From positions 248,001 to 312,000 of the forward strand of contig JAQGEQ010000284.1 of NCBI GenBank assembly GCA_034620365.1: a DNA stretch of 64,000 nt, in the 5' to 3' direction. This stretch comes from Pegea sp. RAD2-039. Taxonomy: Eukaryota > Chordata > Thaliacea > Salpida > Salpidae. The notes under the pieces are model-generated. The model did no database searches and was not told where the DNA came from. It saw only the letters and a list, made by a program, of their open reading frames with translations. Position 1 is the first letter of the stretch; the number at the start of each line of letters is the position of its first letter. This document shows, piece by piece, positions 1 to 64,000 of the stretch. The translations under genes and the position numbers were made by a program.

Positions 1-695
1 AAATTAGATATTTTAAAGAAGTAAAATAACTGAGGTGTTTTCATTCAATAAATAAATCTTAAAAGTAATTATCCATTTTTAAACTTCACTTTTCATTAAG
101 CGCCTCTATCTCACTTGACAAGAAGCTACATGATTCAATAAACTGAATAAGATTCGAGAAAAAAGATTCCTTCGCGAGTGAAAAGCTCTAGAAAAGAGCC
201 GATGACTCTTAGAAATTGTGACAAAGCGCGCTGTGTACTTCTTAGATTTTTTTATCATTTACTCTATTCTTGCTAAATTGTCTTTTTACTGTTACTTATT
301 GTTAATAAGCTTATCGTGAATGTTGTGAAGTGAACTACTTTTAATCTTTCATATGATTAAAACATATCTAACATCTGTGATAAGAGGAACAAAAAGACAT
401 TTTAGAAAACTTTTAATATTGAAACTCTTAAATTAGTTGCTGAACCAAATTTGATGATTATTTCTTCAAGCATTTTATGAATTATGATTTTCGAATTTAT
501 TAAATCTCAAATTAAATTATAATCACAAAGAATTGAATGAGAATAAATATCAAGAAATATGATTGAAAGTAGAAAACAATATATTAAATTACAGCTAAAA
601 ATACTTTGAAAGAAGAAACTTATTATTGAATTATAAATGTTAGATATTCAGAAAGAAGTTTTGATTATTTTAAGCAATTTATATTCTTCAAATAC
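1..695. other. 3' flank of the SLC46 gene, no gene seen
   Basis: AT-rich sequence beyond the stop codon of the minus-strand SLC46 gene. It should hold that gene's 3' UTR and poly(A) site. I see no clear AATAAA on the minus strand close to the stop and no coding exon on either strand. Confidence 0.5.
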
Positions 696-2721
696 TTAAG
701 CTGTAGTTTCAATCATATTTTCATAATTGTTATTCTTCATAATCAACTTCAATTTGGTTTTCTTATTGATGCAACTATAAAGAAAATCATAATTAAAACT
801 TAGAGCTAGTTATCAAGATCTAATATTATGAATTATTTCATTGACTTACATAAAAACCAAGAAAACAGAAGAATAAATAGAAGCTGCCAGGATGAAAACA
901 GTTTGACGAAAATTAGAAACTGTAGCACTATAAGTCTCGTTAAATATAAGTGACCCAATTAATTCAGCTACAGACTGACAAACAGCAGTCAACGCAAATA
1001 CTGCTCCTTGATCGTCAGCACAAGTCAAGCAAGAAACGATATTTCTAAAGATGATTACAGGTAGTGTTGATAAGCAACCAACAATGATACCTGTTGATAG
1101 AAAAGTCATCTTGAATAGATTATATATAAATAAATGTAAAAATTCTATAAGATAAACTGAGCTTCAGAAATTATTAAATCGAAATATTTCAAGATGATCT
1201 CATATTGAAGATTTTATGGATTTTATGAATCGTATAAGATCAGAATAAAGATTTAAGCTTGTTATGGATTTCCACTTCAGTTTTTATCGATGAAACAAAA
1301 AACACTTTTAACAACTTAAAATAAAAACTTTTTAGAAAAAAATTTAATTTTAAATGAAAAAATGATAATTAATTGCTCTAGAAAACTTATTAAAAAATAA
1401 TCAGATTTCTTACCTACAAATATCAACCAGGTTTTAGTGGCAAATGCATAAAAAAATAAGCAAGCAACTTCAGATAAAACTCCAGAAGCAAGTAAGCTTA
1501 TGACAGGAACTTTACCATTTAATAATTTTACAACCAAACAAGTTATCAAAGAACAACTCACAAGCAGAGCCTGTGAATATCTGTAAAAAGTTTATCTTTA
1601 AAAAGGAACTACAAATATTCAGGAAGTGTAAATGTACCCGATATAACTAGATTGCCAACACAAGGGAAAGCTTTTTTCATATATTATCACAACATCTAAT
1701 ATTCCATTAAATGTAACTAAATTCAAAAATAAGCAGAACAAAATACTGATGGTGACAAGAACATTATTGTCATGGTTCCGAACATAAAACCAGATGTTTG
1801 TAAATGGTCCACATGTAAATAATTGTCTAAAAAATAGATTTCATTCAAAAGAAATTAGTTTAGAAGTTGATGTTTACTTCATGCGTTGAATAAAGTTATA
1901 ATTTCGTCTACTAGCTTCAACAGATTCACCAAGCCAAAAAATGATGTACAACAAACACAGAAGAGTTAGAACCAAAAGGAACCACATCGGGCTTTCGTAA
2001 CCCTAGACATAAAAGATCTTCAAAATCATCTTTCAGATGATCTAACTAACCAGAGATTCAATCCAAGGTCCACTAATAAGGTTCCCGACCATTCCACCCA
2101 AACCTAGACTAGCTTCTCCGATTGCTAATCGAACAATGCGGTTCTTATGAGAAGAAATATCAGCTAAATAAGCGAAGCAACAAGCGAGCAAAGCTGAATA
2201 ATCTCCACCAAGACCACATAACACTCGAGCCACAAGTAACCACCATAAAGACAAACGAAAATGAATCACAAGGACATTGACAAGCATCAGAAGAAAGAAA
2301 CCGATGAAGATGAAGATCAGAGGAGTACGCCGACCGACTGCATCACCCCAAGAGCTTATAAGGAGAGTAAAGATGAAGGAAGTTGTGAATCCTAAAAGAG
2401 AAGAGATCAACTTCGAGATTTGCTGGAAGATTAGAACAAACCTGCAACGTTACAGTAGAATATCCATTGACTGGTCTCACTTGATGCTTGTGAAGAATCA
2501 GTTGAGTTGAGTCCACAAGATGAATGATTCGTAGTGACAGGCAGAGACAGATCTTGTGATACTCTTAGATATATGTATTGATTAAGAACGATTGAAAAAA
2601 GTAAGATTAAAAGATTTCCAGTTAATAGAAGAGGTTCAACTGTTGTTGATTGAATGATCTTTTTGATGCGAGTAACTTTTGGTTGGTGAATATTTTCGTT
2701 CATATCTAACGATTCTGTCAT
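696..2721 (-). CDS. SLC46 family proton-coupled folate/solute transporter
   Basis: Seen: seven exons join in frame on the minus strand: 2442-2721, 2051-2391, 1878-2002, 1638-1826, 1414-1580, 850-1090 and 696-774. They total 1422 nt and 473 aa. Every border is GT..AG and the phases agree throughout. The start MTESLDM is the first ATG after an acceptor-like TATTTTCAG. The first loop has two N-glycosylation sequons, N65-H-S and N72-S-T. After it come NVAG-F, the DAVGRR loop, RVLCGLGGDYSALLA and RLAIGEASLGLGGM, then GPWIESL-GYESPMW. Known: this order matches SLC46A1 (PCFT) and SLC46A3, 12-helix major facilitator proteins of about 460 residues. DxxGRR, the Gly-Asp of helix 4 and the Glu of helix 5 correspond to PCFT residues tied to proton coupling. 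Inference: a plasma- or lysosomal-membrane H+ symporter; whether it carries folate is unknown. Intron 1 is only 50 nt. The short last exon (CINKKTKLKL, then TTA-stop) is the least certain part. Confidence 0.92.
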
Positions 2722-3013
2722 TTTACAAATATATTTGAAGTTAAAACATAAGCTGAAAATAGAAGCAAAAGGTTTAATTTGAATCAAAGAATTTAAATGT
2801 ATTTTTTTCGATATTATTATTTCACCAACACAACAATAATTTGCAAACAATTAAAGAAATATTTGAAGAGCTAAAGATAAAAGAAGAAATTATTAAAATT
2901 GAAAACATTTAATCAAAAAGCTATAAAAGTTAAGTGACAATAGAATCATCAGTAAGGTTGAAACATGTACAAGATATAAATTTAAAAAATTCAATAAAAT
3001 TATAAGAGTTTGT
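2721..3013 (-). promoter_or_regulatory. short RBKS-SLC46 intergenic spacer with acceptor-like site
   Basis: Only 293 bp lie between the ribokinase stop and the SLC46 start on the same strand. On the minus strand a pyrimidine-rich run ending TATTTTCAG has its AG at 2754-2753, leaving a 31-nt leader before the ATG. I see no TATA box. The site could be a spliced-leader acceptor that separates a two-gene transcript, or the end of an intron in the 5' UTR. The sequence alone does not decide between them. Confidence 0.45.
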
Positions 3014-4757
<1,744 letters not shown>

Positions 4758-6340
4758 TTTGTTCTTACTTACTTCTTCAATAAATAAACTGATTAAATCT
4801 GAAAATTATTAAATAATTATTAAATAATTATAAATTATTTAAAATACAAAGTTGATATTAATTTTTGAAGGAAATATAAAATAAATAATTGCATTTTAAA
4901 GTTTATTAATAATTTAGAAGATCTTACTTATTGTTTACAAACATTTGTTTAGTAAAATATTTAATAGAAAATGAAATCAATTTATTAATTATTTTATATA
5001 AATTTTTAAACTTTTTTAAACTAAAAGCATTTGATATAGAAACAATTTAATATTTTGTAATAACCAAAGTTAAAAATACAAAATTAATTTATATGTTACC
5101 ACTTCAAATCTGAAAGTTTTAAATAAATTTAGGAAAAACAATTAAAAAGTTCATTTACTTTTTTAAAAACTACTAATAAACAAAAATTTTAGCTACCAAA
5201 TCATATTGTAACTTACATTATTGACAAAACCTGTGGTTTAATAAACGAAAATGGCTTTTAACATAAATGGTTGATAACGAATTAAGGTAATTAAACACAT
5301 TGAGATAAGTTGTATACAAAAAGAAATAATAGTTTAAACTTTCATACAATTTGCTATTTTATTAAAAATATTCAGTCACCCATCTACTTTACTTTGAGTT
5401 TTGTGCTTGAGCTTTTTATAAAAAAAACTTTCAGTAAAGTTATTTGATGTTCTATGTTAATTTTTTTGCTTATTTTCAGATGACATATATTCGAATCAAT
5501 TAATCAAAAAAACTAGTTAATAATTACTTAAATGTAATTCTGACAGTAATAATTTGGTTTCTCGTTTTCCAGTTATGAAAACTCTCAAGTTTATTTTTTA
5601 AGCTTTTTGCTTAATAAAAAAACTATAAAAAGGCTTAAATAATTTAAAATATTTAATTAAGATAATTGAAGTACTTACTTTCATTTTTATTTATTTTTTA
5701 ATTATTTATTTTCACTATTTGATTATCTAAAAATTATTCAGGGAAAGTATTCACCTAAAAGTAAAAAACGGTCTTTTAAAATTTGTAAATAAAATCTTTA
5801 GAGTTTTAAGACTTGATTTATTATTCCATCTTATTACTTTTATTACTTCTGTTTGCTTATCTCTTATAAATTCGTAACATTTGTTATCATGATAATTAAA
5901 TTATTTCTGTGAAAAATCCAGCTTAAAGTTTGTCAAGAACCAAAATGGATGGAAATTTTCCAGAATATTTTTTTATTGAAATAATATCGATTAATTCTAT
6001 AAGATAAAAAAACGATACAAAATTGGTTGAGATTTTTGAAATAATAAAAAATGTTGAAATATTTAAAACTTAAAAAGACTGAAAAATGAAATTCAGAAAT
6101 GAAAAATGATGTTTTGTAATATCAAAGACGAATCTGTCTAGATACATCAATAGAAAATTATTTTTTGAATCTGATACAAATAAGCAATTTATGTTTCTGA
6201 TTTTACAAATCTTTTTTTATTAAATTATTGATCAGATGATTTAATCTGAAAATATTTGAAAATCGACCAGGCTGTATTACAATCATGCCTTTACTAGATG
6301 ACTTGAAAATAGGTGATGCAAAATATCATTTCTTTTTTAT
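4758..6340. other. SCAI-RBKS intergenic region
   Basis: About 1.6 kb of AT-rich DNA between two minus-strand genes. On the minus strand AATAATTTTCAG has its AG at 4800-4799, leaving a 41-nt leader before the ribokinase ATG. This resembles the site before SLC46. No exon, tRNA or recognisable repeat is seen. Confidence 0.5.
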
Positions 6341-9300
6341 TTATATTATTTGACTAAAATCAAAGATGTCATCGACATCAAGTAAGTGGACAAGATTGAT
6401 TAAATTGTTGGCAATTGAAGACGATTGTAAGAAATGAGAGATCAATACAGTAGGATATGATGATGGATGATAAGACGAGTTATTATTCTGTAAAAAGATC
6501 AAAAAGATTTTAAAATCGATAAAAAGTCTTCACAAGACACTTACAGGAAAGGATTTATGTAGATGAAGTATCAGACTGAAAAGCAAATACCGGATGAGTA
6601 AAACTCGGAGGAACCCATCAGAAGTCAATCTTCTAAAAATCTTATCTGTAAAAGATCAGAAAATTGTTCCGAGTGATTATAATAGTTTGTTTCTCTACTC
6701 TAATTAGTTTCATGATCACATTATTTATGTGATTTCATTTAGAGATTAAACAAATAAGTTCTTTAAACGATTTAAGATTTTTAATGAAACTATTTATCAA
6801 TTCACAAACCTATTTGAGATGACCTCAAAAGTATATCGTTTATCTCTTCTACAATTTCGTCTAATTTCATCTTTACTGTCTTGAATTGTTCTTCACTTGT
6901 TGTCAAAATTTCACAAAGAAAAAGAAAAACTGAAGTTGGTGAGCTTAAAAAAGCCGTCATTAACCTTCCTTGGATATAATCTAAGAAAATAAATGAATAA
7001 TTAGAAAATAAATCATTATTTGATTAATTACAACGTGATGTTCAACTTATAATTTATTTTTATCTATAAGTTAGAAGTATTTACATCTGAAATTATTTCT
7101 TACTCATTTAAATTTTTGTATAGTTGATTTTTTCAATCTACTTTAAAGTTCAGTTAACAAGTTTGCGTTTGGAAAATTTGGTGATTATTTATTTTGGATC
7201 TATTTATAAAATTCATAAAATTAAAAAATTTAAACTTGATCTGATGTGAAATTATAAAGAGGACTTTGGTTTGAGTCTTTGTAAATATCTTTAATCAATA
7301 CTAAAGAAGTTAAATTGTTTGAAGATTTCTGAAAAATTCCAGATTCTTAAATAGTAAATGAAATTTGATATTAGAATAAACTCGCTTAAATAAAATCGAT
7401 TTTTTAAATACAATAGGTCTTACCTGAAACAAGACTTGGTGTTCTTGTGGGAGACAAAAGACACAAGTAAGGCTGATCAAAAGGATTCTGAAGATTTGAG
7501 AATTCAAAGGAGTTTTCGCTATCAATGATTAAAAAGATTGGTCTTCTCAAAAAAGGAAGAATATCGCCGGGATAGAAGCTAGAAAGAAATATTAAAAATT
7601 AAAAATATTTTGATGATTTATATTTGTGAAATATTGTTCTTAATTTCATCGAAATTTGGAATCTAATGAGACATGGAAAGCCTCAAATCCAGCCTAAAGA
7701 TCAAATTTAAATCGATTCGAATAACTTACCAATTAGGATCTTTTTTATGAGTTTTATTTTGTTTGAAATAATTTAGTTCCAAATCTGGTTTTTGATTCAT
7801 AAGAAGACCTCCATTTATGTATCCTTCAACTAAAAAAAAAGTTGTAAATTTTTCAAAAAAGTTCAATACAAACAACCTGAAGTATCAGAGTTAGTTGAAG
7901 ATGTAGACAGACCATCTGCTGATATATAAAGAACAAGTATCTCTGAACGAAGCAACTCCTAAATAAAAAATTCATGATTCAGCCGTTTTATGTGAATCAA
8001 AATCAGAATCTTTTTGAGTTTAAAAGAAAAGTTTTAAGAATAAAAAACTACAACTTTTCTTGAGCCTTTTGATAAACTTATTGGATTTATAGAAAATTAT
8101 TATAACAAAATAGGAAACCAAATTTACAGAGATCACTGTTGATAAAACATTGATGAGATGATTTACAGATGGCTTGTAGAGACAAATCTTTTTAAGGTTT
8201 CTTCCTATACAACGTCTTTCGGTATCTTCAAAATCTTTCTAAACAAATAGTTGAGAGTGAAAGTTAGATATTACAATATTTCTTGAATTAAATTTAAGAA
8301 GTTAGAACCTGAATATCTTTTAAAAAGTCATAATCTTCTACATCTTCTAGATCATCTGCATTTGGGGCGTAATCCAGCACCTTGACTCAACAAAAAACTT
8401 CAAATATTAATAATTATTAAAAAAATCATAATCAAAGTTAGATTAATAATAAAACAAGAAATTTTTTAAGAAGTTTAAATCTGTGTTTACTTCAAATATT
8501 CTCATCATATCAATTGTCCATTCTGAGAAGTTTGCTTGGTTAGCTGAGTTTCCTACTAGAACAACTTTGCCAACTGTATATTCCATATTTCTATCTTCAA
8601 CGACAAAAATCATTGTTTTCAAACAAATAAATTATAATCTACTGAAACAGAGTTGTCATATAAAAGTTAACTAAATTTCAACTTTTGATTAAAGGTGTTA
8701 GTGATGAGTTCAACTCTCACCAAGATTGTTGTTTAAAGACGCAAATTGTAGGACATAGTTTGAAATGAGCCGTTTACTCATATCACAACTAATCAATTTG
8801 TTGTTTCTTTCTTTATAAACTGTTACAGCTTCAGCCTAAAACGATAAAAGTACTCATTAAAAGTCCTTCAAAAAAATTGATAAAGTTAATTCTTCATCAA
8901 TCAACTGAATTAAAAGAAGAATTAATATTAGAGATGAAATTATTAGAATTAAAAGATGCTTTTTAAATAGGTTAAAGAAGTTGAATTGCATTTTTTAAAC
9001 AAATAGAGTAAAAACAAATCGTTAAGATTGGTTCTAGCTTATAGTATGAATTAAGATAAGTTAGAAGATGTAATAAAATTCTATTTTCAATTAAATTTCA
9101 ACATACTTGAATAAATAAACTAATTTTGTTTAAAATATTCATCCATTTGCTGCACATTAATCGAGGAAGGAAGTTTTTCTTGAGATTAAGCTCCAAACTA
9201 AAAGACTAAAATTAAAGTTGATAAATTTATGCATTCACAAGTTATACAATTTTTAGAATAAACTTTTTATAAAATTTCAGCTTTAATTAGATAAGTTTTC

Positions 9301-11835
9301 ATTTTAGTAATTTCTGCAATTTATTAAAGTCAAATAAAAAAGTATTTTTCTAAATAGATAAGAAAATAAGATAAATGAAGTAGCTTTTACAGATATAAAA
9401 GATTTTTAACAATATTTATAAGTTCTGTTACTTAGAAAAATATTTCAACAAATATTTTATTATATCTAAAAAACGTTTAGCACAAAGTTAACAAAAAGAA
9501 TCAATTTAAAAACCTTAAAATGTATTCTTGCTTCTTTCTTTCTATCAAGTAGCAAACAAACATTAATTAAACGAACCATATGACGTAGCCGTTTGCATAT
9601 GAGGTCTTTCTCACTGTAATCAAAGTTTATTTACTGGCAAGCTAAATGTGAAAAGTTATTTCACCGAAAGTAGCATTCCACTTAATAATTCAGTTAAAAT
9701 CTATGACAATCTAGTCTAAATGTTTTATGGTTTAGGAGAAACACGAATTTTGTGAAATATAGTTTACAGGTGAAAACAAACAAACCCAGACAAGTGTTTT
9801 GTATTTTCACAAGATTGTTTGAAAATAGCCGCTTTTAAAACAGAATTTATTTGAAATGAAAAAAACAGATTAGGAATTTTATAAAAGGTTATATTTACTT
9901 GACTTTTAGAAATCAGAGAAAGTATTTTCTAAACTAATTTATTTTCAACTTTGAAACATAAAAGATAACATTACTTAGAAATGTCTAAAAGTTATAATAT
10001 CATCTTTATACTTGTTACAAGATAATATTTGAGCGAAGCTTGTTATTTAAGAGCTCTCATAGGAGATATAAAACTCAAATCTTGTAGAAAATCTTATTTA
10101 ATAATAATAGAAATACTTTTAATGTTATAACAAAGTAAAATTGAATTCAATACAAACCAAATATCTTCAGTTACACTGAAATATTCTCTTCTTATAATAG
10201 CAATATAAAACTGATAAGCTCCAATAAGAAATTTTATTTCGTTATTCTGTATGCTGTAATAAAAACTTAGGTTATTCATCAAATATTGATTTGAAAATAA
10301 TTATAAAGCTATTTTGTCTTTTTTATACTTAAGTAGTCTCTAAACAGAATTTAAGAAAAATTTAACTTAAAAAATATTTTTAGATAAAATAAGTTTTACA
10401 GCCTTTGTGCAAATTAATTTTCAATAATGAATTATAGATAAAATCAACCAGAATAGTATAAAGGAAGAATTAATTAATAATTAAATAGATAATTTTGTTT
10501 AAGCTCACATCTGGTTGTTATAAGACATAATGGCTTTTTACAAAGTTGGACTCGCAGGTAAGCAGGAAAAATTAAACGATTTACATTTTTAAAGATTTTT
10601 AAACTTTCATAATTTAAAAAAATTCAGCAAAGTATTTTTACTGGTTAAGATTATTTTAAAGATTAAAGCAAACAATATTTCAGATTTAAACTCTGTTATT
10701 TATAAAATAGCTAAATAAACGGTTCTTTGATTTCTTAGGTACTATATTATAATGATTTAACTCTTGTTTTAAGTTATTTATTTGTATTAAATAAATGATG
10801 ATTTTTTCAATAACTTACTAGAAGCAGTAATATAACTGAGCAATCTTTGAAGCAATCTCTCCGATTTGCCATCGTCTAAGTTCCCCAAATTGAACAAGAG
10901 TCTCTCTAATAGAAAACAAAACCGATAATATTAGTTTTCCTATTATGACAGTTATGATTATTTTTATGGTATAAATAGATTTATTTTAAATGATACTTAA
11001 ATACATCTAAGAGCAATTAAGCTCAGATCATTTGTACCTTACATAATTAACTGTAATTAGAATAATTTATAAATAACTAAAAGCAAATTAGTTGTAGAAA
11101 AATGTTAATTTATGTTTCAAAGAATCAAACAAATTTGTAAATAAGGTTTTATTTCTATATAATAATAGATAACTTCTTACTTATCTTTTTGAAAAAATGT
11201 TATTTTTTAAATAAACATTTTGTAAAATTTTTAGATATTTTTCTAAATTGATAAATTATTTTATCTATGAACCTATTTTGTTGCTGAAAACTCCACAAAT
11301 TGATATATGCTTCAAATGTTCTGCTGTATTGAAACTTCCAATTACTTGTCTGGTGCTTTGGTAGACATCTAAAAATCAATAACTTTAAATTATTTATGTA
11401 ACCAGTAAAAAAGTTTATTTTTCATAACATTTTGCAGTTCTAATACACAATAACAAAGAATAATGTTTCAAAAAGCATTATAATGTTTTTCTTAATTATG
11501 TTGAGTTTGAAATATTCATTAAAAGACAATTTTTTAAATACAAAGATTTTAAAATTCAAATTTGATTTAGAAAAACTTGTTTAGAATCAAATAATTTTAT
11601 GAATCAAAAAAAGTCACTTTTCTTCTTACTTTAATGATTCAAACATTTCAGCAGCGAAAGAAATCATTTCGTAAAAGTTATTTACAATCATACTTTCATT
11701 GACGATTGAACTAATTGAAGACTTTGAGCTTTTAGAAGATTCAGATAATTTAAGTTTATCATTATTAACTGAATATGATGACTTTCCAAATTTTAAGCCA
11801 AGTTTTCTTGTAATAGACAGTTTTGAATGATTCAT
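6341..11835 (-). CDS. SCAI: SCAI homologue (suppressor of cancer cell invasion)
   Basis: Nuclear cofactor. In mammals SCAI represses MRTF-A/SRF transcription and acts in double-strand-break repair. Seen: 16 exons on the minus strand: 11630-11835, 11273-11368, 10819-10905, 10158-10253, 9514-9613, 9107-9178, 8721-8835, 8491-8594, 8309-8380, 8128-8238, 7877-7958, 7730-7829, 7424-7578, 6810-6980, 6545-6645 and 6341-6487. They sum to 1815 nt and 604 aa with phases agreeing at every junction; vertebrate SCAI is about 606. Landmarks matching the family: ELRRWQIGEIASKIAQLYY, AYQFYIAIIRREYFS, LRHMVRLINVCLLLD, NSANQANFSEWTIDMMR, LYKPSVNHLINVL, ILVLYISADG, FYPGDILPFLRRPIFLIIDS, YLCLLSPT, GFLRVLLIRYLLF, and a C-terminal LLDVDDIFDFSQII. 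The Ser/Lys-rich N-terminus (about 45 residues) is not conserved. The acceptors of exons 6, 8 and 9 are the unusual AAG. Exons 6 and 8 were chosen by phase and protein fit, so their borders are the least certain. Confidence 0.95.
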
Positions 11836-12115
11836 ATTTTTTAAAAGAGGATTTATTTAGATGACTAAAATCTTCCAAAAAAAACTCAAATTAAAATAAA
11901 AAAAAACTTCCTATACTTTAATAGACACACATTTAGGATCTCATAATGAAATTTGTCAGAATAGATATCCCATCACTGACTTCTATAATACCATAGGTGC
12001 CCACAAGGTGTCAACACAAGCCCACGAGATGTCCATAACGCTTAAAGTGGTTAACTCTCTATTGCTTTCGATTAGCATATGGTCAGTCTCTCATGACCAG
12101 TTCTATACAATCAGT
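11836..12115. promoter_or_regulatory. 5' flank of SCAI with a less AT-rich island
   Basis: Just upstream of the SCAI start. On the minus strand GATTTTAG at about 11863 leaves a leader of some 28 nt. Roughly 11930-12110 is clearly richer in G+C than its surroundings and has no open frame. It could be the promoter or first noncoding exon, or a decayed repeat. No TATA box is obvious. Confidence 0.35.
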
Positions 12116-15100
12116 AGATGAGTGATTCTTGTCATTTTCGAGAAGATATTTTTTAAAAAATGAAAAATTCATCTGTTTAAAAATTTGAAAAATAAAGTAG
12201 AAATTGAAATTGAAGAATTTAAACGAAATTACAATTAATGTCTTTTTAAAAAAACTTTTAATAAATTGTAAGTTCAATTATTTTTTTTGTTTACAAAAGA
12301 AAAAAACAGTCTGATATAATCAAGTTACATTTAACTAACCAAATATGAGAAAAAATGTTCCTTTAGTACTTGTACAATTTATTTTAGAGAAAACCTTTTT
12401 ATGTTAGTAAAGTAAACCAAACTGAACTCTTTTGAAACAATTTTTTTTGTATACAATTTTGTTACCACCCCAATTTTTTAAGCTCATTGAATCAGGGTTA
12501 TTCAAGTTATAACAAATTGAAATAATTTACTTTATACAAGTTTTGCTTACCAAAAATACAACAAAATAGATAACAAGTGATTTATTTATGAAAAGGTTTG
12601 TATATTTTCTTTCTTTAAACTTTTAAAACTTAAATAAAATCAGCTTTTGATGAAAATTTCAACAAAAATAAAAAGGTTTTGTTTAATCAAACAGCAAAAA
12701 TATTGGCTGATATTCAAGTTTGTTGAGTTTGACGTCGACTTCTATCATTAAATTGTATTGAAAACAAAATACATTTTTTCTAAAATTAAATTATAAATTT
12801 CTATGAAATGTAATGTCAGCTATTTTTCATTAAGATCTCATACAAATTATATCGCTTTAAACCAAAATTAATAAATTTTTTATAAAAATTGATTCGTTTT
12901 CTATAACACTTAAAGATAATCAATAAATTGTTACTAATAATTCATAAAATTTATTTTATTCTCAATCAAAAGTAAATTTATTACAATTTATAAATTAAAT
13001 GATTGATAGAGTATTTTTTTGACTATTATCATGAAAAATAGTCTAACAAAATTTTAAACATGATTCTTACATTTCTAAAAACTACTTCTTTTAATAAATT
13101 ATATTCAAGAATTTTAATTGATTAATTGTCAATTAAAAATTTTACAAGAATCAAAAGTTTTAGGAATTTAGAATATGCTTAATTAATTTTTGAAGTAATT
13201 TATATTTTTAAAAGAATTACAAAAGTTAATTGTATTAAATTGTGTCTGGCTGTTTTGTAGATCAGAATATTTTAATCTTGCCAACATTGAAACAGATGCC
13301 ATGATTTTTTATTTAGAGCAATTAAATATTTATAAGAAATTTTTTAGAGCATACATAACATTTTTTTAACTTTCAAAATAATTTGTAAATGTTTCTATGA
13401 ATTTACACTGTAAAAGAACATTTAAAAAGTGTTTTTTTTACAAGAATTCAATTATAAAAACTTATTGATCTAGTCTGCTTGCTCAAAAGTTTAGAATTTT
13501 TGTTTAAAATTAACTTTTAAAACTTTTGTTCGATTCAACTTATATACTTCATTGGAATATTTAAAAGTTTAACAAAAAAGTATCTTTTTTTTTCAAAATT
13601 GAAATAATTCACAGATTTTAAAGTTGCTAACTTCAAAGTAAACATCAAAATAACGATAAAATTTATTACTTAATTAATTTACAAGTACAATTTTTTCAAC
13701 AATTTATCAATTGAAGTAAAAACTTAAATAATAGCTTAAAAACCTGCTAATAATTTCTTGTCTGAAAATATGATGGTTGTTATATTTATTTAAATTTTTT
13801 TACGTGACTTACACAGAAAAATCAATGATAATAAATAATTCGTGAAAAATCAGTTCATATTTTGTTTTAAAGCCAAAAATATTTATTCATTAATTTAATT
13901 TCTATTTCTTTTAAAATTTCATCTTTTTTGTTCAATTATTAAAAGATTTAAGAACAATATTTCAGCAAACTATTTTATCTTTCAAAGTTATTTTTGTATA
14001 TATCAAATGTATTTACAGATCTAAATTTTGGAATGTTTACATCAAACTTTAAGCAATGAAAACTGAATACCATCGATTTTCAGTCACTGTAAAAAACCCT
14101 CGAACAACAGGAACATGTACAAACCGTCAGTTTTCATTTAAAGTCTGTAGCTACCTGATGTTAACTGTTCTTTTCAGGGTCACAAAAACTTGAAAGATAA
14201 ATCTTTAGCTTTTAGTTTGATAATAAAAGTTTATTTTTTTTAAGATCTTTACATAAAAAGTAACTAAAATATCCGACAGTGTTTATATTTAATCAGCAAA
14301 AATCAGTTGATTATTTTCAATTATTTTTTCAGCATTTTTAAGGATTAAGTAAAAAGTCTAATCTAGATAAATCAGCAAGATTAAAAAATGTTTGGAATTG
14401 AAGAACCCTAAATTTATTTCAATCTTTTCATATTTATATATCTTATTTAACAGATTAAACCTTTTGTCTTCAAGATAAGTCTCAAATTAATTTGGATTTA
14501 AATCAATTTATTAGTAATCAGATGATTATTTGTTATCAGAAAGAATGTAGCTTTAAAACGTTTAAAAATTTTTGACTTACATTCTGCAAATTCTTTTTGA
14601 ACTTTCTATTAATCATTCTTGTTTAGATTTAAACCAAAAACAGTTGAAAGTATTGTTGGTAAATTTGTAATTCTATAAATATTAAAAGCATTGCAAGAAA
14701 CATATTGAATAACTTTTCTGCATTTTTTTTGGTTTAACTTTAATAATTTCTTTTGATATTTGTTAAAAAGATATTTAAAAAAATTAATTTTATAAATTTT
14801 GCCTAAATTTCTAAAATTGCATTTTTTTTTAAATGGCTTCAATTTTTTTTCCATCAAATAAAGAAAATTCTGATAAATAATTTATGATTTAACTGAAGGT
14901 TTTGATATTTCCAATTTTGCTAAAATTCTTCTTTCAGTAATAAAAGTTTTACGAAAAACTAGTTTTGAACATTTAAAAAAAGTTCTATTTCATTGTAATG
15001 TAATTTTATCTGGAAATATTTTCTACTTTTGAAAAAGTCTCTCAGATTGAATAAGTAATATTTCAAGGAAATAGATTTTTAATTCTAAGTATTTAATTAA

Positions 15101-18100
15101 CTTTAATAGAAAAATAAAATAAATTTTAATTATCTTTGAAAAAAATTAAATGGAAACATTTTTTCTTTCAAAAACTTAAGTTTTTTTTTATTTTTACTAC
15201 AGCCGAAAACCAAAATTTTTTAATTTTTTTCATAAATGAATTTATAAAAACCTAAATGACGTAATTTTCAGTTTCCGTTAAATGCATTTTTAGTGGTTTA
15301 TATATTAACTGTTAAAAAGAATTAAAGTTGTTAAACATTTTTCTATTTAAAAAGTTTAAAGCTTGATGTTAAGGTTTCAGTTTACATACTGAAAAATAAA
15401 CTTAAGAAGACACAAATACAAATTTTGTAATTGTAGATACTCCTAAGTTTTGAAATAAGTTTTTATCAATCATAAAATGCTTTTCTAAATTCAATTAAGA
15501 CTATTAACATCTATAAGCATGTAATTAATTCTTCAAAAGTTCACCGCAATTGTTTTAATTTATGTTTTAATAAAGAAATGAAACCTGAAAATACCGTTTT
15601 CATTTGAAAAAAATTTTAGAAGAAATTCAAATTTATTTTTTGTGTTTTCTGGAAATGATTTAGGAATATTTATTTATGTAAGAAGTTAAATATAGCAAAA
15701 AATAAATAAGAGATCACTAGCAACAAAATAGATGATTTATCAAAATTGAAGATAAATAGATAAAAATGATATTATTAAATCACTTTTTGTCATTTATTTG
15801 TAAATTTTTGGTTATTTTTGCTACTAGCTTATAGTCTAAGTAGAGATGAAACCAACTTTTTGATTTAGTTTTAAATTAATTAGATTGTACATCTTTGTAA
15901 TTGAGTTAATCAAATTAAGAATGTGATTTTTAAAAGTTTAAAAAAGAAATGATAGGAAATAGTATCTTGTAGAAAAACTATTTTAATAAAATATTTAAAA
16001 AGTCTTTAAGTGTTTTTTTTATTCAAATTTATGACGAGTTTCAAAGTCTTCATAATATTTTAGTCAATTCGTCACAATCACGAATTATCTAAACGTCATT
16101 TTGAAAATATTTTTCTTTCTTAAAACTGATTAATACGTGATAAATGACTAAATGTTCAACTTGATAACATTTTATTAATTTTAAACTAAAAAAACTCAAC
16201 ATTTATTGAACTTTCGTTACTACATGATAAAATTTAGTTAACGTTTAGCTATATGAATATATATTTCTGTTTAAAGTTATAATATTTTCATGCTAATTTG
16301 CCTTTTAGCAATTTCTATGTCTTTATTTGCTTTTGAAATAATCGAAACTGTTTTTTGTACTCATAAACCAAATTTGTAGAAATAATAATAATAATAGAAA
16401 AATTACTTATATTTATTTTAAAATAAATAAGTTTAATTATTAGTTTAAAATAATCTTTCTGATATACTAAATTTGACTTTATTTAGAAATGTTTATAAAC
16501 CAATAATATATTTTAATTTCGATAGATGGAAAGATAAATTAAATATTTATGATATTTCTACAGATAAGAACGTTTTTATAACTCAGTTTTATCAGGAAAT
16601 TAGGTGGTTTTATTGTAAATTGAAGTTGTTACTAAAGATGTTTGTTTTTGAGTTGAGGTTTTCGATGAGTTTATTTAGAAAATTTTTATTTAATAAAATG
16701 TAAATTAGTTTAATTTGTATAAAAGCTCTCACGAAAATTCTCACTAAAAAACTAAATATCTTTATTCTCGAACTGCTTCTTTGGTAATTGAAAAAAATCT
16801 TTGAGACATTTTGTAATTGAAGTAGTAAATTGTTGGAAACTTTCAGTCAAAGCCTTTCTTCAGTTCATGTTAATTAAATTAACTGAATTAATTACGAATA
16901 TATAAGTTAATATATTGATATATTTATCCAATATTTAATATTAATACATATATGGCATTGAAGTTTATATATTGAAAGTAAGTTAAAGCTTTTTTGCTTT
17001 TAATATAATAACTAAAATTAGAACTAGTTGAGAAATTTTATTTGAAAGAAAATTAACTCCTTTCAATAAAATATTTTCAAAGAAACTTTCTAAATATATT
17101 CTGTAAATAGAAAAAAAAGATTAAATTCAAAACGCTCTTTTCTTCTTAATATTTATTTATTTTATTGAACGCATGGCTTCATTCATCAACAGAATATATC
17201 TTTTGACATTCTTTAATCACCAAATTCAAGTTAATTGAAACTTATAACTTAAAAAGTGTTTACAGAAAAAGTGTTTTTTTAAAGGTTATGTTTAGCGACA
17301 AAACTCTAAGCACCTTATTACACATTCAATCATTTAAAAGATTTTTTGTAAAAGGATAAGAAACTTTATTTTATCTCAAGTTTTTTAAGTGGTTTTGTTA
17401 GTAGCAAAGCTAGATTTAGTTCTTGGATAGAGCTGTCTTAACGTTTTCATCCGAAAATTATCTTATTTTTTCTTAAAGAAAGCAGATGTGGAAAAGAGTT
17501 TATATAAAAATATTTGAAATAAATAATTTTTAGTTGTTTAATTTTTGTGTTTATAACTTTATAAATTAAAAAAAACAAAAGTTCCAATTTATTTATCTTT
17601 CTTTTGTTTATTTATGTAAGAAATGTTTAATTATTTTGTTTGGTTATCATTATATAAAACAAAAATATTGTCAAACCATATAAAAAACCAACTTAAATTT
17701 TTCGAAAAACTTTAAAAAGTAGTTTAAACTTTTTTCAGCAATTTTGAACAAACTAAACAATTGAATATTGTTGTTTATCTCGCATCAACCTCACTTCATA
17801 AGCGTTTCATTAAAGTCAGTTAAACCACTTATAATTTCATAGGTGAATATTTTCTACATCAATATATAAGATCTGAAGATCAAATCAGGAATTATTTAAC
17901 GATTTTTTGATAGTTGTATCTCTTGCTGATGTAATTAAGACGTTGAAAATAAAAGAGGCGGAAAGCATAATGTTTCACACAATAATTAGTTGAAATGAAA
18001 TAATTAGAATTATTTTCATTTGATTTCTAAGTTTTGCTAATTAAAGTAATAACTTAAAATTCTTGAAACGAACTATAACAGGATGTTTGAATACTCTAAA

Positions 18101-21100
18101 TAAATATTTGAAATTACATTATTTAAATAGTTCTTCAAAAGATTTGAAAAAGTTTATAAAATTACACTTACATATGTTAGCTGAAAAGCTACATGAGAAT
18201 AAGATCAGATTTGTGATCAAATAAATAATTCTAGCTTATATAATCGTTTTTTAATTTTTATTTCAGTCTTCGGAACTAATTGCAAATTCAAATCTGCAGC
18301 CAGTTCTTTAATTTAAAATAAAATAATCAGTTTTTAGATGAGCTTTTTGTAATGTTATTAAATCTAAAATCAACAAAAAATACATTTATAAGATCCATTT
18401 AATGAAAATTGAAATATATTTTAGCTAAATTCAGTAAAAAAACTCGAAAATTGTTTCTAAAAGCTGAATTCTTCACTTGAAAGAAAAAAACACAGATGAC
18501 GTCACTACTGTGGTAGACTTTCTTCTTGTTTTAAATCGATAAAATTTTACTTTCTAGGAAGTAACACGAAACTTTGTTTTGTGTTAAAGTATTAAGGGAT
18601 TTACAAGCTTGTGATGAGCGTGAAAATTTATTCCCAACATCATTTACTTAAATTATTTTGCATTATAAGATTTTCTTGGGTATAAAAACGTTTTAAATTT
18701 TCCTAATAATGAATCATTTTGTTTTTTGGAGTATTTTTTGTGAGTTTTATATAATTATTAGTTGATACTTAAAAGTCATTTTTTTAAATATTTTATCCTC
18801 ATATAGAACAAATTTTTGTTTATAAATTTAAATATTTATTTATTATTGAAAGGATTTGTTCTGTGTTTTTCCATTACCCTGATGTTCATGTGTTTAAGCA
18901 AAACTATTTCAAACATTCACCAACAATAGAATAGCAGAAATATTTGAATTTATCATATGACAAACTTTTAAACACATCTAACTTAAAAACATATTTTGAT
19001 AAAACCATTTTTTTACGTTTAAAGTGAAAAATAATTTAAAAAATAGTTGAATGTAAACGAGTAAATTTTTCATCAACTTTACTAACAGTTGTCATCATTG
19101 ATGACTTTCTTTTTATATGTTCTATGTGTTAACAACGTAGATTACTAAAAGATAGCTTCTTACAGAGATCTTATTGACTAGTTTCAACTATTTCAAGTTC
19201 ATCACTCTGCAGATAAGAAAATAGTCTGCATAATTGTTTCTTTATCTTTCCATTCAACACCAAAACTACATATTTATTTATTATAATAACCAATTATAAT
19301 AATTATATTTACCATTTTAAAATACTTTTAAAACCTTTTATAATGTACAGCTTTTTTTATCTACCATAAAGACGTTTTTTTCAATGTCCTCTTGTAAAAC
19401 AACAACAGAATTATTTTTTGTGATAAAATACTTTGCATTTTTGTAAGTTCAATTCTATTCCTTTTTGATTAATCAATTTATCATAATAAATTATTTGTAC
19501 TTTGAAATCGATTATAATTTATAAGCTCTTTTTTAAAGGGGTCTTATATTTTTTGTACCTAATAAATAAAGATTTAAACTTGTTTGCTATTTACAAATCG
19601 TCTCGAATATTTACATGAAAACTTACAATTGATTTTCAACTTTTTTAAACCCATCTCTTTTATTTGCTTACTCATGATAACCAGCACTTAATGCATCAAA
19701 CTTTTAGAAGTTGACAAGAAGTACACACTTTTATTTTTTCTGTTTTTAATCTTAAAAAAAATTTGAACTTTATAAAAATTAATAATAAAAGTATCATTAG
19801 TAAAGTTAAATATACATTAGTATGATTAATTGCATTAATCACATGTTTGATTCAAACGTCATTAAAACTAAAATTATCTTTTTCATCAGATGTAATAAGC
19901 AAACAACTAACCAACGTCAAGTCTGCTTCATTAGAATATTTTTATCAAATTTAAACTCATAAGATATTCTAGCAAGTAATTGCTTAACATACATGTCAAT
20001 GAGTAACTTTTAAATAATTTATTTTTCATCATATTTTATATTTTTATAATGACTACATCTAATAATGTGATTACTAAAGACAAAAACATTTAGGTCACTA
20101 TCACTAGTGCCATTTGAGTGGGTTGTATATATCACAAGATTTAAATTAAAAGAAGGAAATGAGAATACTAAAGGTAATTTGATTAAGTATTTTTCTTATT
20201 CGTTTATTTCTATCTTAACTTTTTATTTAAATCAAAACGAAATATTCGAAGATTAGAATGGTGGTGGTAAAATGTTTAAGGTTTTAAAGAAATTTCAAAA
20301 ACAGTCATGTTTTTCTTGACAAAAGTTTGTATAAAAAATGATTTAAAAAATAAATTAAATTTAAGAAAAATTAATTTTTATAAAATCTATTTATTAATCT
20401 TTATAAGAACTAATTGGTTTTATTCAATTTAAAAAATATAGATTTAATTTTAGTTAAAACGGCAACTTTCTTTGATGAATATGTTTTAGATTTCAATCTT
20501 TGCTTTTGTAAAAGCAACCTTATAAACTTTATACTTATGCTCATGAGGTTTATTTTTGTTTAAATTTATATTTCTGTTTATTTAAAGCTAAATAAATATA
20601 TTTAGGTCAATATGTGGTTAGATGCAGTTTATATATATACTTAATCAGTTAATTCAATTGTCCATTATATTGATATTATAAAGTATTTATTTAAAAGTTG
20701 TTTTTAACAACTTTATTTTTGGCTGGCTATTTTAGAAAAAAAAATACTTTAGGTATTTTGTTTTAATCTATCTCATATGATCTGTTTTTATCTAAAATTA
20801 TTTCAAATATATTCAAACTAATATACATTTATATCTAAATAGTTGTATAAAAATTTATTAAAAAGATTTTTAAATACATTATGCTAAATGAATTTTTGAA
20901 AAACTTGGTTTTATAGATTACCATTATCTTTATTGTCCAATTTATAATTTTTTAATCTGTTTTACAGTAAAATTTATTTTCAACATTTGTGTATTTCTAG
21001 TTTTTGTCTAATATTAATTTTTTGACGTAAATTATCTATAAAAATTTATTTTAAAACTCTTTAAAAATATTATTTTTGTTTATAGTTTCATTAACCAACC

Positions 21101-24100
21101 ATATTTGGATTTCAATCAATATTTTAATAGTCTATTGTTTAACTTTTTCCTACTATTTAGACTGATTGATTTCAGATAAAAAACTTTAAAACTATCTTCA
21201 ATTTGGTGTTGTTTCAAAGATTTTAAATATTATAGAAATGTTTTTTTTTTTAGTATTTCTTATAAGAATTTTAAAATATTAGTTTGTTCAAAAACAGTAA
21301 AAGCAAGTTTTAAAATAAAAATATTTTTCTTTCTTTAATTTCAACGCCAGAAAATTATTTGAATTTCAAATGGTTGATAAAAATGAAAATAAATTTAAAA
21401 TCATTTCAATTGAAATATCTTTAATCTTTAAAAAAATAGTTTTTTTTTCAAATCTGTAAGTAACAAATTTCTTATTGGTAAGAAATGATATGAAATGACA
21501 AAAAGGAAATGACGTGAGCGTTCTTTGCACGCGTTTAAGCGTACAGTTTCAAATGAAATGTGTGCGCTAGCAGAGGCTTGTGACACTTTTTTAAAATCAT
21601 ATAATACTGCATCGTTTCTAAACACCAATTTATTCAGCTTTTTGATTCAGTCAGCAAAAGGTTTATTGATAATTTGTTTTTATTTCTTTTTTTATTTTGT
21701 GTCTGAAAGACTTTCTCTCAGAAAGATCAACTTTGATCTTTGGAGGCACAAAAATTCTCTCATTATTTTTGAAGTTATTTTTTGAAAAATAATCTAAAAG
21801 ATATTTCAAATTTTTTGAAATTTTTTTTGAAGTTAGCTCACTTCAAATGATAATTTCTAATTTTTTTTCTAAATAAGAAACAGATTAATAATCACCACAC
21901 CCTTCAAGAACTTTTTTATTATGGAAGAAGTTATTGAAATTCCTAACTGCAGCTACAAAATGATTGAATAACTGAAAAAAGGTTGACAATTTGAGATACA
22001 AAATTTGGATTTGACAAGTTTGTTAAAAAATATTCTAACTGTAGATTTATTCGACTATTTTAGTTTATTTAAGATTATTTAACAATTTCATAAACGGTTT
22101 TAGTAGCAATATTTATATGATATATTCAAAAGATTTAAAAATTGAAGATAGTATATACTATATCACCAAATAGTTTATATCCAATTATACGGAAAGTGTT
22201 TACGTTTCAAATTATTATCTCTGACTATTTATGTTTTTATAAAATGTATTGAAAATGAAAAAGTTGTTTTGACAGCTAGCAAGTCAACTTTTATTCAAAT
22301 TGAACATTTTCATTTCAAAGTAAAAGGAACAATTCCTTAAAAGTAAGCAAAAATGATTGTTTTGAGTTTGGTTGACAATAAATCAATGAATATAAGAAAC
22401 TCCAAAATAAAAGTATATTACATAAAAAAATTGTTTGCTATCAACTATTTTTTCTATTATCTCTATGTTTACATTTGTATATAAACACAGTTAGAAAAAT
22501 GTAAAATAATATTTACTTTTAGTCTAAAAATAAATTGAGAACATTTCATAGAAGCTACCAGCAGTTTTCTTTTACTTGATAAATTTCTTTTAGCACAAAA
22601 CTATTATAGACTGTCTAATATAAATGTTTTTATTGTTGATTCCTTTAAATCAAATAGAAAAATCTGTTGAAAGAGATTGGATTTCTTAAGAGCATCCTTA
22701 TAGAGATATTGATTTTAGAGTAATGTGTTTTTTGTAGTGACAAACGTTTTGACGAATGTGTTGTAGATGAAAAAGAACTGCAAAAACCTATATGCTAAAA
22801 ATAACTGTCTGCCTTTTGAGTAAAAAAAAAAATGTTTGATATTTTTGCACAATGAAATTTATATCATCTTTAGTTTTGAAGTTATTAGTGACAAAATAGA
22901 AGAATAATCCTCAAGAAACTAGCTGACAGTTTGGCAAGGAGTCCAGATCTTGTAAAGAAACTATTGATTAGTGAACTCAGATTGAAAAATAAAATATTTA
23001 GAAGAAAGATGAAAAAAACCTTACAAGTTCTTACATAAGGAAAAGATATTACAAAAGTATGATTTTATAAAGTTAAAGATTTTTTTGTTGCAGAGTTTTA
23101 GACATTGCTTAAACTGTATATCTGATAATAAGTGTTTTTTTTAATCAAATTTAAGTATTTTGAGATTGAACCAACTTTATAAGGTCTTGGTACTCCTATT
23201 TAAACCATTATCATTCACATTATCAGCTTGGGTTTTGGTTGGCAGTAAAATTACAATAAAAAAGTTTTTATTTATTATTTACGTCGATCAAACAGTAAGT
23301 AACTGTTTATGAAATTATATGATACAAAATGAGATTTATTTTGAGTTATTTTTTCAGCGCAATATTCTATTTTCTAAACGGTTTAAATAGCAGCAACATC
23401 AGTTTGCTTTTTAAATTAGTAATGTAACTTATAGATTTGGTAATATAGCTTACATAAAACTTTGAAATGTAATAAACTGTAATAATAAGTTGTTGTAAGT
23501 TATCTCAGACATTTTATTTCTATAAATCTGAGGTTTTGTTTTGAAAGTTTTTCTGAATAATTTGAAAAAAATTGTTTAATTTAAAAAGTTAAGGTTTCAG
23601 ATGTAGAAGATCAGAATCAAAGATCAGATTTTTCATTGGTTTTAAAATTAAGTTTCACTAAATCTATTAAGAGCCTCAAAGATTACTTTTGAAATTTTCT
23701 ACTTTAAAAAATTATTTTATTGATTTAACGTTAGTTTTGATATTTTAATAATTCAGTGTATAATATATATAATATATATGATATATGTGGTATAAAGTAT
23801 TTATTTAGTATTTAAAAAGTTGAAAATAAACCTTAAAAATGATAAAAAACAACTTTAAACTTTAATCAAAATTTGAACTTTTTGAAAATTGTTTTGTGTT
23901 TATTCAATAATGTTATTTTATATATAAAAGTTTTCACTGTCTACAAATAATGTTAACTTCAATTTGACTAGTTAAAGTTTTTTTCCTTTTGATTTTTAAC
24001 TCGCATAAAATTACAAGTTTTCTGCTGTGATCATTGGTGCATGAGATAAAAAAAAAAGAAAGTAGTTTTTAAAGTGTTTAAATATTTTCAATTTGTTTTC

Positions 24101-27100
24101 TTAATATTGGTCTTACTTGCTAAAGTTTAATAGTTAAGAATAAATTTTGTTGTGTAACTGATGAATAGATGTGGAAATTACCAGATGGTGAAAAGATAAT
24201 TGTATTTCTGGTGGCAAGCAGTTTATTCATTTTCAGTTTTATTTTAGACTCTTTTTATTTTTCAGGTTTTAGTCACTGCAAACCTCAAAGAAACTCATTG
24301 TATGGTGTCAACAACGTTATAAGGAAAAGTGATTGAATCCAAAATCTTCACAAAGATTTCAGCCATAAAAGAAGTAGTGAAAAATTAGAAGAAAAAACTT
24401 AGAAATTAGAAGAATAAAAGTTATCAGTTAAGAAAATCTTTTGTAGGCTTATTATTTCCAGAAAAGAAATGATCTCTGCTCTTTTGCCTGAAGGGTAATG
24501 CAAGTAACTTACTTATATCAAATTTTTTTGTTTAAAGTAAATACTCAAACATGTCTTTGATATTCTTCTACTACTAGCAGTAAATTGTATGTTTGTAATA
24601 CTGGAATGAACTGCTGTACGTTGATTTATTGCAAACTAAATAGACTCTAATTGGTGAGTCACATTGTCTGATTGGTTGGTTGAGTTTTTAAAGAATGTTC
24701 TAGAAACTTTTTCCATAGCAAGTTTTGGTGGTTGATTATTTCAATTGTTGATTGTTTTCAATCAAATTTAAACGGAATTTTTGAATTATTAGATTAATTT
24801 GGTTTTGTGTTCAACATTTTATATAACTTCTTCGAGTTGATGAGTATTTAGCTCAATTAAATGTCACATTTTTACACTTTGTGATTTAGTGTCTGTTAGT
24901 TTTACTGATTTTTCTACTTTTGAAATACTTGTACAATCTCAAAATGTTGCTTAATATATTGCTTACTTTATTCTTGTAGATTTATGAAAAAGCAAAAAGT
25001 TTGTTTAGGTTTTGGTTATAAACAATTTGTTTACAAGACTTTTTATGGAGAATGGCTTTCAGGTTATCTAATAATTTTATTTATTTTTAAAATACAACTA
25101 ATAAAAATAATAATTTTTTAAAATTTTAATTTTTATTCTTTTTAAACGTTCTTTTTTTACCAATATTAAAAAATTTAGATTTAATTTTGATTTTAATAAA
25201 GTAAAGAAAATAATATTTTTCAAAACAATAGATATTTTCTATATTTTATTATTGTAAACTTTAATAAATACTTATATCATTAAATGTTTTGTTTTAGTTA
25301 TAGACTTTATCTAAGTTGTTTTGAGTATATGTTTATACATAAAGTTATCAATTTGCTTCTATTATTATTCTATAATCTAATGTTTATTTCTATAAAATTT
25401 CAGTTTAATTGTGTAGAGAGTTCCATGAACTTTATCATATTTCTATTATCACTTATTTTAAAAAAATATCTTGATCTTACAGTTCTTTGAATAATTAATA
25501 ATCTCATTTTAGGTGGCTTTGTTTCATTTTTGATCCGATTTCTTCTAATTGCGCTTATGATTAAAGAAAATATCCCTTAAAAGTAAACATCTATTTTTAC
25601 TCTTGTATTTAGTACTTTTTACTTAATGTTCAAATATTTGATTCCATCTTTCATGCTAGAAGCTTGTTTGTTTACACGAAGAAGGAACCTACTTAAAGAT
25701 CTTATAGTAAATAGTTCCTTACTCCAATTACTCTTGATCGTCAAATATATTTGTTGTTAAATTATTCAGAAATCTGATCATGATGAATAATAAATTTCGA
25801 GAACTTCAAATTCTACATCATCTAAACTGCTATAAAAGTATTATAATCAAGATCTGCGAGCAAAGAGCTACATCCTGTTTTAAGACATCAGTATATTAGT
25901 TGAAATTCTGTTGTGACACTTTAAAAATTATGATGAGTCATATGCTAAAGAGGTAGACCTTTGCGGCAGTTATAAAATATTTATGGAGCTTGAATCTATT
26001 ATTGATTCTTATTTTCAGAATATTCTGACTCAATCTTTTGAATATATTTAAAAGCACATATGGCAAAAATGTCTTTTTCACCTTTTGGTGTTTGAATGGA
26101 TATTTTCTTCAACTAATTTTTGTTCCTGTTTCATTTTTTAAAGATTTTTCTTCAATTTTGTTTACTGAATTTTTTGTTATTAATAACATTCAAAATTTAA
26201 AAAAAGTTTTGTCATCGCTTAACGTCTATCAAAAATCTATTTCTTTTTAAAATTTCACTTTTTAAACTTAAAAACTATTTTCAAATAACAACTTTGTTTT
26301 GAAATTTGTTTTAATCTTATAAATTTTATTAAGTCATCACATAAAAACAATCTGAGTTCTTTATTCACTTTTCTGATATACTTCTAAACTTTCAGCACAT
26401 TTCTCTTAACACAGACGTCTTTGAAATGTGAACTATTTATTTGATGATTTTCTATCACAGAAATTTCATAAATTAGCTTCATTCTTGTCTTCATTGTTTT
26501 CTTATACAGCCATTAAAACTGTTTGAAGACGTTTTAGCTTTTTACTTTCAGATATTTTTGTTCAATGGACCATTATCGTCAGAATTAAGAGCAGTTTTTA
26601 TTTGACTTCAGCGTAAAGTTTTGCCTACTTCAGCTGGTAAAGTTACTCAAGCGTAAAACAGCGAAATTAACGAGAGAACGCCTTTTGATTAATAATTGGG
26701 ACTAAAAAGAAAGAAAAAAGTTCTAATAAAATAGTTTGAATATTTTTTATTACATAAAAAGCTATCATTTCGAAACTAAAGATCTGCTTGATACTGTCTT
26801 TCAGGTTACTCGGAATTAACTTTATGGTTTTAAAGAGAGATCTTAAAGTCAATCTCTGGAAAGAGTCTTAGCTAGTATTTACACCTGAGTTTGTTATCAA
26901 GAGTATCTAAAAGAAGAGGATTTGATTAAGAGTAGTTAGATGATGAAGATATCAGATTTATTTTTAAACTTTTTTTGTTGTATTTTGTTGTCTGAATATT
27001 TTTCATTTTTAAAATTGTTTATTTTTCATAAATGTTTTTTGCTAAATTTATGACTAACAATTTTAGATATCAGTAGAAAAGGGTTTCCAATTTTTTTACT

Positions 27101-27440
27101 TAAAAATGACATTTTTTTTATTTGCATGAAGTCTTTTGTGATAAAAATGTTTATAAAGTTGTTATCTAAAAGTTCGTTTTCGTTTTTGATTTATTAAATG
27201 ATAAGAGAACCATTTATGAAGTATCTACTACTTATTTGAAATGAAAAAATGGTTTTACTAGACCAAGAGGTTTCATGTAAAATCTTTTTCCCTAATTACT
27301 CAATTCACAAACACAGTTAGTAGGGAGTTATCTTTTTACTCCATATAGACTTTTCGAGAGAGTTTTGTTTCATTTATTCTCCTTATAATTTGGTGATTTA
27401 CTTTCATAGAAACAAAGAAACTAATTTCTCTTTTTTTTAC
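12116..27440. other. 15 kb AT-rich region, no supported gene
   Basis: Both strands were read for exons with paired splice sites and family-like protein. Only short AT-rich open frames with Phe/Leu/Lys/Asn-biased composition were found. Less AT-rich patches lie near 18,490-18,600, 21,510-21,590 and 24,580-24,680 but give no credible protein. Simple-sequence bits include an AAT run near 16,383. Isolated small exons could easily be missed here. Confidence 0.4.
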
Positions 27441-27505
27441 AGCCATAATTTTTTTTGAATCTATATTAAAGATTTTTGTCTGTAAAATAAAAATTCAATC
27501 TTATA
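27441..27505 (+). promoter_or_regulatory. 5' leader of the MARCKS-like gene with strong acceptor
   Basis: The sequence cttttttttacag ends at about 27442, roughly 63 nt before the ATG at 27506. It is a strong 3' splice site with no coding exon in front of it. It is either the end of a 5'-UTR intron or a spliced-leader acceptor. Confidence 0.5.
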
Positions 27506-30193
27506 ATGTCTGAACAAGAAGCAAAAGCCACTACTGTTGCTGTTGATGATAGTCCTGCTGTAGAACAAAAAGCTGACGTCACTGAGTTAACCAGCGAAGT
27601 TGAGAGCGTAGCCGCACCCGCTAATGTTACCGGAGAAGAAGAAAAAAAGGAGACTGAAGTGACTTCTGAGGCTGCAGATACAGTTCAAACTGAAGCATTA
27701 TCAGTAGACGAAGCATCTGAAACAGTTACCGAAGAAGTAAAACAAAGTGAAAATATGGGAGAAACTATTGCTGGTTAGTTTTTATTTATAACTTTGATAT
27801 TATTTAAAATAGCTTTAGTTTATAGAAGCAAAATTCGTATTTATCTATTAGAAGTATTTGTTACAATTAGAAATAGTTTACAATAAACAAATAAGTTTTA
27901 TTTTTATGCAATTTATAGTTGGTTGTTATGTATGAATGTAGGTTTTTAAGAATTGTTAAATTTTTCTGTAAAACTTTTACTTGGTAAATATCATACCAAC
28001 TTAAAGATCGTAGTATTAGGACTACTCATGCACAACCACACTTTCGTGTTGTTTGTAAAAGCTTTTAAAAATAGAAATTAAGAAAACAGATATCTTTTAA
28101 AAATTAAAGATTTTAATGTTCAAAAAAGTTTAAACTTTTTACTGAGCTTTCTTATAGCTAAATTTGTCGCTTGTATTTAAAAATATGTAAGAATATTTTA
28201 AACTTACATTATTTAGATTTAATTTCAATAATTTTTAAATCAAATATTTATGTAAAGTATTTTTTGAATCTTATCAAATGTCATTGATTTCTTAGTATTT
28301 GATTTTGTAATTAACATGATGGTTATTTACTTATTTTATTGGTTCTTTTAACTATTTGTTGAAACTTATAAAACATTTATTTAATTTTGAAAATTAACAA
28401 CTTGACAATTTTTCAAACTTGTTATGTACTTTGGACTAGTTTAGAAAAATATTGTCATTCAAATATATTTAAGTTATTGATTTTTATTATGCTTTAAAAA
28501 CAATTTATGAAAAAGCAATTATTAGAAAAATAAAGAAATTTTATTATCAACTTTTTATTTATTCTTACATAATATACAAAAAAACAATAAAACTTTTATA
28601 ATTTCAGAAATTAGTCTTTATTGTTGCAGTGAATGCTTTAATTTTCTAACCACTTATTGCGCAATATTTTATAAAAAAACTGAAATTTTAAAAGCAGTGG
28701 TTATTTAGTAATATAATTTTTCACATGAAAAATAATTAAAATTTTTTAGCTATCGATTTTTAAGTTTGAATTTTATATAAATTTCATGAAAAACTTCAGA
28801 ACCACGCCTTTCATGAGTGAAATTCTACCACTAGTGGCGCTATTTGCACTACTCATGAAATTCAGTCTTCAATTTGCATGACAAACTTTTTAGCAAATGT
28901 TTTTTCAGCAATTTTTTTTGCCACAAACTTTCTAATTGTTTTTTCAATTTTAATTCTTACTTTGAAATTGTTATTTTAGAGCCTGCTGCTGAAGTTGTTG
29001 TCGAGGAAAAAGTTGCTCCATCTGAACCTACTGTTACTACGGTTTGTTTACCGTCTTTTCTTTGAACTTTTTTCGAGTCTTTAGAAATTTTAAGGAATTT
29101 AAAACCTTTTTCACTGAGAACATATTGAAATATTCAGTTCATGAACTCTTTTGTGGAATGTAAATAAATCTTCTCTTAATCTTATAGACTGTAGAAGCTG
29201 AAGAAACTAAGCCTGCCGAAAATGAAAAACCCGCCGAGACCGCTCCTGCTGTAGAGGAAGCTGCTCCTGCTGCTGAAGAGGCTGCTCCTGCTGCCGAAGA
29301 AGCTGCTTCTGCTACCGAAGAGGCTGCTCCTGCCGCTGAAGAGGCTGCTACTACTGCCGAAGAAGCTGCTCCTGCCGCTGAAGAAGCTGCTACTGCTGCC
29401 GAAGAAGCTGCTCCTGCTGCTGAAGAAGCTGCCCCTGCTGCCGAAGAGGTTGCCCCTGCTGCTGACGAAGCCGCTGCTTCTGAAAAACCAGCTGCCGAAT
29501 CTTCTGGAAAAAAGGAGAAGAAACGTTCTCGTTTGTCCACAAAGTCATTCAAGCGATTGTTTAAATTCAATCTTTTTCAAAAAAAACCAAAAGCAGAAGG
29601 TAAAGTTGAAGTCATAAAGAGCTTGATGAAAGAATCTAGAAAAATATCCCTTTTAGAAATTATTCCATACTGTCTTTTTATTTTTAAGAAACTCGACTCG
29701 TCTTATTTTGAAACACAATATAATTTGATATTTCACTTATTACTCTTGGGAAATTTTATTAAGCAATTATATCCACAACAACTTACAGCACACACTCAGT
29801 AAAAATTTTACTTTTTCCAAATATTTCGAATTTTTTATTACAGAACCTCAAAAAGCTGCTGAAAATGAGGCAGCTGCCCCAGAAGAAACACCAGCTACAG
29901 AAGGTGACCAACCACCAGCTGAAGCTAGCACCGAAGCTGCTACAGTCAAAGAAAATGGTAAGTAGAGACAATTAATCAAGTTTAAAAAACTTTCAAAAGT
30001 TTAATTATTTTCACTTTGCATTGAGCTGACTTTTTGGTTAACAATTTTCTTTATTTGCTAAGGAACTGAAGCTAATGGTATGGCAGCAAAAGAAACAGCA
30101 GATGAGAAACCAACAGAAGTAGAGACTCCTGCTACTACTGCTACCGAAGAAACCAGCCCGGCTCCTGCAGCAGTAGAAGAAGTTGCTGGTTGA
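27506..30193 (+). CDS. MARCKS-like acidic Ala/Glu-rich protein
   Basis: Seen: five exons, 27506-27773, 28980-29041, 29188-29599, 29844-29957 and 30063-30193, totalling 987 nt and 328 aa, with all phases agreeing. The protein is dominated by Glu, Ala, Pro and Thr. Exon 3 carries about ten copies of an EEAAPAA-type heptad (21-bp coding repeat, residues ~133-205). Then, at residues ~218-245, comes a strongly basic stretch with spaced Ser and Phe: KKEKKRSRLSTKSFKRLFKF followed by NLFQKK. Known: MARCKS and MARCKSL1 are acidic, disordered, Ala/Glu-rich proteins of similar length with one basic Ser/Phe effector segment. That segment binds PIP2 membranes, calmodulin and actin and is switched by PKC. 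Inference: a membrane/cytoskeleton PKC substrate. Odd: the start is MSEQ, not MG, so it lacks the N-myristoylation site of true MARCKS. Exon 5 uses an AAG acceptor. Strong codon signal; the family name is moderately sure. Confidence 0.85.
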
Positions 30194-31400
30194 TTTTGTG
30201 GAAAAGTAAAAATCTCAAAAACATTTTTCCATAATTTTGAGGTTTAGTTTTGTGCGTGGCACGTTTAAAAAGAAATATCAACATGTGCAGATGATGTATT
30301 TCTCTCTTATTTATGTAAAACACAAAGACAATCTTTTTTGGCAACAAACATTTATTTTTTGTTTTGTCATTTTTGTGTTTTGCCGCAACCCTTTTATCGA
30401 ATAGTTATTCCCAATCTAACCAACAGTTCCCAATCTATTTCCTCCTTGCTAACAGGCAAAAGTGTTCAATAATGCCCCGATATCTTTACTTCCCGGCAGT
30501 TTTACAACATTCCTGCTGCATTACCAACTCATTACCTGAACATTCTAGTTATAAACATACTTAATGTGATACCAGTGATATTGGTGGGTTTAAATCAAAG
30601 AATTCTAGATAGAAATCTCTTTTTTCTTTCTTCTGATTGGTGAGTCACTAGACATCTGTTTTAAGTACTAGTGATTGAAGTTTTTTGCTGGCGTCTCCGG
30701 TGTATGTTTAGATAAATTCTTTGTCTCTTCCAACCAAAATGCTGCTTCTTCATAAATGTATATATCGCTCAGAAAGTATAATTCCCATTTCCGTTCCTTT
30801 TCGAATAAGAAAATTTCTACTTCCGTCTTTCTAATTTACGATTTCAAACTAATAAGTTAGCACCAGTTTGGAACCAGCTATAAATAAAACGAATTTTAGA
30901 ATACAGATCAAATTTTTCGATAAAAATTTAACTTTCTATTTTGATTCAGTTTCTATTTTTAGTAAAGTTCTTCACCGCTTGAGTAAAGAGAAATAAAAGC
31001 CTCTTACTCTGCTGTTATGTTCATCCCCTTAAAGTTTGATGATCTTTCTTCTCTTCTTGTAACTTAGTTGTTTATGTTTTCTGCTTTTTATCCTTTTTAA
31101 CACGATCTATCTTATCTGATGCGCACAAACTACTTTTGAAAGAAGCTCCCTCTACCAATAAACATCAGAAACTACGTATTGATTCGTTCATCTCTATTTA
31201 CTGCAGACATATGGTGAGTATCCTCATCCTCGTGATTTTTTGGCTCTTGATTCCAAACGAATAATCCGTAGCATCTGTTCACAGAAGAACTCTTCATTTT
31301 TTTGAAGGGTGTTAGAGAAACGGTGATGTGTAAATAAATAGCTAAAAAAATCAATAGTTGCTACAACTCTTAAAAAGTGCTGATGTAGAGTTAAAGACAC
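30194..31400 (+). other. probable 3' UTR and flank of the MARCKS-like gene
   Basis: Follows the TGA at 30191-30193. The sequence is less AT-rich than typical intergenic DNA here, with pyrimidine-rich stretches but no sustained reading frame. A long 3' UTR is the simplest reading. The poly(A) site is not clear. Confidence 0.35.
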
Positions 31401-34400
31401 ATCTTCCTGTTAGTTTTGAGGAATAATGAATTTGATATTACTCCCTTAGATTTCAGCTAATTTCATGGAAAGTTTTTGCTCACTTCATAAAGTCAATATG
31501 AGTTTTTAAAAAGTCACTTGAAAAGTCAGTAGCTACTTTGATTTATAAAAGTTTATCGATTTTTTCCTGTTCTCTTTATGAAATTGTTTTTTTGATCAAA
31601 TATATTTACAAGTTGAGTTTTAGATTTCAGTAAAATCGAAAACTTTAAATCCTTTTTTAACAATTTATACTCCAACTACTTTGAAAGGCTCGTTACTTAA
31701 AAAATATTTGAAGAAAACACATTAGTCATATATGATTTGGTCATATATTTGTTCATTTGCTTCAAAAACAATTTTAAATGTTTAACAGCTTATCAATTAC
31801 ACAACTTTTCACCACAAAGATACTATTTTCAAATTTTATAAACAAATTATGAGATAGAGAGATTGAAAGTTAGAGTTTTAATAGTCGAAGTAGTAGTTTA
31901 TGTGAAGCTAGCCAGAAAACAGTTTCACCACTTCTAAAATTTCTATGAAGTGATTTGTCAAACTAATAAAACCTGAAACCATTTGTTTATTAAAATAAAC
32001 TAATTTGTTTGCAAAAGTGGGTCTTGAATACCAAGTAAACAGAATAAGTAAACTTTATTCCATAGTCAGTAATTATAGTCCTATTCAATTGTATATCATT
32101 AAAAACTTATGTAATCTTGTACAAGGCAATACAAACGTCACAAGCTATGCCACTAACAGTTTGTTGAAGCATATTTGTCGGTTTTCTAAACTCTAACAAC
32201 TGTTTTGAATACCGAAAAGCATCTGCTGTTCGTCTGAACGTTTTTTAGCAAAACTTATTTGATTAATCGACTAGAATTTATGTAAGTGGTTAAATTATTA
32301 TGACTGTCAGTTTAACTTTTGATGTTGTTTTGATATTTATATTCAGCATACTTGATACAATTTTAAGATATTTCAGCAATTTAGTAGTTTCTTAGTATTT
32401 TTTTTTGTACAAAAGATAAATGAATAAATCTTTTAAGATTTTATTTTTATATATAGAAATAATAATGAATAAAATAATGATAAAATTTAGTTTTTGACAA
32501 GAATTTGATATTAAATTTATTCCTTTATAGTTTTTGTGATTAAAATTACATCTTTTATTAGATATTGATTAATTCTCTATAAAACTAAAGATGATAAAAA
32601 AGTTTGAAATAATTTCTTTATCATCCAACTTTGATATCTAATCAGAAAAACAAAAATCGTTTCTAATATTTCACTTTTATGAACAAATGTAATAAACTCT
32701 CAAATTTATGTTTTAAAAACTTTAATTGAAGAGTTTATTCAAATGTTTTTTTTACTTTTTTAAACAGTTTCTCACATACAGCAGTTCAAGATCACCTAAA
32801 ACGTCTTAATTTAAGCAATAAACTACATGATAAATGACTTTTCTAAAGAAATTATAAAATAATCACTGAATCGAGTCATGAAGTCTAGTTTACGTAAATT
32901 ATTAAGCTTGTAACATAATTTATTAAACGATATGGAATAATTTATATACATAAATACTACAAGCCTACTAAAAAAACTTTAAAATGTTTACAATAAAACT
33001 TTCGTTGACAAAATCTTTGATAATTTGTTCTTTGAAAACCATCAGACTCATAAAATTATTAAAAAGTGTTTCAATGAAATTTTCAATAACAATAAAATAA
33101 TTGAAATGTTATTCAAATGAAAATTATGTTTTCAAACTTAAACCAAATATCTGAAATTCATAATTATTCTCTTTCTAGCTATATTACAAAAACGTTTATT
33201 CCACAAAACAAAAATCTTTTAATTAATTTTTCTGCATTCATTTCGGTTGCTTAACAAAACAAAATATTTTTATTTCAAACAATTAAGTTTAAAACAACAG
33301 TTAAAAACTCAAAATTACTACTTTAATGAAATTACTCTGTTGACCTTATTAATACTACTAAAAGGTCACTGAACTGATTTATCTGGTTCTATTTAGACCT
33401 ATCATTATCACTTTTATTTTTGTTTGACATTAAAAAAAAGTTTAAAGTTTCTTAAATAAGAAAGTATCAAGTTGGATTTTGAAAATAATTAAAAAAAGTT
33501 TAAAAAGAACTTAAAAGTTGAAAACCAATGCTAAATGAAACAAATTTGTAGTAATTAACGTTCATTAGCGAGTTATTAAACCGTTTAATTACTCCAAGAA
33601 GCATGAAAATTAAGAAAATTCTTTAATTTAAGTGATTTTGATTTAAGAAAATTGAATTTAATATTAATGACTGTTAATATTTAAGTTTATTCCAAAAATT
33701 TTGGAATTAATTTTCCAAGATTTTCAATTTTTTGAATGATTCAAACTTTGATTATTTTTGAGAAAACATTTTTTTATGAAACATCTAAAATCTATCATTG
33801 GTGATAAATTTAGAGAATTTCATTTAAAAAGAGAAATATAATAATAATAACATAGAAGGAATTTTAGAAGAGAAATATATTTCCGAATTCACCAGATACT
33901 TCGACCATGATGAATTTTTAACCATTTTACAAATATTTTTAGAAGCAGAACAATTTATAGAATTTTAGTGAACGGAAAGTTGAAGCTAATTTTTTATCTT
34001 TTGATGTTTATGATTTTTACCTGATAACAAAACAGTACTCCTTTTTTTAAAACACTTAAAAGGAAATGTTTTCTTGAAACGAAATTTTATAAATTTAACT
34101 TTTATTTTGTTTAAAAAATAAAAAAAATATTCTTTTTAGATCACTGAAAATTAATCTAAAAGATATTTTCAAATGAAATATTTTTTGTTGATTATAATCT
34201 TTTCAAAGATTTTTTTATAAACATTTGCCTAAAATTAAAAAGTCAAAACATTAAAAAAGTTTTTTTACCATAAAATATTAATCATATTTCAAAAAACACA
34301 ATTTCAAAAACTTATGTCAAATTCTATTATAATTACTTTGATGTTTTACTTTTACATGATATATAAAAGCCAAACGTTAAAAATTATTTTCTGAAATATG

Positions 34401-37400
34401 AGGCACAAACATTTTTGCACAACAGCTTACCATTTGAGGTTTGGTTTTAGAACAGAATATTCAAAAACCTAAGCAGCAAAATTCTTTTATTTACTCGTGA
34501 ATTATTAATCAAACTTCTTCTATATTCATCATAACCACACGTTATGGCCAGTTACAAATACAGTTTCATTGTGCAAAAATAGAGAGATCAAAATATTTTT
34601 TTTGGTTTAAATCTCTGCAACTATTTTTTAAACTATTTTTTAAAACAACCAAATTGTTTAGGTTTTTTATAAAAAGAAATCTTGATAAGGTTATTTGATT
34701 ATATAAATATTTCCACAGACTTAAGTTTATCCTATAATATTCATTAAATTCTTATTTTCATCTTCGTGTTTTTAAATTATCGGTTTCTTCAACCGATTTC
34801 TGTTGCTTAGATTATACTTTTAGATAAAACATTGTTTGATCTTATTTTATTCTAATGATTGATTAGTAAATGTTTTTTATAAACCTATTGAAGTTGTAAC
34901 TTACTGATAATTAGCCTCAAAATGTTTTTGATAAATAGATGTTATAATTTATCTACTTATCAGAATGGTATTGACTTCAAGAAGGTTTTATTTCTGTTTC
35001 TTCTCAAAGAGTATTATAAGATTTTGTGACAAGTAATGTTAAAAAATCATTCTTGATTAAATATTTAGAAAAATATAAAATAGTTAGTTAATATTGGGCA
35101 ATAAACTTAAAGCTTTAAGTTATATTTAATATGTTAAAAGATAAAAAACTTATTAAAAAAAACTACTTTAAATCAAACTTAGAAAATCTTACAACAAAAT
35201 AGTTTAAAATCATTTTTTTTTCATAAAATAAAGTTTAGAAACAGAAATAATTTGAAAATTTTAGTAAAATATGATTACAATTCAATTACCTATAAATGGT
35301 TATCAAATTCTTTGAATGGCGTTCTTTATTTTGAAGAGGATACTGAACACGTGGGGTTATACTGAACCTATTCATAAAAAAACCTACTCATATCACCTTA
35401 GCAACACAAAACATAAACTGACAAAACATAAAAAACTGCTTCAATTTTCAACAATCTTAATTTTCTCTTTTATGATTTAGATTTTGTTTTTCATTTTGAA
35501 GATAATTTTAACAAATTAGATAAAACTATTGTGTTGAAAATAAAGGTTATGCGAGGTTTATCAACATAGTTATTCAGAAAATGCTTTTAATAAAATCAAT
35601 TTTTAAGTATTTGTTCAAAGATAGTTTTGAAAACAATAAGTATCTTATTCCTATGAAAATTTTTAATTTAAGATTTTTTTTCTAATTTCTATATTAGATA
35701 AACAACTTAATAAAAATCAAACAAAATAAATCACTCTTAAAGATTCTAATTTATAATTTTTTTATATTTTAATCAAGCATCGATGTACAGAATGATTTCT
35801 TCTTTTTTATTCTTAGTGTTATGGTTTCCTTTTTGGAAATAATAAGTCTATAAAAAGTTTTCAAATTACTCTATTTCTGCAAAAAAGAATGAGTTATATT
35901 GTTAAAATTATTTAATGAACATGAATAAGAATAAATCTAAAAGTTTTTAAAGCGCTGAAGATAAACTTTTTAATAACTTCATATAATTTCTGATATATGC
36001 TTGTAAGCCTATGTAAGCCAAATTGACATTTTTTAAAGTTACAAAGTTATCTACTTACAGTAAGAATCAAAATAAACTGGAGTTTGATTCCTAAGTATTT
36101 GGAATAAATTTTAATTGGTGTAAAGTTTGATTTTCGGAAAATCAATTTTTTAAATTTTACTACAATTTCAATTTTGATCAAAAGATTAAATTTCTTTTAA
36201 ATGAAAAACTTTTGAGAAAAACTATTTCTCGATTTTAAAAACAATTTTGTCTTAGTTTACTGAAATAAAGTTGATTAAATGTTATATAAAAAGGTTTTAC
36301 TACAAGCTAAATTGAGTTTTTAGATATTTATTTTTAAAATTTAAGATTTAAGATTTAAAAACTTATTCTTTTTTGCATTGCAACATTAACTTTTCAAATC
36401 TGATTTTGAATTAAATTAAAATATTTGTTTCGTTAAAACTAGCTTCAGATATACCCAAGATAAACTTCTGAGGATTTACTGAACAATTTTATGACTAACT
36501 ATTAAACAGATACTAAATTTTGAATGCAAGAAATTTATTTGTTGAAAATGAAAATTTCTAATTTCAACAAAACTTATATATAAATGTATATTGGTGAAAA
36601 TTGAACAAAAAGAGAAACACGAAAAATTCATTTTTTTTATTTGAAACTTTTTTTTATCGAGTCTCTTAAGTTGATCCAAAAAACTTCTATTTTTGCTAAA
36701 ATGCTTTTAAAAAATAAATAGTTATAAAATAGTTCTTAGAAAAGAAATTTTTATTATCAGCTTTTAGTTGTTTAGTTATAAATTAAAGAATTGATAAGAG
36801 AAATCAAAAATGTTAATTAACTTTCTCCACCTTTATTTTATTCGATTGATAAATTTCTGTTATCTTAGTATCTCAATAAACTTTATTCTATCAATACAGA
36901 ACTTTCAAGTGATATCATCAAGTGTTTCATCGTTTTTATATAAATTAAAATGATAATTGAAACTTCATATTTAAAAATGAAATCAGTGATTATATAAAAA
37001 ATTATGTAAAAGTTGTTGTTATCTCAGAATTATCCTCTAATAATTATTGATGAAATAATGAAAATAAAAACATCATCCAAAAGATATTTCAAGAGAGTTT
37101 ATTGATAATTTGCATAAAAACAAACAACAAAATTGTTAATTACTCATAAAAGTCATAGAAAGTATTCATTGAATTACAAATTGGTTTTATAGAAAAGTTG
37201 TCACAATTTGATGATACATCTTCTTCTCTTAAAATTTAGATAATTTGAATTTACTACATTTGTGCTGACAACATTTTTGTCTTTTTCTTTGTGTCTCACT
37301 TTTTTACAATTCTGTGTTTTTTTTATTAATAAAGTCTTCAATGTAAATTGGTAATAAATCATCTTAAATTGCAACAAATGATGAATCATTAAACATTTAT

Positions 37401-40400
37401 TTTACAACCAAAAAAAATGATTTTAAGCAAAATTTTTAGTAATATATCTTTCATACTAAAACTACTAACGACTATAAACTTATTTATCACAAATATTTTA
37501 CAATTAAAAAAAGCCTTTTTTTTATTTGATATTTTATTGTACAATATTGAATAAGATTTTCTGAAAATTTTATCGAAAATTAACTTTGTCAGCAAAAATG
37601 TAAATTATTTAAGGTCTGTAACAGATATCTAAGTGTTTACAAGTATAAAGAGATTATATAATCTTGCAAACTTCTTAATTAAATCACTTTATAATCTTAA
37701 CCAAGTTATTAAACAAGTTAACACTTCTTATTAATTCTTATAGGTTTAAATTGGTTAATTCACTAACTAGTTATATTTTCTTAAATACCTTTATTCAGCT
37801 TAAAAGTTTAATTTTAAGTTTCAACAGTCAACTCATTTTGATAATAAAAATTTACTTTCAAAAGATAGATTTAACTTTTTAATTTAAATAAACATTTTAT
37901 GAAAGAATTAAATTTTTACTATAAATTTAGAAGAACCAAGATATAAAGATTAATTTTATTATTTGCTATTATCAATCCATCATTATTTGATCTAAATTTG
38001 TTTTTTCACAATATTCAGAACAAATATGAACTAGAAAAAATAGGTCATTTCTAAAATAAACTTGTTTAAAATCAAGAAGTTTTAGTTTTTAGGTTAAAGA
38101 ATTTCTTAAAAAAGCATGTTTATTTAAAACTCTATTAGAAATTTGTCACCAACGACTTAAATATCAAAACTTTTAAGAATAAAACGTTTTTTTTATATAA
38201 CTTTTAATAAAGTTGAAATAGTTTTTTTTGTCACCACATTTTATAGCAGAATAAAAAGTTTTTATTGAATATGATAACATATAAGGTTGTGTTGGTGTTT
38301 GCAAGAGTAATTATGATAATTAACTCGCTGCGTATACTAATGAGTTAAAAATATATTTGTAAGATAAACATATAGTTGTAAATGAACAGTAAAACACAAA
38401 ATGTATCTTTAATACAAAATATTTTTAGATATAAAATCATCAGATTTTTCTACTTTACTATCTTCTTATTTTTACATTTATATAATTTTAAAAATCATCT
38501 AAGTTATGAATTAAGTTTTTGTATCTTTTTTTGTTTGTTATGATGTCGATTAATTTGCAAAATTTTTGATATACAATAAAAGATTACATTTCTTATTAAG
38601 CTAAATAAGTAACTTTTAATTATTTTAAAACTTTATTTTGTAATCAAATTAGATATAACATTTATTATTCTATAAGTAATGAAACAAAAAACACTTATAT
38701 TAACATTCTTGTAAATTAATTTCAAAAGTTTTATAGCATTTGTTTATTGTTATAAAAATTCATGATTCATGTCAACTTTAAACTTACACAGGATCGTAAA
38801 ATTTTTATTCGTCCCATTTAAAAAGTTTGCAATTTTACAAAATTCATTTATATCTGAGAAAGCAGTAAAATAAAACTGAGTCAATGAAGATATAATCAAT
38901 ATTTTTTATGATCGATCCAAAAAAACTCAAACAACCTTTTATAGGATTTTTAAAAAAATTTTCTGAATATTATCATTTGAAAGAAAAATCATCAAAAAAA
39001 TTGAATAAATGTCAGAAAAAGTCGTTTTTTTTTGAAACTTTAATTTGAATTGTTAAAAGTAAAACTACTTTCGGTTGCTAGGGTTGATTAGCTTTCAATA
39101 ATATGTTGATTAGAGTAATAAACATGATGCAACACTCAAAACTTGTCAGCAAGTTAGTAGTTGTTCATAAATCTTTGTATACTCAAACATTTTAAATCAT
39201 AATATATTAGAGTTACTGTTGTCTGGGCAAGACATTAAAAAAGATATAATTAAGAGAAAAACTGAGTCTGGTGAGTTTGAATAATCAATCTCTATTTGGA
39301 AATGTTGTGTTAAACAGTTCGTAGCCAAAAGTTGTCTACATACTAGCAAATGATTAATCTTTAATCAGACCACTGAAGACAATTAAACAGTCATAAAGAT
39401 ATTTTTATCACCTTAATTTATCTAACTATGCTTTAATTACAACTTATTTAATCGACAACTTAAATATTTATTACAACCATGGTTTTGTGCACAATATATA
39501 TTTATTTCTATTTAACAATTCTTTCATAAGATATAATTCAATTTAAATTTGATTTTTAAATATCGAACAAATGTCTTTGAAGAGATGATATGTAATTGTT
39601 ATTGATATTTTTAGCAGAAGTTACTGCTTTGCTGACAAATAGAATAATACAATCTATGACAATAAACATTTTTTGTATAAAGATAAGATTTATTCTTTTG
39701 TGAGAAAGATTTCTTGAATATAGATGTCGGCTTAAACCGTTTTTTTGTAAGTTCATCTTGAACAGTATTAATATAAATCGCTATTAAAAAGCATTTCTTT
39801 GTTTTTAAAACTAATAAATATCTTTTTTTAGATCTAAAACTTTATTAGAAGTAAGAGGCTTTTGGAATTATCCTTTTTAGGCGATAAATAAATTGAGCAA
39901 ATATTTAGATTGAATTATGATGCTGTATTTAAACAGCTACTAAAGATATCCTGAATGATTTTAGAAAAGAGTAATTTTACTGATTTGGTAAATTTCTAAT
40001 TTGCTGAAAATGTTACACTATTAAGAAAAAAGTTTTAAAATCTGATAACACAAAGTTAATATGCTTTTAAAAAGATGAAATTTTTCAAACATGCAAATTT
40101 TATTGGTTTACTTTTCTATCAATTTAGAAAACAAGCTAGAAATTTGCTTCTGTAGCATTTGCATTTTAGTATTTTTGAAACTAATTTTGAATGATTTAAG
40201 TCTAGATTTTTTCTATTTAGGTTTTGGTATAATTAACATATAATCGAAAAACTTGAAAAAGAGATTTACTTCTTATAAGAATCAAAGTTCAATTATTCGG
40301 ATAATATCTTGAATAAACACCAATAAATTATTTTATAATCACTTCACAAAACAGAATCTGTTTACGTTCAAATACATTAACTAGGACAATAAATTAGCTT

Positions 40401-41040
40401 TTATGAGTAACTAATCCAACTTAAAACTAATTAGCTAAACAATTATGTCATATTTTAGTAATCTAATTATCTAAATAGTTTTTGTAAACTACTTTTTGTC
40501 ATTAACATTTACCATTTATCTTAATAAGCTAATAAGTTGATCTTAACAAGTTTGATGTTGATGGTAACGTCATATGTAGTTTAACCATTTAAGGTAAGTT
40601 ATGATAAAACCATTTCAAATAAGATTCATTTTTCGATCATGACAAAATTTACTAAAAAAAGATTCCAACTACAAAATTGTTTCTCAACATATTTATGGTT
40701 TTGTGGAGAGTTTTAAAGACACAGTTTTAGCCTGTAAAAGATCAACGAATGTTGTTCAAAGTTTAATTTTAGCAAAATACAACAAATTTTAACAAGAAAA
40801 AAAATACTTTTTATTAATTACGAACTTTCATAAGTTGAAATGATCAAGTTTTAAGTTTTTCGACTAAATAATTATTTATGGTACACTAAAACACTTGTAT
40901 GACTTGCGCAGTACTTTCTGTCAAAATTCTGATTTCACTACATAATTATACTAAGAGATTTTTAAGGTAATTTGTCATGTAGTAATTAGAATGTAATTAA
41001 GATAATTTGGAATGCACTTACAGCTTGTAATAGCAAATCT
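31401..41040. other. 9.6 kb AT-rich region, no supported gene
   Basis: Short open frames only, all of low-complexity AT-rich composition, without paired splice sites that extend them. No RNA gene or recognisable mobile element was seen. Confidence 0.4.
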
Positions 41041-41055
41041 GTAATTGGTAGCTGT

Positions 41056-41395
<340 letters not shown>

Positions 41396-42550
41396 CAATA
41401 AATGCGAAGGACGGTGCTCGAAGAGAGCTCCTCTCGCTAACACATATTCTCACGAATAACATCTATTACATTAGAAATATAGAAAGCAGAAGATGTAACC
41501 CATGGCATTTCAGTAGTCCTCAAAGCATATAACAATCAACAATTACATGGAACTACAATAACCTTAAAAAAAATCATAGTTTAGAAATGATAATGTTGGC
41601 GATATTATAACGGTTCAACTTCTTTTTGGACAACGCGAGCGACTTCGACATGACAATGTCTGATGGCAGCTTGTTCCATGTACTAATTGTGCTGTATGAG
41701 AAAAAAGTTGTTCTGATTAACTTAATCAAAAGATTGATAAGGAAGTATACATCCTTAAAATTAACAGTCTTTATAATAAGGTAGACAAGGTTGATTGACT
41801 TTGCAAAGATTTTGGAAACATAATTATGCCATTTAAAGTCAGACGATATGGTAATGCCGAGGTCTAGGACCGAAGATATTCGTTGAATAATAAATCCATT
41901 GATGGAATATTAGTTCAAGGAATTTGCAGTTGGTTTAAGAGAAAAAGTTATAAGTTCAGACTTTGTGGACTGGATTCTGAGCTGCCAATTCGTAGACCAG
42001 TCTTCTACAGTGTGTAGTGTAGTTTGAAGTTTTGAAGGATTACAAGATATTATCTTAATGTCATCTGCATACTTAAACAAACTGACATCATCTACTGTTA
42101 CTAGTCTTCTGATGAGGTCTTCAATGAAAATTAAAAAGAGAAGGGGACCCAGAACAGAACCCTGAGGAACACCACTAGTGATTTGACTAGAAGTAGATAA
42201 AGATCTTTCTGCACGAGTCTGTTGGGTTTTAACTGATAAGTAATCTTCAGTCCACTGTAAGATAAAGCTGTTGATTTTTAGCAAAATCGAGGTGTATGAA
42301 GTCACAAGGAGTATTACATTCATAATAGGCTGTAAGCTCATTAAGAAAAGTGAGATATTGAGTCAGGGAAGATCTCCGTTTCACAAAGGCATGCTGGACA
42401 TCAGATATTAGATGGTGCTCCATCAAATGACTGGTCATATGATTGTGAATGATATGCTCTTGAGTTCTGCAAATAACTGAAGTCAGCGAAACTGGTCTGT
42501 AGTTAAATGCAGTGTTTCTGGGACCCTTTTTATAAATTGGAGTCAATTTG
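41396..42550 (-). mobile_element. truncated CR1-like non-LTR retrotransposon
   Basis: Seen: about 1.15 kb on the minus strand. 42546-42247 encodes the front of a reverse transcriptase (TPIYKKGPRNTAFNYRPVSL, then VQHAF.KRRSSLTQYL and HLDFAK). 42341-41910 encodes the palm core SGVPQGSVLGPLLFLIFIEDL, then FKYADDIKIIS and a C-terminal KSELITFSL. About 500 bp of 3' UTR follows, ending CGCATTTATTGTAAATAAATAAA. Known: YADD and SGVPQGSVLGPLLF are standard non-LTR RT motifs, and CR1-group elements lack poly(A) and end in short tandem repeats. The endonuclease domain and the 5' part are missing (5' truncation near 42,550). The segment between LDFAK and the palm is deleted with a frameshift, so the copy is dead. 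CR1-like is the best clade guess; a related Jockey-group clade is possible. Confidence 0.9.
41910..42546 (-). pseudogene. reverse transcriptase fragment, deleted and frameshifted
   Basis: Two overlapping minus-strand frames carry separate parts of one RT. The first holds RT blocks 1 to 3 up to the first catalytic region (HLDFAK) and then runs into unrelated residues and a stop. The second starts at INSFILQWTEDYLS and keeps SGVPQGSVLGP and YADD. The join has lost about 30-40 codons after LDFAK, including the usual AFD block with its catalytic Asp, and changes frame. The copy cannot give an active enzyme. Confidence 0.88.
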
Positions 42551-43375
42551 AAGTGATAGAAAAGAAAGCTGAAAAACTACTTTTACAGATACTAATAAAA
42601 TCTTTCCAGAAGTATTTTCTCAGACTACATCTCAGACGTTTTATTTATGATAATATTAGGGGCCTGCTTTGGTTGAGAACAGCCAAGAAATACTTTGACG
42701 GATGATATTAAAAATGCAGCAAAATAGAAAAGAAAAAGTCTTTAAGGTTTCTTTTTATTACTAATATGTGATTATCTAATTTTCTATGATTTAAAAATCA
42801 ATTAGGTTTGTTGTATTACATTTTCATATCTAAATTTTGCATATTTTTGTTCAAGAGGTTGATGTAAGTTAGCAAGAATATATTTCCGCTAAGCAACGCT
42901 AAGGAGTAAAGTTTAGCAAGTTATTTAGGAATAGCACTTTAAGATCATTGCATTTCGTGCTTGAGGTGGTTTTGCTATGAAGTCACGTATAAAGTCGAAT
43001 GCTTTGAGTACTGTTGTCGAAGAATCGTGCAAATATTCTGCTTAATCTTAATAATTTTAAGAAACCATATTTGCTAAGAATAAGATCTGTCCAATTTGTC
43101 ACTCGCAGCCACGTGTTGAATAAATGAGATCAAATATTAATGAGATAAAAATTGTTGATAAACTTCTATCAAAAAAGATACCAAATATAGACTAACAAAA
43201 GAATCGAAAACTGTTTGCAAAGTGTAGATATTAGAAAGTTTAAGATAAACTTAATATAACTAATCTTTAAAGTTTATTTTTGAAATTGAAATATTTAGGA
43301 AATCGGTTATTCATTGTAAAAGCGATAGTCGAGTTCCACTTAAATGCTTTAAAGCGGTCAAAATTTGTGGAAAAA

Positions 43376-43450
43376 CTTTATTTATTTATTTCAATAAATG
43401 CGGAGGAGGGTGCCTGAAGAGAGCACCTCTCGCTAACACACATTCTCACA
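43376..43450 (-). mobile_element. second 3'-end scrap of the same retroelement
   Basis: The plus-strand sequence tttatttatttatttcaataaatgcgg and the following GCCTGAAGAGAGCACCTCTCGCTAACACACATTCTCAC region closely match the 3' end at 41,396-41,455. It is a heavily 5'-truncated insertion of about 70 bp with only three to four tail units. It shows the starting state of the long microsatellite next to the first copy. Confidence 0.85.
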
Positions 43451-44516
43451 AATATATAATTAGAAAAAAACGTATTCACAAAGCTAGTTTTAGTAAATTC
43501 TTTCCTATAAATTATTTATATCGAATAATTTTTACTAATTTGAAATAATAAACTTTTATTTGATTACTAAAAAGTATTCTTTTTGTAAAATTAGTAATTC
43601 TTTGTGATATAATCAAAGGATTTTTAATTCATAAATTCAAAAGTGTTTAATTTTTGTAGTAAGTGGTTTTTTTTTAATTCTTATTATAGGATGTCAAATT
43701 TTTACCAAATAAATTTTGAGGTTTACCTTTGCAACAGAAATTCTTACAATTTAAAATTTTTTAAATTTAAAATGTCACCAAATATTAAAAATGTCAAAAT
43801 TTCTTTTAGAATAAATAAGAAAATACATTTTCACAGAATTGTCTAGCTTTAAATAGTTTGGTGAAAATATTTCAGTATTTGATTGAAAGCTCTTAATTAA
43901 ATTTTTTACGGAGTTCATATTACAACATTCCTGAAGTTGATCATGTAGCTGGTATTAGGTCGGATAAGTTCTTTGTTTCATTTTTTATAATTTCATGGAA
44001 GCTCGAATACTCATTAAATGAGTCTTAGAAACAAATCACTTTTTATTCTTGCATCAAATTGTCTTTTATGATTTAAAAAGATTTTAAGTTGGTTTGAAAA
44101 TAAATGTGATATGAGGTCCAAGACACAAATGAGTTCAAGAAAACTCAGTTATTATCAAAAATAATGAAAGAATTATATAATAAATCAATCTAACTCGATT
44201 TATTAATGAAAATATTTTTAATAATGTCAATATGTTTATTTGATTACCTAATACTTGAGTATAATTAAAATAAATTCAAATCAAATTAATTTATTAGAAA
44301 ACTCTTTGAAAAGATAATATTCTGATTTGAGTTTAACAGATTTTTTCTTTCATTAAAACTGTTTCAAATCATTTTAAACAACCTTTTGGAGATAAACTTT
44401 TCTATTTCAAATTTCAATATTCCATAAATTATTCTTTTGTAAACTCACCAATAAGTTAAGTAAATTATTAAAAACAATTTATTTATTGACTCTTTCTTAT
44501 TTTCTTATTTACACAA

Positions 44517-44590
44517 ATCTTAAATGAACTTACTTTCACAACCATTGGTACTGTTAAAGCCAAAGAAGCCATTATCACTGACCTTGAGTA
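44517..44590 (-). CDS. possible orphan exon, two competing frames
   Basis: On the minus strand a good donor (GTAAGTTC) closes an open stretch. One frame gives DNGFFGFNSTNGCE and ends in phase 1, reminiscent of an EGF C-terminal half and of the phase used by the neighbouring peptide gene. Another frame starts with an ATG and reads MASLALTVPMVVK, like the start of a signal peptide, ending in phase 0. No partner exon was found on either side, so this is only a candidate. Confidence 0.2.
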
Positions 44591-44739
44591 AAGTACATTT
44601 TTATCAACGCTGTCTCTTAGGTTTATTGTATTACTAAATATATTACAAATAGAATCTAATCATCTAAACGCTGGTTGAAATTTCTTGAATATTTGATAAT
44701 GATGATTCTACTAGTAGTTTGATGATTGAAATCTTGTTT

Positions 44740-45240
44740 AGGACCATCTACATAGATGTATTGGCACGACTGTCCTGGCCCGGCGAGGGGGCACTTACCG
44801 ATTGGCAACTTTTGCCAGGTTTGTGTCCATTTGGTTTACTTTCATAGCCACTTCACACACAGGAAGGTGTCCTCTTTATTGGTGATAAAGATCGAAATAT
44901 GAACTTCTTTATGGACCCATAAAGTACCAACCATGTAAGTGTCCAGTGACTCGAGTTAGTCAATAAAACTCAGTTTTGTTTTGAATGGTGAAAGCAGAAA
45001 ATAAAAACAAAACGCTGAACTTGTTTATTGTACTTCGAATACCTACTACACGAAGTTACTATCATCTTTTAATGATTTTTAGATAATAGCTGATGTAACC
45101 CTACCTCCTGATACTCAACTACCATCCGAACACAAAGTTTAGTTGAAGCATCATGTCAATTTAACTGTATACAAGCCAGCTACGATCAGTAACAAAGATA
45201 ACATACGAGTAGCAAATCTAGTGTAATATTCTTTACTTTT
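44740..45240. other. GC-richer island, likely repeat remnant
   Basis: About 500 bp stands out as much less AT-rich than its surroundings. It includes CTGGCCCGGCGAGGGGGC at about 44,777-44,794 and a perfect hairpin TGGCAA-CTT-TTGCCA just after it. No sustained frame is seen. It is probably an old mobile-element or structured-RNA remnant; I cannot assign it. Confidence 0.35.
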
Positions 45241-46106
45241 AGTTTGAAGTTTTGCAATAATAATAGGAGCAAAATAATAGCTAAACTAAGAAAAGGTAAC
45301 TTCACTACACGTTCGGTTTAATGTGACATATCAAGTTAGTTTGATTAATCAAATACCTTCAAATAGAGACTTTTATAATACAATTTGGAATCACAGCTTT
45401 AGTTTTCAAATTTTGTTCTAATGATTTGTCGGAAACTGTTAAGTGAAATGAGCTTTCTATTATCCAAAACTTTTAATTAAAGCTAAATCAAGTTTAAAAA
45501 ACTTCCAGAGGTTCACTAGAAAATCTCTTTTTAGTGGGCTAAATAATTCAAAGTTTTCATTTTTTGAAAGTCTTTTTGTTAATGACATAATTCAATTATT
45601 TTCTAAAATTGTTGGTCACTTACTGCAAATCAGCTGTAAGTTTCTAATCATATTAGTAACAATTTTGTAATTATTTTTTATCATTTTAATTTCAGATATA
45701 TGTCAACCTATTCTTTGTATCTGCTTTATTAACTTTTGCTAACAAATTATTTATTTTGCTTTAAACTTATGAGATAAAATTGGATATATCTTAAACAAAT
45801 CTTATCAAAAGTTATACTAAAGAACTAATTTTAGAAATCAAATTTAAGAAAATACTAAATAGATTTCAAAAACTTTCCTTAAAAATACTCATCAAACTTT
45901 TAAATAACCTTTAGTAAATCATCTTTGACTAAACTAAACAAAAGTTAGAAAACACAATTGAATCATTTGAAATAAGTTATAATGAATAAATATGCATTTT
46001 TCAGAAAAATATCATTTATAATTCACAAGATTAAAATTTAAAAATAAACCATTTTCAATTATAACAATTCCAAACTAAAAGATTCTTTTCTTTCTTGTTT
46101 GTTCAT

Positions 46107-49100
46107 TTAGAGTTCTAAAAAACAAAGTTACAAAAATGATTAACTATACAACAGATAGTTAGGGCAAACATATATGCTTCTAAAAAAAGTAAAATATAAA
46201 CAAAAAACGTTTAATAGATTAACATATCAATAAACCCATTCAGAGAATAAATAATCAACTAATATATTACTAACCAGTGCATTCACTTCCATCACCACTG
46301 AAGCCTTCATCACAAACACAAGCACCATCTACCATAGAAGCATTTTCATCACAAGTATCACGTCGTCTACGTTCCATTGCTAGAAACATTTTTAGAAATA
46401 TTTAGAAATATTTTAGTAATTAGTTTAAAAGTCTTCAATACAATCTATTACAAATAGAATTTCTATTTTGTTTACATTAAAAGGTAGTCTAAAATATTTA
46501 AGTAAGTAGAAATAAAAAGCTATTTTATGAACTAAGTAATCAACTAATCTAATACTAACCAGTGCATTCACTTCCATCACCAGTAAATCCTTCATCACAA
46601 ACACAAGCACCATCTACCATTGAAGCATTTTCATCACAAGTATCACGTCGTCTACGTTCCATTGCTAGAAACATAAAACATTTTAGTAATTACTTTAAAA
46701 GTCTTCAATAAATTATATTACAAAATGACTTTCTATTTTGTTTACAATAAAATGTTTTCTAACAACTTTAATTTTGTAGAATTAAAAAGCTATTTTATGA
46801 ACTAAGTAATCAACTAATCTAATACTAACCAGTGCATTCACTTCCATCACCAGTAAATCCTTCATCACAAACACAAGCACCATCTACCATTGAAGCATTT
46901 TCATCACAAGTATCACGTCGTCTACGTTCCATTGCTAGAAACATAAAACATTTTAGTAATTACTTTAAAAGTCTTCAATAAATTATATTACAAAATGACT
47001 TTCTATTTTGTTTACAATAAAATGTTTTCTAACAACTTTAATTTTGTAGAATTAAAAAGCTGGTTCATGGAATAGGTAATCAATTAATATATTACTAACC
47101 AGTGCATTCACTTCCATCACCAGTAAATCCTTCGTCACAAACACAAGCACCATCTACCATTGAAGCATTTTCATCACAAGTATCACGTCGTCTACGTTCC
47201 ATTGCTAGAAACATAAAATATTTTAGTAATTAGTTTAAAAGTCTTCAATAAATTATATTACAAAATGACTTTCTATTTTGTTTACAATAAAATGTTTTCT
47301 AACAACTTTAATTTTGTAGAATTAAAAAGCTGGTTCATGGAATAGGTAATCAATTAATGTATTACTAACCAGTGCATTCACTTCCATCACCAGTAAATCC
47401 TTCATCACAAACACAAGCACCATCTACCATTGAAGCATTTTCATCACAAGTATCACGTCGTCTACGTTCCATTGCTAGAAACATAAAATATTTTAGTAAT
47501 TAGCTGAAAAGTCTTCAATAAACTATATTACAAAATGACTTTCTATTTTGTTTACAATAAAAGGTATTCTAACAACTTTAATTATGTAGAATTAAAAAGT
47601 TGGTTCATGGAATAGGTAATCAATTAATGTATTACTAACCAGTGCATTCACTTCCATCACCAGTAAATCCTTCATCACAAACACAAGCACCATCTACCAT
47701 TGAAGCATTTTCACAACAAGTATCACGTCGTCTACGTTCCATTGCTAGAAACATAAAATTTTTTAGTAATTAGTTTAAAAGTCTTCAATAAATTTTATTA
47801 CAAATTAACTTTCTATTTTGTTTACAATAAAAGGTATTCTAACAACTTTAATTATGTAGAATTAAAAGGCTGGTTCATGGAATAGGTAATCAATTAATAT
47901 ATTACTAACCAGTGCATTCACTTCCATCACCAGTAAATCCTTCATCACAAACACAAGCACCATCTACCATTGAAGCATTTTCATCACAAGTATCACGTCG
48001 TCTACGTTCCATTGCTAGAAACATAAAATATTTTAGTAATTAGCTGAAAAGTCTTCAATAAATTATATTTCAAAATGACTTTCTATTTTGTTTACAATAA
48101 ATGGTATTCTAACAACTTTAATTATGTAGAATTAAAAAGCTGGTTCATGAAATAGGTAATCAATTAATATATTACTAACCAGTGCATTCACTTCCATCAC
48201 CAGTAAATCCTTCATCACAAACACAAGCACCATCTACCATTGAAGCATTTTCATCACAAGTATCACGTCGTCTACGTTCCATTGCTAGAAACATAAAATA
48301 GTTTAGTAATTAGTTTAAAAGTCATCAATTAATTATATTACAAATTAACTTTCTATTTGTTTACAATAAAAGGTATTCTAACAACTTTAATTATGTAGAA
48401 TTAAAAAGCTGGTTCATGGAATAGGTAATCAATTAATATATTACTAACCAGTGCATTCACTTCCATCACCAGTAAATCCTTCGTCACAAACACAAGCACC
48501 ATCTACCATTGAAGCATTTTCATCACAAGTATCACGTCGTTTACGTTCCATTGCTAGAAACATAAAATAGTTTAGTAATTAGTTTAAAAGTCATCAATTA
48601 ATTATATTACAAAATGACTTTCTATTTTGTTTACAATAAAATGTTTTCTAACAACTTTAATTTTGTAGAATTAAAAAGCTGGTTCATGGAATAGGTAATC
48701 AATTAATATATTACTAACCAGTGCATTCACTTCCATCACCAGTAAATCCTTCGTCACAAACACAAGCCCCATCTACCATTGAAGCATTTTCATCACAAGT
48801 ACCACGTCGTTTACGTTCCATTGCTAGAAACATAAAATATTTTAGTAATTAGTTTAAAAGTCTTCAATAAATTATATTACAAATTAACTTTCTATTTTGT
48901 TTACAATAAATGGTATTCTAACAACTTTAATTATGTAGAATTAAAAAGCTGGTTCATGAAATAGGTAATCAATTAGTATATTACTAACCAGTGCATTCAC
49001 TTCCATCACCAGTAAATCCTTCATCACAAACACAAGCACCATCTACCATTGAAGCATTTTCATCACAAGTATCACGTCGCTTACGTTCCATTGCTAGAAA

Positions 49101-52100
49101 CATCAAATAGTTTAGTAATTAGTTTAAAAGTCTTCAATAAATTATATTACAAAATGACTTTCTATTTTGTTTACAATAAAATGTTTTCTAACAACTTTAA
49201 TTACGTAGAATTAAAAAGCTGGTTCATGGAATAGGTAATCAATTAATATATTACTAACCAGTGCATTCACTTCCATCACCAGTAAATCCTTCATCACAAA
49301 CACAAGCACCATCTACCATTGAAGCATTTTCATCACAAGTATCACGTCGTCTACGTTCCATTGCTAGAAACATAAAATAGTTTAGTAATTAGTTTAAAAG
49401 TCTTCAATAAATTATATTACAAAATGACTTTCTATTTTGTTTACAATAAAATGTTTTCTAACAACTTTAATTTTGTAGAATTAAAAAGCTGGTTCATGGA
49501 ATAGGTAATCAATTAATATATTACTAACCAGTGCATTCACTTCCATCACCAGTAAATCCTTCGTCACAAACACAAGCACCATCTACCATAGAAGCATTTT
49601 CATCACAAGTATCACGTCGTCTACGTTCCATTGCTAGAAACATAAAATATTTTAGTAATTAGTTTAAAAGTCTTCAATAAATTATATTTCAAAATGACTT
49701 TCCATTTTGTTTACAATAAATGGTATGCTAACAACTTTAATTATGTAGAATTAAAAAGCTGGTTCATGAAATAGGTAATCAATTAGTATATTACTAACCA
49801 GTGCATTCACTTCCATCACCAGTAAATCCTTCATCACAAACACAAGCACCATCTACCATTGAAGCATTTTCACAACAAGTATCACGTCGTCTACGTTCCA
49901 TTGCTAGAAACATAAAATATTTTAGTAATTAGCTGAAAAGTCTTCAATAAATTTTATTACAAAATGACTTTCTATTTTGTTTATAATAAAAGGTATTCTA
50001 ACAACTTTAATTATGTAGAATTAAAAAGCTGGTTCATGGAATAGGTAATCAATTAATATATTACTAACCAGTGCATTCACTTCCATCACCAGTAAATCCT
50101 TCGTCACAAACACAAGCACCATCTACCATTGAAGCATTTTCATCACAAGTATCACGTCGTCTACGTTCCATTGCTAGAAACATAAAATATTTTAGTAATT
50201 AGCTGAAAAGTCAACAATAAATTATATTACAAATTAACTTTCCATTTTGTTTACAATAAAAGGTATTAAATCAACTTTAATTATGTAGAATTAAAAAGCT
50301 GGTTCATGGAGTAGGTAAGCAATTAATATATTACTAACCAGTGCATTCACTTCCATCACCAGTAAATCCTTCATCACAAACACAAGCACCATCTACCATA
50401 GAAGCATTTTCATCACAAGTATCACGTCGTCTACGTTCCATTGCTAGAAACATCAAATAGTTTAGTAATTAGTTTAAAAGTCTTCAATAAATTATATTAC
50501 AAATTAACTTTCCATTTTGTTTACAATAAAAGGTATTCTAACAACTTTAATTTTGTAGAATTAAAAAGCTGGCTCATGGAATAGGTAATCAATTAATATA
50601 TTACTAACCAGTGCATTCACTTCCATCACCAGTAAATCCTTCGTCACAAACACAAGCACCATCTACCATAGAAGCATTTTCATCACAAGTATCACGTCGT
50701 TTACGTTCCATTGCTAGAAACATAAAATATTTTAGTAATTACTTTAAAAGTCTTCAATAAATTATATTACAAAATGACTTTCTATTTTGTTTATAATAAA
50801 AGGTATTCTAACAACTTTAATTATGTAGAATTAAAAAGCTGGTTCATGGAATAGGTAATCAATTAATGTATTACTAACCAGTGCATTCACTTCCATCACC
50901 AGTAAATCCTTCGTCACAAACACAAGCACCATCTACCATTGAAGCATTTTCATCACAAGTATCACGTCGTCTACGTTCCATTGCTAGAAACATCAAATAG
51001 TTTAGTAATTAGTTTAAAAGTCTTCAATAAACTATATTACAAAATGACTTTCTATTTTGTTTATAATAAAAGGTATTCTAACAACTTTAATTATGTAGAA
51101 TTAAAAAGCTGGTTCATGGAATAGGTAATCAATTAATATATTACTAACCAGTGCATTCACTTCCATCACCAGTAAATCCTTCGTCACAAACACAAGCACC
51201 ATCTACCATAGAAGCATTTTCATCACAAGTATCACGTCGTTTACGTTCCATTGCTAGAAACATAAAATATTTTAGTAATTACTTTAAAAGTCTTCAATAA
51301 ATTATATTACAAAATGACTTTCTATTTTGTTTATAATAAAAGGTATTCTAACAACTTTAATTATGTAGAATTAAAAAGCTGGTTCATGGAATAGGTAATC
51401 AATTAATATATTACTAACCAGTGCATTCACTTCCATCACCAGTAAATCCTTCATCACAAACACAAGCACCATCTACCATTGAAGCATTTTCATCACAAGT
51501 ATCACGTCGTTTACGTTCCATTGCTAGAAACATAAAATATTTTAGTAATTACTTTAAAAGTCTTCAATAAATTATATTACAAAATGACTTTCTATTTTGT
51601 TTATAATAAAAGGTAGTCTAACAACTTTAATTACGTAGAATTAAAAAGCTGGTTCATGGAATAGGTAATCAATTAATATAATACTAACCAGTGCATTCAC
51701 TTCCATCACCAGTAAATCCTTCGTCACAAACACAAGCCCCATCTACCATTGAAGCATTTTCATCACAAGTATCACGTCGTCTACGTTCCATTGCTAGAAA
51801 CATAAAATATTTTAGTAATTACTTTAAAAGTCTTCAATAAATTATATTACAAAATGACTTTCTATTTTGTTTATAATAAAAGGTATTCTAACAACTTTAA
51901 TTATGTAGAATTAAAAAGCTGGTTCATGGAATAGGTAATCAATTAATATATTACTAACCAGTGCATTCATTTCCATCACCAGTAAATCCTTCATCACAAA
52001 CACAAGCACCATCTACCATTGAAGCATTTTCATCACAAGTATCACGTCGTTTACGTTCCATTGCTAGAAACATCAAATAGTTTAGTAGTTAGTTTAAAAG

Positions 52101-53977
52101 TCTTCAATAAACTATATTACAAAATAACTTTCTATTTTGTTTATAGTAAAAGGTAGTCTAACAACTTTAATTATGTAGAATTAAAAAGCTGGTTCATGGA
52201 ATAGGTAATCAATTAATATATTACTAACCAGTGCATTCACTTCCATCACCAGTAAATCCTTCGTCACAAACACAAGCCCCATCTACCATTGAAGCATTTT
52301 CATCACAAGTATCACGTCGTTTACGTTCCATTGCTAGAAACATAAAATATTTTAGTAATTACTTTAAAAGTCTTCAATAAATTATATTACAAAATGACTT
52401 TCTATTTTGTTTATAATAAAAGGTATTCTAACAACTTTAATTATGTAGAATTAAAAAGCTGGTTCATGGAATAGGTAATCAATTAATATATTACTAACCA
52501 GTGCATTCACTTCCATCACCAGTAAATCCTTCATCACAAACACAAGCACCATCTACCATTGAAGCATTTTCATCACAAGTATCACGTCGTTTACGTTCCA
52601 TTGCTAGAAACATAAAATATTTTAGTAATTACTTTAAAAGTCTTCAATAAATTATATTACAAAATGACTTTCTATTTTGTTTATAATAAAAGGTATTCTA
52701 ACAACTTTAATTATGTAGAATTAAAAAGCTGGTTCATGGAATAGGTAATCAATTAATATATTACTAACCAGTGCATTCATTTCCATCACCAGTAAATCCT
52801 TCATCACAAACACAAGCACCATCTACCATTGAAGCATTTTCATCACAAGTATCACGTCGTCTACGTTCCATTGCTAGAAACATAAAATATTTTAGTAATT
52901 AGCTGAAAAGTCAACAATAAATTATATTACAAAATAACTTTCTATTTTGTTTATAATAAAAGGTAGTCTAACAACTTTAATTATGTAGAATTAAAAAGCT
53001 GGTTCATGGAATAGGTAATCAATTAATATAATACTAACCAGTGCATTCACTTCCATCACCAGTAAATCCTTCGTCACAAACACAAGCCCCATCTACCATT
53101 GAAGCATTTTCATCACAAGTATCACGTCGTCTACGTTCCATTGCTAGAAACATAAAATATTTTAGTAATTAGCTGAAAAGTCAACAATAAATTATATTAC
53201 AAAATAACTTTCTATTTTGTTTATAATAAAAGGTAGTCTAACAACTTTAATTAGGTAGAATTAAAAAGCTGGTTCATGGAATAGGTAATCAATTAATATA
53301 TTACTAACCAGTGCATTCATTTCCATCACCAGTAAATCCTTCATCACAAACACAAGCACCATCTACCATTGAAGCATTTTCATCACAAGTATCACGTCGT
53401 CTACGTTCCATTGCTAGAAACATAAAATATTTTAGTAATTAGCTGAAAAGTCTTCAATAAACTATATTACAAAATAACTTTCTATTTTGTTTATAATAAA
53501 AGGTAGTCTAACAACTTTAATTATGTAGAATTAAAAAGCTGGTTCATGAAATAGGTAATCAATTAATATAATACTAACCAGTGCATTCACTTCCATCACC
53601 AGTAAATCCTTCATCACAAACACATGCACCATCTACCATTGAAGCATTTTCATCACATGAGTCTGTGTGTTGAAACATAATATTAATATTTTTTATTGTT
53701 CATTTTTCCTACTCTATTCGTATTTTTTAATAATTTTCACTAACCCTTTAATTAGATGATTAGTTTATAGAAATGGTTTTTCAGTAGTAACAATTATTAG
53801 TTAAAAAGTTTTGATCGATTTAAAATAGTTGCTTTATATCTTATAATCTCTGATTTATTTTTTAAATTATTAGTCTCTAAATTTGATTTTCTTACTTCGT
53901 CGATTGCGGACAAGGCCAGCGTCGGTTGCAAGAAATAAAGCAGAAAAGAGGAGAACGAAGATTGAAGACTTTTGCAT
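46107..53977 (-). CDS. secreted polyprotein of 28 furin-flanked half-EGF peptides
   Basis: Unrecognised family. Seen: exon 1 (53896-53977) encodes a signal peptide, MQKSSIFVLLFSALFLATDA, then GLVRNRR, and ends in phase 1. Exon 2 (53579-53662, 84 nt) is the first repeat. It is followed by 27 exons of exactly 105 nt, the next at 53309 and the last at 46275-46379, all phase 1-1. An 8-nt exon (46107-46114) gives Glu-Leu-stop. Total about 1002 aa. Each repeat reads A-M-E-R-R/K-R-R, then DTCDENASMVDGACVCDEG and FTGDGSECT: cysteine spacing C-x9-C-x-C-x10-C. This matches the second half of an EGF domain (Cys 3 to 6). Basic sites: RNRR before the first peptide, RRRR 18 times, RKRR 9 times. Known: furin cuts after R-x-K/R-R and carboxypeptidases trim the basics. 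Inference: 28 secreted, near-identical ~31-residue disulfide peptides, possibly hormone, defence, venom or adhesive. The short last exon is the least certain part. Confidence 0.92.
46260..53700 (-). repeat. 270-bp tandem array, 28 exon-intron units
   Basis: Units repeat every 270 bp: a 105-bp exon plus a 165-bp intron. The leftmost spacing is 285 bp and one unit is 269 bp (a missing T in the intron near 48,350). Exon 3' ends lie at 46275, 46560, 46830 and so on to 48180, then at 48449 and every 270 bp to 53579. Introns are about as conserved as exons, so the array was copied or homogenised recently. The two end units are the most diverged (GFSGDG on the left, a shorter exon on the right), as expected when unequal exchange works mainly inside an array. 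Confidence 0.97.
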
Positions 53978-54067
53978 TTTGAAAATCAACTGCAGATTAG
54001 GAATTTTGTCGAATGAATGCTTTAACTGCTTTCAGTTTAAGAATGAAACATAGAGATTTCAGCTTCT

Positions 54068-54075
54068 CTTATATA
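54068..54075 (-). promoter_or_regulatory. TATA box of the peptide-polyprotein gene
   Basis: TATATAAG on the minus strand, 91 bp before the start codon. Transcription would begin near 54,040, giving a leader of about 60 nt. Its position and canonical sequence suit a strongly expressed tissue-specific gene. A CCTAATCTGCAG acceptor-like site also lies about 16 nt before the ATG, so trans-splicing is not excluded. Confidence 0.6.
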
Positions 54076-57000
54076 CACAAGTTTTAGTGTTTGTAAATCT
54101 GAAAAACCGGTTTTACACGAATTTCAAACGCAAAAACTGTATTTTGGTTTTAGATTATTAATTTGGGATTAACATCTGACTTTATGTCAAGTTGTTTTTC
54201 AGGAAAAACGTTGAGCTTGGTTTCTATATTGGTAAATATGGTTTTAAGCAATTAAGAACTTATTAAGAGTTTTTTATTTACTGATATTTGAAATTTATTT
54301 GCCGTTATGAGAGTTATTGTAAACAACATTTGCTAGCATTGGTGAATTTGATTAATTGCAAACCTTTCCAAGTAATTGTTGGTTTTGGAGTTATTAGAAA
54401 TACATAATTAGATCTTGTCTTCCTTTTCACTTTTGACTTGATTGATTTCATTTTTCCTAATTTTTTCTCGAGTTTTTGTAGTATAAGGTTTAAAATGATC
54501 TTATTTCGTATTATTTTCAGTTATTGGTAATTATCTAATCTAATCCGTAAAATAAATGTTGTTCTTAGTATTTTTGTCGGATCAAAATGACAAATTTATT
54601 TTGGTTAGTCTTAGGTTTTTTAAATCTTCAAAAATTTGTATATTTTATTAGTATATGATTAAAAACGAAAGAGATGTATAAGATTTATGTATCTTATAAG
54701 ACTTCTTTAACTTTTCTCTGACTGAATTATTGATAAGGTGTGATATTTATTTGATAAATATTGTTTATGAAGATTAGTTTAAGGTTTAACCGCAGACAAC
54801 TGTTGGTTTGAACGATGCAAAAGCTCCTGCGTTTGCAGCTTGCTTCGTTACTCATTGCACTTTTGCAATTCTGTACAAATGCCACGTTTTATCTTGGTCT
54901 CGTACAAACTTGGTCACGTTCTTACGAATCAATTTTTTTAAACTAAATGATTGATTGTTCAAACAAGTTTTTTTCATATTTTTAATAAATTCTTGGATTC
55001 ATTTTTTATACAACTTAAAAGAAAATAAATAATATTTTAGACATAATTGCAGTAATGAAAGAATTTTATATTTTAAAAGATTGTGGTTCTGTTATCAATA
55101 ATACAGCTGTCTAAAAAAACATGAAAACTTACTTTCATCTTTTTTATATTATTAAATAAACAAGAATAAAAATTTCTTTTAAATAATTACATCTTGCTGA
55201 GCTTAATTAAATATTTTCAAATGACTTCATTGGTACACGAAATAAGCTCGAAAAATTACTGACATTTTCAAATTTTCTTAGAATAAATTTAATTTATTTT
55301 AATCTAAAAACTTCCGTTGGTATGTATGTAACCAAATCATTATAGAAATAGTATCTTCCATGAACCACTCCTTGTCCATACTACGTGTAACATACTTTCT
55401 ACTTTAGATTGAACTCTACTGATTGAACGTGGCTATACAACCAAACCAGAAAAAATTCTTAAGAAAAGCTATTTTTATATTTTATTTAGCTTTCGTGGTT
55501 TTTCAAACCTACACTTTTCTATCAGCCCAAAATAACTGGTTGTTGGTTGGTTGGTTAATTTTTGCTGCATTTCTAGAATATAATTTATTTTCAACATATC
55601 TCTAAACAATTCAAACGTCCTTGAACTGCGCTTTCAAAACTTTCACAAAAATTGTTTTTTATAATCAATTGATAATTGCTTAATTATATCAACAACATCA
55701 TTTTTGTATGATGAAATAATTGTCAAAAATTTCAATTTGTTCTGATTTCATGTTTAATTAGCCAATCTAGTAATTCAACTTTAGATGATTTCAAAAAATA
55801 GATGAGTAATCCATAAGTGAATTCAATTTAAAAAGTATCTTATATATATATCTTTCTTTAGCTGAATATCAAACTTATTTTTGATATTCAGTATAGTATT
55901 TTAGTATTAAATTTAATTAATTCAAAAAGATTAAAATCCAAACTAAGTATAAGATAGTCTAGCCACTAGTACTTAGTTTGATTTATTAGTGAAACAGTTT
56001 TTTTCATTTCCTTGGGCTATACTGGTTTAAACAAACTCAAGCTATACACTATTAGCTAAAACAAATATTTATTTGTACATTTTTATCTATGAAATCATTT
56101 GATAAAAAAATTAAGATTAAAAAATGCTAAAAATAGATATCTATTTTCAAATTTGACCTTGAGCTTTATTTGCAATAATATTTATCATTACAAAGTATAT
56201 AATTTTTTTAAATTGTTAGTTCTTTCATTTAAATCAAAAAGTACTTCACAAACGAAAGCTGATCAACAGACAATGTCTTTTTTAAGTAATTGGAATAAAC
56301 TGTTTTTCTGGTTTTAAAACAATTGGTTTAAGTTATTATTAGATCAATAAATAAAATAAGAATAAATTTAATTTAGGGCCTTATCTATATTTTACAATTA
56401 AGTTTATCAAAGCAAAAACTTATACTACAAACTTTTACACATTTATAAAATTATCTTTTATTTTTGAGTAAATTTTATTCATATATTACTAACTTTTTTC
56501 ACATTTTTTCTGAAAAAGTTATAATTTAATCATTTATAACAAGCGTTTTTAGTACAAGGCTAATTTTAAGATGTTAGAATTAAAAATAGAAATAAACTTT
56601 AAGCAGCAAATAAAATAGATGATTTTGAAGACTATGGAATTCTTTCATCTTATCTAAAATGTCTTTAAAAATTAATCGTAAATTTTACATGATTATTATT
56701 TGTATCAATATTTGAATTTAAAATTAATAAAATTTATTATTTTGCTGATTTAGTCAAGAATTAACTCAAATAAATTTGATAAATTGAGTAGGTTTTAAAT
56801 AAATTTTATTTGTAAAATGTTTTATCAAGTTAAAGAAACTTTTTTTACATTAGCTACAATTTTTACTTTAAATTTTACTGTTTTTTAGTTTTTATTGTAA
56901 GTTCGAACAGAAAGACTAATATAAAAGTTTGAAATAATTTCTTGCAAAGACTTATATTTCTATCAACAAAACATTTTGATAAATTCTCATTTTTTGCCAA

Positions 57001-59100
57001 ATACTTACATAAGTGTAAGAAAATATTGCATAATATACTAAAACCGAACAAAAAATAAACTGGTATTTAGCCTAATAATATTTTGAAGTGAGGTATTTGA
57101 GTTATAAATGCTTGATTGTTATAATTTACCGCCATAAATTTTAAAAATAAAATCAGTCTTACTGCAATGTTTCATTTTAACTTATTTGTCTATTTTTACT
57201 TTTAATAAAATGGTAACTTTCGCTTTTAAAAACTGTTTTTTTATTTATATAAAAACACTTTTGCAGTAGAAATATCTGCAAAATTAAAAAATAAAGTTTT
57301 TGTAACACAATTTTATAACATATAAACGTAAAAATGTTTTATATCAAATGCTTTGTCAAGTTTAAGAAACAACATAATAAATTTCTCTTTATTTATTTCA
57401 TTATAGAACTTACAATCACAAATCTTAAGAAGATTTTTAAACTTATTTCTAAACTTTTCAGTTCAACAAACTTTTGTTTGAATAAATTTTTAGCCTAAGA
57501 TAAGAAATCCTCGGTTTTTAGTGGTTTTAATGTTATTGATCATGTTCAAAGGTTGATATATTGGTTTGGAGAACCAAACTGACAGAAATTCTACTTGCTG
57601 TAATTTATCATTCATTCTATAAACTTTCATATTCAAGAATCTTTCGTTTATTTTCATAAAGATATATGAGCAAGTTATGATTTTTGCGTTTTGACTCTAA
57701 TAAAACAAAAATATTTCTATCTGTATTCACCTGTAGCCAGAATAACTCAGTATAAAGGCATTTGGAATAAATAAGTGTTAACTGTTTTAGCAAATTCAAA
57801 TTAATCATTTAAATATAAAGATATTACAAAACTTTTATTTTAATTTTCATTAATTTTATTAAATATTTGAAATAGGATTTTATATCGTTAAAAACAAAAT
57901 TATCTCGTTAATCAAGTTTTGATATCAAAAAACTAAGATAAAGATATCTAAGAGATTATTCACAGACTTTTGATTGTAAATAAAAGTATTTATAAAATTT
58001 GTTCAAATTATTTAAGAAGAAAAACCAAATAATTTCCTGTCGTTTTGATGTTTAAGGTAAAAACACGGAAATGTGAAAACTGGAAAATTAAATAGACAAA
58101 ATACATCAAAAATTTTTTTTTAATTTTATATTTAAAAGTTCTTTGAGGTGTCTGAAAATTTGATCCAAAATTTAATTGATAAAAAATATGAAAAAAAGAA
58201 GAAGAAAACGAATCTGGAGGAAAGACATACTAAATGATGCATACTTTTCATAGTTTTAAATCTTTAGTTTTCAATTTCTTCTTGTTGTAAATATTATGAA
58301 AAAAGTTAATAAAACTTAGAATTAAGAATTTTGTTAACTTGTAAAGAAGTAATAACAAAAAAAAGATTATTTTTCGTCGAATACCATTTTTTTATTTTAA
58401 AAAAAATTCTAAGTAATCTAAAGAATGCAATCATACGAATTAAAACCTGTTTTTATTTATAACAACCATCTAAAAACATTTATAGCTGATGTTTGCTACG
58501 TTATTTCTTAGATAGTGTAAAAATATTTTCAACACCGCAAGTCTTTTTTAATTGTCTAGTAGGTATTACAGGCTGTGGTTAATCAGACAAATGTTTCCTA
58601 AACAGAAGATTAGTTTTTTAATTTAACTTTAAATGAAAATAGAGAAAAATATTTGAAAGGGTTACATACATGTATTATTTTTAAACAAAAATTTACAAGT
58701 TTTTCTATAAACTTAGTTTTCTTACATATCTTTCTAACTAACAAATTGATACGACAAATTCAAACTTTTTAAAAGAGTCAAAGTTATATTTAGTTTTAAA
58801 TAGATAAATTGATGATAAATTTAATTATGCTATCTAATCATCAACTAGTAGAATTAGATCTTTTTAATCCAATATCTGTGGTTTAGATGAACATATTAAA
58901 TGTATAAGTCATCAAAAGTTGTTTAAGTTCATCTTCTATCCTACCTAATTTTAAAAAATTATGAGCTATTTTAAATTGCTTAGTGATAAATCAAATCAAG
59001 AGATTCTAAATTTAAAAGTTTAATTCAAAAATGTTTGATGTTTTTGCTAATTAGAATAAAAACACATTAAATTAAAGAATGTTAAAACCCTAAAAAATAT
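54076..59100. other. AT-rich region, no supported gene
   Basis: Upstream flank of the peptide gene, then AT-rich DNA. A less AT-rich patch at about 54,795-54,915 shows no sustained frame. A membrane-like open frame at 55,423-55,605 has no ATG and no usable splice site in front of it. Nothing else is supported. Confidence 0.4.
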
Positions 59101-59129
59101 ATTTACTAATCTAATTCAAGAGAAAATTT

Positions 59130-59395
59130 ATGGAGATTCAGATGATGCCCATTCTGGAGGATTCCACTCTCCACGCCAACAAGGTGATGCAGCGGAACAG
59201 AAAGACTGATGCAGTTACGCCCAGCTGACGTTACAGCAGCTGCCAGAACGACATTGAGTACAAACTGCCTACGAGGCTCTAACTCCGACTTTAAATTAGG
59301 AATTTTGCGTCTCCTAGAAGTGTTGTCGTTAACCAGACTCTCAGGCCCTTCTACCCGGGCTTTTATGGTTTTTTCGCCAATTGTATGGTAATTAA
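59130..59395. other. GC-rich island, likely retroelement scrap
   Basis: About 260 bp with base composition quite unlike its surroundings and sharp edges. The plus strand has a 60-codon open frame starting MQLRPADVTAAARTT. Another plus frame reads QRNRKTDAVTPS, stop, RYSSCQNDIEYKLPTRL. The stops and abrupt borders suggest a decayed insertion rather than a gene. Family unknown. Confidence 0.4.
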
Positions 59396-61059
59396 AGATT
59401 ATTAAATAAATTAAACTTTGACCTATATGAAAAATTCAATTGGTTGTGTTCAAAAAATCTTTTAAGAAATTGTTTGTAAAAAAATAGCTAAAAATTGTAA
59501 ATCAAGTTATTCAGCTTGTGAAGTTTTGAAAAGTTTCGCAAAAAAATATATCCTTTAAATAATTTAATAATCTTTAGCGGCACATAGTGGTGAAAACATC
59601 TAATGATTAATTCAATCAGAGTTAATTTTGCTTTGAATGCTTATAACAAGAAATATTGTATTTAGATTTACAATTTTTCACTATTTGCAAAAACACTTTA
59701 TGCTTTAACTTGAAAATTCAATTTTAGATCTTGAATAGAATTATTTACTTTCAATAATTTAAGATTTTTAGAAATTAGTTAATTAAAATAACTGTTTATA
59801 ACCAAATCATTGTTGAAAGAAAATTTAGTAATTTCATTTTTACATTAGCTTTTGATTGGCTTGTTGTGAGTTCACAAGCATCTAATCTGCTAACATGTCA
59901 ACACCACTTTTAATTTTAAGGTATAAATATATGAGGTTGAAAACTTAGATAGAAATTAGAAATAGTAAAAAGATACATAAACTGCTAAAGTGAAAAAATG
60001 AAACTTAAATTTTACAAAATTCACCTTAAATATATCAATAATGTGTTTTTTGTAACTTTTTATGACAACAAACAAAAAATTTCTAAAGTTTTTATTAAAC
60101 TGTTTATGTTTTCACATTGAGAAAATTTCTACTGAATTTACATATAGAATCTTATAAAATAATTTATCGGAATTTAGCTTCCTCCAAAATTGAACTTTTA
60201 ACAAATTATTGTGATTGAAATTTAGTTGGCTTTATCGATTTTGATTCATTAGATAAGGTTACATTTATTGATCGAATTCATTTATCAATATTATGTAAAA
60301 AATACCGATTAAATAACCAGAAATAAAAAATAAGATGAATTTGTAAAACTATATAAATAAAAAATACCTTATATAAAAAATAGATATCATTAAGTTGTAA
60401 ATTAAATTTATATATTTATACAGGAAACTGTGCCTATTTTTGAAGACTGGATACTGATAATTTTATTTATCTATAAAAAGCTCGAATATCAGAAGCTTTT
60501 TTATGTAAGTGATTAGAAGTTAGAAAATTTATATTTCAGAACTAGAATAATCACAAAATTAAAAGGTTTTCTTTCATTTACTAGGTCCTATAAAGCTTTC
60601 TCAATTGTAAACAAATTCAATTTCTTTTTTGTAATTATATTTAGTTTTTATTCTTTCTATAAGAAAACTTTTCCCTTTTTTAAATTTATTATTTTTGATA
60701 TTACTTTATATATTTTTTTATTTGATTAAATCTAATCCACTACTGATACTTGTAAATAAGCTCTTTAAATAGTTTTATACTTTGATAGATAATTCTTAAC
60801 ATGTTCAAATGCTGACGAAAGCTTGTTTGTATAAAAGTTGTTATTTATAAGACTAACATTCCATATTTCTTCATTATCTATATTTTAAACTTTTTTTAAA
60901 TTTTCACTTAAAATTAGAGATTAAATTTGAATTTTAGATTTGATTGAATTTGCCGTTTTTAGCATAAACTTATACAATTGTTATTAATTTGTTACCTTTT
61001 ATATTTTAACAGTTAAAAAGTGCTTCACTTTCTCAAAATCTCTACTGATGTTTATCAGT
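59396..61059. other. AT-rich 3' flank of the GPCR gene
   Basis: No exon, RNA gene or element recognised. It includes the likely 3' UTR of the minus-strand receptor on its right. Confidence 0.4.
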
Positions 61060-61989
61060 TTATTTAGAACAATTAAAAACGCATTTTGTAAAATTAGGTA
61101 TCGAAAAAGCATACAGGACAGGGTTCACAACACTATTCGACCAAGCTAGACATAAACTAAACGGATATACTTTTTTATAAAGTATTAAATCAAAATTGAA
61201 AAGATTCCACCAACCACCAACAACCGATAGCAAGTTTAGTGTTTGAATTGGTAACCAGCAAACTATAAAAGCGACTATTAGAGCAGTATTTAATACAAAG
61301 ATCCTTTTTTTAGGTGATCTTTGGCTTGAAGTCAAAGTTTTTTTGTTTACAATGCACATAATACGAATGTAGCAAAAAGTTATAGCTATTAATGGAAAGC
61401 AAAAGCCAGCAGTAAATTTGAAAAGATCAATAAGACCAGTAATTATCATTTTTGAATGGTTTTCAGGGATAAAAAAGTGACATTGAAAATGAAGTTCTGA
61501 AGTAGTACTAAAATTTGAAACTTCAGATTTCATTGAAACTGATTTTTCACTTTCAGTATAAAGTTGTCTTAATCTCATTAAAGGAATTCGGTAAAACGTG
61601 AAACAAATAGATAAAATCCATATAATGGCAATATTCCGTTTCAAAATAGATAATCTTCTCGATTTGGACTTTTTAGAAGATGTCATGGTAACCCATCTCT
61701 CAATAGCAATTGCTGTTAAAAAAAAGTTACTGGAAAACATGTTAAAAGTTGGGACTGTTCCACAAATCTTGCATAATATCAGACCAAACGGCCATTTCAT
61801 GCCATTTCTATATATAAAAGCCCAGAATGGAATTGTTGAAACAAAAAGTAAATCAGAAATTGACAAATTGAACAAGTAAGCCATGGTAGGCGACCATTTT
61901 CTTGGTTTCTTGATGAAAGCGATGATGGTAAATAAATTTCCAATGAGTCCAGTTATAAATATAATGATTAATGTTATAGTTACCCACAT
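61060..61989 (-). CDS. class A (rhodopsin-like) peptide-type GPCR
   Basis: Seven-helix receptor at the cell surface, coupled to G proteins. Seen: one uninterrupted minus-strand frame of 309 codons from ATG at 61989 (MWVTITLIII). Helix 1 has GLIGN. Helix 2 has NLSISDLLF and the gamma-group motif IPFWAF. Cys in LILCKI pairs with Cys in ECL2 (HFQCHFF). Helix 3 ends ERW in place of DRY. Helix 6 has CWLP and helix 7 NSVVNPVLYAF. The tail is short with two Cys (KCVFNCSK), possible palmitoylation sites. ECL2 has sequons NFS and NHS. Known: PFW in helix 2 with this layout is common in chemokine, angiotensin and other peptide receptors. The ligand cannot be told. Odd: only one residue precedes helix 1. 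The frame is open for eight more codons (T-T-D-S-N-L-D-K) behind an AACAG acceptor-like site, so a small upstream exon probably supplies the true N-terminus. Confidence 0.9.
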   Translation of the reverse strand: MWVTITLIIIFITGLIGNLFTIIAFIKKPRKWSPTMAYLFNLSISDLLFVSTIPFWAFIYRNGMKWPFGLILCKICGTVPTFNMFSSNFFLTAIAIERWVTMTSSKKSKSRRLSILKRNIAIIWILSICFTFYRIPLMRLRQLYTESEKSVSMKSEVSNFSTTSELHFQCHFFIPENHSKMIITGLIDLFKFTAGFCFPLIAITFCYIRIMCIVNKKTLTSSQRSPKKRIFVLNTALIVAFIVCWLPIQTLNLLSVVGGWWNLFNFDLILYKKVYPFSLCLAWSNSVVNPVLYAFSIPNFTKCVFNCSK

Positions 61990-63546
61990 CTTATCCAAAT
62001 TACTATCTGTTGTTTAAGTTTATATCAATTATTATTATGACTCTTTACGCTATTGATTCAAAAATCTTTATTAATTTGAAAACTCATTTTAACAACAAAT
62101 AATAATATCTTGATAATAATTATTGTAAAATTTAAAATAATAGGAATTAAAGTTATTATATTATATACATATATACAGAAAAATTTCTAAATTAAAGCAA
62201 GTTTTTAAAAAACTTACTGTTAATAGTAATCTTAAAAATAATTCATTTAGTCTACAACTGCCTTTTGCTCATTATTTCCAAGTTATAATTTTACTTAAAT
62301 ATTTATTGTAAAATCTACTAAATCATTAGATTATCAATTCTTTCAACTTAATAATTCTCTAAATGAAATTCAAACTAAGTTTTTGTCAAACTTGTATCTT
62401 AAAAAAATCTTTGAAATAAAACTGGTTTTAGTTTCACTTCTAAACATTTGTTTTCTATAACAGTGTTTCACTTAAAAATCGTATTTGTTCCATCTTAGTA
62501 AAATTTGTTTATTTATAGTTCCAACTGAAGGAAAAAAGAGACATCAATACCAATAAAACAGCAGATATCAATGTTCCATAAGAGACTTTAAACGAGGAAC
62601 AAATTTACAAAATTTTTTCAAGCTAATTGTTAATTAGATTGTACAAGAAAACAAATGATCAATAAAAACCTTTAAAAACATCTACGTTCAAGGTGTTGAG
62701 TTCTTTTAAACCAACTTTTATAACATACTTTTAAATGTGTTTGATAACCACTAAAAATAGCTCTGAAGACACTTTTGTTTCAAACAAAATAGTTTTAATA
62801 ACTTTACGAAACTGTCAATTAAAATAAACAAGTTTTCTTTCCAAACTTTAATCCAACTCATAAACCTCTATCACAATATTTATAGTAGCTTTTGATTCCA
62901 ATTCTTGTAAAAAGTTCTTTGAAGATAATTCCATATTTTAATCAGAAAGATCCTACAAAGTTTGTTTTGGTAAAATGTTTTCATTTTTAAATATTTCTGA
63001 TCTGACTTTGTATATCCAAATTAAATTCAATTTGTTGTTGTATAAAACCTACTTTAAGTAGTAAATTTGATTTAATAACAAATAGATGCGTACATTGATT
63101 AAGACAAGTTGTTTAAGCAGTTATTGATCTGCCTAGAAAATATATTTCTGGTGTTTTAGCATCTTATAAAATTTCCAGTAAAAAAATTAAGAACTAACAA
63201 GTCTAGTTGTTTTGCTTTTAACACTGTGGTGATAAAAAACATTTATTCAAAAGATATTAAACTTAAGTCTGATGTAAGTTCAATAACTTGATAAGTGACA
63301 ATGAAAAAGTTTATCTATATTATGGTTGAAAGCAAATAACAACAATTATCTAGAACAGTGATTCCTTTGAATATAAAATCTTTGTTTTAAAATATTTATC
63401 AGATTACGTTGTAGTTTTACTTGTTTTTTAGGAGGTGAAGAACTTGGTCACCAACCAGATAACTCACAGGCTACAAACATGAAGAAAAATGAAAATGTAT
63501 AGTTAGTCTTTACAAACAAAAAGTAAAAAAAGATCTTTGATGCTGG
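61990..63546. other. upstream flank of the GPCR, no supported gene
   Basis: AT-rich. An N-terminal exon of the receptor is expected here on the minus strand, but I could not place it. The acceptor-like AACAG lies at about 62,010. Confidence 0.35.
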
Positions 63547-64000
63547 TTATTGATTTTTAACATCAGTAAAACTAGTTTCTGAATTTTCAACATTTCCAGT
63601 TTTATCATCTGTCATCAACACATCAATCAAATCTTAAATGATAAACTATAAAAGTGTTCAGATGAAATTTTTTTCTTAATGTTGCAAAGAAAGAGTCTTC
63701 CAAGTTTTTATACTGAAAGAACGGATCAATTCAAAAGAGCTACCCTAATTTCTTACAAACAGTTCTTGACATAAAACTACACAAAATTTGCTGATCCGAA
63801 TATTACAATGAAATAAATTTTTTTTGTTATAATTGAAGTTATAAATTACCTGATTAAACTAATACTTTCGATTAGCATGAGCTACTTGTAGAAGAAAGTG
63901 TCTTCTCCAACTGTAGGTGCTTTGTGAGAAGTAAAGAACGGAATTTCTCAGACAGAAAATCCATAAACTCAATGTCAATGTCCCAGCAAAACGTCGCTGA
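63547..64000 (-). CDS. last two exons of an unidentified gene (partial)
   Basis: Seen on the minus strand: an open exon from the window edge to 63886 reading SATFCWDIDIEFMDFL, then SEKFRSLLLTKHLQLEKTLSST. It ends in phase 1 before GTAGCT. A second exon, 63547-63632, starts after a TTTAAG acceptor and reads NLIDVLMTDDKTG, then NVENSETSFTDVKNQ and a stop. Composition and phase agree, but the donor is weak and the acceptor is AAG. The protein is not recognised. It continues beyond the window. Confidence 0.45.

Follow-up and report, generated by a model that had tools for sequence, protein, structure and literature searches.

The analyzed window, a stretch of 64,000 nt that corresponds to C75:248001-312000 of a 105.7-Mb, 387-contig genome, contains a gene on the minus strand at 46107-53977, in agreement with the coordinates given in a preliminary description. 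A TATA-like element of putative function, TGTATATAAG, lies at 54068-54077 (−), about 100 bp upstream of the ATG; it was recognized in an alignment of the upstream regions of this gene and of a second gene on contig C370, which also carries TGTATATAAG upstream. The coding part of exon 1 (53896-53977, −; 82 nt) encodes a putative signal peptide, called by eye, and a short propeptide that ends in GLVRNRR, and it terminates in a phase-1 donor. This exon splices in frame to exon 2, a shorter first copy of the repeat (53579-53662, −; 84 nt), NSCDENASMVDGACVCDEGFTGDGSECT. The presence of a phase-1 signal-peptide exon in front of the array, as had been proposed, was borne out.

Exons 3-29 (46275-53413, −) are twenty-seven 105-nt copies with phase 1-1, the first at 53309-53413 and the last at 46275-46379, and each of them encodes A-M-E-R-(R/K)-R-R followed by the cysteine unit. 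TRF places a 270-bp array at 46406-53657, with 26.9 copies and 96% matches. The full copies were selected by a pattern (AG, 105 nt, GTTAGT, and GF in the translation). Their starts are 270 bp apart (269 bp once, 285 bp once) and, because this spacing is even, no copy was missed by the pattern. All 27 full copies have the donor GTTAGT and the acceptor GTTTCTAG, lack a stop codon, and encode an Ala across the splice junction, so that the description of twenty-seven 105-nt exons plus a shorter first copy, with uniform phases and one open frame, is confirmed. The introns between full copies are 165 nt long in 24 of 26 cases, and retention of any of the 26 would introduce an in-frame stop. There are 15 distinct DNA sequences among the 27 full exons, which, together with the independent array on C370, argues that the array is neither a chance product nor an assembly echo.

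For the terminal exon, there are two candidates. Candidate A (46115-46179, −) comprises 65 nt and would encode a hydrophobic tail of about 20 residues, whereas candidate B (46107-46114, −) contributes only 8 coding nt, that is, E-L-stop. The TAG stop of candidate A overlaps the acceptor of candidate B, and the pyrimidine tracts are equal (16/20 at the acceptor ending at 46180 and 16/20 at that ending at 46115). The 8-nt stop exon and the product of about 1,002 residues that had been described hold for candidate B, with which the product has 1,002 amino acids, but this is one of two possible acceptors, and the other one yields 1,021. The ending of candidate B is similar to a short E-F-D-L-S-stop that can be read by eye at the C370 locus. 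Altogether, 30 exons are predicted to be spliced into one frame, and the array is best read as one gene with symmetric exon phases that encodes a secreted precursor with many peptide copies.

Several further features are present in the window. A rhodopsin-type GPCR open frame at 61060-62013 (−) matches the whole 7tm_1 profile (E 4.3e-45); the matches annotated as relaxin-3 receptor come from fish and sharks and have 25-34% identity, and the best match, an unnamed one, has 78%. A 21-bp tandem repeat at 29242-29482 (+) lies within an open frame of 204 aa that is rich in Ala, Pro and Glu, and a perfect TTTA microsatellite of 85 copies occupies 41056-41395.

The repeats are not completely uniform. 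A tetrabasic site had been ascribed to every repeat, and it is indeed present in 27/27 full copies (RRRR in 18, RKRR in 9), but the first copy in exon 2 lacks a site of its own, with RNRR being supplied by the signal exon. Similarly, the claim that the same four-cysteine peptide is encoded throughout applies to 25/27 full copies; the remaining two have five cysteines. Both of these copies (47640-47744 and 49799-49903, −) carry an Asp-to-Cys change, which would leave one cysteine unpaired.

The locus on C370 has the same design, with an 82-nt signal exon, an 84-nt first copy and 26 full copies (27 copies in total), which are about 267 bp apart in an array at 18.5-25.5 kb. Among the full copies, which were selected by pattern, splice sites and frame are intact in 26/26, and one begins with CG instead of CA. 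A third array was not found in the 105.7-Mb genome; the only other matches, on C114, C81 (two) and C264, have E values from 0.005 to 0.14 and fall on ordinary EGF exons. When the C370 region from 9000 to 35900 was compared with the window, the only shared flanking stretches matched 41.3-41.7 kb and 43.4 kb of the window, and these stretches are a dispersed repeat. A reverse transcriptase fragment (RVT_1, E 2e-18) lies at 41910-42362 (−), adjoining the stretch at 41.3-41.7 kb that also matches C370.

To compare the two loci, consensus exons were built from the 27 window copies and from 25 of the 26 C370 copies, and consensus introns from the introns of modal length (24/26 in the window, 17/24 on C370). 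The consensus exons differ at 4 of 105 bases, in four codons, and all these differences are synonymous, none nonsynonymous, such that the consensus peptide is identical at both loci. The consensus introns are 63% identical. For the intron core, the 63% identity over aligned columns is no higher than 60 shuffles can produce (mean 55%, maximum 69%); over all columns, however, the identity of 60% exceeds the shuffled maximum of 51%. Thus, the introns of the two loci are still recognizably related. Between the loci, the signal exons have a dN of 0.29 and a dS of 0.70, whereas the values for the unit are 0 and 0.22. The dN of 0 for the unit, while introns and signal exons diverged, therefore indicates that the peptide is conserved. 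Codon variants within the arrays are synonymous in 5 cases and nonsynonymous in 6 in the window, and in 8 and 5 cases, respectively, among the 25 C370 copies; hence 13/24 of the variants are silent, compared to about 21% (21.3/102 sites) by chance. However, the synonymous differences between the arrays (4 codons) are fewer than the 14.8 expected at saturation, and the synonymous divergence of the exons is lower than that of the signal exons. Gene conversion confined to exons, or nucleotide constraint, may therefore also act, and the former could account for some of the identity of the peptide between the arrays.

The six cysteines of EGF domains pair 1-3, 2-4 and 5-6. The repeat had been called a half-EGF, and its relation to EGF was corroborated with a profile made from the same genome, built from 77 distinct six-cysteine EGF exons of spacing class 5-8-10 from six regions, in which 97 EGF exons were found. 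In a one-sequence search, the unit matches this profile with E 3.1e-08. The profile alignment places its first cysteine at C2, a methionine at C3, and the remaining cysteines at C4, C5 and C6; the C3-C4 loop is shorter by four residues, C1 is absent, and the tetrabasic run lies near the place of C1. The unit has its phase-1 end one residue plus one base beyond C6, a position also found in 66/97 EGF exons of the same genome (EGF_3-like, DIDEC type), and it shares with these exons C4-x-C5, a 10-residue C5-C6 loop with GF-x-GDG, and an Ala before the place of C3. In contrast, the EGF exons contain all six cysteines and begin with acidic residues ahead of C1, whereas the unit lacks C1 and C3 and has a shortened C3-C4 loop, a tetrabasic start, and a sequon. 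C1 and C3 are thus lost as a pair, and the two other native disulfides, C2-C4 and C5-C6, can still form. By sequence and exon relation, the unit qualifies as EGF-derived, but it looks like an EGF domain without the C1-C3 disulfide, with C2-C4 and C5-C6 kept, a better description than half-EGF. The same genome also contains a large array of six-cysteine EGF exons, one per domain and often 260-290 bp apart (L043 and C67:347-363 kb), a second case of exon multiplication.

The assignment of the first cysteine to C2 deserves comment. With a hand-made profile, the alternative assignment to C3 was disfavoured, with a C3-C4 loop score of −10.4, whereas with C2 the C2-C3 block scored +3.9 and the shortened loop +4.2; these scores cover different blocks and are indicative only. 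The loop block is weak when taken alone, as the observed score was reached in 7.5% of five-residue shuffles and in 0.5% of random draws, and the full profile alignment is the better evidence for C2. Among prokaryote contigs, 191 pattern matches were obtained; the 2 that were confirmed are EGF repeats with six cysteines, each from a proteobacterial bin. One of these (L048:3999-4598, from a deltaproteobacterial bin) contains EGF-like repeats with TCDENATC, close to TCDENASM of the unit, and because the first cysteine of TCDENATC is C2, this agrees with the C2 mapping.

Against Pfam EGF_3 (PF12947), a single unit scored 20.7 bits, below the curated cut-off of 28.5, and a tandem query of five units reached a summed score of 47.6; the match starts at profile position 13 and does not settle the choice between C2 and C3. 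With four cysteines (five in the two copies mentioned above), the unit falls short of a six-cysteine EGF domain. A sequence search of the PDB returned ThreeFoil, which is not an EGF protein (E 0.014), followed by uromodulin (E 0.084), and the best uromodulin alignment was mixed, with the first cysteine at C3 in one unit and at C2 in the other. A structure model of 7 of the 28 window copies had a mean pLDDT of 80.6 (60.5-80.6 in five models), a pTM of 0.43, and one hairpin, and its fold matches to regions of NELL1 and nidogen-1 were weak. EGF growth factors of the ErbB-ligand type have a signature with an eight-residue C5-C6 loop and an Arg before C6. Such a growth factor was rejected as an interpretation, since the unit has a C5-C6 loop of 10 residues, and Glu and not Arg before C6, in 27/27 full window copies.

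The features of a multi-copy peptide precursor, that is, a signal peptide, a repeated peptide, and convertase sites between the copies, can all be read from the sequence. A basic tetrad is present in all 53 full copies of both arrays (RKRR in 9, RRRR in all others), and every one fits R-X-R-R. An Asp at P4', a residue among those characterizing good furin substrates (PMC3545927), is found in 50/53 copies, such that the site context would suit furin. Two residues that the same study counts as unfavourable also occur: Gly at P1', largely inactivating, in a single copy of the window array, and Gly at P4', poorly tolerated, in a single copy of the C370 array. A multibasic motif alone is not a sufficient predictor of furin cleavage (PMC3545927). 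Furin-like convertases are encoded in the genome: there are 12 matches to S8 peptidases and 5 to the P-domain on four contigs (these matches are exon pieces, not genes), and furin is the best PDB match for a 298-aa piece from C76 (E 8.5e-95) and for a 118-aa piece from C20 (E 1.4e-35). As the cut site lies inside the exon, each peptide would consist of 28 residues of one exon and the final A-M-E of the next. The consensus peptide, DTCDENASMVDGACVCDEGFTGDGSECTAME, has a calculated mass of 3157.05 Da with two disulfides and a pI of about 4.1 before glycosylation. An NAS sequon is found in 28/28 window copies, and 25/26 full C370 copies have a sequon (NAS or NSS), with IAS in the remaining one; at the corresponding place, a sequon is present in 0/77 ordinary EGF exons.

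Taken together, these data suggest that the gene probably encodes a secreted multi-copy precursor that releases about 28 acidic peptides carrying two disulfides and a sequon for N-glycosylation. This reading, already advanced in the preliminary description, gains strength from the second locus and the furin-like convertases, with splicing, expression and cleavage being predicted. The signal peptide would direct the chain to the secretory pathway, a furin-type convertase would cut after each RRRR or RKRR, and a carboxypeptidase would remove the basic tail. The output would be about 28 acidic peptides of about 31 residues, each carrying one NAS sequon and having a reduced EGF fold with the presumed disulfides C2-C4 and C5-C6. 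The most likely source of the unit is the 3' portion of a normal phase-1 EGF exon, and the array would supply dosage through copy number. The peptide is most likely an abundant, extracellular secreted product, possibly a signal, a pheromone, or a gland secretion.

The main competing explanation, which we regard as unlikely but worth serious attention, is that the chain stays uncleaved as a secreted repetitive structural or mucus-like glycoprotein, with linked mini-EGF beads and the Arg tetrads as charge clusters. Such a protein would fit the sequon that all window copies have and the 77 ordinary EGF exons lack at that place, as well as the alternation of strongly acidic units with four Arg, and structural proteins often contain tandem arrays. 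However, the tetrads all conform to R-X-R-R and vary only to RKRR, a motif that a charge cluster does not need, and furin-like enzymes are encoded in the genome. Less probable still is a multi-copy precursor of a venom or defence peptide and not of a signal. Copy number, conservation and disulfide stabilization would suit any mass-produced secretion; yet the peptide is strongly acidic, unlike most antimicrobial peptides, and its C5-C6 loop is unlike that of ErbB-type EGF ligands. We give little credence to the idea that any subset of copies is included by alternative splicing, the array setting peptide dose or chain length without a fixed 28-mer: any skip of the phase 1-1 exons would remain in frame and the splice sites are near-identical, but this mode would be compatible with a multi-copy secreted precursor and does not exclude it. 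A non-functional, satellite-like exon expansion, for which the homogeneous 270-bp tandem array might speak, can practically be dismissed in view of 53/53 full exons without a stop at the two loci, exons conserved while introns diverged, and a signal exon kept at both.

Peptide copies are cut from one precursor in the multi-copy neuropeptide precursors and in the plant cyclotide and proteinase-inhibitor II precursors, and the insect ENF/GBP peptides are among the small disulfide or EGF-like peptides. These systems differ from the window gene in having linear peptides, few copies, or one peptide per precursor. The preliminary statement that nothing comparable could be named was too strong. LEKTI (SPINK5) is described as a secreted preproprotein with 15 potential inhibitory domains and furin-driven processing into several products (PMC10218509). 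Like the window gene, it is a secreted chain of many disulfide domains, with furin-type processing only predicted for the latter; in contrast, its 15 domains are Kazal-type, it yields multi-domain fragments, and it has no near-identical EGF-derived copies. LEKTI is a precedent for the principle, but not for near-identical EGF-derived copies at one exon each. The rotifer MMR mate-recognition genes encode a surface glycoprotein with a signal peptide and 1-9 full copies of nearly identical tandem helical repeats of 87-92 residues, with a shortened last repeat and concerted evolution (PMC3495898). In contrast to the cysteine units of the window gene, the word cysteine is absent from the MMR paper (PMC3495898). 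Two of the six mmr primers, searched in the genome with up to 3 mismatches, gave 0 matches. Size and base composition of the genome had initially pointed to a Brachionus rotifer, but none of the 64 matches of the GPCR next to the array carries a rotifer name, COX1 was not found, and published rotifer assemblies (PMC8351084, PMC11954553; nine monogononts, 24.95-31.14% GC) speak neither for nor against a rotifer. As LEKTI and the MMR genes are described in these papers, neither system has near-identical EGF-derived peptides at one exon per copy.

A protein database queried with shortened precursors of 302 aa and 109 aa yielded no relative; judging from one gene, the GPCR with its best match at 78%, the source species is apparently absent from this database. 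Among viral contigs, 5 pattern matches were obtained and none was confirmed. Literature searches for comparable precursors retrieved no match to the design, which does not imply absence in print, and four words of the unit occurred in none of the papers searched.

These results raise the possibility, which we put forward tentatively, of a lineage-restricted new class of peptides: N-glycosylated two-disulfide mini-EGFs in which a convertase site replaces the first EGF loop and the exon has been amplified, such that about 28 exons give rise to as many near-identical peptides, with at least two such genes in one genome. The two-disulfide EGF fold is offered as a testable case. If true, copy number would set the dosage of a disulfide peptide that both loci have kept despite diverged introns and signal exons, and a structural EGF exon would have given rise directly to a secreted peptide made in bulk, through the loss of one disulfide, the gain of a cleavage site, and the multiplication of the exon.
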